From: Rhodothermia bacterium
GTDB lineage: Bacteria; Bacteroidota; Rhodothermia; Rhodothermales; UBA2364
Assembly (NCBI GenBank): GCA_017303715.1
Contig: JAFLBZ010000033.1
Span: 1-50,408 of the forward strand
Direction: 5' to 3'
Length of the DNA: 50,408 nucleotides
Shown: piece after piece, positions 1 through 50,408 of the stretch
Layout: every line of letters starts with the position of its first letter
Numbering within the stretch: position 1 is the stretch's first letter
Made by a program: the position numbers and the translations under genes
The notes under the pieces: model-generated
The model's input: the letters and a program-made list of their open reading frames with translations, nothing else
Told to the model about the DNA's origin: nothing
Database searches by the model: none

Positions 1-424
1 ATTATTGGTTGGAAAATCGAAAACAAAAATGGAAAAAGTACTGCAGGTTTTTAGCCCTGAATATAAGACTTCGGACAATCACCAAGTAAATTTTAAAGGT
101 GATTTAAACGAGCCTTTGGTAAAAAAAATAGTCGCCCGATTAGAAAGAGCAATGGCAAGTGAGGAGATACGAGAAAAAATGGATGTTGAAGATGAAATAG
201 ACCGCATATTTGAACGAGAGTTGGCAAAATTGGCTATGGAAAAAGACAAGATTATTGCAGCTAAAGACCAAGCGTTAGAAGCCGAACGACAAAAAGCAGA
301 AATCGAACGACAAAAAGCAGAAATCGAACGACAAAAAGCAGAAACCGAACGACAAAAAGCAGAAGTTCTACTTAAAGAATTGGCGGAATTGCGCAAGCAA
401 ATGAAAAACAAAGACCAGTCTTGA
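1..424 (+). CDS. Rpn/PD-(D/E)XK nuclease family putative transposase, C-terminal part
   Basis: The reading frame is open from the first base, so the 5' part lies outside the window and the TTG at 5 is not a credible start. The visible ~140 residues are a charged helical tail. A segment resembling the end of recombination-promoting nucleases (RLERAMASEEIREKMDVEDE) is followed by a coiled-coil-like run of lysine and glutamate with a seven-residue RQKAEIE repeat, seen about four times near residues 95-120. Such tails are common in this PD-(D/E)XK transposase-related family; the nuclease domain would be upstream and cannot be checked. A protein of the same family starts at 50150. The assignment rests on tail resemblance only. 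The DNA is more A-rich than the neighbouring glt genes. Confidence 0.55.
   Translation, partial: LLVGKSKTKMEKVLQVFSPEYKTSDNHQVNFKGDLNEPLVKKIVARLERAMASEEIREKMDVEDEIDRIFERELAKLAMEKDKIIAAKDQALEAERQKAEIERQKAEIERQKAETERQKAEVLLKELAELRKQMKNKDQS
283..366 (+). repeat. 21-bp in-frame tandem repeat (4 copies)
   Basis: Four nearly identical 21-bp units begin at about 283, 304, 325 and 346, each starting CGAACGACAAAAAGCAGAAA. They encode the heptad RQKAEIE. The near identity at DNA level suggests recent expansion by slippage rather than only selection for a coiled coil. Confidence 0.85.
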
Positions 425-542
425 CAACTTTTTGCATACGGAGATGTCGTAGATAAATGATCCAGAAAATGCCTTAACAGCACAAGCCTTGATTAACCTG
501 TAACACTTGTGGATATTAGAACCCACAAAGCCGCTATTTCCT

Positions 543-573
543 AAAAAAGGACTGCCCTTGAAGGACAGCCCTT
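543..573 (-). terminator. Rho-independent terminator of gltBD
   Basis: Read on the minus strand, an imperfect 13-bp stem (GGGCTGTCC arm and GGGCAGTCC arm, two mismatches) closes a TTCAA loop and is followed by six T residues at 548-543. It lies 45 bases beyond the gltD stop codon, the expected place for the end of the operon. Confidence 0.7.
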
Positions 574-617
574 AGCCCTATTACCAAAAGAGAGGAGGAT
601 AGAGGAGAGATGATTTG

Positions 618-2096
618 TTAAGCGGCAACAGTGTCTTTTTCTATAACAGACTTTGCCGTTTGTAACTTTTGCAAATATTGGTGAACGTTTTTTGCCGTTT
701 CGCGCCCTTCACGGATGGCCCAGACGACAAGCGATTGCCCACGCCGACAATCTCCGGCAGCAAAAATGCCCTGAACCGAGGTCTCGTGATGTTTAAAAGC
801 GGCCTTATAGTTGGAACGGACGTCAATTTCCAACCCAAAAGCCTCGGCAAGTGTATTTTCCGGTCCTAAGAAGCCCATAGAGAGCAAAACCAAATCGGCC
901 TCCCACGTCTTTTCGGTTCCGGCCATCTCGGTCAGTTTTCCACTTTCCCAGGAGACATTAACGGTTTTGATACCCACCACATGGCCATGTTCATTCCCAA
1001 CAAAGCCCTTCGTGACCACTGAATAGGTGCGAGGATCACTTCCGAAAACGGTTTCGGCTTCGGCGTGGCCATAATCCACCCGTAAAATGCGCGGCCACTC
1101 TGGCCATGGGTTGTTCTCCGCTCGGCTAACGGGTGGCTTTGGCATAATCTCGAAATTGACAACAGACGCACAACCATGGCGGATAGCCGTTGCGATACAA
1201 TCGGTTCCGGTATCGCCCCCACCAATCACAAGTACCTTTTTACCTTTGGCATCCATAAACGGAACATTGGCAGCATCACCGTCCAACACGTTTTTGGTAT
1301 TGGCCTCAAGGAAGTCCATAGCAAAGTGAATCCCGACCAATTCGCGTCCCGGTACATTCAAGTCACGTGGGCACGTTGCACCAACGGCCAGCACGATCGC
1401 ATCATATTCGTCACGCAAACGTTCTGGAGCCACATTTTGTCCGATATGTGCTCCCGTAACAAAGTGGATTCCGGCTTCTTGTAGCAATTTCACGCGCCTT
1501 TCTACCACCTTTTTGTCTAATTTCATGTTAGGAATGCCATAGGTTAGCAAGCCACCAATGCGGTCGTTCCGCTCATAGACGGTCACGGAATGGCCTAATT
1601 TATTTAGTTCATCGGCAGCGGCCAATCCTGCAGGCCCACTTCCCACAATCGCCACCCGAAACCCCGTTCTGAAGCGCGGTTTATTCGTAGAAACCCATCC
1701 TTCCTCAAAGCCGCGATCAATAATGGATTGCTCTATATTTTTGATGGTGACGGGCTGCTCGTTAATGCCCAAGGTGCATGATCCTTCACAAGGTGCTGGA
1801 CAAACCCTACCCGTAAACTCAGGAAAATTATTGGTTTTGTGCAGTCGCTCAAGAGCGGTTTTCCATTCCCCGCGATAAACCAAGTCGTTCCATTCTGGAA
1901 TAAGGTTATCCACAGGACAACCAGTCTCGGAGTGGCAGAAGGGAATCCCACAGTCCATACAACGTGCCCCTTGTGTCTGCAAAGCCGCTTCGTTTGGTTG
2001 CGTATAAATTTCGGCGGCATCGCGAATCCGGTCTAATGTTGGGCGATAAGGAATAGTTTGTCTTGCAAATTCAAGAAATCCGGTTGGCTTTCCCAT
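618..2096 (-). CDS. gltD: Glutamate synthase [NADPH] small (beta) subunit
   Basis: This 492-residue protein is the NAD(P)H-oxidising flavoprotein subunit of glutamate synthase. It passes electrons through FAD and iron-sulfur clusters to the large subunit, which converts glutamine plus 2-oxoglutarate to two glutamates in the cytoplasm. The N-terminal cysteine cluster ([16 protein letters not shown] near residue 45, then CPAPCEGSC near 100) binds 4Fe-4S clusters. An FAD-binding GSGPAG motif lies near residue 153 and an NADPH-binding GGGDTG motif near 293. The C-terminal [19 protein letters not shown] segment is typical of the family. Length matches known GltD. It follows gltB by 50 bases on the same strand, so the two are almost certainly cotranscribed. 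The ATG has only a weak purine-rich upstream segment. Confidence 0.97.
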
Positions 2097-2146
2097 AGGT
2101 ATAACTTTCTAATTTCTATTGTGAGTATTGACGCATTTCCTGAGCA

Positions 2147-5100
2147 TTACGCAAATGCAAGTTGTTTTTGTTTTTGGGCATTTAATACCCGCTTATAATC
2201 TGAGGGCATAACTTTAACAAACTTGCGCATACTCGTTTGCCAGTGGTTTAGGATGTTTTCCGCTACTGTTGAGCCAGTATATTGCACATGTCGCAAGATC
2301 ATCTCGTGTAATTCCACCATTTCTTCCGGTTCTTCCACCCGTTCGAGGTTGACCATCTCGGTATTGCATCGGCTTTCGAAAGCCCCATCTTGGTCAAAAA
2401 CATAGGCAATTCCTCCACTCATTCCGGCTGCAAAATTGCGTCCTGTAGGGCCTAAGATCACCACTCGGCCCCCCGTCATGTATTCGCAACCATGATCGCC
2501 AACGCCCTCGACCACCACTTTTGCGCCCGAATTACGCACCGCAAAGCGTTCTGCGGCTTGGCCACGAATATAAGCCTCGCCACTTGTAGCACCGTAGAAA
2601 CAAACATTGCCCACGACGATATTCTCCTCTGGTCGGAAGGTGGCCGTTCGATCTGGATAAACCACGATTTTACCCCCAGAAAGTCCTTTCCCTACATAAT
2701 CATTTGCATCGCCTTCCACCTCTAAGGTGACGCCCTGAACCATAAACGCTCCCAAACTTTGCCCCGCCGATCCGCGCAACTTCACCCAAATGGTGTCTTC
2801 GGGCAAGGCTGGCTCGCCAAAACGCCGCACAATTTCGTTGCTCAGCATGGTTCCGATCACACGATCCGTATTTTTGACAGCCAAGGCCAAGCGAATGGGT
2901 TTCGATTGCTCAAGCGCAGGAAACGCCAAAGCCATAAGGGTATTGTCTAAGGACTTTACCAAAGCATGGTCTTGGGTCTCTGTACAAACAACGGGAACAT
3001 CTCCATAAAGCGACTCTGCCGGAACCAGCAGTGCAGAAAGGTCAATTTTTTGCGTTTTCCAATGCCGAACGTCTGGATTCTCCTCAACCAAGTCCACCCG
3101 CCCAACCAATTCATTAATGGATCTCACGCCCAAATCGGCCATAATTTCGCAGGTATGTTCGGCAACCATCCATAGATAATTGACCACATGTTCCGGTAAG
3201 CCTTTAAATTTTTTCCGCAATGCGGGGTCTTGCGTAGCCACACCAACGGGACAGGTATTGAGGTGGCATTTGCGCATCATAATACACCCCATAGTGATGA
3301 GTGGTGCGGTCGCAAAGCCGAACTCTTCTGCCCCCAAAATGGCCGCCATCACAACATCCCGACCGGTTTTTAACTGTCCGTCTGTTTGTAAGGTTACACG
3401 GCTTCTAAGGCCATTCATGACCAAGGTTTGGTGTGCCTCTGCCAAGCCTAATTCCCACGGTAATCCGGCATGTTTGATGGAGTTAATGGGCGATGCCCCC
3501 GTTCCGCCGTCATGTCCAGAAATCAGGATATGATCCGCTTTGGCTTTTGCAACCCCAGCGGCGATAGTTCCGACGCCTGCCTCCGAGACCAATTTTACGC
3601 TGATTCTCGCGCGCGGATTGGCATTTTTTAGGTCATGGATAAGTTGCGAAAGGTCTTCGATCGAATAAATATCGTGGTGTGGCGGAGGGGAAATAAGCCC
3701 AACACCGGGTGTAGAACGCCGCACCGAGGCGATGTATTCACTCACTTTATGGCCGGGCAATTCGCCACCTTCGCCGGGTTTTGCTCCTTGTGCCATTTTG
3801 ATTTGCAATTCGTCGGCATTGTGCAAATACCACATGGTTACACCAAAGCGCCCAGAAGCCACTTGTTTGATGGCACTGCGTTTGGTATCGCCATTGGGCA
3901 TGGACTCGAACCGGAAGTAATCTTCCCCACCCTCGCCGGTATTGGACTTCCCGCCCAGTCGGTTCAGGGCAACGGCAAGCGTCTCGTGTGCTTCCGTCGA
4001 GATGGAGCCAAGGCTCATCGCTCCGGTGACAAAGCGCTTAACGATCTCGGCAGTAGGTTCAACGTGTTCTAAAGGAATGACGGTGGTTCCTGTTTTAAAA
4101 CGAAGCAAACTCCGGAGGGTACTTGCGTTTTCTGGGGACTCGTCCACCGTTTTCGCAAAGGCATAATAGGTTTCCCGATTATTTGTACGGGCCGCTTTTT
4201 GCAGTTGGGCAATGGCTTCGGGCGTCCACATATGCCGTTCACCATGGCTCCGCCAATGATATTCTCCGGGGTTATCCAATTGCTGGGCTTCTGCTTGATT
4301 CGGAAATGCAGCTTCATGACGGTGCAAGGCTTCCTCTCCTAAGTCCTCGTAAGTCACCCCCCCAATCCTACTAATAGTTCCGGAGAAACTTTTTTCCACC
4401 AACGATTTGTCCAAACCGACTGCTTCAAAAATCTGTGCCCCTTTATAACTTTGAAGCGTAGAAATACCCATTTTTGCCATCACCTTCAGAATACCTTTAC
4501 TTACCCCTTTTTTATAGGATTGCACCAAATATTCCTCCGTTACGTCACAACCAAATACGCCATTCTCCAAATCCGCCACTGCCGACTCAAAGACCAAATA
4601 GGGATTAATTGCGTCGGCACCATATCCCAACAAAACACAATGATGGTGTACTTCGCGTGCCTCGCCTGTTTCCAAAACCAAGGCAACCCGTGTTCTTAGT
4701 TTCGTTCGGATTAAGTGATGGTGGACGGAAGAAGAAGCCAATAGCGCCGAAACAGCCATTCGCTCGCGCGAGACATGGCGATCAGACAAAATAATCACGC
4801 TGTGTTTTTGCCAAATGGCACGCTCCACTTCTTTGCAAATGCGGTCTATTGCCTGCTCCAAACCGCGTGAGCCATCTGCAACACGGTAGGTAATGTCCAC
4901 CACCGAGGCCGTCCAACCACGGAAATTCATTCCTTTAAGGGCAGCCAATTCTTCATTAGACAAAATGGGATTGTCCAAACGAAGCCGATGTGCCGATGTA
5001 GAATCGGGCGCCAACAAGTTCCCCTGTGGCCCAACATAGCACCGTAGTGACATAATCAGGGATTCCCGTGTAGAGTCAATAGGCGGATTGGTCACTTGTG

Positions 5101-6700
5101 CGAAATGTTGCTGGAAATAATCGTAGAGCAAGCGGTCTCGGTGAGAAAGCGCCGCAAGCGGAGCGTCATTTCCCATTGAGAACAACGGCTCCGAACCAGC
5201 TTTGATCATCGGATTTAGGATAAAATGCAAGTGCTCCGTTGTATAACCAAAGGCTTTTAGGCGGGCAATCAGGCTTTCTTTTTCATCATGCGGAAGCGTA
5301 AAATCCGTTGTAGCGACAATCTCCGACAAGGTAATTTGCTGATCTCGCAACCATGCTTCGTATGGCTTAGACGCCGCAAGTTGATTTTTCAACTCCTCAT
5401 CGGGCACAATGCGCCCTTGCTCAAAATCCACCAAAAACATCTTCCCCGGCTGAAGACGGCCTTTGGCCTCCACCAAATGCGGTGAAACAGGAATCACCCC
5501 CGCTTCCGATGCCATGATGACACGGTCGTCTTTGGTGACGCAATACCTGCTTGGACGCAAACCATTCCGGTCTAATACCGCACCAATGTACCGCCCATCC
5601 GTGAACGAAATAGACGCAGGCCCGTCCCAAGGCTCCAAAAGATTGGCATGGTATTCGTAAAAAGCCCGTTTTGCCGTACTCATTCCTTCGTGGTTTTCCC
5701 ATGCTTCTGGAATCATCATGGCAATGGCTTCAGGCAAGGAACGACCACTTAAGACCAATAATTCTAATACGTTGTCAAAATTTCCAGAATCAGAAGTTTC
5801 GGGTTCGCAAATGGGCTGTGCAATGGATATCTCCAAATGTTTGGACGTTAGGTGGCCTTGTCTGGCATACATCCAATTCACATTTCCTTTGAGAGTGTTG
5901 ATCTCCCCGTTGTGGGCCATCATTCGCTTTGGTTGTGCGCGATCCCAAGATGGAAAAGTATTGGTAGAGAACCGACTGTGTACCATTGCCAAATGGCTTT
6001 CATAGTCCAAATCGGCCAAATCTGGATAATAATGGACAACCTGCTCTGGCGTCAGTCGGCCTTTATAAACAATGGTTCTTGACGATAGACTACAGGCATA
6101 AAAATCTTCCTCCATTAACCGTAGTTGGTTGGTAATTCGCTTACGTACATGGTACAGTTTGCGCTCGAAAGCGTCCGACGTCATCCCCGAAGGCGCACCA
6201 ATAAAGGGTTGTTCGGTATAGGGCCGATGCGCACGCGCCGTTGGGCCTAAATCGGCACGGATGGGATCCGTCGGAACATCTCGCCAGCCGATAAAAATAA
6301 GTTCTTCGCGGGCAACCATTTCTTCTACAACATCTTTCATGCGTTGCCGCTCGCCCTCCATATGGCCAAAAAAGAAATTCCCCGTACCGTATCGGCCCTT
6401 TTTCGGAAGTTCAAAACCCAAATATGCCGTTACTTTCCTAAAGAATTTATCCGGAATCGCGGTCAAAATGCCCGCACCATCGCCCGTATTGGCCTCGCAA
6501 CCACAAGCCCCTCGGTGATCCATGTTAATGAGCATTTGGTTGGCATCGGCCACAATCTGATGATTGGCCTTTCCTTTGATATGGGCAATAAAACCAACAC
6601 CACAACTGTCCTTTTCAAAGTCGGGATGGTATAAACCACGTGCACCCGGAAGTCCTTTTTTCATCATGTCTTTTGGTTCAACGATTATCCTAACGGCCAC
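2147..6700 (-). CDS. gltB: Glutamate synthase large (alpha) subunit
   Basis: This 1517-residue protein is the catalytic GOGAT subunit. An N-terminal class II glutaminase domain releases ammonia, which tunnels to the FMN site for reductive amination of 2-oxoglutarate. The presumed N-terminal nucleophile is Cys33 in DSCGVGF, preceded by a propeptide that is normally removed. The central domain, the FMN-binding synthase barrel (KPGEGGELPGHKV, then SGHDGGTGASP) and the 3Fe-4S cysteines in CIMMRKCHLNTCPVG follow in the usual order. The C-terminal glycine-rich GXGXG beta-helix domain is also present. The start is GTG at 6700, supported by an AGGGG Shine-Dalgarno about ten bases upstream; an ATG 33 bases inside has no such site. 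It is first in an operon with gltD. Confidence 0.97.
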   Translation of the reverse strand: MAVRIIVEPKDMMKKGLPGARGLYHPDFEKDSCGVGFIAHIKGKANHQIVADANQMLINMDHRGACGCEANTGDGAGILTAIPDKFFRKVTAYLGFELPKKGRYGTGNFFFGHMEGERQRMKDVVEEMVAREELIFIGWRDVPTDPIRADLGPTARAHRPYTEQPFIGAPSGMTSDAFERKLYHVRKRITNQLRLMEEDFYACSLSSRTIVYKGRLTPEQVVHYYPDLADLDYESHLAMVHSRFSTNTFPSWDRAQPKRMMAHNGEINTLKGNVNWMYARQGHLTSKHLEISIAQPICEPETSDSGNFDNVLELLVLSGRSLPEAIAMMIPEAWENHEGMSTAKRAFYEYHANLLEPWDGPASISFTDGRYIGAVLDRNGLRPSRYCVTKDDRVIMASEAGVIPVSPHLVEAKGRLQPGKMFLVDFEQGRIVPDEELKNQLAASKPYEAWLRDQQITLSEIVATTDFTLPHDEKESLIARLKAFGYTTEHLHFILNPMIKAGSEPLFSMGNDAPLAALSHRDRLLYDYFQQHFAQVTNPPIDSTRESLIMSLRCYVGPQGNLLAPDSTSAHRLRLDNPILSNEELAALKGMNFRGWTASVVDITYRVADGSRGLEQAIDRICKEVERAIWQKHSVIILSDRHVSRERMAVSALLASSSVHHHLIRTKLRTRVALVLETGEAREVHHHCVLLGYGADAINPYLVFESAVADLENGVFGCDVTEEYLVQSYKKGVSKGILKVMAKMGISTLQSYKGAQIFEAVGLDKSLVEKSFSGTISRIGGVTYEDLGEEALHRHEAAFPNQAEAQQLDNPGEYHWRSHGERHMWTPEAIAQLQKAARTNNRETYYAFAKTVDESPENASTLRSLLRFKTGTTVIPLEHVEPTAEIVKRFVTGAMSLGSISTEAHETLAVALNRLGGKSNTGEGGEDYFRFESMPNGDTKRSAIKQVASGRFGVTMWYLHNADELQIKMAQGAKPGEGGELPGHKVSEYIASVRRSTPGVGLISPPPHHDIYSIEDLSQLIHDLKNANPRARISVKLVSEAGVGTIAAGVAKAKADHILISGHDGGTGASPINSIKHAGLPWELGLAEAHQTLVMNGLRSRVTLQTDGQLKTGRDVVMAAILGAEEFGFATAPLITMGCIMMRKCHLNTCPVGVATQDPALRKKFKGLPEHVVNYLWMVAEHTCEIMADLGVRSINELVGRVDLVEENPDVRHWKTQKIDLSALLVPAESLYGDVPVVCTETQDHALVKSLDNTLMALAFPALEQSKPIRLALAVKNTDRVIGTMLSNEIVRRFGEPALPEDTIWVKLRGSAGQSLGAFMVQGVTLEVEGDANDYVGKGLSGGKIVVYPDRTATFRPEENIVVGNVCFYGATSGEAYIRGQAAERFAVRNSGAKVVVEGVGDHGCEYMTGGRVVILGPTGRNFAAGMSGGIAYVFDQDGAFESRCNTEMVNLERVEEPEEMVELHEMILRHVQYTGSTVAENILNHWQTSMRKFVKVMPSDYKRVLNAQKQKQLAFA

Positions 6701-7137
6701 AAAGCATCAACCCCTTTACTTATTTTGGCCAAATAGGGCTATTTCATTACTTAATAATTTTCAAACCCAAATAAGCAATAAAATTTATAAGAAAGCAAGT
6801 TTTCAGAAAAAGAAAACAAGGAAAACGCTTTCAAAGTTTTACTTTTTTACAAAAACAAGATTATATCCTAATTTTTTTAAGAACAATTCTCAAAAATTAG
6901 CCATATCATCCAGCAAAGACCCACAATGAGCTTAATTTTTTTAACCGTTCCACGTCTTGCACGTATTTTATTAAAGGGACTTAAAACAAAGACTCCCTCA
7001 CGTCATGAAAAGTACGTCAAGCCGTTAGGCTTTAGCCCCACCTTCGAGTGATTGGCCTAACGCCAAAATTTGGTTTAGAACCTTAAAAAAACAGGTTTGG
7101 TGCTTATTTTTGAAGTTTATTTTCTAACCCCAAGACC
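6701..7137. other. 437-bp intergenic region between divergent gltB and hupE-like genes
   Basis: No coding region is credible here; the ORFs across it are low-complexity, AT-rich and unlike any family. The gltB-proximal two thirds is very A/T rich with several A and T runs and should hold the gltB promoter, though I could not fix one. The distal part holds two ACGTCA direct repeats (7000-7005 and 7014-7019, 14 bp apart) and an 8-bp inverted repeat (7023-7030 with 7055-7062). No RNA gene was recognised. Confidence 0.6.
7023..7062. repeat. 8-bp perfect inverted repeat CGTTAGGC/GCCTAACG
   Basis: CGTTAGGC at 7023-7030 pairs with GCCTAACG at 7055-7062 around a 24-base spacer. It lies 75 bases before the HupE-like gene, with no T run after it. 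It could be a protein-binding site, a leader hairpin or a remnant of a dispersed palindrome. Confidence 0.55.
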
Positions 7138-7761
7138 ATGTTTTCAACTTTCTTAGTTTGGCTCCGGATGGGCTTTGAGCACATTGCGGATGTGCAGGGC
7201 TACGACCACATTCTATTTGTTGTCTCGTTGATTGCGCTCTATACTATGAGCGACTGGAAGCGGATTTTGATCTTGTTGACAGCCTTCACATTAGGACATA
7301 CCATCACCTTGGCAATGGCAACCCTTGATATTGTTCAGGTGGACGCAGGGTTGATCGAGTTTTTGATCCCACTAACCATTTTTATCACGGCGGGCATGAA
7401 TGCGGTTATGCCGGAACCACGCAATACGGAGATTATTCCGCCTCTAAAATGGAAATATGTGATGGCCCTTTCCTTCGGGTTTATACATGGTCTGGGCTTC
7501 TCCAATTATTTACGCGATTTGCTGGGTGATGAAGAAAGCATCCTTCTGCCCTTGTTTTCATTTAACATAGGCTTGGAGGTCGGACAAATTACGATTGTCC
7601 TAATAACGATGGGAATAGGCTATTTGGTCTTAAAGTACACACCGCTCAAGATTCGCCAATGGAGTTTGGTACTCTCAACGGGAGCGATGGGACTTTCTTC
7701 TTTCTTGATGCTTCAGCGTTTCGAAGGCTTGTTGCGGGCTTTTGCCTCTCTCATGGTCTAA
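7138..7761 (+). CDS. HupE/UreJ family membrane protein
   Basis: This 207-residue integral membrane protein has about six or seven hydrophobic helices. Features of the HupE/UreJ_2 family are visible: GFEHIADVQGYDHILFV near the N-terminus, LGHTITLAMA in an early helix, and SFGFIHGLGFS in the middle. The family is associated with nickel or cobalt supply to hydrogenase and urease, and the conserved His and Asp of the first helix (GXDH) are the proposed metal ligands. No hydrogenase or urease genes are in the window, so the transported ion is unknown. Its stop codon lies inside a 20-bp tandem duplication shared with the convergent GNAT gene. No Shine-Dalgarno is apparent before the ATG. Confidence 0.85.
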   Translation: MFSTFLVWLRMGFEHIADVQGYDHILFVVSLIALYTMSDWKRILILLTAFTLGHTITLAMATLDIVQVDAGLIEFLIPLTIFITAGMNAVMPEPRNTEIIPPLKWKYVMALSFGFIHGLGFSNYLRDLLGDEESILLPLFSFNIGLEVGQITIVLITMGIGYLVLKYTPLKIRQWSLVLSTGAMGLSSFLMLQRFEGLLRAFASLMV

Positions 7762-7802
7762 TGGCTATGCTAAAGGTCTAATGGCTATGCTAAAGGTCTA
7801 AA
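7756..7802. repeat. 20-bp tandem duplication across two convergent stop codons
   Basis: Two identical copies of GGTCTAATGGCTATGCTAAA (7756-7775 and 7776-7795) are followed by a partial third copy, GGTCTAA (7796-7802). The first copy contains the TAA of the HupE-like gene. The stop of the minus-strand GNAT gene is at 7792-7790 inside the second copy. Confidence 0.9.
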
Positions 7803-8296
7803 GCGAGAAAATACACCTTCATACTGTGGCGATGCGGATTATCGTAATAAGGGGAAACCTCGTAAAACCCACGCCGGAAGTACATTTGTAGGGCGGTTTC
7901 TAATTTCGGAATGGTGTCCAAAACCATTTTCTTGTAGTTCAAACGCTTGGCTTCAGCAATAACGGAATCCACCAAGAGCGTTCCGAGTCCCTTCCCCTTA
8001 AACGAAGGATAAACATACAAGCGCTTCATTTCGCAGGTTTCCTTATCAAACCGACGAAGGCCAACACCTCCTGCCAACTGCCCATCATAAAACACCAAGT
8101 ATTGACATCCATTGGGCGGGCCGTACATGGTGGCGAGGGTCTCCAATTCCCGATTAAAATCTTGGAAACACAAGTCCACATCCAAAAAAATGGCATAGTC
8201 CTCAATGAGTTTCCGGGCTGCCAGATATTCTTCCGCCGAAGTTGCCATTCGCACTACAATCCGGCTGTTTTGATCAATTTTCGAGGTCATCATCAT
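7790..8296 (-). CDS. GNAT family N-acetyltransferase
   Basis: This 168-residue protein has the acetyl-CoA-binding motif of the GNAT fold: a strand ending MKRLYVYPSF followed by KGKGLGTLLVD near residues 97-107, fitting the (R/Q)xxGxG/A pattern. The later YFRRGFYEVSPYY segment is also typical. The acceptor substrate cannot be told from sequence. Its ATG overlaps the carbonic anhydrase stop codon (ATGA, 8293-8296), so it is translationally coupled to that gene. Three consecutive ATG codons make the exact start ambiguous by up to six bases. The last codons and the stop lie in the 20-bp tandem duplication. Confidence 0.9.
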   Translation of the reverse strand: MMMTSKIDQNSRIVVRMATSAEEYLAARKLIEDYAIFLDVDLCFQDFNRELETLATMYGPPNGCQYLVFYDGQLAGGVGLRRFDKETCEMKRLYVYPSFKGKGLGTLLVDSVIAEAKRLNYKKMVLDTIPKLETALQMYFRRGFYEVSPYYDNPHRHSMKVYFLALDL

Positions 8297-9018
8297 TTAT
8301 TTAAACCCAGAAGGGCTTCTTGTTTTTCGAGGGAATCTTGTATTGCAGAAGCCGTCGGGACAACGACATTGGAGGCCCCAAGCAATTCGAGGGCTTGAGC
8401 ATACAAAGGCGCTACCTGCTCTTGACGCTCTATACACATGCCCAAATCCCTCAGCAGTCCATCATGGACGCCATAGATCCACGCATGTAGGGTAAGCGAG
8501 CTGCCTTTTGCCCAAGCATTTTGAACGACGGTAGATTGACTCACATTATAAACCTGTTCCACCACATTTAATTCACAAAGCCGATCTACTCGCTCTTTGT
8601 GGGTAAGTTCCGGCGGAAAAATAGGGTTATGCCTTCTGTAAACTTCCTTCATCGGTTGTAGCCAATTGTCTATCAGCCCGTGCCGTACTTCCTCCACAAC
8701 AGCTTCAACCCCACCACACGCATAATGCCCACAGACAATGATATGCCGAATTTCCAGCATTTCGACGGCATACTGCATAACAGAAAGGCAGTTTAAATCT
8801 GTATGATGCACCATATTGGCCACATTTCGGTGTACAAACAATTCACCCGGTAATAGCCCCACAATCTGATTGGCCGGAACGCGGCTATCGGAGCAACCAA
8901 TCCATAAGATTTCCGGTTTTTGTTGTTTAGACAGTTTTTCAAAGAGCAAAGGGTCTTTTTCGGCATTCGCTTTAGCCCAGTTGCGGTTATTGATAAAAAG
9001 TTCTGGTAGAAAGTCCAT
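8293..9018 (-). CDS. can: Beta-class carbonic anhydrase
   Basis: This 241-residue enzyme hydrates CO2 to bicarbonate in the cytoplasm, supplying bicarbonate for carboxylases and pH balance. The beta-class zinc ligands are all visible: Cys42 and Asp44 in GCSDSRVP, and His98 and Cys101 in CGHYACGG. Arg46, which pairs with the aspartate, is present. Length and spacing match the Escherichia coli Can type closely. It is the first gene of a two-gene unit with the GNAT protein. The upstream intergenic region is shared with the divergently transcribed receiver protein. Confidence 0.95.
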   Translation of the reverse strand: MDFLPELFINNRNWAKANAEKDPLLFEKLSKQQKPEILWIGCSDSRVPANQIVGLLPGELFVHRNVANMVHHTDLNCLSVMQYAVEMLEIRHIIVCGHYACGGVEAVVEEVRHGLIDNWLQPMKEVYRRHNPIFPPELTHKERVDRLCELNVVEQVYNVSQSTVVQNAWAKGSSLTLHAWIYGVHDGLLRDLGMCIERQEQVAPLYAQALELLGASNVVVPTASAIQDSLEKQEALLGLNK

Positions 9019-9174
9019 AAAAATACTTTGAGACTAAGGAAGAAACACGATTTCGGAGGCTGTACGCCCATTCGGTAACGCAAGGGTAATATGTACCTAA
9101 TCATTTCGCAATCTCGACAAGCTATCTTCACACAAAATATGATGCCTAAGACCATGCGATGATGCTTATTGCCC

Positions 9175-9576
9175 ATGCCCGGAACCATCCTTTATGTACC
9201 AGCCCAAAATTTACGTAACCCCGTGCAAGCCCAAAACCTGGCATCGGAAGGATTTACGTGTCATCAGATCCGGCAAGAAGAGGTCATTGCGCATTCTTTA
9301 TTCGCCGAACCTTGTGTCATACTATTAGAAATGGAAGGTTACGATCTGGATTTCATCCGCGCTTGGCCCGCGATTCGATCTACCATAAGCTCTTTTCACA
9401 TTCCGATTGTGGCCTTGGTTGGTTCTGCAAAATCGCCCTATGCGCACGATACTATACGACAAGAAACAGAGGCATTGGATAGTGGCATAGATGTGTATCT
9501 GCAAAAACCTGTTTCCACCCGCAAACTCGCAACAAGAATTCGTGTATTGCTCCGCCGTACACGTCATTTTTCCTAA
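9175..9576 (+). CDS. Degenerate receiver-domain protein (pseudo-receiver)
   Basis: This protein of about 133 residues has a CheY-like pattern of alternating strands and helices. The usual acidic pair after the first strand is missing (ILYVPAQ). The position of the phospho-acceptor aspartate is Glu52, in CVILLEMEGYD. The conserved Thr is replaced (VALVGSAK), while the Lys-Pro of the fifth strand is kept (YLQKPVS). It therefore probably cannot be phosphorylated, and the glutamate could mimic phosphorylation. I chose the ATG at 9175 over the TTG at 9169. It ends 11 bases before a normal PhoB-type regulator and looks cotranscribed with it. A phosphorylation-independent partner of that regulator is an inference. 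Confidence 0.7.
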   Translation: MPGTILYVPAQNLRNPVQAQNLASEGFTCHQIRQEEVIAHSLFAEPCVILLEMEGYDLDFIRAWPAIRSTISSFHIPIVALVGSAKSPYAHDTIRQETEALDSGIDVYLQKPVSTRKLATRIRVLLRRTRHFS

Positions 9577-9587
9577 TTCCCCCCAAA

Positions 9588-10292
9588 ATGCCTGCACGCC
9601 CCCACAACACTTCGTTGGCCACCATCTTATTGATAGACGATGAGCCAGATATTTTAGAATTGCTCAAATACAACTTGAACAAGGCCGGGTACTCCACCCA
9701 ATTTGCCTTGAATGGCGCTGAAGGTCTCGAAAAAACCCGCCGTATAAAACCGGATTTGGCGATCTTAGACATCATGATGCCTGGTTTAGACGGGGTTTTT
9801 GTGTGTAAGGCCATTCGTGCAGAAGAAGGAATTTCACAAACGCCGATCATTATGTTAACCGCAAAAATGACCGAAGAAAGCGAAGTTCTGGGACTTGAAG
9901 CAGGAGCAGATGATTACCTTACGAAACCCGTCTCCCCCCGTTTGTTGGTTAGCCGTGTACAGGCCCTACTAAGACGTACACAAAAAACCAAAGAAGGTGA
10001 ACAAATTCTCTTTTTCAAAGACCTTGAGATTAATCGTGAGGAATATGTAGTCCGGCTGCACGGAAAACCCCTTAAATTACCCAAAAAAGAATTCGAACTA
10101 TTGTTTTTGTTGGCCTCCTATCCGGGGTTTGTTTTTACACGAGACGAACTGTTGGAAGAAATATGGGGAACGGATGTCTATGTGGTTGTTCGGACGGTGG
10201 ACGTTCATATCCGGAAGATACGTCGCAAGTTGGGCGAAGAACGTATCGAGACCGTCAAGGGTGTTGGCTATAAATTTGTTTACCCCACATAA
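9588..10292 (+). CDS. OmpR/PhoB-family response regulator
   Basis: This 234-residue DNA-binding regulator has an N-terminal receiver domain (about residues 11-128) with the acidic pair Asp17/Asp18, phospho-acceptor Asp61 in LAILDIMMPG, Thr91 and Lys113. The C-terminal winged-helix domain (about 140-234) has the family signature running from ELLEEIWG through VRTVDVHIRKIRRKLG to VKGVGYKF. Phosphorylation by a sensor kinase should promote dimer binding to direct repeats in DNA. No histidine kinase is adjacent, so its partner and target genes are unknown. The upstream pseudo-receiver gene is 11 bases away on the same strand. Confidence 0.93.
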   Translation: MPARPHNTSLATILLIDDEPDILELLKYNLNKAGYSTQFALNGAEGLEKTRRIKPDLAILDIMMPGLDGVFVCKAIRAEEGISQTPIIMLTAKMTEESEVLGLEAGADDYLTKPVSPRLLVSRVQALLRRTQKTKEGEQILFFKDLEINREEYVVRLHGKPLKLPKKEFELLFLLASYPGFVFTRDELLEEIWGTDVYVVVRTVDVHIRKIRRKLGEERIETVKGVGYKFVYPT

Positions 10293-10325
10293 GTTGTGAA
10301 TCTTAAAATATTGTTATTAAACGAT

Positions 10326-10353
10326 TTAGCTTTCAGAATTGAGCTAATTTCTT
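10326..10353 (+). terminator. Possible weak terminator after the response regulator
   Basis: TTAGCT (10326-10331) and AGCTAA (10342-10347) form a 6-bp stem with a 10-base loop, followed by TTTCTT. The stem is short and A/T rich, so the call is weak. It sits between the convergent regulator and phosphatase genes. Confidence 0.35.
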
Positions 10354-10432
10354 GCACTTCTGCAATCACGAGCGCGTTCCTACAATAACCCAAAAGCCAC
10401 GTTTGTTTAGGCTGATTTATCCAAAACACACC

Positions 10433-11488
10433 TTATTTAAACGCAATCTCGCTTAAGCGAATGGTGTGTTCAATCCGCTGGTTATTGGTAATGTCATAGA
10501 CCTCCATACGGATTGCAGGATCTTTTTTTGCCCAATCTATGGTAATCAACCCAAAGTGATTTTCCATAATGGGGCCTTCTATGCGATTTTTGTTGGGTGT
10601 TGCAAAGTGCCATGTAGAAGACAGGCCACTGGAGGTAACGTCATAGATCGGATAGAGGCCGGGTTCTTGGAGCTTTGAAATTTCGGCATAATGGACATCT
10701 CCGGTGATGAACATCACGCCATTTGCACGGGTTTTCTTGATCAATTCCAGCAACCGTTTTTGCTCGTGCGGAAAGTTTGCCCACGCTTCGTAACCATTGT
10801 ATTCGATCCCAAACTGCGACCCAGAGCCAATAATGCGCAGGTCTGCCGGTTTAGACAATTCTCCCTCCAACCATTTCCATTGTGCTTCGCCGAGGAAGGT
10901 TGAGTCGGGCTTGGTGTATGGCGCATAATCTAAGGAATAGAAATATCGTTTATCGTCTTTGAACTGTCCATTATAAGGCAAAACATCATCACGGAAGGTT
11001 CGGTTATCAATCAAGATCAGTTGCAGAGTTTTCCCGCCACTTTTGTAATAATAAGAGGTGTAAATGCCTTCGCGTTGACGTCTTGGCGAGTTTTGAGGCT
11101 CTCCGAAGAAGTCCAAAAAAATCTCTTTGGATTCCTTTTTAAATGGATAATGTCTTCCGATGTCGTTCCAGCCATAGTCATGATCATCCCATGTGGCCAA
11201 GATTTTGGTGTTCCGTTTGAGGTTTTGAAAACTGGGTTTAGCGGCCAATTTGCCATATTTCACCCTTAATTCGTTCATATCTTTGGTGTCACCATAGATG
11301 TTATCCCCAAGAAAAACAAAGAGATCAGGCTTATGTTTTACCACCAAGTCGAAAACGGGCAAGGGGTGATCTTCGTGGCCACAGGAGCCGAACGCAATTT
11401 TTAAAGTTTGCTTTTGTGCCCATAACGGCAAAACACAAAGAAATGCAACACAAAGAAACAGTAGCCTAAGGCGAATCTTGGCGAACAT
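10433..11488 (-). CDS. PhoD-like metallophosphatase (alkaline phosphatase D family)
   Basis: This 351-residue protein begins with a signal peptide (about residues 1-24, ending LPLWAQ), so it is exported. The metallophosphoesterase motifs of the PhoD family follow: FGSCGHED near residue 34, FLGDNIYGDT near 61, ATWDDHDYGWNDIG near 100, and ITGDVHYAEIS near 250, carrying the metal-binding Asp, Asn and His residues. It lacks the N-terminal Ig-like domain of long PhoD enzymes, as do many Bacteroidota homologues. Likely activity is phosphodiester or phosphomonoester hydrolysis outside the cytoplasm. It is transcribed alone or after the T9SS gene, from which a terminator separates it. No Pho box was identified. 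Confidence 0.88.
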   Translation of the reverse strand: MFAKIRLRLLFLCVAFLCVLPLWAQKQTLKIAFGSCGHEDHPLPVFDLVVKHKPDLFVFLGDNIYGDTKDMNELRVKYGKLAAKPSFQNLKRNTKILATWDDHDYGWNDIGRHYPFKKESKEIFLDFFGEPQNSPRRQREGIYTSYYYKSGGKTLQLILIDNRTFRDDVLPYNGQFKDDKRYFYSLDYAPYTKPDSTFLGEAQWKWLEGELSKPADLRIIGSGSQFGIEYNGYEAWANFPHEQKRLLELIKKTRANGVMFITGDVHYAEISKLQEPGLYPIYDVTSSGLSSTWHFATPNKNRIEGPIMENHFGLITIDWAKKDPAIRMEVYDITNNQRIEHTIRLSEIAFK

Positions 11489-11570
11489 GAAAATACAGGA
11501 TTAGGTGAAAAATGTTGCCCCAATATACATCCACGACGGTATAAATACGCTTTTGTAGCCTTCGTATCAC

Positions 11571-11604
11571 AAAAAAAGGCCGCTCCACCACTCGGAAACG
11601 ACCT
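11571..11604 (-). terminator. Rho-independent terminator of the 1066-residue surface-protein gene
   Basis: On the minus strand AGGTCG and CGGCCT arms, extended by wobble pairs to about ten, form a hairpin followed by a run of seven T residues (11577-11571). It lies about 25 bases past the stop codon at 11630. Confidence 0.7.
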
Positions 11605-11629
11605 CTTAATCGGTGATTATCGCTTGGAA

Positions 11630-14600
11630 TTACTTCACAAAAATCATTTTACGGGTAATGGCGGCTTGTCCTGCCACTTCGAGGCGATACACATACGTTC
11701 CACTGGGTAGGTTGGCTGCGTCGAAGGTGACAGTATGCACGCCTGAGGTACGCATTTCGTTAACCAAAGTAGCCACTTGGCGACCCAGCATGTCATATAC
11801 TTTGAGGGCGACTTGACCGGAAGTGGGTAACGAGAACCGAATATTGGTACTTGGATTAAAAGGATTCGGATAATTCTGATCCAACGAGAAGGTATTCGGT
11901 TGTGCATCACCTTCGTTGGCCACACTGGTTCCAAATACAAATTGTACGTTTGAGAGGCTAAGGGTAAAGTCTTGGCTTGTTTGGCCATTCCCTTCTACAT
12001 AGAACACCAATTGGGTTACGTCTTCTGCACGGAGCTTTCCAGTTCCATCTGCAATACGGAAGGACGGGAAAGGCAGTTCATAAATCGCTTCATTTCCAGA
12101 AAGGCTAACACGGCTGGCGTACTGATCCCAAGTTTTGATGCCTGCTTTTTCCATAACCACTTTGAGCGTGCCCATTCCTTTTGCTTTAAAACGGAGTGTA
12201 TTATATGCGCTTAGGTTTATGGGTAACTGATTCGGTTGTAAACTCCGGAAAATGGCAACCCAAGTTTTTACCCGACCGCTCACCTCAATATTGCGATCCA
12301 CCGTATAAACATCGGATCCGGTATTGGCCGCATCAACGGCTTTAACGGTAAAGTGAGCGATATTCGCGCCCGCTGGATCGGCACTTGCCCCCCAAGGACC
12401 ATCTGACAAATACAATTCGTCGGTAGCCGCATCTTTTTCATTGCTGATGGAGAAGCCGATGTCATAAAGGTTATTTACCGGAATTTCGAGGGTTTCGCGG
12501 CTACCAACCTCGGTTTGGGAGAGCGGAACCACTTGCGAGAATGATACGCGATCTCCGCTTTCGGTAAGGGCTTGCGTCCCATTCAGCGTCAAGCTTTTTG
12601 CACCAGCCAAATTGACCACCTCTAACCGCATTTTACCCGAAGCATATTGTGCTTTACGGACGAACACTTTTGGCAACTGGGGTGCATTACCTGTCCAGTT
12701 TACCGCACCACGCTTCTGGAGGGCGACCAGAATTTCCTCTACCATGCCTTTCGTAAATTGTGGTACCACCGACCACACTTGGAAATTTAAGATTTCGTTG
12801 CCTGTTTTCAGGGCTTTGTAGCCCGAACGGCGGAACTGGTTCTCAACTTGGAAACCATCCGCGGTCTGATACACCACAAACCAAGATGCATAATCCACCG
12901 AGCCATCAGAATGGCGTAAGGTAGCCATCTGGAAGGGTTGTCCCATGACCATCACGGTTGTCATCTCCTCTAAAGTAGCGCCATTTAAACGGTCGCAGAT
13001 GGCTTTTGTGTGTTCGTAAGTATAACCATCCGGCGTGGTATTGGCCAAGATTGCTCCAATACGGCGGTTATCGGTGTACATATAATCCACTGCAAAAAAA
13101 CTGGTAGCATTGGTAATGCCTTGCAAATCTTTGGGCGTGGTGACAATCGAGCTGCTCTTTAAGGGACCTTGTTGTGGGATCACATCGAGGATAATACCGA
13201 GTGCATCGCGTTTGTTGAGTTGTTTTTCCGCATGAGGATCGAATGGGCCATATTCAGTTTGTACACCCGGCAAATGGGCACGGTTAAAGTTGCGCGTGGC
13301 AATAGCATTTGCCAAATTACCATTCGACTCCAAGCCGCCATTGTTGCCACCAGAAGAGAACGAACACCCATTCACTACGGCAACATCCACATCATCTTCA
13401 TCGAAAAGACCGACATAGTTGTTTGGCGTAGAATCAAGATCAAAGGCATCGCTGGCCGTTATTTGGGCAATATTATAGACGATACATTCTTTCCCAATCT
13501 GCACCTCAATTTTCAGCTCGGCTTGTCCGCCTGCGGGGATTGTTCCGATGTTCCACTCGCCATTGTTCGGGTCGTAGGTTCCTTGCGAAGTTCCATTCCC
13601 AAGATGGGTGAGTGAAGCATGTAGCGGGTCATGAACGGTTACATTGGTAGCATCATCTGGCCCTTCGTTTACTACGACAATATAATAAGTCACATTTTGC
13701 CCGCCTTGTGCAATCGGATTATCAACGCCCTTTTTCAAAGCAAGGTCGGCTTTTGCCATCCAAGCCCCACCATTCATATTTAGTACCGATGTGCCAGACA
13801 CCTTGAAAACATCGGTATATCCTGTTTCCGGATTGATATCAGAGTCAACATCGTCATTTTCGGCATCCATTTTGGTAAACCGATAACCATTTGGGAGGTC
13901 GAAACGGAGGGCATAGAGGCCCTCTACCACGTTTGGAAAGAGATAGTGTCCAGCTCGGCCTTTTTGATCATCACCCGTATAACTAACGGCCACTTCTTTA
14001 TCGTCTTCGGTTCCAGGTTTCTCGTCGCCGCCGGGATGAACCAACGTCACTTTTACACCATTCAATCCGCTTTCTTTTCCATTTTGGCTTCCATCTCGGT
14101 CGTCATCCAACCAGAAAAAACTTCCGACGGACTCCCCCTCGATAGGCTTCAGGGCAATCCCCACTTTGGTTGGCTCTGCGGCCAAGAGGCGCGAGCCGTT
14201 ATCGGAGCGGGTAGCTGTATATGCGAACGAATTCCAAGCCACTTCTCCTTCCGTGGGCGCACCTACTGGGGCACGCATCGGCCAAGACAACGACAAGGCT
14301 TCACCCAGACCGATTTCAATTTTCGCAAAATCAAACTTTAGCGCACGTACACTTGTGATGTCTTTTGGTAGTTCTGTACGCCATTCGGGCTTTTCGCAGT
14401 TGGGCTTAGACGTTCCCAACTCTTCAGTGCATGGATTTTTTACGGTGCTGTAATAAACCGTCACGCCTTTGGGAGCCTCCACAGCACCAATCAAGTTCGG
14501 ACGCCATTCACTCTTTCGTCCATCGTTCGTCATTACAGATTCGTCTTCGATGGCGGGTAATACGTCAATTACCACGAGTTCTCTCATAGGTACTTTATCG

Positions 14601-14830
14601 TCATTACGGACTTGGAGCAGATAGTCCATTGTACCACCGGGCATGGAAACACCTACTTCAGGAGATTTCCGGAAATCATCGTCATACTGCCCTTTTACGA
14701 ATTGGCTCACAAGGGATGCTTGTGCAAACAACTGGACGCCTGACAAGAGCAACAACAAAATCGTCAGGGATCCAGTTACCCACCCCAGAGGGTAGTTATT
14801 GAAGGAGTTAAGTGTATTATAACGTTTCAT
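11630..14830 (-). CDS. Large T9SS-secreted surface protein with SdrD-B-like and DUF11-like domains
   Basis: This 1066-residue protein has a signal peptide (about 1-37, LLLLLSGVQLFAQA). Residues 55-230 look like a diverged DUF11-type beta sandwich. Residues 234-355 match an SdrD B-like domain (GSFFWLDDDRDGSQN, with Ca-binding-type acidic runs). Residues 362-470 are DUF11-like (ADLALKKGVDNP, GPDDATNVTVHDP). Residues 540-770 I do not recognise. About 830-965 resembles a galactose-binding or CBM fold. The last ~88 residues are a T9SS type A sorting domain (NYPNPFNPSTNIRF to KMIFVK). A structural or adhesive cell-surface role is inferred. Its upstream region holds paired direct repeats and a Bacteroidota-type promoter. 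Confidence 0.85.
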   Translation of the reverse strand: MKRYNTLNSFNNYPLGWVTGSLTILLLLLSGVQLFAQASLVSQFVKGQYDDDFRKSPEVGVSMPGGTMDYLLQVRNDDKVPMRELVVIDVLPAIEDESVMTNDGRKSEWRPNLIGAVEAPKGVTVYYSTVKNPCTEELGTSKPNCEKPEWRTELPKDITSVRALKFDFAKIEIGLGEALSLSWPMRAPVGAPTEGEVAWNSFAYTATRSDNGSRLLAAEPTKVGIALKPIEGESVGSFFWLDDDRDGSQNGKESGLNGVKVTLVHPGGDEKPGTEDDKEVAVSYTGDDQKGRAGHYLFPNVVEGLYALRFDLPNGYRFTKMDAENDDVDSDINPETGYTDVFKVSGTSVLNMNGGAWMAKADLALKKGVDNPIAQGGQNVTYYIVVVNEGPDDATNVTVHDPLHASLTHLGNGTSQGTYDPNNGEWNIGTIPAGGQAELKIEVQIGKECIVYNIAQITASDAFDLDSTPNNYVGLFDEDDVDVAVVNGCSFSSGGNNGGLESNGNLANAIATRNFNRAHLPGVQTEYGPFDPHAEKQLNKRDALGIILDVIPQQGPLKSSSIVTTPKDLQGITNATSFFAVDYMYTDNRRIGAILANTTPDGYTYEHTKAICDRLNGATLEEMTTVMVMGQPFQMATLRHSDGSVDYASWFVVYQTADGFQVENQFRRSGYKALKTGNEILNFQVWSVVPQFTKGMVEEILVALQKRGAVNWTGNAPQLPKVFVRKAQYASGKMRLEVVNLAGAKSLTLNGTQALTESGDRVSFSQVVPLSQTEVGSRETLEIPVNNLYDIGFSISNEKDAATDELYLSDGPWGASADPAGANIAHFTVKAVDAANTGSDVYTVDRNIEVSGRVKTWVAIFRSLQPNQLPINLSAYNTLRFKAKGMGTLKVVMEKAGIKTWDQYASRVSLSGNEAIYELPFPSFRIADGTGKLRAEDVTQLVFYVEGNGQTSQDFTLSLSNVQFVFGTSVANEGDAQPNTFSLDQNYPNPFNPSTNIRFSLPTSGQVALKVYDMLGRQVATLVNEMRTSGVHTVTFDAANLPSGTYVYRLEVAGQAAITRKMIFVK

Positions 14831-14881
14831 GGCTTTATTATTTTTAGGAGGTTGTAGAAGTCAGGATCATGGTGGGTAATA

Positions 14882-14914
14882 CACAATAGTGTTTGGTTAA
14901 TTCACAATGGTGTT
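14882..14914. promoter_or_regulatory. Direct-repeat operator candidate CACAATRGTGTT x2
   Basis: CACAATAGTGTT (14882-14893) and CACAATGGTGTT (14903-14914) differ at one base and start 21 bp apart, two helical turns. Each half-site also has CAC...GTG dyad symmetry. They lie just downstream of the proposed -7 element of the 1066-residue surface-protein gene, where a repressor would block initiation. Confidence 0.45.
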
Positions 14915-14921
14915 ACAGAAG

Positions 14922-14950
14922 CAAAAATACTTCATTATGTAGAACACAAA
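14922..14950 (-). promoter_or_regulatory. Bacteroidota-type promoter of the surface-protein gene
   Basis: On the minus strand TATTTTTG (14929-14922) matches the TAnnTTTG -7 consensus known from Bacteroidota, and TTTG (14950-14947) lies 17 bases upstream as the -33 element. Transcription would start near 14915 and run into the gene starting at 14830. Found by motif only. Confidence 0.45.
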
Positions 14951-14959
14951 TTTCCGGCA

Positions 14960-14991
14960 TTCGATAAAAAGGGCTTTATTTTCGATAAAAA
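14960..14991. repeat. Direct repeat TTCGATAAAAA x2, 21 bp apart
   Basis: TTCGATAAAAA occurs at 14960-14970 and again at 14981-14991, exactly 21 bp start to start, just upstream of the proposed -33 element of the surface-protein gene. The position suits an activator, but this is inference. Confidence 0.5.
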
Positions 14992-15041
14992 CAATATTTT
15001 TTCTGGTGAAACAATTAAACCATTCTCAGAAGTTCATAAAC

Positions 15042-15076
15042 AAAAAGACCTCCGATTCAAACTGAATCAAGAGGTC
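15042..15076 (-). terminator. Rho-independent terminator of the 155-residue secreted protein gene
   Basis: On the minus strand GACCTC and GAGGTC enclose a second paired segment, GATTCA with TGAATC, around a three-base loop, and five T residues follow (15046-15042). It lies about 35 bases beyond the stop codon at 15111. Confidence 0.8.
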
Positions 15077-15110
15077 AAGAAACTTAGGAGATTTTTAGTA
15101 TAGAAAGCAA

Positions 15111-15578
15111 CTATCGTGCCAATGCCAAGCGATACTGGCGATCCGTATATTCTACCAAATCCTCTGTGGTGATCAAGCGCCAAGTTGGGGAACTAAGTTT
15201 GCCATTTTCTTGCCGTTTATAACCCGTCCCAAACATAAATCCTTTCTTTCCTTTCCCGCCATCAAAAGAAAATGCGCCAATGTGGTGTACGAAGAGGCTG
15301 TTTTCCACCTCTAAATTAAATTGCTTGGCCAGTGTTTCGGCCAAGTACCGTGCATCTTCCATACCTGAAACGCCCTGATTCTCCGCGATTTCTTGAACCA
15401 CAACCACATGCGTTTTACCCCGCGTGGCACGACTGTCCGCCTCGTACACCTGCACACGAACCACAGAGTTTGAAGAACCATCCCTATTCCAAGATACAAG
15501 GGTCTCTTTGCTCGATTGAGCATTTACGAATTGCATTAAAACAACAGATAGCAGCATTGCAGATACAATATTTTTCAT
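15111..15578 (-). CDS. Small secreted protein of unknown function
   Basis: This 155-residue protein starts with a clear signal peptide (MKNIVSAMLLSVVLMQFVNA, cleavage near residue 20). I do not recognise the mature part. It has an amphipathic pattern of strands with one helical segment (DARYLAETLAKQFNLE) and a Gly/Lys-rich loop (FDGGKGKKG). It contains no cysteine, ruling out disulfides and lipidation. It has its own strong terminator and lies upstream of, and on the same strand as, the large T9SS protein gene. The separate terminator argues against a shared transcript. A periplasmic location is inferred from the signal peptide and the lack of a sorting domain. Confidence 0.7.
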   Translation of the reverse strand: MKNIVSAMLLSVVLMQFVNAQSSKETLVSWNRDGSSNSVVRVQVYEADSRATRGKTHVVVVQEIAENQGVSGMEDARYLAETLAKQFNLEVENSLFVHHIGAFSFDGGKGKKGFMFGTGYKRQENGKLSSPTWRLITTEDLVEYTDRQYRLALAR

Positions 15579-15783
15579 CGTTGTAAAAGATTAAAGTGTA
15601 AGGTTAATAGTGTTTACTTGATCTTATTATCCCTTTGACACCGTTAAAGAATGAGTTATAACCTCGTAGGACGATCATGCGTCTTTTTTTTCTCCAAATG
15701 GCGATTTAACCTAAACTTGGTATGATAGTTGATTGCCTACAACATGGTTACAATTGGCTTCCGCATTCCCTTTGTCCAAAAAA

Positions 15784-16950
15784 ATGAGATCATCCCACCA
15801 TTCTGCATACAAGCATCAATCCAGACTTATTCAGTTTGCATTGTTGATCGTTCTCCTCCTCATGGCCTTTGTTTGGAATGCCTGTGGTATTGTGCGAAGT
15901 ATTCCACCACCCGCCCCTTCGTCGTCGTCAGGCTCCTTCCAGATGGTTAAGGATTTTCAAGCAAAAACCGGCATTGCCAGTCACTATGGCGAAAAAGACC
16001 AAGGCAACCTTACGGCAAGCGGCGAGCCTTATAACCATTGGGATTTTACAGGGTCGCACAAGTCTTTTCCGTTCGGTCAATACGTAATGGTGACCAATTT
16101 GAACAACAACCAATCGGTAGTGGTGCGTATTAATGACCGCCCCGCACAAGGAGACAACAAAATTATAGGACTTTCTGGAAGTGCCGCAGTACAGATTGGA
16201 CTTTTACAGACGGGTATTGCTAAAGTAGAAATCGTTCCCGTAGAACCAGCCGCTACGGCCATAAATCGAACAAACACGATTACTGGCAATGTATCGCCAA
16301 ATCAAATCAGCAATGGCGCCGTTTATACTACGCAGGATCCTTATCGGGTGGTTGAGCGCAGTACCTATCCCGCTTGGAATAGCCCTGCGTCGGCGCTATC
16401 TCCAGACGCTTACCGCATTCCAACTGAGACAACACAACCCTTGCGCGTTACCGAAAACAATCTCGGTTATGCCACAACAACTTCTGTTTACAGCGCGCCG
16501 ACTTCCGCAAACCCCACCACAAAGAGGCTCTCCTCTGCTTTAGGCGAAACCAACCAGCGTAAATCCGGACTCTTTCCTTCTGGAGATGCACCAAACCGTG
16601 CAAATGCTTTAGGAGGTGAAGATGTACCGTTACCCCTTTCGTCAATGAACACGAATGGCATAACCCGCATAGGAACAACAGGCCCACACCAACTAAAACG
16701 TTCAAGTTATACTACACCAAATGGTGATTGGACAATCCAAATCTCTGCGGTACAAAACCAACGATCCATCCGTGAGCAACAAACGTATTTAGGGAAAGAT
16801 TTATGGCAGGAGAATACAAGTCTGGACAACCTGATACGCCTCAATTTTGGTTTGTTCCGCTCTAAATCAGATGCACAGCAAGTGCTTGCCGAGTTGCGCG
16901 AACTTGGCTACAACGATGCTTTTGTTAAGCCCGCAAAAAGGGGTTATTAA
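15784..16950 (+). CDS. RlpA-like double-psi beta-barrel protein with SPOR domain
   Basis: The protein is 388 residues from the ATG at 15784; a TTG at 15733 would add 17 non-conserved residues. A hydrophobic segment (about 15-34) ends in Cys34, a possible but poor lipobox (WNAC). Residues 60-150 are an RlpA double-psi beta barrel (TGIASHYGE, TASGEPYN, VVVRINDR). The family GPF after VRINDR is replaced by PAQG and the usual IIDLS is IIGLS, so transglycosylase activity is doubtful. A low-complexity Ser/Thr/Pro linker leads to a C-terminal SPOR domain (about 313-388, WTIQISAVQN to YNDAFVKP), which in this family binds denuded septal peptidoglycan. The gene lies 5' of a second RlpA-like gene on the same strand. 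Confidence 0.85.
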   Translation: MRSSHHSAYKHQSRLIQFALLIVLLLMAFVWNACGIVRSIPPPAPSSSSGSFQMVKDFQAKTGIASHYGEKDQGNLTASGEPYNHWDFTGSHKSFPFGQYVMVTNLNNNQSVVVRINDRPAQGDNKIIGLSGSAAVQIGLLQTGIAKVEIVPVEPAATAINRTNTITGNVSPNQISNGAVYTTQDPYRVVERSTYPAWNSPASALSPDAYRIPTETTQPLRVTENNLGYATTTSVYSAPTSANPTTKRLSSALGETNQRKSGLFPSGDAPNRANALGGEDVPLPLSSMNTNGITRIGTTGPHQLKRSSYTTPNGDWTIQISAVQNQRSIREQQTYLGKDLWQENTSLDNLIRLNFGLFRSKSDAQQVLAELRELGYNDAFVKPAKRGY

Positions 16951-17659
16951 GTCGGCTTTTATCTTTCATTCCACAACAAGTCCTCTTAGCTCCGTTTACC
17001 ACATCGCTCAACGGCCACCAGTCTATTGTTAAGACCTTTCCTACCCAGCCTCCCCTTGCAACTCCTTTCTGATCTGACAAGATACGGCCCTACCTTACAT
17101 ACATTTGTGGTTTGATTTTAGACCTCAATGGACGATTAAGAAACATGGGCGTTAGGGCTAAAAACTGCATAGGCTTACGTGGCGTTACACCCAAGACATA
17201 AGAAGCCTATTTCGGCAAGCAAGGTCTTTGACCTCACATCCGCAGATGGATATCAATTCAAGAATGGCACAATCTCAATATGACACGCTGAGCGCCCTCA
17301 TGAAATCCCTTCAGATAAATTCAATCAAATAAGTAGGTTAAGAAAAACAACTTTAAAGCAAAATCCTCAAACTTGCTCTCTACAATGATCGCAGATCATA
17401 ATACCTGTATCATTTTGGGATTTTTTTTCGCGACAAGGTTAAACGAAAAGCCAACACATGTATCAAAGCGATACAGAAACAGAGACCCACCACCTACAAC
17501 GCAGGTCTCCCACCGTTTCAAACTCTTTGATCACCCCTCTCTCAGGGGGACGGCAAGTCCCCCCAAGAGTACCTGTAAGTGGTTTTTTCGTCCAACCCAC
17601 AAGCGAGGGCGTTCTGAGCAACTTTTTAAACCACAAAACCTATGCCAGTAGGGGGTGTT
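16951..17659. other. 709-bp intergenic region / structured leader before rlpA
   Basis: No convincing gene is present; short ORFs near 17373-17700 have no recognisable family. The DNA holds several inverted repeats: ATGATC/GATCAT (17385-17399), GAGACC/GGTCTC (17482-17487 with 17504-17509), and two overlapping hairpins at 17534-17563. These could form a long 5' leader for the rlpA gene at 17660. No tRNA or known riboswitch was recognised. Confidence 0.5.
17534..17563 (+). promoter_or_regulatory. Two mutually exclusive hairpins in the rlpA leader
   Basis: CCCCT (17534-17538) can pair with AGGGG (17544-17548). Alternatively GGGGGAC (17545-17551) can pair with GTCCCCC (17557-17563) around a GGCAA loop. 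Both use the same G run, so they cannot coexist. The second has no adjacent T run; a TTTTTT lies 20 bases later at 17583-17588. Confidence 0.4.
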
Positions 17660-18934
17660 ATGAGAAAAAAATTTTTTCCATTTGGTATAAGTACTTGTAA
17701 TTCTGCAACTTTTACCAAAACTTTTTTTGGACTTTGGATGGCTTTTACATTCGTCCTTCCGGCATGGAGCCAATCTGGACGTTGGAAAAGCGAAACGACC
17801 GATTCAGGCAACAAGACCTTATCGGGACAAGACCAACCTGTACTTATTCCATTACCACAAGATGGCCGTCGCTCATGGACGGTTCGCATCGAGGAAGTGA
17901 ATGGGCGTCAGGTTGCAATTTTAGAAAGTCGAGAGGTGGAGCAAGACGCCGTACAACCGAGCCGTCCAATGGTTACTACACCACAAAACGATCATTATAT
18001 TCAGCCAGCCAACACCGAATATCGTAACGAGCGTGCCATCTACCCCTCAGCCGCTCCAAACCGTAGTTCTGCTGCTCCATCTGTTGCGACCCGTGCAGCA
18101 ACACGCCCTGCTCCGGCACCTGGAAATGTACCCACGCCATCCTATGCACCTGCGCCCGTAGTTTCTTCTGGCCGGAATGTAGGTCCATCGCCGAATACGA
18201 GTCCAATTTTAGCTTATGAGACCTCTACCCCGTCGGAGCGCCTTTATACACCTCCTACCAATGGAAAATCCACTTCTGGCAGCCCCTATGAAGGCCGTCG
18301 CTGGAAAGTAACGGCAGTGAGCTATGGCTTAGCTTCTTGGTATGGCGGCAAATATCAAGGCCGCAGAACGGCCAATGGTGAAGTTTTTGACATGTACCAA
18401 TACACCGCTGCTCACCGAACCATTGCTTTTGGTTCTAAAGTACGGGTTACCAACCTTGCCAATAACAAAAGTGTGATTGTGCGGATTAATGACCGAGGCC
18501 CCTTTACCAATGATGGACGTATCATTGATCTGGCCATGCAAGCTGCCGAAGATATTGAGATGGTAAGACAAGGCGTAGGACGGGTAAAACTTGAATTGCT
18601 TGAAGAGGAAACAGGGCAATATATGGAATATACCGAAGTCGTCGCCCGCCCATCCCGCCAGAACAATCAAAATACGGCTCCCCAATACCCCACCATAGAG
18701 CAGTCTCAGCCAGAACGTTATACGGTACAAATTGCCGCAACCGGCGATGCACAACGTGCCAGAATGCAGGCCAACCAAGTGTCCGGCGGCTGGGTTCATG
18801 CCACACAATTAAACGGTAACACCCTTTACCGCGTGAATGTTGGTCGTTATAACACCAAGCCGGATGCCGAGTCTGCTGCGGGTCAAATCCGCAATAGCGG
18901 ACGAGACGCCTTGGTAAAACAAATCCAAAACTAA
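17660..18934 (+). CDS. rlpA: Septal ring lytic transglycosylase RlpA family protein with SPOR domain
   Basis: This 424-residue exported protein starts at the ATG at 17660, supported by an AGGGGG Shine-Dalgarno four bases upstream; the ATG at 17642 has none. A signal peptide (about 1-37, ending LPAWSQ) precedes a Pro/Ala/Ser-rich linker. The double-psi beta barrel at about 220-315 is well conserved (GLASWYGGKYQGRRTANGE, TAAHRTIAFGSKVRV, VRINDRGPF, IIDLAMQAA). A SPOR domain follows (about 352-424, RYTVQIAATGDA to ALVKQIQN). RlpA enzymes cleave glycan strands lacking stem peptides at the division septum. Unlike the upstream paralogue it keeps the VRINDRGPF and RIIDL motifs, so it is more likely active. 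A strong terminator follows. Confidence 0.9.
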   Translation: MRKKFFPFGISTCNSATFTKTFFGLWMAFTFVLPAWSQSGRWKSETTDSGNKTLSGQDQPVLIPLPQDGRRSWTVRIEEVNGRQVAILESREVEQDAVQPSRPMVTTPQNDHYIQPANTEYRNERAIYPSAAPNRSSAAPSVATRAATRPAPAPGNVPTPSYAPAPVVSSGRNVGPSPNTSPILAYETSTPSERLYTPPTNGKSTSGSPYEGRRWKVTAVSYGLASWYGGKYQGRRTANGEVFDMYQYTAAHRTIAFGSKVRVTNLANNKSVIVRINDRGPFTNDGRIIDLAMQAAEDIEMVRQGVGRVKLELLEEETGQYMEYTEVVARPSRQNNQNTAPQYPTIEQSQPERYTVQIAATGDAQRARMQANQVSGGWVHATQLNGNTLYRVNVGRYNTKPDAESAAGQIRNSGRDALVKQIQN

Positions 18935-18970
18935 ACCAATTTTGATGCTACCGCCGTCTCGTTGACGCCC

Positions 18971-18997
18971 CCACTACCCCACCACTACCCCACCACT
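18971..18997. repeat. 11-bp tandem repeat (about 2.5 copies)
   Basis: CCACTACCCCA is repeated twice and followed by a partial CCACT. It lies between the rlpA stop and its terminator and is non-coding. Confidence 0.75.
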
Positions 18998-19012
18998 GTT
19001 CTGCATCAAAAC

Positions 19013-19052
19013 ATACCCGGCTCCATTAATTTGGGGGCGGGTATTTTGTTTT
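19013..19052 (+). terminator. Rho-independent terminator after rlpA
   Basis: ATACCCG (19013-19019) pairs with CGGGTAT (19038-19044), extended inward past one mismatch by CTCC with GGGG, and is followed by TTTTGTTTT. It lies about 80 bases after the stop codon at 18934. Confidence 0.75.
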
Positions 19053-19074
19053 CATGTGATCTGTTACGGTGTCT

Positions 19075-20232
19075 TTATCCCACCGTGTCTGTTAGACGTG
19101 TTACGAAACGCGATTGGTTAACCAACCAAGATTGATCCACCTTCGGGGCAATATTCCCATCACTTCCCTCCACAAACCAGTCCAACGTAAGGTTATGGAC
19201 ATAACACCCTTGACCGATCCTCGTTAAAAAGGAGGCGTTCATGGCCTGTTCGTATTGTCCAGCGACTGCCATAGCCACAAAAGGCTTTTTAAGGTACATG
19301 GCTTCGCAAGTGGTTTGGAACCCTGCTGTTCCGGCTAAACCTCTACATCGGTTTAGGTATTCCAAAAAGAGGTGTGCATCCACCTGATGAAACGTGAAAT
19401 TGGGGTGTGGCTGAAAAACTGGCGGGACTTGTGGATTGTCCCAAAAACAATGCACCGTCAGTTCAGGATGCCGCTTATGCCATTCCAACAATTCTTGTGC
19501 ATAACCATTGTTGATGACGTAAGACAGAATAAAGTTTTCTGTGGGCACTTTGGGCAAGGATTGTACATCAGCCCGTAGAATAGGCGGCATAACAACCACC
19601 TTTTTTGAAGGTAGATCCCGCATCGGAATGGGCGAAAGACACCACTTTTCATGATTTCGCCAACTGGAGGCCCAAACCAACAAGTGCATCCCCAACCAAT
19701 CTTTTATCATGCCCTTGGGCTTCGGAAAGTCGGGATGCAACAAAAGAAACTGGTTTGCAATACCAATAATTGGAAATTCAGGTCGAAACCGAATGGCATA
19801 AAAACTGGCCATCAAGTCGAAAAAATTGAAAACAAGGTCTGGTTTAAGTTCTTGCAGTGTGTCGTGGATGGTTTGTAAGCTACGCCAATACGTTCGGGTA
19901 TGTAGGAAACCATCCAAAATAGTGGCCATCACCCGGACGGCCTTGTCCTTATTATCGGTAATGAAGTTTGGACTTTCGAAGTGATGTAATTTGTTTTCAA
20001 ATGCCATCTCAAAAAAAGCAGGTAATGCTCTCCTCTTTGAGCGCCCAATTAATACCCCAACGACCTGATGACCTGTAGATTCAAAAATCTTTTTCATCTC
20101 TATCGCCTGAACCATGTGCCCCCGCCCCTCTCCTTGAACGATGAACGCAATCCGTAGCGGTTTTTGGGTTTGTGTAATCTTTGACAATGGTTTGGGGATT
20201 AGATGGATGGACAACTTCCCTAAAGATACCAA
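19075..20232 (-). CDS. GT-B fold glycosyltransferase (MurG/UGT-like)
   Basis: This protein of about 385 residues has a GT-B glycosyltransferase layout. The N-terminal Rossmann domain starts RIAFIVQGEGRGHMVQAIEM, where the Gly-rich loop and His are typical of MurG-like and related family-28-type enzymes. The C-terminal donor-binding domain contains GLAGTAGFQTTCEAMYLKKPFVAMAVAGQYEQ, with the usual Glu and Gln contacts to the nucleotide sugar. Donor and acceptor are unknown; a lipid or polysaccharide acceptor is possible. No in-frame ATG exists before the first motif and a stop lies just upstream, so translation must begin at a TTG (20232 or 20214). No neighbouring gene suggests a specific glycan pathway. 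Confidence 0.8.
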   Translation of the reverse strand: MVSLGKLSIHLIPKPLSKITQTQKPLRIAFIVQGEGRGHMVQAIEMKKIFESTGHQVVGVLIGRSKRRALPAFFEMAFENKLHHFESPNFITDNKDKAVRVMATILDGFLHTRTYWRSLQTIHDTLQELKPDLVFNFFDLMASFYAIRFRPEFPIIGIANQFLLLHPDFPKPKGMIKDWLGMHLLVWASSWRNHEKWCLSPIPMRDLPSKKVVVMPPILRADVQSLPKVPTENFILSYVINNGYAQELLEWHKRHPELTVHCFWDNPQVPPVFQPHPNFTFHQVDAHLFLEYLNRCRGLAGTAGFQTTCEAMYLKKPFVAMAVAGQYEQAMNASFLTRIGQGCYVHNLTLDWFVEGSDGNIAPKVDQSWLVNQSRFVTRLTDTVG

Positions 20233-20553
20233 ACATTTTTAAGCAAAATGACAAGGCGATGTTTCGGTGAGATGAAGGAAAGATCACGAAATTATGTCGT
20301 TGAACAGCGTTAAGGTTTGCCAAAACCAAATCATCACCAAGGTTTTGACGAATATGAATAGGAGGAATTTGCCCACCCTTAAACGCTCCTTTGTTGTAGT
20401 CTATAAACCACCTTGACAGAATGCCCATTTTAAGACAAGTACACTTTCAGGAGAACCCCAAAAGATCCGTTTGGATTTGAAACGAAGAAACGTGTAAATA
20501 AAGCGCGATGACCCGTTTATCATCACGAGCCATCCACTAAATCGTTTAGGCCA
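20233..20553. other. 321-bp intergenic region between glycosyltransferase and GWxTD genes
   Basis: An ORF at 20081-20428 on the minus strand overlaps the glycosyltransferase start in another frame; its product has no recognisable features and I treat it as spurious. A small hairpin GATGA/TCATC lies near 20506-20523 with no T run. No promoter or RNA gene could be assigned. Confidence 0.5.
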
Positions 20554-22017
20554 TCAATTTTTCTTTAGAACCTCAGCTTGCCAATTTGGACTTTTGCGCC
20601 CGCCGCTTACGGTTGTATGGATCAACTCAAATTCGCCGAATCCGCCCATATCTGCAAAGATGAACTCTGCACGTCCTTCGCCCGGAATATTGTTGTATTC
20701 CCAGATCTCATAAGGAACGGTTTCTCGTTTAGAAAGATTGGGCTGGGTAGCAGAAGGAAGACCATATTTTAGCAGAGTGCGCCCACGGTCTGTCTTCCAA
20801 CCCACGGTAAACTTATTGGAATAACGGTCTTTGGCAGTTCGTAAATTCTCATAAAACTCCATGCGATATTCGTTGATGGATGTTTGTGGATTGGGATCGT
20901 GGGCCAACCAAAAGTCGTACAGCCATCTGCGTTTTGCTTCTAAAGTCACCATTTTCGCCATCTGCCTTTCGTCGGTCAGTGTAGCCACAATTTTGATGTG
21001 TTCCATCTCATCCTTCACTTCTTCTTCGGTCATATTCACAAAGGCAGAGGCCAAGAAGTCTTCATCTGGGTCTATTTTGGCTTCAACGGCTTGAATGTTA
21101 GGGTTGTAAACAAAGAATTTACGCTGTTGCTCTAAAACCGCTTCATTGTTTGCATTTAGAACTGCCACCCGCAAGAAATATGCACCAGAAACAAGTTTAC
21201 TAACATCAAACCCTCCCGTCAAGACTTCATTTTCGCGGAGGGGTCTTTTTTCACGGAGTTCTAAGCCCGGAAGTGCCTGCGGAGCTGTGGCCGCCGAGAC
21301 ATAGGCCAAAAAAGTAAACTCGTTTTGATCTGGATCTGTTTTGATGTGAGACATATTATATGCCTCTGCATAGAACAGTAATTTATCCATACCATTTCCA
21401 TACAACTGGTTTGAATTAGGCCGTACCGAAAGCCCGCTCCGATAAAACACATCATCCCTATTGGCCGAAGGTTCAAGGGCGGAAACAAACATAATATCCG
21501 ACATCATCGCACTTACAGGCTGTGGCGCAAAATTCCGCACACTCACTTGACGGGTCAAGGTTTCGCCTACAATTCCCAGACTGGCATCAGGCAAAATCCT
21601 TAATGCAAGTTCGTATTCACCGGGTGGTACTAAATCCCTAAATAGGTGCTGAAAAACCTGACTGCTACCAATGTACGTGGTGTCTGCAATCGGGAAAGCA
21701 AGCCGGAGGGCCTCGCCCTTTACAGTTTCCGCAGCCGTTTGGCCGTTGCTTTGTACCGTATTGCGGGTAAGTTTCCATTGCAGCGGAACCAACGCCACCA
21801 AGCCCCCTTCGGGCGCGGATCTAAAGGGCAACGTTTTTACCTCGAAAGACAAGTAGATTTCAAATAGGCTTGAATTTGCATCATAAGCAAACGTTGCATA
21901 ATCCATGCTGACTTTGACCCGCCGCGATGGAACCTCCTCTTGGGCATATAAGGACTGAAAAGCAGACGGACATAGAATCAATAAAAACAATAAGATACGA
22001 CAACAAAGCGATTGCAT
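20554..22017 (-). CDS. GWxTD domain-containing exported protein
   Basis: This 487-residue protein has a signal peptide (about 1-25, LLFLLILCPSAFQSLYAQ). Its middle part is beta-rich and resembles the repetitive sandwich region of this family. The C-terminal ~130 residues hold the defining signature, GWKTDRGR near residue 402, followed by LLKYGLPSA and PYEIWEYNNIPG. GWxTD proteins occur mainly in Bacteroidota, Ignavibacteria and Acidobacteriota; their function is not established. It lies on the same strand as the UbiA-like and muramidase genes but about 130 bases downstream of them, so cotranscription is uncertain. Lack of a T9SS sorting domain suggests a periplasmic or outer-membrane-associated location. 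Confidence 0.88.
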   Translation of the reverse strand: MQSLCCRILLFLLILCPSAFQSLYAQEEVPSRRVKVSMDYATFAYDANSSLFEIYLSFEVKTLPFRSAPEGGLVALVPLQWKLTRNTVQSNGQTAAETVKGEALRLAFPIADTTYIGSSQVFQHLFRDLVPPGEYELALRILPDASLGIVGETLTRQVSVRNFAPQPVSAMMSDIMFVSALEPSANRDDVFYRSGLSVRPNSNQLYGNGMDKLLFYAEAYNMSHIKTDPDQNEFTFLAYVSAATAPQALPGLELREKRPLRENEVLTGGFDVSKLVSGAYFLRVAVLNANNEAVLEQQRKFFVYNPNIQAVEAKIDPDEDFLASAFVNMTEEEVKDEMEHIKIVATLTDERQMAKMVTLEAKRRWLYDFWLAHDPNPQTSINEYRMEFYENLRTAKDRYSNKFTVGWKTDRGRTLLKYGLPSATQPNLSKRETVPYEIWEYNNIPGEGRAEFIFADMGGFGEFELIHTTVSGGRKSPNWQAEVLKKN

Positions 22018-22149
22018 AGGTTTTGCATTTGGGGTTCACGAAAGTTATCAATGTGCTAAACTAACTCTTTTCAAACGAATTAGGGTAAAAAAAAGTTCAG
22101 GCCGGATGCACCACCTCATGAATGGTTCATAAATTTGCTTGAACTGTTA

Positions 22150-22959
22150 TTAAAATACATAGCCCAAAATAGGCCAAGCCACCAATAAATCCATTCCATG
22201 TCGGTACATCGAAGAGGGTGATACCAAACTCCCAAAAGCCGATAACACAACCAATCCTATATAATCTACAACGGGAAAAGCCGTTTGCAACCAAAGCACA
22301 TAACCCACTAAGGCAAAAAGCCCCATTACACCCCTCATTTGCGCCAATGTACATTTCTGAAAAGGGGTTTTAATCCCGTTTGAAGCATCGCCAGCCCGAT
22401 CCAAGTAATCCAAGATCAAAATATTTGGGAGGATATAAATTGCCCGATAAAGAACAACCCAAATCAGCCCAAGGAAGAGAGGAGTTTGGGCAATCCAAAA
22501 AGGCAGGATCACACCACTGAACCCCCACGCAAAAACAATCCAAAAGGGCTTAATGACTCCGAAAGCCTTTATCCGTTTCCCAAAAATCAACGGATAAACA
22601 TACATTAATGCCAAAACCGTTGGGATAAAGAGGTAATACCAGACAGAAAAGGGGAGCCAAAACACACATATGAATGTCACCACCCAAGAACATGCTGCCC
22701 AAAAAAGAAGGCCAAATGCAGACCTATGTTTGGCATTATTAAACGCATCTTCGGGAGACAAAAAAGGGAGTTTATCTATTGTATAAACCAAAAACGTACC
22801 ACTATAGGCCAATACCAAAAAAGCCACCCCCAAGTGCAGGTTATATGCCTTTGCTGTTGCCAAAAGCCAAGCGATGGCTACAAATCCCGCAATGGCAGCG
22901 CCAATCGGAAATGATCTAAGCGCGGATGCCCAATTGTTTGGCTTCGGCAAGTGCATCAT
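22150..22959 (-). CDS. UbiA-like polytopic membrane protein
   Basis: This 269-residue protein has about eight hydrophobic helices. Two polar loops resemble the aspartate-rich motifs of UbiA prenyltransferases: YTIDKLPFLSPEDAFN near residue 58, a weakened form of NDxxDxxxD, and LDYLDRAGDASNGIKT near 185, close to the family's second motif with its trailing G-KT. Members move polyprenyl or phytyl chains onto aromatic or other acceptors. With a partly lost first motif, activity and substrate are uncertain, and it may belong to a family I do not recognise. The start overlaps the end of the muramidase gene by 44 bases on the same strand, suggesting translational coupling; no later Met gives a sensible start. 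Confidence 0.6.
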   Translation of the reverse strand: MMHLPKPNNWASALRSFPIGAAIAGFVAIAWLLATAKAYNLHLGVAFLVLAYSGTFLVYTIDKLPFLSPEDAFNNAKHRSAFGLLFWAACSWVVTFICVFWLPFSVWYYLFIPTVLALMYVYPLIFGKRIKAFGVIKPFWIVFAWGFSGVILPFWIAQTPLFLGLIWVVLYRAIYILPNILILDYLDRAGDASNGIKTPFQKCTLAQMRGVMGLFALVGYVLWLQTAFPVVDYIGLVVLSAFGSLVSPSSMYRHGMDLLVAWPILGYVF

Positions 22960-24202
22960 TTATGAGTTTAGAATACGTCTCTACCTGCCCAGAACCATTA
23001 TAATATTGGGTAAAAGTGCGTATTTTTCCTTCCTTTAGGTAGCGAATCATTGCCCCTGCCTCTGGTGCCTTTACGTTTCTACAAAAATCAAAAAAGCCTA
23101 AAATATGCGATGCCTCGCCTGCCTGAAAGGCATTATACATGGCCATTGCACTCTCATAACCGATGTTTCGATAAGCGGAAATTAGAATTTGAGGCCCACC
23201 AATGCTACAAGACATGAGTCCAGATTCTGGATCTCCAGCCAAGCGTTGCGACAATGCCAGAACGCGGTATTCCAAATCCTGTTTACCGTGAAAAGGCTTA
23301 AAAGGCTCGTTTAACGTCTCTCGAAAGCGATGGTTTTGCCAAGAGTTGCCACCAATGCCAGCCTGTCCGCCATGCTGGAAGTGGCGGTTATACACCGCTT
23401 CATTATACTTTCCCCAATAACGGAAGAAATGATGGTTTTCAAATCGAATAATTGCACGGTTTTGGACATGCACCCGACCACCACTTTCCACATAAAAGAC
23501 CGCCAAAGCCGACTCAACCGGAATCTCGGTCAAACTGTGTATCGCCCGAATCAACCCCCCCATCCGGTTATACAATTCCCCCATCCTTACCCTACTTGCG
23601 GGCCAACCAGCGCGAATCACAATGGGTGTAGCAGGAGTAAGTTGGATGTTTTTCAGAATGGGGTTGTCTTTATAATAAGGAGACTCCAAATGTACCTTAA
23701 AGAGTGCAGCCCAAGTACCCGACCCAACGATTCCATCATCCTTTAAGCTACTGGCTTTTTGAAACTGTTTTACCAAGCTCTCGGTAAAGGGGCCAAATCG
23801 TCCGTCAATATTTCCAACCGGATAGCCTTTATCTCGTAGTACACTTTGTAGTTCCCGAACAGCATCGCGGAGGTGCGGAGTGACATGGTCAAAACCGTCG
23901 TAAAGCCGTAATAAGGGCCGATCGTTCACGTAGAGCGCAGCCCACGTTTTCCGCCCCACTACCCCATCATCATTCAGTCCCTTCCCTCGCTGAAAAGCCA
24001 CAACGGCTTCTTTGGTTTGTACACCAAACACGCCATCTTGTGGGATTTCAAACCCTCTGTTTCGGAGTAATTTTTGCAATTCCACAACGTATGGCTTCAG
24101 TTCCGAGGTTTCCGGCGTCTTCCCATCGTGGAGTTCAATGGTTGGGCGATCATTCACAGACAGCGACGCGCCAGCGGAAGAGATAGAGACTGGATTGGGC
24201 AT
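22916..24202 (-). CDS. N-acetylmuramidase with two peptidoglycan-binding domains
   Basis: This 428-residue protein has two tandem PG_binding_1 domains of about 77 residues (15-91 and 92-168). Both begin VNDRP and end TWAAL, an internal duplication. The C-terminal part (about 200-428) matches the N-acetylmuramidase (DUF3380) domain, with VFYVESGG (Glu239) and IIRFENHHFFRYWG (Glu255) as likely catalytic or structural acidic residues, and a conserved SCSIGGPQI segment. No signal peptide is visible. Such architecture is common in phage endolysins and contractile-tail-associated lysins, but no phage genes flank it. It may be exported by a non-Sec route or released on lysis; that is inference. The next gene overlaps its 3' end. 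Confidence 0.85.
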   Translation of the reverse strand: MPNPVSISSAGASLSVNDRPTIELHDGKTPETSELKPYVVELQKLLRNRGFEIPQDGVFGVQTKEAVVAFQRGKGLNDDGVVGRKTWAALYVNDRPLLRLYDGFDHVTPHLRDAVRELQSVLRDKGYPVGNIDGRFGPFTESLVKQFQKASSLKDDGIVGSGTWAALFKVHLESPYYKDNPILKNIQLTPATPIVIRAGWPASRVRMGELYNRMGGLIRAIHSLTEIPVESALAVFYVESGGRVHVQNRAIIRFENHHFFRYWGKYNEAVYNRHFQHGGQAGIGGNSWQNHRFRETLNEPFKPFHGKQDLEYRVLALSQRLAGDPESGLMSCSIGGPQILISAYRNIGYESAMAMYNAFQAGEASHILGFFDFCRNVKAPEAGAMIRYLKEGKIRTFTQYYNGSGQVETYSKLINDALAEAKQLGIRA

Positions 24203-24322
24203 GTTTCGATCGGTTGAAGTATGGACAATGGAATGGGTTACAGTCCCTGCTAAAGTAATGCAGAAAAGGCCGAGTCTGCAAGGGCGAGGATCACCACCCG
24301 TTAAATATGTGTAATCTTTGGT

Positions 24323-24351
24323 TTAAAGGACTATGCGTGGAAGACCTTTAA
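24323..24351. repeat. 7-bp inverted repeat TTAAAGG/CCTTTAA
   Basis: TTAAAGG (24323-24329) and CCTTTAA (24345-24351) flank a 15-base loop, between the end of the BadF-like gene and the start of the muramidase gene. It may stop minus-strand transcripts, but no T run follows. Confidence 0.35.
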
Positions 24352-24432
24352 GGCATTTGGCTACGGGACGACTTCAAATTCACCATACCATTATGTTATA
24401 AACAGTCCATCTACCAACAACGCCTTCGTTCC

Positions 24433-25341
24433 TCATTCAAACTCCTTCATGGCGATTTGCCACGCCCCTTCCACAGGTGTATGTTTTGCAGGTACAATTT
24501 GCCAATGGCCTAATTTCCGAGCCAATACTTCATGCAAAGCATTTCGGTAATATTCATTGTTGTATAAACCGCCAATAAAGGCAAGTTGATGTTTCAGATG
24601 TGCATCAAAACGGTGCGCAAGGCGGCAAATATGGGTTGCAATGCCTTCTGCTTGTTCAGAAACGATCTCTACGGCAGGCGCATCGCCCATTTCGGCAGCT
24701 TCTAAGACCAAAGGAGCAATGTGTTGAATGGGACGCTGGCTCCGATACACATAATCGAGAAGTGTAGAGCGGTTAGACATTTGTAGGCGCTCGGCGAACA
24801 GCTGCCTTAGTAAGGGATGTTCTTGTTCGTCAATGGCATGAGCTACTGCCTTCAATCCAGCCAAACCGATGGCCATTCCACTTCCTTCGTCTCCGATAAG
24901 ATAGCCCCAAGCCCCTGTATTCACCAAACGGCCTTCGTGGGTTTTCCCCAGCACATTGGAACCCGTCCCCACAATGGTAAGCAAGCCACTCCCCCCTACA
25001 AGTGCCCCTTCTAAAGCAATATTGGCATCATTAAGCAACCGAAAGGGCAGCCCCAGCGCCTCGGAAACCTCTCGTTCCAAGACGGGAGTAAGCGCATTCG
25101 GCATGTCTGAGGTTCCAGCTCCGGCGGCTCCCGCACAAATCCCGCCGACCTGCAAATCAGGGAAAGCCTCGATAGCTCTTGTCACCAAGGAGATCAGGAT
25201 TTCTTTTGCTCGGTCTTTAGAAATACGATAGAGGTTGATGCCCGCATCCGATAGCGTAAAATCGCGTTTTTTGTCTGGTGTTGCGCCCCATAAAACGGTT
25301 TTTGTTCCGCCGGCATCAATACCAAAATACACCTTTTGCAT
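24433..25341 (-). CDS. BadF/BadG/BcrA/BcrD-type ATPase, GlcNAc-kinase-like
   Basis: This 302-residue protein is an ASKHA-fold sugar-kinase-type ATPase. The phosphate 1 motif FGIDAGGTKT is at the N-terminus, LLNDANIALEGA near residue 100 is the second conserved segment, and IVGTGSNVLG with GWGYLIGDEGSG near 118-155 is typical of bacterial and animal N-acetylglucosamine kinases. Phosphorylation of GlcNAc or a related amino sugar, perhaps from recycled peptidoglycan, is the best guess. It is the last gene of a tight unit, 13 bases after the penicillin-acylase-like gene. Its length is normal for the family. Confidence 0.85.
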   Translation of the reverse strand: MQKVYFGIDAGGTKTVLWGATPDKKRDFTLSDAGINLYRISKDRAKEILISLVTRAIEAFPDLQVGGICAGAAGAGTSDMPNALTPVLEREVSEALGLPFRLLNDANIALEGALVGGSGLLTIVGTGSNVLGKTHEGRLVNTGAWGYLIGDEGSGMAIGLAGLKAVAHAIDEQEHPLLRQLFAERLQMSNRSTLLDYVYRSQRPIQHIAPLVLEAAEMGDAPAVEIVSEQAEGIATHICRLAHRFDAHLKHQLAFIGGLYNNEYYRNALHEVLARKLGHWQIVPAKHTPVEGAWQIAMKEFE

Positions 25342-25354
25342 ATGTTACCTTCTC

Positions 25355-27421
25355 TTAACTCGCCGGAATAAGTTGGGTTTTACCGATTAACTCCACGTCC
25401 CTTCGTTGGTCTAACTCAATGAATTGCTGCCGGTCTGCAATGCTATACCGCGAGAGCATTTCCTCATGGATTAAGTTGGCACGCTGGATGACCCAAGACT
25501 CCGAAGAGCGGTTCGCAAACCAACCTTCCCAAACCGAGGGTGAGGGCAAATCTGTCAACATCCGCGTAGCACGCCATTGTAAAGTTGTGGGATGTCCGGT
25601 ATGTGCGATCCGAATGGGTGCAAAACGGTTATTGGCCAATTTTCCTGAGGAGAGCGGGATAAAATTGGCAGACCATAAGGGGTAATATACCAAACCCACC
25701 TGCGTAAGTCCCCATTGGAAGGAGCTAAAGTCGCGTGGTGAGCTATCTTTATCTTTAAACCGGCTCACTACCGAGATCAAGGTTTTCTTCAGTTTCAGGC
25801 TATTTTGGGCTGTTTTTGCAGAGTCTAGGCCCGCAAACATGGTGGAATCGGGCGGAGGTATAGACGACCAGCCTTTATAATATTCTGCCATCCAAGCATC
25901 AAAAACGGAGGCCGCAATACTTTCATTGCTAAAGTCATATTTCCAGTTTCTGAGGTAGGTTAGGGCGTCTTTTGCGGCATAGGTAAGGTCTTTCCGCTTT
26001 TCCATCATACCGAGCAAGCCTTTCACAACAGGTCGGACGAAGGGGCTGTAAGAATCCTCGAATTTCCCCAGAAATTGTGGTGGCGTAAGGCCACTGGCAA
26101 GGACTTGACGAAGCCTCGTGGCGGTATGGCTTGCCCAAGGTGAGTCCGAAATTAATATACCATTCGGGAGGTTTTCGCGAACCAAAGGCTGTCCTCGAAC
26201 CGACCATCGCCCTTCATTCGTAAGCAAAAGTCCATTCCCTTTAAATAACCGAAACGTCACACCAGTTGTATCTCCACGCAAAAGGTTACGGAAGGAAGCT
26301 TGATCACTCAAGGCACGAAAACCCGGCCAACCAAACTTCCATACAAAACCAACGGTTGTATCACGCTCCACCAAAAGGGTATCTTGTACCATTTTTCTGT
26401 ACTTCTTTTTAAACGACTCTGGTAGAAAAAAGGAACTTCCATTTGAGCGGATGGTCACCAAGGTTTCATTGCCCTCCATATCCCGCACCACACGGTTTTC
26501 TGGCACAATGAGGCTGTCGGCTCCTTTGGGCAAACGTTCTGCGGTGAAAGCACTCGTGAGTAAGAAATGCCAAGAAAGCCGTTCATTTCTTCCAGACGGA
26601 AAAAGGAGGGTTCCGGGAATGCTTAGGACTTCGTTTTTCCCATCTCCCCAGTTCAAAACCACCTCTTGCACCAATGGCCATGCGGTAGCGCCATAAACAT
26701 GGCGATGAAAGAAATAGGTATCCCGACTTTGACGCGCCACCCAAGCCATCCCATTTTCAAAACCATGCAAACGCAAGAATTTTTTCACCACCTTTTGTTC
26801 GGCCATAAATTTTTCGAACATGGGTTGCAAGGTATCCGCAGCGGTTTTTTTATAGGGTTCTGCCCCAACCCAAGCCAATAAATGTTCTATTGCAAGGCAA
26901 TGCCAAGGCTCCCAGCGCTTAGGCTTCAGTCCAGATAGCAATAAATCGTCATTCACCTGTTCATTTGGATGTTCAAAGACCGCATTTATGCCATTGGTAT
27001 AGGCGACGAGGCGGTTTTTCTCTTCGGGCCGAAGTTGCCGATAAGCCGCATAAGCCATTTTGCCGATTCCCATTGTTTTGGACATCCGGTCTATAATGGC
27101 CGTAGTATCTCCGGGGAACCATTGCCCCGTTTCGCCAAGAGCAACTTGTCGCCAGACGGCCATTGGCAGTGCGTGGCGTAGCGCATGGCTGTACCCCAAT
27201 CCGGCCAAGCCATCAGACTCCGACGACGCCCGAATGACTGGAATACGGTCTTTCCGCCATTCTACGGACACATTCCCACGCAAATTCCTGATTTTCACTT
27301 CTGCGCTATAATCGGTTTTGAAGGCATATGAAAACCAAAAGGTGATGCCTAAAACAAACAGACCCACAACCGAAAATAGCAGGACAAGGGCAAAGATATT
27401 TTGGAACCTATTGATGAACAC
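25355..27421 (-). CDS. Penicillin acylase family protein lacking the nucleophile serine
   Basis: This 688-residue protein has an N-terminal membrane anchor (about 10-33) and the penicillin acylase layout: RDRIPVIRA-like start (WRKDRIPVIRAS, 55-66), DGLAGLGYSHALRH (70-83), and RLVAYTNGINAV (137-148). In active members autocleavage exposes a serine in a GSNNWVVS-like motif; here the region reads ENGMAWVARQS (222-232) and the serine position is Gly224. GRNERLSWHF near 285 keeps the later conserved Asn. Autoprocessing and amidase activity are therefore unlikely. It lies 12 bases after the PolX-like gene and 13 before the kinase gene. A binding or scaffold role is only speculation. Confidence 0.82.
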   Translation of the reverse strand: MFINRFQNIFALVLLFSVVGLFVLGITFWFSYAFKTDYSAEVKIRNLRGNVSVEWRKDRIPVIRASSESDGLAGLGYSHALRHALPMAVWRQVALGETGQWFPGDTTAIIDRMSKTMGIGKMAYAAYRQLRPEEKNRLVAYTNGINAVFEHPNEQVNDDLLLSGLKPKRWEPWHCLAIEHLLAWVGAEPYKKTAADTLQPMFEKFMAEQKVVKKFLRLHGFENGMAWVARQSRDTYFFHRHVYGATAWPLVQEVVLNWGDGKNEVLSIPGTLLFPSGRNERLSWHFLLTSAFTAERLPKGADSLIVPENRVVRDMEGNETLVTIRSNGSSFFLPESFKKKYRKMVQDTLLVERDTTVGFVWKFGWPGFRALSDQASFRNLLRGDTTGVTFRLFKGNGLLLTNEGRWSVRGQPLVRENLPNGILISDSPWASHTATRLRQVLASGLTPPQFLGKFEDSYSPFVRPVVKGLLGMMEKRKDLTYAAKDALTYLRNWKYDFSNESIAASVFDAWMAEYYKGWSSIPPPDSTMFAGLDSAKTAQNSLKLKKTLISVVSRFKDKDSSPRDFSSFQWGLTQVGLVYYPLWSANFIPLSSGKLANNRFAPIRIAHTGHPTTLQWRATRMLTDLPSPSVWEGWFANRSSESWVIQRANLIHEEMLSRYSIADRQQFIELDQRRDVELIGKTQLIPAS

Positions 27422-27433
27422 AGTAAACTTGGT

Positions 27434-29131
27434 TTATGCAGGTAAGTGGAGGTTGGTCTTTTTTTGTTTAAGCCACTGTTCAAACGCTATTCGCGGCAAC
27501 GCATTTAAGCAATTTTCGGGCGTCAGCCCAGCCTTTCTTGCAACTTCTACCCCCCAAAATACATCCTGAAGCCCCTCTTTTGCATGTGCATCTGGATTAA
27601 TTGAAATCCAAACGCCTTTTTCAAGTGCATACGGAATCCACTTCCAATCCATGTCTAAACGATAGGGATTAGCATTGAGTTCAATCGCTACCCCATTTGC
27701 AGCACAAGCGTCAATGATTTTGTGGTGATTTACCGGATAGCCTTCACGCGCAAGCAGCAGTCTTCCGGTCGGGTGTCCCAAAATTGTAGTAAATGGATTT
27801 TCTATGGCCGTAATTAACCGCTGGGTTGCGGCTTCCTCCGTCATGTTAAAACCATTGTGGATGCTTGCAACAACGAGGTCAAAAGAAGCTAAAATCTCTT
27901 TCGGGTAATCTAATGCACCATCGTTCAAAATATCGCTCTCGATTCCTGAATAAATGCGAAAATTCACGCCCATTTGTGCATAAGCGGCATTATGTTGAGC
28001 AATTTCGGCTTGTTGCGCCTGTACACGTTCAATGCTCATGCCGTGCGCGATAGTTAAGGACTGGCTATGGTCACATGAGCCATAATATGCTAAGCCCATT
28101 TCGCGTGCAGCTTCAGCCATTTCGTACAACGTATGAGCGCCGTCGCTATAGGTAGAGTGGTTATGGAGTGTGCCCTTGAGGTCACTCACTTCAAGCAGTT
28201 TATGACCACGAAGTTCAACTTCCGAGCGTTCCGCAGGGGCTAAGTCCCGCAACTCGGGGTCAACAAAGGTCATTCCCGCTTGTTCAAACAACAATGCCTC
28301 ATCCGAGACCAAAGGCAGCGCACCAGATTTCCTCATGAACGCTTCAATAAAAGAGGTTGGCCCGGTCTTTAGGAATACTTCCGTCCCAAAACGCTCCGAC
28401 TCCGCCCAAATAAACGTAACCTCGAAGCCATCTGGTAACAATGCTTTCCAAGTATTCGTCCCTACGGCCTCCGTCTTTATTTCTAATGCACTTAGCGCTG
28501 TTAGAACATGTGCTTCGTGTGTGGCTTTTAACAAAACGGTAACTTCGGAGACGGTCGGCATTTTACGACGAAATTCCCCCACCGGCATACATTGTACCGT
28601 TCCAGTGTGTTTCTCAAGCGTTTCTAAAAGTGGCATGAGCAAGCGATAGACTGTAGCATAACGCCTTTGCGAGCGATAGACTTCTTGCAATGCGATAGAA
28701 GCTAAAATCTGTTCTTGCGTTTTTTTACCAAAACCTTCTGCATCGAGCAAGCGGTTTTCGCGAGCCGCCACCGCCAATTCTTCTAAAGAGGTAATGCCCA
28801 AACCTTGCCACAAAGCACGTACTTTTTTCACCCCCAGACCCTTAATTTTCAAAACTTCTGGCAAACCTTGTGGGAGTTTATCGGCCAATTCTTTGCGTTG
28901 TGGCAAAGCACCTGTTTCCACCAATGTTGCGATGTCCTTGGCCAAGCTACTTCCGATCCCTTGCACCTCGGTTAATCGCCCCTCAGACAACAAGTCCTGT
29001 ACTTGCTCCGGCAACCGTTGTAGCAAACGTGCAGCATTGGCAAAAGCCCGTACCCGAAAAGAATTCCCGCCCGTAAGTTCAAGTAAATCCGCAACTTCTT
29101 GCAAGGATTTTGCAATTTGTTTATTCGTCAT
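27434..29131 (-). CDS. PolX-like protein with inactive polymerase site and intact PHP domain
   Basis: The protein has 565 residues from the ATG at 29131; an upstream ATG at 29158 adds nine. Layout follows bacterial PolX: an 8-kDa-like and helix-hairpin-helix region (about 1-150, with VQGIGSSLAKDI and IKGLGVKKVRALW), a polymerase palm/fingers region (about 155-300) and a C-terminal PHP domain (about 318-565). The palm motif GS-RR...DxD reads GEFRRKMPTVSEVTV, so both aspartates are replaced (Glu196, Thr198); the third is Thr239 in FEVTFIW. PHP metal ligands appear intact (H323, H325, D330, H355, then IESD, SIHNG, GHPTGR, NPDAH). A 3'-5' exonuclease or other phosphoesterase without polymerase activity is likely. 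Confidence 0.88.
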   Translation of the reverse strand: MTNKQIAKSLQEVADLLELTGGNSFRVRAFANAARLLQRLPEQVQDLLSEGRLTEVQGIGSSLAKDIATLVETGALPQRKELADKLPQGLPEVLKIKGLGVKKVRALWQGLGITSLEELAVAARENRLLDAEGFGKKTQEQILASIALQEVYRSQRRYATVYRLLMPLLETLEKHTGTVQCMPVGEFRRKMPTVSEVTVLLKATHEAHVLTALSALEIKTEAVGTNTWKALLPDGFEVTFIWAESERFGTEVFLKTGPTSFIEAFMRKSGALPLVSDEALLFEQAGMTFVDPELRDLAPAERSEVELRGHKLLEVSDLKGTLHNHSTYSDGAHTLYEMAEAAREMGLAYYGSCDHSQSLTIAHGMSIERVQAQQAEIAQHNAAYAQMGVNFRIYSGIESDILNDGALDYPKEILASFDLVVASIHNGFNMTEEAATQRLITAIENPFTTILGHPTGRLLLAREGYPVNHHKIIDACAANGVAIELNANPYRLDMDWKWIPYALEKGVWISINPDAHAKEGLQDVFWGVEVARKAGLTPENCLNALPRIAFEQWLKQKKTNLHLPA

Positions 29132-29395
29132 GACAAACAGTTTGTGAGGAAGCAACAAATATTGGCTAAATTGTGTATCTTAGTTGTTTAAACCAAGCCT
29201 TAAGGAATTACCCACGTTCGTCCTTCAGTCTAAGCCAACTGAAAGCCGTTGTGGCGGCAAATTAAGAAAAACTTTACCTGCACCACAGAACAAGTCTTTT
29301 TCTTTTCCGTAATTCCTGACCAATTTTGTTCTTTTGGGAAAAGGTGACCAGCCAGATAACGTCCTTTCCCTTTCCGTTCATCAATCTTTACCAAA

Positions 29396-30205
29396 ATGAT
29401 GTTCGAAACCTTGCACGTCGTACCAGAGACGTTGGAAGAGGTTTTGGCGGCGTTCCGCGTTTTGCCACAAACCAGTATTGTCATCCCAACCTTAAACGAA
29501 GAAAAAATTCTGGAGAAACTGCTAAAGTCTTTTACACCAGAAATGAAGCGACGTTTAGGTCTGGAAATTATTGTCTCCGATGGTGGTTCTACCGACCAGA
29601 CCTTGGAGATTGCACGAAAATTTGCCGATAAAGTGGTGGTTCATGAAGACGCAAAGCCTCAGACCATCTCCGAAGGCAGAAATGCAGGTGCAGCCGTTGC
29701 ACAAGGTGATGTCTTGATCTTTTTTAATGCCGATGTACGTTTTCCAGTTCAGTTGGAACCGTTTTTGCAGGAATTGGTTGAGGCTGCCGGTATGGATGGA
29801 GCCGCTACTTGCCGCGTAACCGTTCATCCCGAAGAGGCAAATTGGAAAGACAACCTCGTTCTTGGCGGGTGTAATGCCTACTTCTGGTTTCTAAACCAAA
29901 TTGGAATGGGCATGGGACGAGGTGAATGTCATGCTGTCGCTACACAAACGTTTAGAACGTTAGGCGGTTATCGAACCGATTTGGTGGCCGGAGAAGATTT
30001 TGACCTCTTTAAACGTATTGCTCAACACGCAAGGCAACAAAATAAGGTAGGCATTCGTTTTCTTTGGCGATGGACGCTCTACGAAGACCCCAGAAGATAT
30101 CGTGCTATTGGTTATGCACGAACCATGCTGAAGTGGTTCCAAAATGCGGTCTCTATCACCCTTTTTAACCGTTCTGTGTCTAAAGAATGGACTCCTTATC
30201 GGTAA
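29396..30205 (+). CDS. Family 2 glycosyltransferase
   Basis: This 269-residue protein has a GT-A fold: TSIVIPTLNEEKILEKLL near residue 27, IIVSDGGSTDQTLEIA near 60, and the metal-binding DxD-like NADVRFP near 110. VAGEDFDLFKRI near 198 supplies the catalytic acidic segment. There is no signal peptide or obvious transmembrane helix, so it acts on the cytoplasmic face, probably on a lipid-linked or protein acceptor. Substrates cannot be predicted. It is divergent from the PolX-like gene and followed 135 bases later by a CtpA-type protease gene. Two consecutive ATGs make the start ambiguous by one codon; no Shine-Dalgarno is visible. Confidence 0.88.
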   Translation: MMFETLHVVPETLEEVLAAFRVLPQTSIVIPTLNEEKILEKLLKSFTPEMKRRLGLEIIVSDGGSTDQTLEIARKFADKVVVHEDAKPQTISEGRNAGAAVAQGDVLIFFNADVRFPVQLEPFLQELVEAAGMDGAATCRVTVHPEEANWKDNLVLGGCNAYFWFLNQIGMGMGRGECHAVATQTFRTLGGYRTDLVAGEDFDLFKRIAQHARQQNKVGIRFLWRWTLYEDPRRYRAIGYARTMLKWFQNAVSITLFNRSVSKEWTPYR

Positions 30206-30340
30206 TTTGTTACCTCTAAGGCAATCCAGCGTCTAAAGAAATGCTACAAGAGAATCGTTCATGCAACTACAAAGAGTTGTTTCCTGAAAGAACACCTCGA
30301 AAGTATGTAAATATCCATAACCCTTTTGTCTAAAATCCGT

Positions 30341-32023
30341 ATGCGTTTTACGAAAAAGTTTTCCTACATCGGAGCCGGAATCCTTATCGCTGGATTCTTC
30401 TTTGGAATGGGCATCCAAAAAGTCTTTTCCGGTGAAGATGTTGTACAAAGCCTTCAAAAATTAGACCAAGCCTTTTCGCTCATTAACCAACAATATGTGG
30501 ACGATGTGGACTCGGCCAAACTCGCCGAAAACGCCATCGAGGGTATGTTAAAAGGCTTAGACCCACACTCGGTCTATATTGATGCCAAACGTATGAAGCG
30601 TGTACGTGAAGAATTTGATGCCTCGTTCGAGGGTATTGGGATTTTCTTCGACTTTGTGGACGACACGTTGATGGTACAGCAAGTGATCTCGGATGGTCCA
30701 TCAGAAAAAGCAGGGCTTAAAGCTGGTGATTTTATCGTAAAGGTGGACGAAAAAGAAACTAAAGGCTGGAAAAATGAAGATGTTCAAGCTCATCTAAAAG
30801 GCCCTAAAGGGACCAAAGTCACCCTTAAAATCCGCAGAAATGGGGTGGATAAACTCCTCTCCTTCGACATCATCCGCGACACCATTCCCTTCTATACCGT
30901 TACGGCAAAACACATGATTGACGACAAGACGGGATACATCAATCTGGAACGCTTTGCCCGGACTTCCTATCAAGAAGTAGCAGACGCCATGAACCAGTTG
31001 CGCGGCCTTGGTATGGAACGCTTGGTTCTAGACCTCCGTAACAACCGAGGCGGGTATATGGAAATGGCCGTCCGGATTGTGGATGAATTGTTGCCCGCCA
31101 ACAAGATGATCGTCTATACCAAGAGCCGAATCCAGTCATTTAACGAGCAATACCGCTCTACCTCGCGGGGAAGTTTCGAGAAATTGCCCGTTATCGTCTT
31201 GGTTAATTCGGGTTCTGCATCCGCCAGCGAAATCGTAGCCGGAGCCTTGCAAGACCACGACCGTGCCTTGGTGGTGGGAGAACGCACGTTTGGAAAAGGC
31301 TTGGTACAACGACAATTTGAGCTATTGGATGGCTCGGTTATGCAAATGACCATCTCGCGGTACTTTACACCCTCCGGAAGACTTATCCAAACCCCTTATG
31401 CTGATGGCGACCAAGAAGCCTACTATAAATCTAAATTAGAAATTGAACGCAAAAACAAAGGTGTCCTGAAAAAAGAAGACCTCATTGCACAAGCGCCGGA
31501 CTCTTTAAAATACAAAACCATTAATGGCCGTACCGTACTCGGCGGAGGCGGCATTTTACCTGACCTCATCTTGCCAGATTCCTTAGGATTGCCCAAGCCA
31601 CTCGTCATTGCCCTCATTCGCAACAGCGTAGAGGATGATTTCACCGGACATTGGCTGAACATGCACCCCGAATTTCGGACGCAGTGGACGTCAAAGAAAG
31701 GGGATTTCATCAAGAACTACCGCATTCCTGACGCCTTGCTTAACGAATTTTGGAGCTATGCCACCGATAAAAAAGGCTTTAAGTTTATTGAGAACAACAA
31801 AGCCAGTTCGCTAAATATGCAAGACGAGAAGCGTAAGTCCTTCACCAAAAAAGAACAATTGGAAAACAAAGAAGTGGTCGAGGTTAGAATTAAGGCACTC
31901 TTAGCGCGACGTTTGTGGGACTTGGACGCCTCGGTGCAGGTGTTCCACAAATTAGACCAAACCCTTGCCGAAGCCCTTCGGAATTGGGACAAAGCCTCCA
32001 ACTTTGCGCAGTCGTACCGATAA
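30341..32023 (+). CDS. C-terminal processing peptidase (S41 family, CtpA-like)
   Basis: The protein has 560 residues from the ATG at 30341 (a TTG at 30326 adds five). An N-terminal signal anchor (about 7-28) places it in the periplasm. A PDZ domain (about 98-180, IGIFFDFVDDTLMV, AGLKAGDFIVKV) precedes the protease core. The Ser-Lys dyad is visible as Ser294 in GSASASEIVAGALQD and Lys319 in GERTFGKGLVQ, the usual 25 residues apart. A ~170-residue C-terminal extension follows, as in many Bacteroidota CTPs. Likely role is degradation or processing of periplasmic proteins or peptidoglycan hydrolases. A clear terminator follows. Confidence 0.93.
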   Translation: MRFTKKFSYIGAGILIAGFFFGMGIQKVFSGEDVVQSLQKLDQAFSLINQQYVDDVDSAKLAENAIEGMLKGLDPHSVYIDAKRMKRVREEFDASFEGIGIFFDFVDDTLMVQQVISDGPSEKAGLKAGDFIVKVDEKETKGWKNEDVQAHLKGPKGTKVTLKIRRNGVDKLLSFDIIRDTIPFYTVTAKHMIDDKTGYINLERFARTSYQEVADAMNQLRGLGMERLVLDLRNNRGGYMEMAVRIVDELLPANKMIVYTKSRIQSFNEQYRSTSRGSFEKLPVIVLVNSGSASASEIVAGALQDHDRALVVGERTFGKGLVQRQFELLDGSVMQMTISRYFTPSGRLIQTPYADGDQEAYYKSKLEIERKNKGVLKKEDLIAQAPDSLKYKTINGRTVLGGGGILPDLILPDSLGLPKPLVIALIRNSVEDDFTGHWLNMHPEFRTQWTSKKGDFIKNYRIPDALLNEFWSYATDKKGFKFIENNKASSLNMQDEKRKSFTKKEQLENKEVVEVRIKALLARRLWDLDASVQVFHKLDQTLAEALRNWDKASNFAQSYR

Positions 32024-32067
32024 TTTATTGCACAGTAACGACCATAAACAACATAAAACTTCAATAG

Positions 32068-32096
32068 AGAGGCTTCAACTTCTGGAGCCTCTTTTT
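32068..32096 (+). terminator. Rho-independent terminator after the CtpA-like gene
   Basis: AGAGGCT (32068-32074) pairs perfectly with AGCCTCT (32086-32092) across an 11-base loop, followed by TTTTATT. It is 44 bases after the stop codon. Confidence 0.75.
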
Positions 32097-32203
32097 ATTG
32101 GCCAATCTCCTTCACCGATATTTGCAAAAATGAAAGCGTTTTAGCAGTTATATTCTTAGCCGCTTCCCTGCTATTTTATATCCTTTAATACACGTATTTT
32201 ATA

Positions 32204-33247
32204 ATGGCACACAAAGTAGTTCTTATCCCCGGAGACGGCATAGGCCCCGAAATCACGGATGCAACCTTAGATGTTTTGGCCGCTACGGGCGTCCCCATTA
32301 CTTGGGTTTTGGAAGAAGAGGCCGGAATGCGCTCTATTGATGCCGGTGGGGAGCCGCTCCCTCCAAAAGTTATAAACAGCATTAAAACACATAAAGTTGC
32401 GCTTAAAGGCCCGATTACAACACCCATTGGTGGTGGATTTAAAAGCGTAAATGTTTCCCTACGCCAAGCCTTAGACCTGTACGCTAACGTCCGACCAAGC
32501 TATAGCCTACCGGGGGTTAAAACGGCTTTCCAACATGTGGATTTGGTGCTTTTCCGTGAAAACACCGAAGGGCTTTATATTGGTCAAGAGAAATTTGACG
32601 CCGAAACCGGCGTGGCCGAAGCCATTGCGCGCGTAACCAAATTCGGCTCCGAGCGTATTCTCCGATATGCGTTTGAATACGCAAAATTTAACGAACGCGG
32701 TAAAATCTCTTTGGTACACAAGGCAAATATTCTCAAAAAGACATCGGGCTTATTCCTAGAATTGGGACGCGAAATCGCCAAAGAATACCCAGAAATTCGT
32801 TTCGAGGAAGTGATCGTGGACAATATGTGTATGCAAATGGTTACAAATCCAGAACGCTACGATTGTATTGTGACGACCAACCTTTTCGGTGACATTTTAA
32901 GTGACCTCGCGGCAGGATTGGTCGGGGGATTGGGCATTGTTCCAGGAGCTAATATTGGTAGTGAATATGCCGTGTTTGAATCGGTTCATGGCTCCGCACC
33001 CGATATTGCGGGTCAAAACAAAGCAAACCCAACCGCCCTTATTCGCTCTGCGGAAATGATGCTGCGTCATCTTGGCGAACACGTGGCTGCCGATGCCATC
33101 CGTAAAAGCCTATTCGAGATTTTCCGTCGTGGTGAGTTTCGTACTGCGGACTTGGGCGGCAGCACCCCTACCAATGAGTTTGGGAAACGGGTTGCCGAAA
33201 AAGTGGCAAAAAACATTGCAAAACCACGCTGGCGCACACAAGTTTAA
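32204..33247 (+). CDS. Isocitrate/isopropylmalate dehydrogenase family, likely NAD-dependent isocitrate dehydrogenase
   Basis: This 347-residue cytoplasmic enzyme belongs to the beta-decarboxylating dehydrogenases, forming 2-oxoglutarate from isocitrate if the assignment is right. Visible are IPGDGIGPEI at the N-terminus, KSVNVSLRQALDLYANVRP (Ser, Asn and Arg substrate contacts), FRENTEGLYIG, and VDNMCMQMV with the catalytic Tyr/Lys/Asp neighbourhood. ESVHGSAPDIAGQNKANPTA is the cofactor loop, where the Asp after GSAP favours NAD over NADP. The lack of leu genes nearby and the SVNVSLR segment favour isocitrate over isopropylmalate, but homoisocitrate or isopropylmalate cannot be excluded. It would supply 2-oxoglutarate used by GltB. 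It stands alone between two operons. Confidence 0.88.
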   Translation: MAHKVVLIPGDGIGPEITDATLDVLAATGVPITWVLEEEAGMRSIDAGGEPLPPKVINSIKTHKVALKGPITTPIGGGFKSVNVSLRQALDLYANVRPSYSLPGVKTAFQHVDLVLFRENTEGLYIGQEKFDAETGVAEAIARVTKFGSERILRYAFEYAKFNERGKISLVHKANILKKTSGLFLELGREIAKEYPEIRFEEVIVDNMCMQMVTNPERYDCIVTTNLFGDILSDLAAGLVGGLGIVPGANIGSEYAVFESVHGSAPDIAGQNKANPTALIRSAEMMLRHLGEHVAADAIRKSLFEIFRRGEFRTADLGGSTPTNEFGKRVAEKVAKNIAKPRWRTQV

Positions 33248-33282
33248 ACAACGAACTTCCCAGAACACTACACGGATTCATC

Positions 33283-33324
33283 AGAAGGTGTCTTCCAATC
33301 GTCATTGAGACGAATCCACCTTCT
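33283..33324. repeat. 8-bp inverted repeat AGAAGGTG/CACCTTCT
   Basis: AGAAGGTG (33283-33290) and CACCTTCT (33317-33324) flank a 26-base loop between the dehydrogenase and DUF4293 genes. It could be a weak terminator or a leader hairpin; no T run follows. Confidence 0.4.
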
Positions 33325-33369
33325 CGAAAGAGTACAAAAACTACCCTCACCCCTTTATCCCTTTTTGAT

Positions 33370-33780
33370 ATGTGGCAACGCATTCAGACCCTATACTTGG
33401 TCTTATCCATTCTTTTTCTTTCCCTTATTCCGGCCTTACAAGTGAATTTGGCAATGGCGCAACCGCTTTTTTGGGGCGGAATCGGTCTTGCCGGAATTTC
33501 TGTGGTTTTGACCGTTTGGGGGATTTTTCAATTTCTGAACCGCAAAAAACAACTCTCTACTGTCCGAATTGCGGCCATTGTTGCTTTTTTAGCCGTAGGA
33601 CTTTCTAAGGTGGCTTATTTAATCACAACGCCACAAGTACTTTGGATGAACTTCATCCAAAACCCTGCTATTCTGTGGGGAATTGGCGGCGCATTTTTGG
33701 GATTTGTGTTTCAACTATTGGCCCTATATGCGATCCGTAAAGACGAAAACTTGGTACGTTCTATGGATCGCTTACGATGA
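33370..33780 (+). CDS. DUF4293 family membrane protein
   Basis: This 136-residue protein has four hydrophobic helices. It begins MWQRIQTLYLVL and ends DENLVRSMDRLR, both hallmarks of DUF4293, a family found almost only in Bacteroidota. Function is unknown. The last four bases overlap the start of the EamA transporter gene (ATGA, 33777-33780), so the two are translationally coupled. Its presence is one of the lineage markers in the window. Confidence 0.88.
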   Translation: MWQRIQTLYLVLSILFLSLIPALQVNLAMAQPLFWGGIGLAGISVVLTVWGIFQFLNRKKQLSTVRIAAIVAFLAVGLSKVAYLITTPQVLWMNFIQNPAILWGIGGAFLGFVFQLLALYAIRKDENLVRSMDRLR

Positions 33781-34670
33781 AGCAACCTCGTTTACTGTAT
33801 CCGATCTTGGCTTTTGGCGTTTTGTGCATTGCCAGTAGCTCCGTCATGATCCGCTTAATCTCCGACGAAGCCAATGGCCTCACCGTAGCAACCTACCGAA
33901 CGTTTTTGGCAACTCTTTTTTTGTTGCCTTTTTTTCCGCGTGCATGGCCAGAAATCCGTGTGCTTTCCCCAAATCATAAAAGATTGGTGCTTCTTTCGGG
34001 TGTGATGCTGGGCCTCCATTTCGTCACATGGATTAGCTCTTTGTATTATACAACGGTGGCAAGTTCCACTGTTTTGGTGAATACATCACCCTTATTTATT
34101 GCCATGGCCTCGTTTTTCATTTTGGGAGAGCGCCTTCATAATCGTTTGCTAATAGGCATTATTTTGGGATTTTTAGGTGCGTCACTCATGGCCTTTGGGG
34201 ATTTAAGCGACAAGCAATTCCCACATGCCGCTTTTGGTAATGGATTGGCGATCCTGGGTATGATCACCGTAAGCGGCTATATGATGGCCGGTCGAGTAGT
34301 GCGGCAGCAAGGTCTTTCTTGGCTTGGGTACGTTTTTCCGGTTTATTTCATTGCCGCGGTGACTGTTTTGATCTGTTCCTTACTGCTACAGACCAATCTC
34401 GTGGTCTCATGGACGGTTCTTGGAATCTGCGCCTTGATGGCACTTGGACCTCAAATTGCAGGTCATGGTGCTATGAACTATGCTGTTCGCTACATCCCAC
34501 CCGCTTTCGTCACCCTGGTCATATTGGTCGAGCCTGTTCTTTCTTCGCTCATGACGTTTCTCCTCTGGGGAGAAAAACCAAGCACGCTCTCGTTGTTTGG
34601 AATGGTGGTGGTGCTAACGGGTTTGATTGCGGCTTTGCAAGGGAAAGCGCAAATGGAAACGAATGATTAA
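33777..34670 (+). CDS. EamA family (DMT superfamily) transporter
   Basis: This 297-residue protein has ten predicted helices in two EamA repeats. Typical segments are ANGLTVATYRTFLATLFLLPFF in the first repeat, SSTVLVNTSPLFIAMASFFILGERL at the end of the first repeat, and PPAFVTLVILVEPVLSSLMTFLLWGEKP at the same position of the second. Members export amino acids, metabolites or drugs; the substrate is unknown. It is coupled to DUF4293 upstream and convergent with the antiporter gene 37 bases downstream, with no clear terminator between them. Confidence 0.9.
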   Translation: MKQPRLLYPILAFGVLCIASSSVMIRLISDEANGLTVATYRTFLATLFLLPFFPRAWPEIRVLSPNHKRLVLLSGVMLGLHFVTWISSLYYTTVASSTVLVNTSPLFIAMASFFILGERLHNRLLIGIILGFLGASLMAFGDLSDKQFPHAAFGNGLAILGMITVSGYMMAGRVVRQQGLSWLGYVFPVYFIAAVTVLICSLLLQTNLVVSWTVLGICALMALGPQIAGHGAMNYAVRYIPPAFVTLVILVEPVLSSLMTFLLWGEKPSTLSLFGMVVVLTGLIAALQGKAQMETND

Positions 34671-34707
34671 TACTTCTTGGATCCATAATATAAGGCCATA
34701 ACAGCTC

Positions 34708-36642
34708 TCAATACCCTAACCGCATGGTGACGACATCCAAGTCTTCGGGGTGGCCGATCACCGTCATTTCGTCGCCCACACGGATACGGGTGAAACCATT
34801 TGGAACCACCACAACATCTTCACGGATCACATCCAAGAGCAGTACATCTGCGGGTAAGCGCAAATCGCGGACGAAGGTATTGTCCATATTCACATTGGTC
34901 ACTTTTATCTGCCGGATTTGCCTTTTGGTATCCTCGTGCATCAGCAAAGCGGTGGATTGTGGGGCAACCACGGCCTGTTGGATTAGGTTAACCATAGCGG
35001 AGGTTTGGTCTAAGGCAAAGGCATTTAAAGCACGGAATTGTTCGGCCATCGAAGCCGAATGAAGCCGAACGATGAGACGAAGGTCTGCAACTTCTCTTAT
35101 CCACTTGCAGGCACGGAGGTTCTCCCGATCGGTTTCAAGCATCACCACAAAGGCATCTGGGGTTTTCGTCAGCAGCCTTTCTATGGCTTGTTTGCTCAGG
35201 AAAGACATGTGCTGGGCCTCGATGCCAGCATGAACAGATTTCCCAGAGACCAAGTCTATACGCACGGGGTCGCCATCTGCCATCAAAACTTGCCACCCGC
35301 TTTGTGCCAACTGCCGTGCCAAGGTGATTGACTGCCCATCAATCCCAAGAATGACGGCTCGCCGTTGTAAAGATTTTTCTATAACATCCGAGGGTTCGTT
35401 GGCTTCACCAACCATCCGGAGGACATTTTTCAAAAAGAGTGGTCCAAAAATTTCGTTCAACAAAATAACCGATACGATTAGCGTTTGGAAGGCAACACCT
35501 AATTTGGGAAAGTGCATGGCCGCTTCAGCGGAAAGCCCCAAAGCAATGCCCGCTTGTGTAATAAAAGCCATCCAAGACAAATTGCTAAACTGGGTTGGTG
35601 CTTTTGCAATACGCCCACCAAGGTTCGTTCCGATAAAAATGCTTAAGGCACGCACGATGAACAATAATCCCGCGAACGGCAGCATGACCCACAGCAACGA
35701 AAGCTCAAGTACCAAGCCTGTAAAGGTGAAGAAAGCCACATAAACCGGGACACTTAGATCATGCAACAATTCCTCGAACAAGTCTCGATAAGCCGTGAAG
35801 TTCGTTACATAAATCCCTGCGATCATGGCCGTTAACAATGGCTCGATATGGATAGGAAAAGGGCCATGCAGAAGGGTATATCCTTTAATCATCTTAGACA
35901 TCCAAAAAATACCATAGCCCAAGCCCAAAATCAGTGCCATTTTACCCGCATTGGGAATTCGGAAAAACAAAATTTGCTTGAGCATAAAACCAGCAAGATA
36001 TCCTACACCAAGTGCCAAGCCCAAGTCTAACAATATCAACAATATAAAACGGAGGTCTATACTCTTCGAAGCGTCCAAAAGAGGCTCCACAAAATTTACA
36101 CTAAGGGCAAAACAAAACACAATGGCAACATCAATAACTACCGTTACACTGAGGGCTGTTCGTGTAAAGGGCCCTTTTGCTCGAACCTCTTTAATCACGG
36201 CAATGGTAGAGGGTGGCGAAAGGGCCAATAAAATTGTAGCACCAAGTAGCGCTACTGCCCATTTTGCCTGAGGATCGAAACCTTGCGTGAATGGAATATA
36301 ATGGGTTAATAAGAAAATAAGGGGGCCACCAACGATAAAGACAACACTAATAATACCAAAAGAAATCAAAACGATGGTTTTTACCTGCTTGCGTAACTCC
36401 CGCAAATACAATTCGCTACCTGCAATAAAGGCAATAAGCCCAAGTGCAGCATGGTTAAGGAATTGGAGTGACTCGTTGGCCTCGTGGGGCAGTAAACCTA
36501 ATCCAGAAGAACCGACTAAAGCTCCCGTGAATAAATAGCCCGTGATATAAGGTAACCGATACGATGAAAACAATCGTCCGATGTAGTGTGCAGACAAACA
36601 CAATACAACGAAAGAAAGGAGGTATTGGAGGTCTTGTGGCAT
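34708..36642 (-). CDS. CPA2-type cation:proton antiporter with TrkA-N and TrkA-C-like domains
   Basis: This 644-residue protein has an N-terminal Na/H-exchanger domain of about 12-13 helices (1-400; LPYITGYLFTGALVGSSGLG, ALLGATILLALSPPSTIAVI) similar to KefB-type antiporters. A cytoplasmic Rossmann TrkA-N domain (about 420-540) and a TrkA-C-like domain (about 570-644, ending VGDEMTVIGHPEDLDVV) follow. The nucleotide-binding loop reads LGIDGQS instead of GxGxxG, so regulation by NAD(H) may be altered. The acidic end of the second strand (MADGDP) is kept. It probably exchanges K+ or Na+ for protons in pH or osmotic homeostasis. Confidence 0.9.
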   Translation of the reverse strand: MPQDLQYLLSFVVLCLSAHYIGRLFSSYRLPYITGYLFTGALVGSSGLGLLPHEANESLQFLNHAALGLIAFIAGSELYLRELRKQVKTIVLISFGIISVVFIVGGPLIFLLTHYIPFTQGFDPQAKWAVALLGATILLALSPPSTIAVIKEVRAKGPFTRTALSVTVVIDVAIVFCFALSVNFVEPLLDASKSIDLRFILLILLDLGLALGVGYLAGFMLKQILFFRIPNAGKMALILGLGYGIFWMSKMIKGYTLLHGPFPIHIEPLLTAMIAGIYVTNFTAYRDLFEELLHDLSVPVYVAFFTFTGLVLELSLLWVMLPFAGLLFIVRALSIFIGTNLGGRIAKAPTQFSNLSWMAFITQAGIALGLSAEAAMHFPKLGVAFQTLIVSVILLNEIFGPLFLKNVLRMVGEANEPSDVIEKSLQRRAVILGIDGQSITLARQLAQSGWQVLMADGDPVRIDLVSGKSVHAGIEAQHMSFLSKQAIERLLTKTPDAFVVMLETDRENLRACKWIREVADLRLIVRLHSASMAEQFRALNAFALDQTSAMVNLIQQAVVAPQSTALLMHEDTKRQIRQIKVTNVNMDNTFVRDLRLPADVLLLDVIREDVVVVPNGFTRIRVGDEMTVIGHPEDLDVVTMRLGY

Positions 36643-36843
36643 GGAATACTCGTGAGGTTGGACAAAAGATACGCCAAAATCACCCGTAAAGCACTTCTTG
36701 CCTCCCGTTTATCCCAGATAATTTAGCCACTTCATCTCTTGAAATCGCACCTTTGTCTGTATAAACATTTTGTAACGATTGATTGAACATCGTAGTTTAG
36801 GCTCTTTAAAATACCGATTTCATTTTTCCATCAGTTTGACGAC

Positions 36844-38406
36844 ATGCGTATAACTATCTCTGGGGTTTTGGCCTTTTTGGCTATCGGTCTCCTTCCGCAA
36901 GTAGGCGAGGCACAAGGAGTCCCCGCTCCCATTTTGGGCAAAGTGTCTTGTACCAATGGCTTTGCAGCTGGCTACCCCTGTAAAAACGTGGATCTACTTG
37001 CCTACCTTCCTCGTCAAGCGGCTGGTCTTATCTTAAAAGATGGGAATATAGAAGGTGAGATGTCTGGGAGTTGGGGATGGACGGATGCCGCCAGTGGACG
37101 TGAATTTATTCTGGCGGGAATCTCTACCGGAACCTCCTTTATTGAGATCACGAATCCAGAAAAACCGGTTTATCTTGGTATTTTACCCATTCCCGCAGGT
37201 ACAGTTCCCAATATTTGGCGCGAGATAAAAACCTATCAACACTATGCTTTAATCGTGGGGGATGCCGCAGGCCCTCACGGAATGCAGGTATTCGATCTTC
37301 ACAACTTGCTTAACGTTTCTAACCCACCGACCACCTTCACCGAGACCACACGCTATACGGGCGCGGCGAATGTACACGACATTGTCGTCAACGAGGAGTC
37401 CGGATATGCCTACTTGGTGGGAACCAATGGCTCTAGCCCAAGTTGTGGTGGCGGTTTACATATGGTGGATATTCGGAATCCACTTGCACCGAAATTTGCA
37501 GGTTGTTTTTCGGAACCCAGAACAGGCCGTGCCGGAACCGGATACATCCATGATGCCCAATGTGTAAACTACAAAGGCCCAGACACCCGTTATTCCGGAC
37601 GAGAAATTTGTTTTTGTTATGCCGAAACCGCAGTTAATATCGTGGATGTAACCGATAAATCGAGTCCCAAATCCCTCTCGATAACCGTTTATCCCAACGT
37701 AGGTTACGTACATCAAGGCTGGGCCTCTCCAGACCATCGATACATTTTCGTTGACGATGAGTTTGACGAATCACGGGGTCTCACCAACAATGCCACCCGA
37801 ACCATCATCATGAATATTGAGGATCTCCAACGGCCATTGCTGGCTAAGGAATATTTTAGCTTGACCTCGGCGGTGGATCACAACCAATACGTTAAGGGGC
37901 GCTATTTGTACCAAGCCAATTACACGGCAGGGCTTCGGATTTTGGATGTCTTAGACCCCAATAATCCCAAAGAAATTGGGTATTTCGATTGTTTCCCAAA
38001 TGACGATTCCCCCATTTACGAAGGTGCGTGGAATGTTTATGCCTATCATAAAAATGGTGTCATTTCAATGAATTGTATTGGTCAAGGGGTATATGTAGTA
38101 CGCCCACAAACAAATTTACTCGCCACCGACGACGAAACACCCCAATCCCCCCAGATCGGTACGGTTTACCCAAATCCTTTCCAGATGCATGCCCAGCTAA
38201 AACTGACGCTTGAGCGAACGGAATGGGTGAATATTTCCGTTTTTGATGTATTGGGCCGACAAGTCAGCACCCTCCATTCAGGCGTTTTGGGTTCTGGCGT
38301 CCACGAGTTCCCCATTCAGGCCCAAGATTGGCCTGGCGGACGATATTTGTATAAAATCCAAGCCGGGAAGTCGGCACACTTGGGTAGCTTTGTCCTTAAT
38401 AAATAA
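36844..38406 (+). CDS. Choice-of-anchor B family protein with T9SS sorting domain
   Basis: This 520-residue exported protein has a signal peptide (about 1-23, ending VGEAQG). Repeated beta-propeller-type blades of the choice-of-anchor B/LVIVD family follow, seen as FIEITNPEKPVYLGILP, MVDIRNPLAPKFAGCF, VNIVDVTDKSSPKSL and LRILDVLDPNNPKEIGYFD. The C-terminal ~80 residues are a T9SS sorting domain (VYPNPFQMHAQLKL to FVLNK). In the family the anchor type varies by lineage, hence its name. It should sit on or leave the cell surface; its ligand is unknown. Only six bases separate it from the DUF971 gene. Confidence 0.9.
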   Translation: MRITISGVLAFLAIGLLPQVGEAQGVPAPILGKVSCTNGFAAGYPCKNVDLLAYLPRQAAGLILKDGNIEGEMSGSWGWTDAASGREFILAGISTGTSFIEITNPEKPVYLGILPIPAGTVPNIWREIKTYQHYALIVGDAAGPHGMQVFDLHNLLNVSNPPTTFTETTRYTGAANVHDIVVNEESGYAYLVGTNGSSPSCGGGLHMVDIRNPLAPKFAGCFSEPRTGRAGTGYIHDAQCVNYKGPDTRYSGREICFCYAETAVNIVDVTDKSSPKSLSITVYPNVGYVHQGWASPDHRYIFVDDEFDESRGLTNNATRTIIMNIEDLQRPLLAKEYFSLTSAVDHNQYVKGRYLYQANYTAGLRILDVLDPNNPKEIGYFDCFPNDDSPIYEGAWNVYAYHKNGVISMNCIGQGVYVVRPQTNLLATDDETPQSPQIGTVYPNPFQMHAQLKLTLERTEWVNISVFDVLGRQVSTLHSGVLGSGVHEFPIQAQDWPGGRYLYKIQAGKSAHLGSFVLNK

Positions 38407-38412
38407 TATTTT

Positions 38413-38766
38413 ATGACCTTCCGTTCACCCAAATCCGTTAAAGTCCAAACACAGAACCAAAGCCTTGTTATCCAATGGGCAGACGGTCACGAAAGTATCT
38501 TTCCTCTGGATGGTTTAAGGCGCGAATGTCCTTGTGCGGGTTGTAAAGGCGGTCACGAGAACATGGGCGAGGCATTTGATGTCATGATCTTTCGCTTGCC
38601 AGCCTTGCAACATCAAACCGTCAAAAAAATAGAGCCGATTGGCCATCATGCCTTGCGGATTACTTGGGAGGATGGCCACAATGCGGGGATGTATCGTTGG
38701 GATTTGCTCCGAGCGGCATGTCCATGTGATTCATGCTTCTCGGCATCGTCTATTGGAACTCAATAG
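38413..38766 (+). CDS. DUF971 domain-containing protein
   Basis: This 117-residue protein matches DUF971, the gamma-butyrobetaine-hydroxylase-like N-terminal domain. It has VIQWADGHESIFPLDGLRRECPCAGCKGG at residues 17-45 and LRITWEDGHNAGMYRWDLLRAACPCDSC at the end. The two cysteine clusters suggest a metal or Fe-S site. Stand-alone DUF971 proteins often lie near Fe-S or Mrp genes in other genomes; none are here. Its 3' end overlaps the convergent DUF4249 gene by 17 bases. It is probably cotranscribed with the T9SS protein gene six bases upstream. Confidence 0.9.
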   Translation: MTFRSPKSVKVQTQNQSLVIQWADGHESIFPLDGLRRECPCAGCKGGHENMGEAFDVMIFRLPALQHQTVKKIEPIGHHALRITWEDGHNAGMYRWDLLRAACPCDSCFSASSIGTQ

Positions 38767-39787
38767 TGGTTCCGGCATAACCTGCAAAAATGCCTAAGCC
38801 ATTGGAAATATTGGAATAGACGGGAACAGGCTCTACAATGGGCACATCGGAAAATGTCCGCTGATCCATGATAGAACGCTCATATTGGTACAATTCAGGA
38901 GAAATACGCGCCAATATAACGTGGTATTTCATTTGATCTGTAAACAATTTTGTACCGTCGGATGTATTTCCTTCACGGTATCGCAGGGTATAACCCGAAA
39001 TGGTAATGGGGATCTTAATCTGCTGGCCCGCCATCCCTTTGTCTGTAAAAGTTGCAATGCGACGCCGATCATCCTCACCGGAAAGTTCGTCATCAAATTC
39101 TCCGGAAGCGCTCAACCATTCGCTTGAGGATTTAAACCGATACCCAACCAAAACGGATGGATAAGCAGTGGATTGAAGCGATGTGGTGGTTTCCTGTATA
39201 ACGGCAATCATATACTGGTCTCCCTCGGCAAGGGCGTCTGTAAATTCTAATGCAACCAAAGCCGAAAGCCGCCGATTGATGGTATTTTGAGCCCCTCTTT
39301 CCGTTGAACGGCTGATGCCCATGCTCTGCCGGTCCAACGTGAGGCCATTGGGCAAACGAGCGGTAGCCGTTGCTGTTGGATAACCTGTGGCGGAAACAAC
39401 CAACTGATACGTTACACCAAATTGCGGCTTGTTCGTAGCCGAGCGATAACAACCACAAGCCACCAAAAAGGGCAAAACCTCGACCAATTGCCCATCTCCA
39501 TAAAGTTTTACTTGTGCCGCCGAATAGGACGAAGGGGTCGTTTTATTTTCGAAGAGCGCATACGGCAGTGTTACCGAAACCTCCCAAAAGGTCTCCGGCG
39601 TAAAGATGCCGTTCACCACCAACTGCTTGGGCAAAGGAGGCGGGTCTAAGAAAACAGGCTGGTTAATTTGATCGCAAGCAGAAATCCCACAGAACAACCC
39701 CAACATCAAGATGGTCTTCAGGTATTTTGACCGTCCATTTTGGTGTTGCCGCAGCAGAATATTTTGCCAGACGCCTTGATGACTCAT
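38750..39787 (-). CDS. DUF4249 family lipoprotein
   Basis: This 345-residue protein has a lipoprotein signal with a good lipobox (CGISAC, Cys38), preceded by an unusually long 24-residue charged leader; no better start codon is present. The mature part matches DUF4249 (KQLVVNGIFTPETFWEVSVTLP near residue 54, YQLVVSATGYPTATATARLP near 125), a Bacteroidota family often encoded next to SusC/TonB-type receptors. No such receptor gene is adjacent here, so this is an isolated member. It is likely attached to the outer membrane. Function is unknown. The 3' end overlaps the DUF971 gene on the other strand. Confidence 0.87.
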   Translation of the reverse strand: MSHQGVWQNILLRQHQNGRSKYLKTILMLGLFCGISACDQINQPVFLDPPPLPKQLVVNGIFTPETFWEVSVTLPYALFENKTTPSSYSAAQVKLYGDGQLVEVLPFLVACGCYRSATNKPQFGVTYQLVVSATGYPTATATARLPNGLTLDRQSMGISRSTERGAQNTINRRLSALVALEFTDALAEGDQYMIAVIQETTTSLQSTAYPSVLVGYRFKSSSEWLSASGEFDDELSGEDDRRRIATFTDKGMAGQQIKIPITISGYTLRYREGNTSDGTKLFTDQMKYHVILARISPELYQYERSIMDQRTFSDVPIVEPVPVYSNISNGLGIFAGYAGTTIEFQ

Positions 39788-39954
39788 GAAAAAACCGTCA
39801 GTTTCGGAGGCTAAGCCTTTGTTTATGGAACGTTACGGCTAAAATTACGTCTTATGGGCTTGTTTTGAACCCAATCGGGCTTCATTTTTCTTATTTTATA
39901 AGACTGTATTCAAAAAAGCCAAACTTGGCTAAGACCATCCGATAAAATTCAGAC

Positions 39955-42900
39955 ATGCTTAAATTCATTCAAAAGGTTTTTGGAGGTTCTCCCAACGAGC
40001 GCGAACTCAAGAAAATCTGGCCCATTGTGGACGAAATTAACGCCCAGTATAACCTGCTCCAAAACCTAACCGATGACGAACTGCGGGGCAAAACGGCGAC
40101 CTTTAAGGCCACCATACGGAAAGCACTTGGGGAAATTGAGGCGGATAAACACGCTATCGAACGGCGCTTACGTGGGATAGCAGAGAATAGCGATGGTGCA
40201 CCAACCGAGGAACTCTCCCTCGAAGAACGGATGGCGCTCTATCAGGAAATCGAGAAATTAGACAAAGAGTGGCAAGACGCACTACAACTCACCTTAGACC
40301 AAATCCTTCCAGAAGCTTTTGCAGTGGTCAAGGAAACCTGTCGCCGCTTTGTGGGGAAAGAGTGGACTGCTGGTGGCGCACAAATCCGCTGGGACATGGT
40401 TCCCTATGATGTACAGATGGTGGGTGGAATTGTCTTGCACAAAGGACGAATCGCCGAAATGAAAACGGGGGAAGGGAAAACCTTGGTGGCTGTTGCACCG
40501 GTTTACCTCAATGCACTCTCTGGACGCGGCGTACACCTTGTGACGGTTAACCCCTATCTCGCACAACGCGACATGGAGTGGATGCGCCCCATTTTTGAGT
40601 TCCTCGACCTCAAAGTGGGCTGTATAGACATGCACGAACCCCATTCCGAAGCGCGTAAAGTGGCCTATGATGCCGACATCACGTATGGAACAAATAATGA
40701 GTTCGGCTTCGATTACCTGCGGGACAATTCCTTTGTGGTCGAACCCGATCACCTGATGCAACGTGCGCATAACTTCGCTATTGTGGACGAAATTGATTCG
40801 GTTTTGATTGACGAAGCTCGGACACCCCTTATTATTTCAGGTCCTGTTCCACAAGCCACTGAAGGCCAATTTGCGCAATACAAACCATTTGTTCAAAAAT
40901 TGGTTGAAGCCCAAACCCGCCTCGTCGCACGGTTTGTGTCGGAAGCGGACAAACTTCTCGCAGCCAAAAAAACAGACGAAGCAGGCTTAGCATTATTGCG
41001 AGCACATCGTGGATTCCCCAAAAACAAAGCCTTGGCCAAACTCAAAACAGAGTCTGGCATCGCCCCATTGCTCCAAAAAACCGAGTACTTTTATCTTCAG
41101 GACAATGCCAAACGGATGCCTGAAGTGGATGAAGCCCTATATTATGCAGTGGACGAGAAAAACCACTCGATCGAAATGACGGAGTTGGGGCATAAATTTG
41201 TGGCACAGATTGCAAACCACGACGAAAATTTCTTTGTGCTTCCGGACGTGGGGGAAGGTATTGCCCGTATCAATGCCGAAATTACCGCCGGACTTGCGGA
41301 AAAAGAAGGCGAATGGGCGCATTTAGAAGGTGATGAACGGGACGTCAAACGGCGTGAAGCCCTTCGTCGTTCAGAGCTTGACCGCCAAGAAAAAGAAAGA
41401 CAGCTGTATGCAGAAGTCTCTGAAAAGGCCGACCGAATCCATGCCATTAACCAATTACTCCGGGCTTATACGTACTACGAAAAAGATGTCGAATACATTG
41501 TAGAGGAAGACAAAATCCTGATCGTGGATGAGCAAACAGGCCGTGTCTTGCCCGGTCGTCGTTATTCGGATGGCTTACATCAAGCCATCGAGGCCAAAGA
41601 AAACGTTAAGGTGCAAGCAGCTACCCAGACCTATGCCACCATTACGCTGCAAAACTACTTCCGGATGTATGCCAAACTTGCAGGTATGACTGGAACCGCC
41701 GAGACCGAATCTGCCGAGTTCTTCTCGATCTATAAATTAGAAGTCAACGTCATTCCAACAAACCGCCCCATTACCAGAAAGGATTTAGAAGATTTGGTCT
41801 TCAGAACCAAACGCGAAAAATACAATGCGGTTTTGGACAAAATTGCCGATTATCAGCAACGCGGACAACCTGTACTTGTGGGGACAACCTCTGTAGAAGT
41901 TTCCGAAATGCTCAGCCGCTTGCTTACCCGTAAAGGCATAAAACACAATGTCTTGAATGCAAAGGTGGATCGTGCCAAAGCCGAAGCGCTCATTGTGGCC
42001 GAGGCCGGACAAACGGGCGCTGTAACCATTGCAACCAACATGGCTGGACGGGGGACGGACATTAAGTTGGCTCCGGGAATCTCGAATCTGGGTGGTCTCG
42101 CCATTCTGGGGACGGAGCGACACGAAAGCCGCCGCATTGACCTCCAGTTGCGCGGACGTTCGGGACGGCAAGGAGATCCGGGCGAAAGCCAATTTTACGT
42201 CTCGTTGGAGGACGACCTCATGCGGTTATTTGGACATGACCGCACGGCAAAAGTCATGGACAAAATGGGGATGGAGGAAGGCGAGGTCATTACCCACCCT
42301 TGGGTCACAAAGAGTATCGAACGGGCACAAACCAAGGTTGAACAAAACCACTTTAGTACCCGGAAGCGTCAACTGGAGTTTGACGACGTATTGAATGCGC
42401 AGCGCCATGTAATCTATGACCGACGGATGCACGCCCTGAAAGGAGAACGGTTGCGCGGCGACATCCTGCAAATGCTACAAGACTTATGCGATGATATTGC
42501 TCAACGTTATGTAGCCAATAAAGATTATGACGGCTTGCGAGATGAAGTCTTACGTCAGTTTGCACTTGTTATAGAATTGGATTCCGTAGCATTCAACAGC
42601 ATTAGCGAGAAAGCCCTATCACAGACTATTTTTAAACAGGCAGAGCGTACATACCATGCCAAACGCCAACTACTGGCAGAAAATTTCTTGCACGGCGTGC
42701 AGAATATGCTCCAAAATGCTACCGAGAGGCCCGAAAAAATCGTGGTGGACTTTTCCGACGGGCGCAAAATTTTGCGTGTGGTGGTAGATGTTGAGCAAAT
42801 CTTGGCCACACATGGGCAAGAGGTAAACGACGCTTTGGAACGCTCGGCCATTCTATCCACCATAGATGACAGGTGGGTAGAACACCTCCGCGAATTAGAC

Positions 42901-43350
42901 GACCTAAAAGAAGGTATTTATTTACGGGCTTATGGCCAAAAGGATCCCTTGGTTGAATACAAGGTAGAAGCTTTTAGCCTTTTTACGGAATTATTGAACG
43001 ATCTAAATGAACAAGTTTTGAGCATTGTTTTTAGGTCTGGCCTGCTTGTGCAAGAACGCGAACGTGCGGAAAATGTAAGAAGAAACACGCGATTGGATAG
43101 TAAACGGGCAAAAGCCACCCATCAACAAGCCGCAAGTGGCTATGGCGCTGGCTCGGACGACATGTATAAAGAAGGTCAGGCCAAAGAAGACCCCACCGTA
43201 AAGCAAGCACCCATCGTCCGAAACAAAGAAGATAAGGTTAGCAGGAACGACATTGTGAAGGTCATGAATCCTACAACTGGAGAAGTGGTGGAAATGAAAT
43301 ACAAAAAGGCACAGCAAATGATCCAAAAAGGCTGGAGCCGTGTTCGATAA
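39955..43350 (+). CDS. secA: Preprotein translocase ATPase SecA
   Basis: This 1131-residue motor drives Sec-dependent export through SecYEG. The Walker A motif lies in AEMKTGEGKTLVAVAP (near residue 170) and the DEAD-like box in VDEIDSVLIDEARTPLIISG (near 277). FGFDYLRDN, MAGRGTDIKL and GRSGRQGDPGESQF are diagnostic. A long insertion between about 290 and 510 relative to E. coli SecA is usual in Bacteroidota. The C-terminus lacks the zinc-binding CxCx8CH motif and ends with VSRNDIVKVMNPTTGEVVEM, a form known from Bacteroidota. Two signal peptidase genes follow, grouping export functions. Confidence 0.97.
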   Translation: MLKFIQKVFGGSPNERELKKIWPIVDEINAQYNLLQNLTDDELRGKTATFKATIRKALGEIEADKHAIERRLRGIAENSDGAPTEELSLEERMALYQEIEKLDKEWQDALQLTLDQILPEAFAVVKETCRRFVGKEWTAGGAQIRWDMVPYDVQMVGGIVLHKGRIAEMKTGEGKTLVAVAPVYLNALSGRGVHLVTVNPYLAQRDMEWMRPIFEFLDLKVGCIDMHEPHSEARKVAYDADITYGTNNEFGFDYLRDNSFVVEPDHLMQRAHNFAIVDEIDSVLIDEARTPLIISGPVPQATEGQFAQYKPFVQKLVEAQTRLVARFVSEADKLLAAKKTDEAGLALLRAHRGFPKNKALAKLKTESGIAPLLQKTEYFYLQDNAKRMPEVDEALYYAVDEKNHSIEMTELGHKFVAQIANHDENFFVLPDVGEGIARINAEITAGLAEKEGEWAHLEGDERDVKRREALRRSELDRQEKERQLYAEVSEKADRIHAINQLLRAYTYYEKDVEYIVEEDKILIVDEQTGRVLPGRRYSDGLHQAIEAKENVKVQAATQTYATITLQNYFRMYAKLAGMTGTAETESAEFFSIYKLEVNVIPTNRPITRKDLEDLVFRTKREKYNAVLDKIADYQQRGQPVLVGTTSVEVSEMLSRLLTRKGIKHNVLNAKVDRAKAEALIVAEAGQTGAVTIATNMAGRGTDIKLAPGISNLGGLAILGTERHESRRIDLQLRGRSGRQGDPGESQFYVSLEDDLMRLFGHDRTAKVMDKMGMEEGEVITHPWVTKSIERAQTKVEQNHFSTRKRQLEFDDVLNAQRHVIYDRRMHALKGERLRGDILQMLQDLCDDIAQRYVANKDYDGLRDEVLRQFALVIELDSVAFNSISEKALSQTIFKQAERTYHAKRQLLAENFLHGVQNMLQNATERPEKIVVDFSDGRKILRVVVDVEQILATHGQEVNDALERSAILSTIDDRWVEHLRELDDLKEGIYLRAYGQKDPLVEYKVEAFSLFTELLNDLNEQVLSIVFRSGLLVQERERAENVRRNTRLDSKRAKATHQQAASGYGAGSDDMYKEGQAKEDPTVKQAPIVRNKEDKVSRNDIVKVMNPTTGEVVEMKYKKAQQMIQKGWSRVR

Positions 43351-43366
43351 TACCTTGAACGGATCG

Positions 43367-43395
43367 AAAAGGCGTACATGACGTGCGCCTTTTTT
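43367..43395 (+). terminator. Rho-independent terminator after secA
   Basis: AAAAGGCGTAC (43367-43377) pairs with GTGCGCCTTTT around a five-base loop (one G-T wobble), followed by a T run to 43395. It lies 16 bases after the secA stop and separates secA from the signal peptidase genes. Confidence 0.85.
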
Positions 43396-43537
43396 CGTTG
43401 CGTCATCGCGATCTTGGCAGGCGTTTGACGGTTCACGAGAAGCCGTTTATCCGTCAATGGACAATAGATGCCTTCAGCGCATCGTTCTTGTGATCTCGTT
43501 CTTGCCAAAATCTCACCAATGCGTTGAACCTCATCTT

Positions 43538-44584
43538 ATGTTAACCCATAAAATTGATCCACCTCAACCACGCAGACCGCTCATAAAAGACCTTCGGAGA
43601 ACGCTTCGCTTGGGTTTATTTTTCTTTGCGACTTCAATTTTGGTACGCCTTTTCTTTTTTGTACCCTTTGCCGTTTCTTCCTCCTCGATGGCATATAGCC
43701 TGCTCAAAGGCGATTATATTTTGGTCTCCAAGATTGCTTATGGGTCTCGAATGCCGCTTTCTGTCACGATTCCATTTACGGACTGGGTGATCAAAGAAGA
43801 CTTTTTCCCCTATCTACGATTTTCAGGTTTGGGACAAATACAGCGAAACGACATCATTGTTTTTAATTTTCCACCAGAAAATCGCGCAACCGACCTAAAA
43901 ACGCCTTATGTAAAGCGGGTTCTGGGCATGCCGAACGACTCGCTACGCATCAAGGCGAAAGACCTCTACATCAATGGCAAACTTCTCCCCTTGACCCCAT
44001 TACAAGCCCAAGACTGGCTTGTGACATTAGTGGATGAAGACACCGTGATTCCGCCCGCACGAATCGAAGCATTAGACCTTACTGTTCGCTACCGAACCGC
44101 TTCAAACGCTATCTTGGTTTCTGCCTCGGTGGCAGCCATAGAAGTTTTGAGAGAACTGCCCTATGTCACCTCCGTAGCGCCCTACGTCCGAGAATCCATC
44201 TCCGACAAATTGTTTCCATCTGGGCTTGGTTTTGCTCAAGACAACTACGGCCCCATCTATATCCCGAAAAAAGGCGAAACCATAGCCATTACCCCAAAAA
44301 ACTGGCCCATGTACAGCGCCATTCTTTCACACTTTGAAGGTCTTGAAGCGGTTACGTGGAAAGACGAAACATTGTGGATTGCAGGAAAAAGGGTTTCTCG
44401 ATATACCTTTCGGCAAAATTATTATTTTGTCTTAGGCGATAACCGTGATGCGTCTTCCGATAGTAAGTTTTGGGGCTTTGTTCCCGAAGATCACATTATT
44501 GGAAAAGCAACGCGCATTTTGTTTTCGTCAGATTCGCAAATAGGAATCCCAAGAATGGAGCGTATCTTCCAAGCAATTGAGTAA
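43538..44584 (+). CDS. lepB: Signal peptidase I (first of two)
   Basis: The protein has 348 residues from the ATG at 43538; the ATG at 43457 would add 27 residues without family similarity. One N-terminal membrane helix (about 25-45) leads to the catalytic region. The nucleophile is Ser50 in AVSSSSMAYSLLKGDY, where the usual proline before the serines is absent. The general base is Lys126 in [37 protein letters not shown] near the end is the conserved box E. A large insertion between the Lys motif and box E, with FPSGLGFAQDNYGPIYIPKKGET, is common in Bacteroidota enzymes. It cleaves signal peptides on the periplasmic face. The second lepB starts 76 bases later. Confidence 0.93.
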   Translation: MLTHKIDPPQPRRPLIKDLRRTLRLGLFFFATSILVRLFFFVPFAVSSSSMAYSLLKGDYILVSKIAYGSRMPLSVTIPFTDWVIKEDFFPYLRFSGLGQIQRNDIIVFNFPPENRATDLKTPYVKRVLGMPNDSLRIKAKDLYINGKLLPLTPLQAQDWLVTLVDEDTVIPPARIEALDLTVRYRTASNAILVSASVAAIEVLRELPYVTSVAPYVRESISDKLFPSGLGFAQDNYGPIYIPKKGETIAITPKNWPMYSAILSHFEGLEAVTWKDETLWIAGKRVSRYTFRQNYYFVLGDNRDASSDSKFWGFVPEDHIIGKATRILFSSDSQIGIPRMERIFQAIE

Positions 44585-44660
44585 CCGGACGTGCAACATT
44601 TTTTTGGAATTGCGTAATCCAGAAAAGTTTGTTCTACATCCATAAATCTTCTTCTCCCCG

Positions 44661-45698
44661 ATGTCAACCCCAAATAAAACCCAAGCTCCGACCATCTCAC
44701 GGCGCCAACAGCGCGAGAAGGACAAAAAACAGCCTAAAAAAACTGTCCTACGAGAGTGGTTAGAGACCATAGTATTCGCAGTTACCTTTGTGGTCATTTT
44801 CCGAAACATGCTTTTCGGTTTCTTTGTCGTTCCAACCCCATCTATGGAGGGCGAGGTCATGGCTGGCGAGTATATTGTATCTTCAAATTTGCATTATGGA
44901 CCACGATTGCCCATGACGCTGGGCATACCCTTAATCAACATCCCGATAAAAGCCCTCCAATTCCCTTACTACCGTCTGCCCGGCTTTAGTAGTATCAAAC
45001 GGGGTGATGTGGTCATTTTTAATCTACCACCCGAAGAAAACGTGGTGGACTACAAAACGCCCTATCTAAAACGCTTAATTGGGATGCCCGGAGATTCACT
45101 CCAAATCATCAATAAACAAGTATTCATCAACAAAAAAAAGCTCAACCAACCACTTAACATGCAGCAAAAGTGGACCATCAACTATCAGGATGGGAACCGC
45201 ACCACATTAGAAGATGATCTAACTTGGAACGATGCCCAAAAGATGATCCAAGCGGGGTACATCAACTCCGTAACACCAGCAATCTACGAAAAAGAAGTGG
45301 CCATGCCGAACGTCATGTTCCCGAAAGGCAATAATTGGAACCCACATCAATTCGGCCCCGTTTGGATTCCCAAAGCCGGAAGTACCATTACCCTAACGGA
45401 TCAGAACTGGCTCATGTTCTATCGGGTTATTACGAAATACGAAGGGCATACGTTAACATACTTGGGCAACAACCAATTCGAGATTGATGGCCAAAAAACC
45501 AATCGCTATACCTTCAAAATGAATTATTATTGGATGATGGGCGATAACCGAGACAACTCCGAAGACAGTCGTTTTTGGGGCTTTGTTCCGGAAGACCATA
45601 TTGTGGCGAAAGCTATTTTTGTCTTGTTTTCTTGGGACTTAGAAAAAGGAAGGCCACGTTTTGATCACTTTTTCAGGATCATCAAAAACGAGCTTTAA
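44661..45698 (+). CDS. lepB: Signal peptidase I (second of two)
   Basis: This 345-residue paralogue of the preceding peptidase has a basic N-terminal segment, one membrane helix (about 35-55), nucleophile Ser61 in [16 protein letters not shown] (canonical PxPSM) and general base Lys137 in [13 protein letters not shown]. Box E is [22 protein letters not shown]. Motifs fit the consensus better than in the first copy. The insertion between Lys and box E is present but diverged ([22 protein letters not shown]). The two copies may handle different substrates, for example ordinary Sec clients and lipid-rich or T9SS precursors; that is a guess. Its TAA overlaps the stop of the convergent adenylate-forming enzyme gene in TTAA. 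Confidence 0.95.
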
Positions 45699-47065
45699 GA
45701 GGCTAATGTAGTAAAGGCCGAAATAAAGGGCAAGGGCTTCTGTTCTTGCCCTAATTGTCTATCAGCGATAAGCGTAATGGGTAGATCGCCAAATATTTTC
45801 TTGAGGTTAACCACCAAATCAGCAGTCACAACCGACTTGTCTCCCCTCCAACGAACCGTCAGTTCTATACTTTTATCAAGCTGTTGATAAAGCGAGAAGG
45901 CCACGATAGGCCAATAACGCAAGACTTTTGCGACATCCGCCTCATTGACCCTTGCACCGTTTTTGTGGAAAAGCGGAACTGGCTTTCGACCACTTAAGCC
46001 CACAAGTCGTGGTAAATGAACGCCACAAGAACACACACCATGAAAAAATTGGACATGATCTCCCGTCCGGTAACGCAATAAGGGTAAAAAATCATTTCCT
46101 CCACCTGTTACTGTAACCTCGCCCCAAGCACCATCGGCCACATGAAAACCATTTTCGTCCAAAACCTCAACATAGAGATCAGGCATAAAAACATGAAACC
46201 CTGCTCCTTTGGGGCAGGCAAAGGCTATTGGGCCAGTTTCGTTCATGGCATAAAAATCTACGACGGGGCACAAAAACCGTGTTTCGAGGGCTTCTTTCAA
46301 GGACTCTGGCAGCTTTAGGGCTGTGGACGCCAGAGCGACCGGCGTAAGCGGCAGGTCTAACCGCAACAACTCGGCAAAAGAGATGGGATCTCCCGTCAAA
46401 ACAGGAGGGTTATACTTGGTTAGAAAAAGGTCACGGTCGGATTCGTTGCGCCAAGCATTTTTATGCAAATTGACTTTGAGATGAATGCTGTTGCCCCACG
46501 TACTAAGCAAGGCCCCATAGATAACCGTATGGTGTTGGGCGCAAATTAGCATATTCCCAACTTCTCCGGCTTTAAAATCTGGCTTTACACCGTGTTGTTC
46601 AAAACAAAATTGAAGTGCTACTTGGTAAAGGGCGGCGGCATAGGGCGTTTTGGGAATTAATAAGGGATGACCAGTGGTTCCTGAACTTCCATAGATCATC
46701 ATTTGGTTATACGGAACATCCTCTGCCACCCAATTCGATAGGTCATTAACCAAGTCTGATCGGTTAGCAGTTGGTAACTCAGACCAATGTTCTTGCGGAA
46801 GAAACCCAATCGGAATCCGTTGTCGAAATGCGCTCGAAACCAGTCTTTTTCTCCACAACCAAGGCCACAACCAATTTGGGGGTGTTTTGTGAGAGCCGTG
46901 TAAATTCTCCCGTAGAGAATCTTTAAACAGCGTCAATCGTGCATGATCGGCAACTTCTAAGCGGTCTGAACAAGAAAAATTCCATACAGGCGCGCAAGCA
47001 TCAGCAAGCACATCCGTCAAGCTCTTTTGCAAAAAATCGTCAGCCACCGGAGTCTTTACAGTCAT
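45695..47065 (-). CDS. CapK/PaaK-like adenylate-forming enzyme
   Basis: The protein has 457 residues from the ATG at 47065; a TTG at 47134 would extend it by 23 residues. It has the AMP-binding fold: the phosphate-binding loop [18 protein letters not shown] near residue 123, an [15 protein letters not shown] adenine-contact motif, and [13 protein letters not shown] before a shortened C-terminal domain. Phenylacetate-CoA ligase and CapK-type proteins share this pattern. Substrate is unknown; there are no phenylacetate genes nearby. [16 protein letters not shown] contains two cysteines often seen in this branch. It follows the T9SS subtilase on the same strand with a 76-base gap. Activation of an aromatic or surface-polymer acid is possible. 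Confidence 0.85.
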
Positions 47066-47141
47066 ATTGTGGGTTTGTTCGAGGTTATCGTAAACGGCAA
47101 AAGAAGCCCTCCAATGTCTCCCCTTTACCCACAAATTAGGG

Positions 47142-48926
47142 TTATTTGAGCAAATTAACCGATCTTACTTGGGATTGCGTGGCGCTATTTGCGCGAATAA
47201 AGTAAAGGCCATTCGCAAGTCCCGTTGCATCAAAAGTAAACACCTTTGTTTCTTGCGCAGTCAGAGTTCCTTTATAGAAAGTGGTCACCTTTCGCCCCAA
47301 AACATCATAAACGGCCACCTCTACGTATTCGCTCTGGTTTGTGGTGAGTGTGAAACGGGTACTGGGGTTAAATGGATTCGGATAGGGTGGCGTAAGTACA
47401 AATCCCTTTGGCTGTTCTTCAGCCTCCGTCGAGACCAAAATGGCTTTGTTCACCGCAGACAACGCATCAATCCTGCCGTAACCAAAGGTTGGATTGGGAA
47501 CTTGTGTTCCGGGAACACCTCCACATGCTTCATTGGCAACAAGCGTTGTTGCGGAATCTTTTATGATTTGCTCAATTTCATCTACTTTTCCAGCAAGTTT
47601 AGGATTAGCAGAAATCATGAGTGCCACCAACCCAACCACATGCGGCGCGGCCATACTGGTTCCACTAAAAGCGGCATATCCTCCATTTCGGATGCTTGAA
47701 CGCACATTGTGTCCGGGAGCGGCAATGTTCGGCTTCATACGGCTGCTCCCGTCTATTGTCACCACACCACGTGAACTAAAGGATGCCGCTTCGTCATTTA
47801 TATTGGTGGCCGCGACACTGAAGGCTTTTTCAAAAATCGCTGGTCCATATTTTACCGTACTACATGATGGCCCCGAATTTCCGGCGGAGACCACCACTAC
47901 CACCCCAGAACTACGGAGATTGTTTATAGCGGTCTCAAAAGGAATAAGTTCTGAAAGCGTGGGACAACCTTCTTCGGGAGCACAGTACCATGAGTTATTG
48001 ATCACATGAGGTGCTTTTGCCGGATCAGGATTTTGGCCATTAACATCCGTTGGGGCAAGCATCCACTGGAAACACGCCAAGTACGAGGACGGCGCGCCCC
48101 AGCCGCGTTCCATGTTCCGACAAGCCACCCACTTGGCTTCCGGCGCCATACCAATAATATTTTCACCATCCAAACCAACCATAGTCCCCATTGTATGCGT
48201 ACCGTGATTGTCGTCATCACAAGGCACTTTAATATCTAAACCACAAGGATTGGCTCCTGTCGGGTTAAGCGGGCTATTTTGCTTTACGCCATCGTACCAA
48301 TTGTAATTATGCACCACATTCGCACCATCCCAGCCTCGGTATTGGCTTTTAATCGCAGGATGATCCCACATAAACCCCGTATCCAATCCCCCAACTACGG
48401 CGCCCTTTCCTTTAATCCCCAATGTCCAAACTTTGTCTGCTTGGGTCTTAGAAATGCCCCATTCTATGCCCGAAGGCGGGGAAATCGGCTCCATCCGAAT
48501 TTTCACCATACGAATCCCTGCACGATTACTGGTTATTTTTGCCACTCCTACATACGTTGAGAGATGCAATAACTGTTCTTGGCTCACGGTGGCGGACACC
48601 GCATTTACGATCCAAAAAGAGGTAAAAGAAATCTCTTGGTGGGCAAGCCATGTACGAATAGGCTGTTGACGTTGATCCGCATCGAGCCGTAACCGTGCAT
48701 ATGCCATTTCCGCCTTCAGATGCTTGCTGGGCAACACGTTTAAGTCCGATAAATCAAGTTTTGAATCCAAATGGATCAAGACCTCCGCCAAGCCATCTTC
48801 TTGCACGTCCAACCAAGCAGCGTCTGAAATCTTTGCATGGGGAGATTGACCAAAAAGCGCAGGGACAGTAAACAACAAAAGTGCAAATATTCGCACGGCT
48901 TGGGTTCTAATTTGGTTCAAATACAT
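47142..48926 (-). CDS. T9SS-secreted subtilisin-like serine protease (S8 family)
   Basis: This 594-residue exported protease has a signal peptide (about 1-26, FALLLFTVPALFGQ) and an inhibitor-like propeptide (about 30-140). The S8 catalytic domain has Asp182 (GGLDTGFMWDHP), His241 (DDNHGTHTMGT), oxyanion Asn311 (VINNSW) and Ser424 (FSGTSMAAPHV). Cysteines in the domain may form disulfides. The last ~85 residues are a T9SS sorting domain (PPYPNPFNPSTRFTL to VRSVNLLK). It should degrade proteins outside the cell or on its surface. All catalytic residues are present and lengths are normal. The start codon is the only ATG before the signal sequence. Confidence 0.95.
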   Translation of the reverse strand: MYLNQIRTQAVRIFALLLFTVPALFGQSPHAKISDAAWLDVQEDGLAEVLIHLDSKLDLSDLNVLPSKHLKAEMAYARLRLDADQRQQPIRTWLAHQEISFTSFWIVNAVSATVSQEQLLHLSTYVGVAKITSNRAGIRMVKIRMEPISPPSGIEWGISKTQADKVWTLGIKGKGAVVGGLDTGFMWDHPAIKSQYRGWDGANVVHNYNWYDGVKQNSPLNPTGANPCGLDIKVPCDDDNHGTHTMGTMVGLDGENIIGMAPEAKWVACRNMERGWGAPSSYLACFQWMLAPTDVNGQNPDPAKAPHVINNSWYCAPEEGCPTLSELIPFETAINNLRSSGVVVVVSAGNSGPSCSTVKYGPAIFEKAFSVAATNINDEAASFSSRGVVTIDGSSRMKPNIAAPGHNVRSSIRNGGYAAFSGTSMAAPHVVGLVALMISANPKLAGKVDEIEQIIKDSATTLVANEACGGVPGTQVPNPTFGYGRIDALSAVNKAILVSTEAEEQPKGFVLTPPYPNPFNPSTRFTLTTNQSEYVEVAVYDVLGRKVTTFYKGTLTAQETKVFTFDATGLANGLYFIRANSATQSQVRSVNLLK

Positions 48927-49190
48927 AAATTAATCAGAGAAAGTTTTAAAGTTTGCCGCATCGGAGTGTCAGAAAGTAAAGGTCAAAAACGAAAATGTTG
49001 CGGTGCAGAGATCACACTTTTGCAAATTTCCAGCCAAGTTTTTGTTAATTAAGCCCTTGTTGATGAAGTAAGCATGAAGCACAATTCATTCATCGTCTTT
49101 TGAATTTGTTTTACAGTTCTTCATTGGCCTATCTTACATATATATCAACCCCCATAAGACCAGCAGTCTATTTTTCGTAATCCTTCACCG

Positions 49191-49892
49191 ATGGGCCAAT
49201 GTACCAAAAGTTATATGGCTTGTCCAAAAAACGTGAATTTTATGGTATTATCCCGAATTTTGTCTGCTCTTAGTTTGGTTGTGTTGGTGGCAAATGCAAG
49301 CGTTGGAAGTGCATCTGCCGCTGTTGTCGAAACAAGTCGTTCAGTTGAAAGATTGGTAATGGAAATGCCCGGCCCTAAACCGATGCCGATCTCTCGTGCC
49401 AAGGCCATGCTTCGTGCAATGCCTGATAAATGGCGCGGCGTTCCGTATCGCTTTGGGGGAACTTCCCGGCGTGGCATAGACTGCTCGGCTTTCGTACAAC
49501 AAGTGGTGCAAGATGTTTTTGACGTTGCAGTCCCACGCAATACAAGTGGACAATCAGGAGCAGGTGAACGTGTTTCCAGAAGCCAACTACAACCCGGCGA
49601 TCTGATTCTTTTTTCCTCCCGCTACAGCAGCAGTGGCCGCCATGTGGGTATTTATGTGGGCGATAACGAATTCCTTCACATTTCTTCCACCCGCAACCGT
49701 GTGGTTATTGCCAACTTAGACAGCTACGGCAATTCTCCCGGCCTTCGTTTTTCACAAGCACGCCGCGTGGTGAAACTGGATGCCGATGAACCTAACTTTG
49801 AATTGCCAGAAGATACCAACCCATTCACACTCCCGATGATTGCTACCAAAACCATGCAACGGGTCGTGCTCGCAGGAAATACTGCTTTCTAA
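49191..49892 (+). CDS. NlpC/P60 (C40) family cell-wall peptidase
   Basis: This protein of up to 233 residues has an N-terminal signal-like segment. Starting at Met18 (49242) would give a compact signal peptide ending SVGSASA, so the true start may be 49242. The NlpC/P60 domain (about 80-190) holds Cys98 in GIDCSAFVQQVV, His151 in GRHVGIYVGD and His163 in FLHIS, the catalytic triad. It should cut D-glutamyl-diaminopimelate bonds in peptidoglycan stem peptides. It has no SH3 or LysM domain. It stands alone, with a strong terminator after it. Confidence 0.92.
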   Translation: MGQCTKSYMACPKNVNFMVLSRILSALSLVVLVANASVGSASAAVVETSRSVERLVMEMPGPKPMPISRAKAMLRAMPDKWRGVPYRFGGTSRRGIDCSAFVQQVVQDVFDVAVPRNTSGQSGAGERVSRSQLQPGDLILFSSRYSSSGRHVGIYVGDNEFLHISSTRNRVVIANLDSYGNSPGLRFSQARRVVKLDADEPNFELPEDTNPFTLPMIATKTMQRVVLAGNTAF

Positions 49893-49919
49893 ATATTTAG
49901 ATTTTTTAGACGCTGGAAG

Positions 49920-49953
49920 AGATCGTTCATCTGTAGATGGGCGATCTTTTTTT
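49920..49953 (+). terminator. Strong Rho-independent terminator after the C40 peptidase gene
   Basis: AGATCG (49920-49925) and CGATCT (49942-49947) with inner CATCT/AGATG and two wobble pairs form a 13-bp stem, followed by seven T residues. It is 28 bases after the stop codon. Confidence 0.9.
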
Positions 49954-50033
49954 GTCTAAAGACTGTAACTTATTTAGGCCAGATAGTGTGTTGTGCCCAA
50001 GGTGGAGCATCTTAGCTTTTTGTGTAAATGCCG

Positions 50034-50062
50034 TTGACAATTCAAGGGCAAATCCTTATCCT
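50034..50062 (+). promoter_or_regulatory. Canonical sigma70-like promoter before the Rpn-type gene
   Basis: TTGACA (50034-50039) and TATCCT (50057-50062) are separated by 17 bases, the optimal spacing for a proteobacterial-type sigma70 promoter. Bacteroidota promoters normally use TAnnTTTG, so this differs from the expected local pattern. The Rpn-type gene starts about 88 bases downstream. Confidence 0.4.
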
Positions 50063-50149
50063 ACCCATATGCTTACGCGATACCCAAATACAAACAACGT
50101 CCGCAAATACCATTCACAACACATCGTCCAAAAATAAAAAGCTGTAAAA

Positions 50150-50408
50150 ATGGCCGTCACAGAAAGATATATTAATCCCTTTACGGATTTTGGATTCAAA
50201 AAACTGTTCGGAACGGAACTGAATAAAGACTTATTAATTGATTTCCTGAATGAGGTTATTCTGCCCAAACAAAAGAAAATTGCCGATCTAAAATATAGCA
50301 ATAATGAACATATTGGACAAACTGCTTTAGACCGAAAGGCAATTTTTGACCTGTATTGTATCAGTTCGTTTGGTGAACGATTTATTGTTGAAATGCAAAA
50401 AGCCAAAC
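50150..50408 (+). CDS. Rpn family recombination-promoting nuclease/putative transposase, N-terminal part
   Basis: The gene begins with the ATG at 50150 and runs off the window end after 86 codons. The N-terminus YINPFTDFGFKKLFG is a hallmark of Rpn/PD-(D/E)XK transposase-related nucleases. The nuclease core motif is visible: Asp in DRKAIFDLYC followed by FIVEMQKAK, the D...ExQ/K active-site pattern. Known members cut DNA and promote RecA-independent recombination, and often occur in many copies per genome. The other end of the window holds the C-terminus of the same family. Length and C-terminus of this copy cannot be seen. Confidence 0.85.
   Translation, partial: MAVTERYINPFTDFGFKKLFGTELNKDLLIDFLNEVILPKQKKIADLKYSNNEHIGQTALDRKAIFDLYCISSFGERFIVEMQKAK

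Follow-up and report, generated by a model that had tools for sequence, protein, structure and literature searches.

A shortened paralogue family of penicillin acylases is kept across a single bacterial order, the Rhodothermales, and the 688-residue protein described here is one of its members; this much is well supported. Penicillin acylases are textbook self-cutting enzymes. The present protein, encoded within the 50,408-nucleotide stretch of Rhodothermia DNA that was analysed (the window), is probably an unprocessed single-chain, non-hydrolysing, membrane-anchored binder or scaffold that has no Ntn-hydrolase active site and comes from this order-wide family. An order-wide family that lacks the self-cutting site and outlasts the active enzyme would provide a clear example from nature of a fold reused without its chemistry, and for the 110 genes found the annotation ‘penicillin acylase’ would probably be misleading. 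The fold family itself is not new; the open-licence literature searched yielded no case of its natural reuse across an order in the absence of the active site, and no report on a dead penicillin-acylase family. The family would also offer a natural test of the claim, based on mutants of MacQ, that the N-terminal nucleophile is dispensable (PMC5566955). The features of the window that bear on these points are collected in Table 1.

Table 1. Coordinates, in the window, of the degenerate acylase gene, its parts and its neighbours
Feature	Position	Strand	Basis
Degenerate penicillin-acylase-family protein gene	25355..27421	minus	ORF, 688 aa, GTG start
E222-N-G-M-A-W227, counterpart of the G-S-N-N-W self-cleavage motif	26741..26758	minus	
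Gly224 codon, in place of the nucleophile Ser	26750-26752	minus	Profile alignments
Hydrophobic N-terminal helix, residues 2-33, probable membrane anchor	27323..27418	minus	Kyte-Doolittle
Alpha-subunit-like part, residues 51-198 (PF01804 positions 2-150)	26828..27271	minus	Pfam
Late beta-subunit part, second PF01804 stretch (profile 429-577)	25706..26131	minus	Pfam
MurNAc/GlcNAc-type kinase (BcrAD_BadFG family) gene	24433..25341	minus	PF01869, 66 bits
PolX-like protein with PHP domain gene	27434..29158	minus	Pfam HHH + PHP
Muramidase with two peptidoglycan-binding domains and an N-acetylmuramidase domain	22916-24202	minus	Pfam; adjoins kinase
GWxTD-domain protein (PF20094)	20554-22017	minus	Pfam

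Membership in the penicillin acylase family PF01804 (MEROPS family S45) had been proposed in a preliminary description of this DNA and was borne out by a profile search (110.8 bits against a cut-off of 21.3; E 1.3e-31). The Pfam profile aligns with the protein in two stretches only, which flank the catalytic centre and leave the nucleophile region unscored; it is also matched, at E 0.01 or better, by 30 of 30 members of an alignment of the degenerate family. A profile built from that family matched, among solved structures, the acylase alpha chain 4hsr_A (E 1e-38). AlphaFold modelling of the window protein and its near copy (L034) gave a low-confidence model (pLDDT 32, pTM 0.21), in which residues 2-33 are the sole stretch with a pLDDT of 60-80. 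The hydrophobicity of this N-terminal helix peaks at 2.77 over 19 residues on the Kyte-Doolittle scale, and all 91 members measured begin with such a hydrophobic segment, one of them having a second strong one; this supports the membrane anchor foreseen in the preliminary description.

That a glycine occupies the place of the self-cleaving serine, a claim first drawn from the motif, is confirmed by profile-level sequence comparison and so rests on more than a motif reading. The sole other PF01804 gene of the genome, L001, lies on a different contig, scores 622 bits and encodes a canonical paralogue with an intact G-S-N-N-F motif. Its Ser293 aligns to residue 1 of PDB beta chains, for example those of penicillin G acylase (1gk9_B) and PvdQ (2wyb_B) as well as 1ghd_B and 4hsr_B; glutaryl acylases are also among the enzymes represented. 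With Ser293 numbered as residue 1, the conserved His of L001 is residue 23, and a His stands at beta 23 in 30 of 30 canonical paralogues. A 92-row alignment of the degenerate family was compared by hhalign with these 30 canonical paralogues (probability 99.9-100%), and 20 of 20 runs, which comprised global and local alignments, Ser-only rows, non-Ser rows and random subsets, paired Gly224 with Ser293 and W227 with Phe296 of L001. All 30 canonical members retain the G, the S and the N of the motif, so the mismatch at Gly224 is not to be put down to looseness of the motif. Ser232, which had been named as a candidate replacement nucleophile, is not a conserved residue: it sits in a loop prone to gaps, and 22 of 92 members have Ser there. 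Canonical paralogues also carry the later His, Asn and Arg, each in 30 of 30. In active acylases, the conserved Asn is the oxyanion Asn and is followed by Arg. Loss of the His, Asn and Arg from the degenerate family is not claimed, because their registers are not firm: hhalign places the catalytic His on V242 or Y243 and MAFFT places it on H241 (the H241 column, itself of unstable register, is His in 41 of 92 members), while the oxyanion Asn lands on N396 in some hhalign runs and elsewhere on F390 or on no residue at all (the similarly unstable N396 column is Asn in 5 of 92).

Beyond the window protein, 92 of the 110 family members were fetched and aligned, several of them fragments cut by contigs. 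At the nucleophile column they carry Ser (56), Asn (14), Gly (11), Ala (7) or Asp (4), with Gly in 3 of 3 genomes of the present genus. The residues on either side have gone as well, Asn being found at position +1 in none of the 92 and Gly at position -1 in two. Between the W-x-P motif and the nucleophile, the degenerate family has a median of 52 residues versus 102 in the canonical paralogues; from the nucleophile onward the medians are 435 and 528.5. The former stretch includes the spacer that active acylases excise (PMC3461476). On a family tree that was built by a quick method with the motif columns left out, and that drew long-branch warnings including one for the branch of this genus, the site has changed between Ser and non-Ser at least 11 times, and among its five residue states at least 14 times. 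Given this number of changes, Gly224 would be one loss among many in an already degenerate site, and even the Ser-bearing members look catalytically dead; repeated change between Ser and non-Ser is what a residue that has ceased to be needed should show, although with Ser in 56 of 92 members some could still be active. The degenerate site of the preliminary description therefore stands, but not as the oddity of one protein, for it typifies an order-wide family in which 56 of 92 members keep Ser in a destroyed context.

In a protein search, each of 40 genomes gave a match, the protein's own genome among them, and the family profile has a strong match in 110 of 114 genomes of the host order, the four others (G323, G332, G333 and G348) being 62-87% complete and giving weak matches only. 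Within a sample of 296 Bacteroidota genomes, the family occurs in all 30 from the host order and, among the matches listed, in none of the 266 others; the matches listed from those 266 end in the alpha part or shortly after, at or before position 270 of the 660 in the profile, and mostly sit in frames 700-1000 aa long, which is the pattern that canonical acylases should give. The family profile found nothing in viral contigs. A search of the genome contigs with the single protein returned the near copy L034 and one further match, L035, which was set aside as a spurious relative, its ORF reading to us like a glycosyltransferase.

The gene is under purifying selection and is not decaying. Compared with two sister genomes, its pN/pS is 0.135 and 0.144, values through which omega is only bounded since dS is saturated even within the genus, and its dN in the same genomes is 0.11-0.12 versus 0.20 for the active paralogue. 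Conserved polar residues specific to the family include E179 (89 of 92 members), D373 (88 of 92), R91 (85 of 92), H610 (83 of 92), E319 (82 of 92) and R240 (79 of 92); in one hhalign run, the canonical columns aligned to them carry other residues. In addition, eight genomes (92-100% complete, seven of one genus and one other) lack a canonical acylase, and in 8 of 8 the sole PF01804 matches are the two halves of the degenerate gene; one of these genomes is a single contig with 100% completeness. The degenerate protein is thus not dependent on a canonical partner. At the other end of the range, the family f4 genomes G029 and G366 have several canonical PF01804 genes (5-6 matches), versus none in the Rhodothermus-like genomes.

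These data bear on several other readings of the protein. Were the glycine the mark of a recent loss in a single lineage, the gene would be a decaying gene or pseudogene, as the uniform Gly of the genus might suggest; such a history is most improbable for an intact ORF with a pN/pS of about 0.14 whose product changes more slowly than the active paralogue and whose relatives occur in 110 of the order's 114 genomes. The single canonical PF01804 paralogue of this genome invites the idea that the degenerate protein is a partner or decoy of L001, yet the two genes are on different contigs here and the eight genomes that retain the degenerate gene alone contradict the idea for the family as a whole, making it highly improbable. 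A mixed family, in which the Ser-bearing members are working Ntn hydrolases and activity has been lost in some lineages including this genus, would be in keeping with Ser as the commonest state and as the probable ancestral one, all 30 canonical relatives carrying Ser. We nonetheless regard it as unlikely: Asn at +1 is absent from all 56 Ser members, Gly at -1 is confined to two members overall, the spacer is short in nearly all members, and the site has repeatedly switched to and from Ser in a family that is otherwise retained.

The remaining alternative concerns chemistry of another kind, in which the uncut protein would cleave an acyl amide with a different set of residues. The preliminary description held that without the serine neither maturation nor hydrolysis should occur, and the two halves of that statement fare differently. 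The MacQ mutant S210A stays uncleaved and loses penicillin G hydrolysis, but it still degrades several AHLs, an activity left unexplained in the MacQ paper; a spacer-shortened MacQ (SPdelta7) also stays uncut (PMC5566955). Absence of maturation is thus very probable, whereas absence of hydrolysis does not follow from the missing Ser alone, given the AHL degradation by S210A. The family does own conserved charged residues that might serve such a reaction. Still, a serine-independent hydrolase is quite unlikely here, the precedent being an unexplained activity in a mutant that no longer acts on penicillin G, and the family having lost the entire G-S-N motif rather than the Ser only.

The genes around the degenerate acylase gene were compared at 41 loci, some of which end short. 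The PolX-like gene, which ends 12 bp before the degenerate gene, is directly upstream on the same strand in 28 of 41 loci, and the kinase gene, which starts 13 bp after it, is directly downstream on the same strand in 25; the other 16 showed no kinase next to the gene, though three of them have less than 1 kb of downstream flank. A divergent S41 protease gene is nearby in 33 of 41 loci, and farther out in relatives are genes for ExbB/ExbD, acetyl-CoA synthetase, PEPCK and isocitrate/isopropylmalate dehydrogenase. Many relatives (loci L097-L134, e.g. L120:13429-15591) have an ExbB/TolQ-like gene and two ExbD/TolR-like genes beyond the S41 protease, and these are absent at the corresponding place in the window. 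The conserved neighbourhood is therefore of a mixed housekeeping kind, which weakens any functional reading from neighbours. The muramidase next to the kinase was dropped as an operon partner, as neither the 40 flanks fetched from relatives (the sister species included) nor L034 contained a match. Active PolX polymerases have the palm motif G-x-x-R-R...G-D-x-D. In the PolX-like protein, Pfam matched the HHH and PHP domains and no polymerase palm; none of the 28 aligned copies (that of the window and 27 relatives) has the first Asp of the motif, and the second is often replaced, so that this neighbour of a dead acylase is itself probably polymerase-dead.

The kinase is the only recurrent neighbour that gives a clue to a ligand. 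Among solved proteins it is closest to a MurNAc/GlcNAc kinase (E 8.6e-28), and its score for the NCBIfam NagK model is 81.8, below the cut-off of 370; a characterised MurNAc kinase falls in its Pfam family (PMC5790795). For the homoserine lactone or lipopeptide ligand that had been suggested in the preliminary description, nothing was found that points in that direction.

Returning to the reading of the protein as a non-hydrolysing binder or scaffold, the following picture may be drawn. The chain would stay single and uncut, no self-cleavage being expected because MacQ S210A and the spacer-shortened MacQ both stay uncut and both changes occur naturally here. The N-terminal helix would fix the protein, most likely to the inner membrane; given an anchor of the usual orientation, the acylase-like domain would lie outside the cytoplasm, in the periplasm. 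The fold's shell appears to be kept, while the catalytic wall (the G-S-N motif and the spacer) would be replaced by the conserved residues of the family's own, which favours a binder or scaffold over a hydrolase; in the uncut chain the pocket would probably be partly filled, and the new conserved residues may form a binding or contact surface. Since nearly all relatives in the order keep the gene, some after losing the working enzyme, the degenerate family probably has a new, non-cutting job. The ligand or partner would most likely be a cell-envelope compound, with a wall-derived, muropeptide-like amide as the leading guess because a MurNAc/GlcNAc-type kinase adjoins; taken on its own, a muropeptide ligand is a guess that we hold to be distinctly unlikely. 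More broadly, and with considerable doubt, the family could consist of periplasmic receptors for wall-derived amides coupled to the cytosolic MurNAc/GlcNAc-type kinase, or else of nucleophile-free amide hydrolases like MacQ S210A, with the nucleophile position drifting among Ser, Gly, Asn, Ala and Asp and new charged residues fixed.

Among known systems, MacQ S210A and SPdelta7 resemble the degenerate family in that a Ser swap or a short spacer leaves the chain uncleaved, and they differ in being engineered within an otherwise intact site, with AHL activity partly left (PMC5566955). The Thermus PAC is membrane-bound (PMC3461476), and the degenerate protein likewise has an N-terminal membrane segment. 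With the penicillin acylases of PF01804 in general, it shares a homologous alpha-chain-like part, several structural Gly and Trp positions and the late beta part; it differs from them in lacking G-S-N, in a spacer of about half the length, in a shorter part after the nucleophile and in the Gly at the nucleophile position. Inactive proteasome beta subunits are also non-catalytic Ntn folds without a nucleophile and are used as scaffold; however, they belong to another family and are assembled with active copies, whereas the degenerate acylase stands alone in eight genomes.
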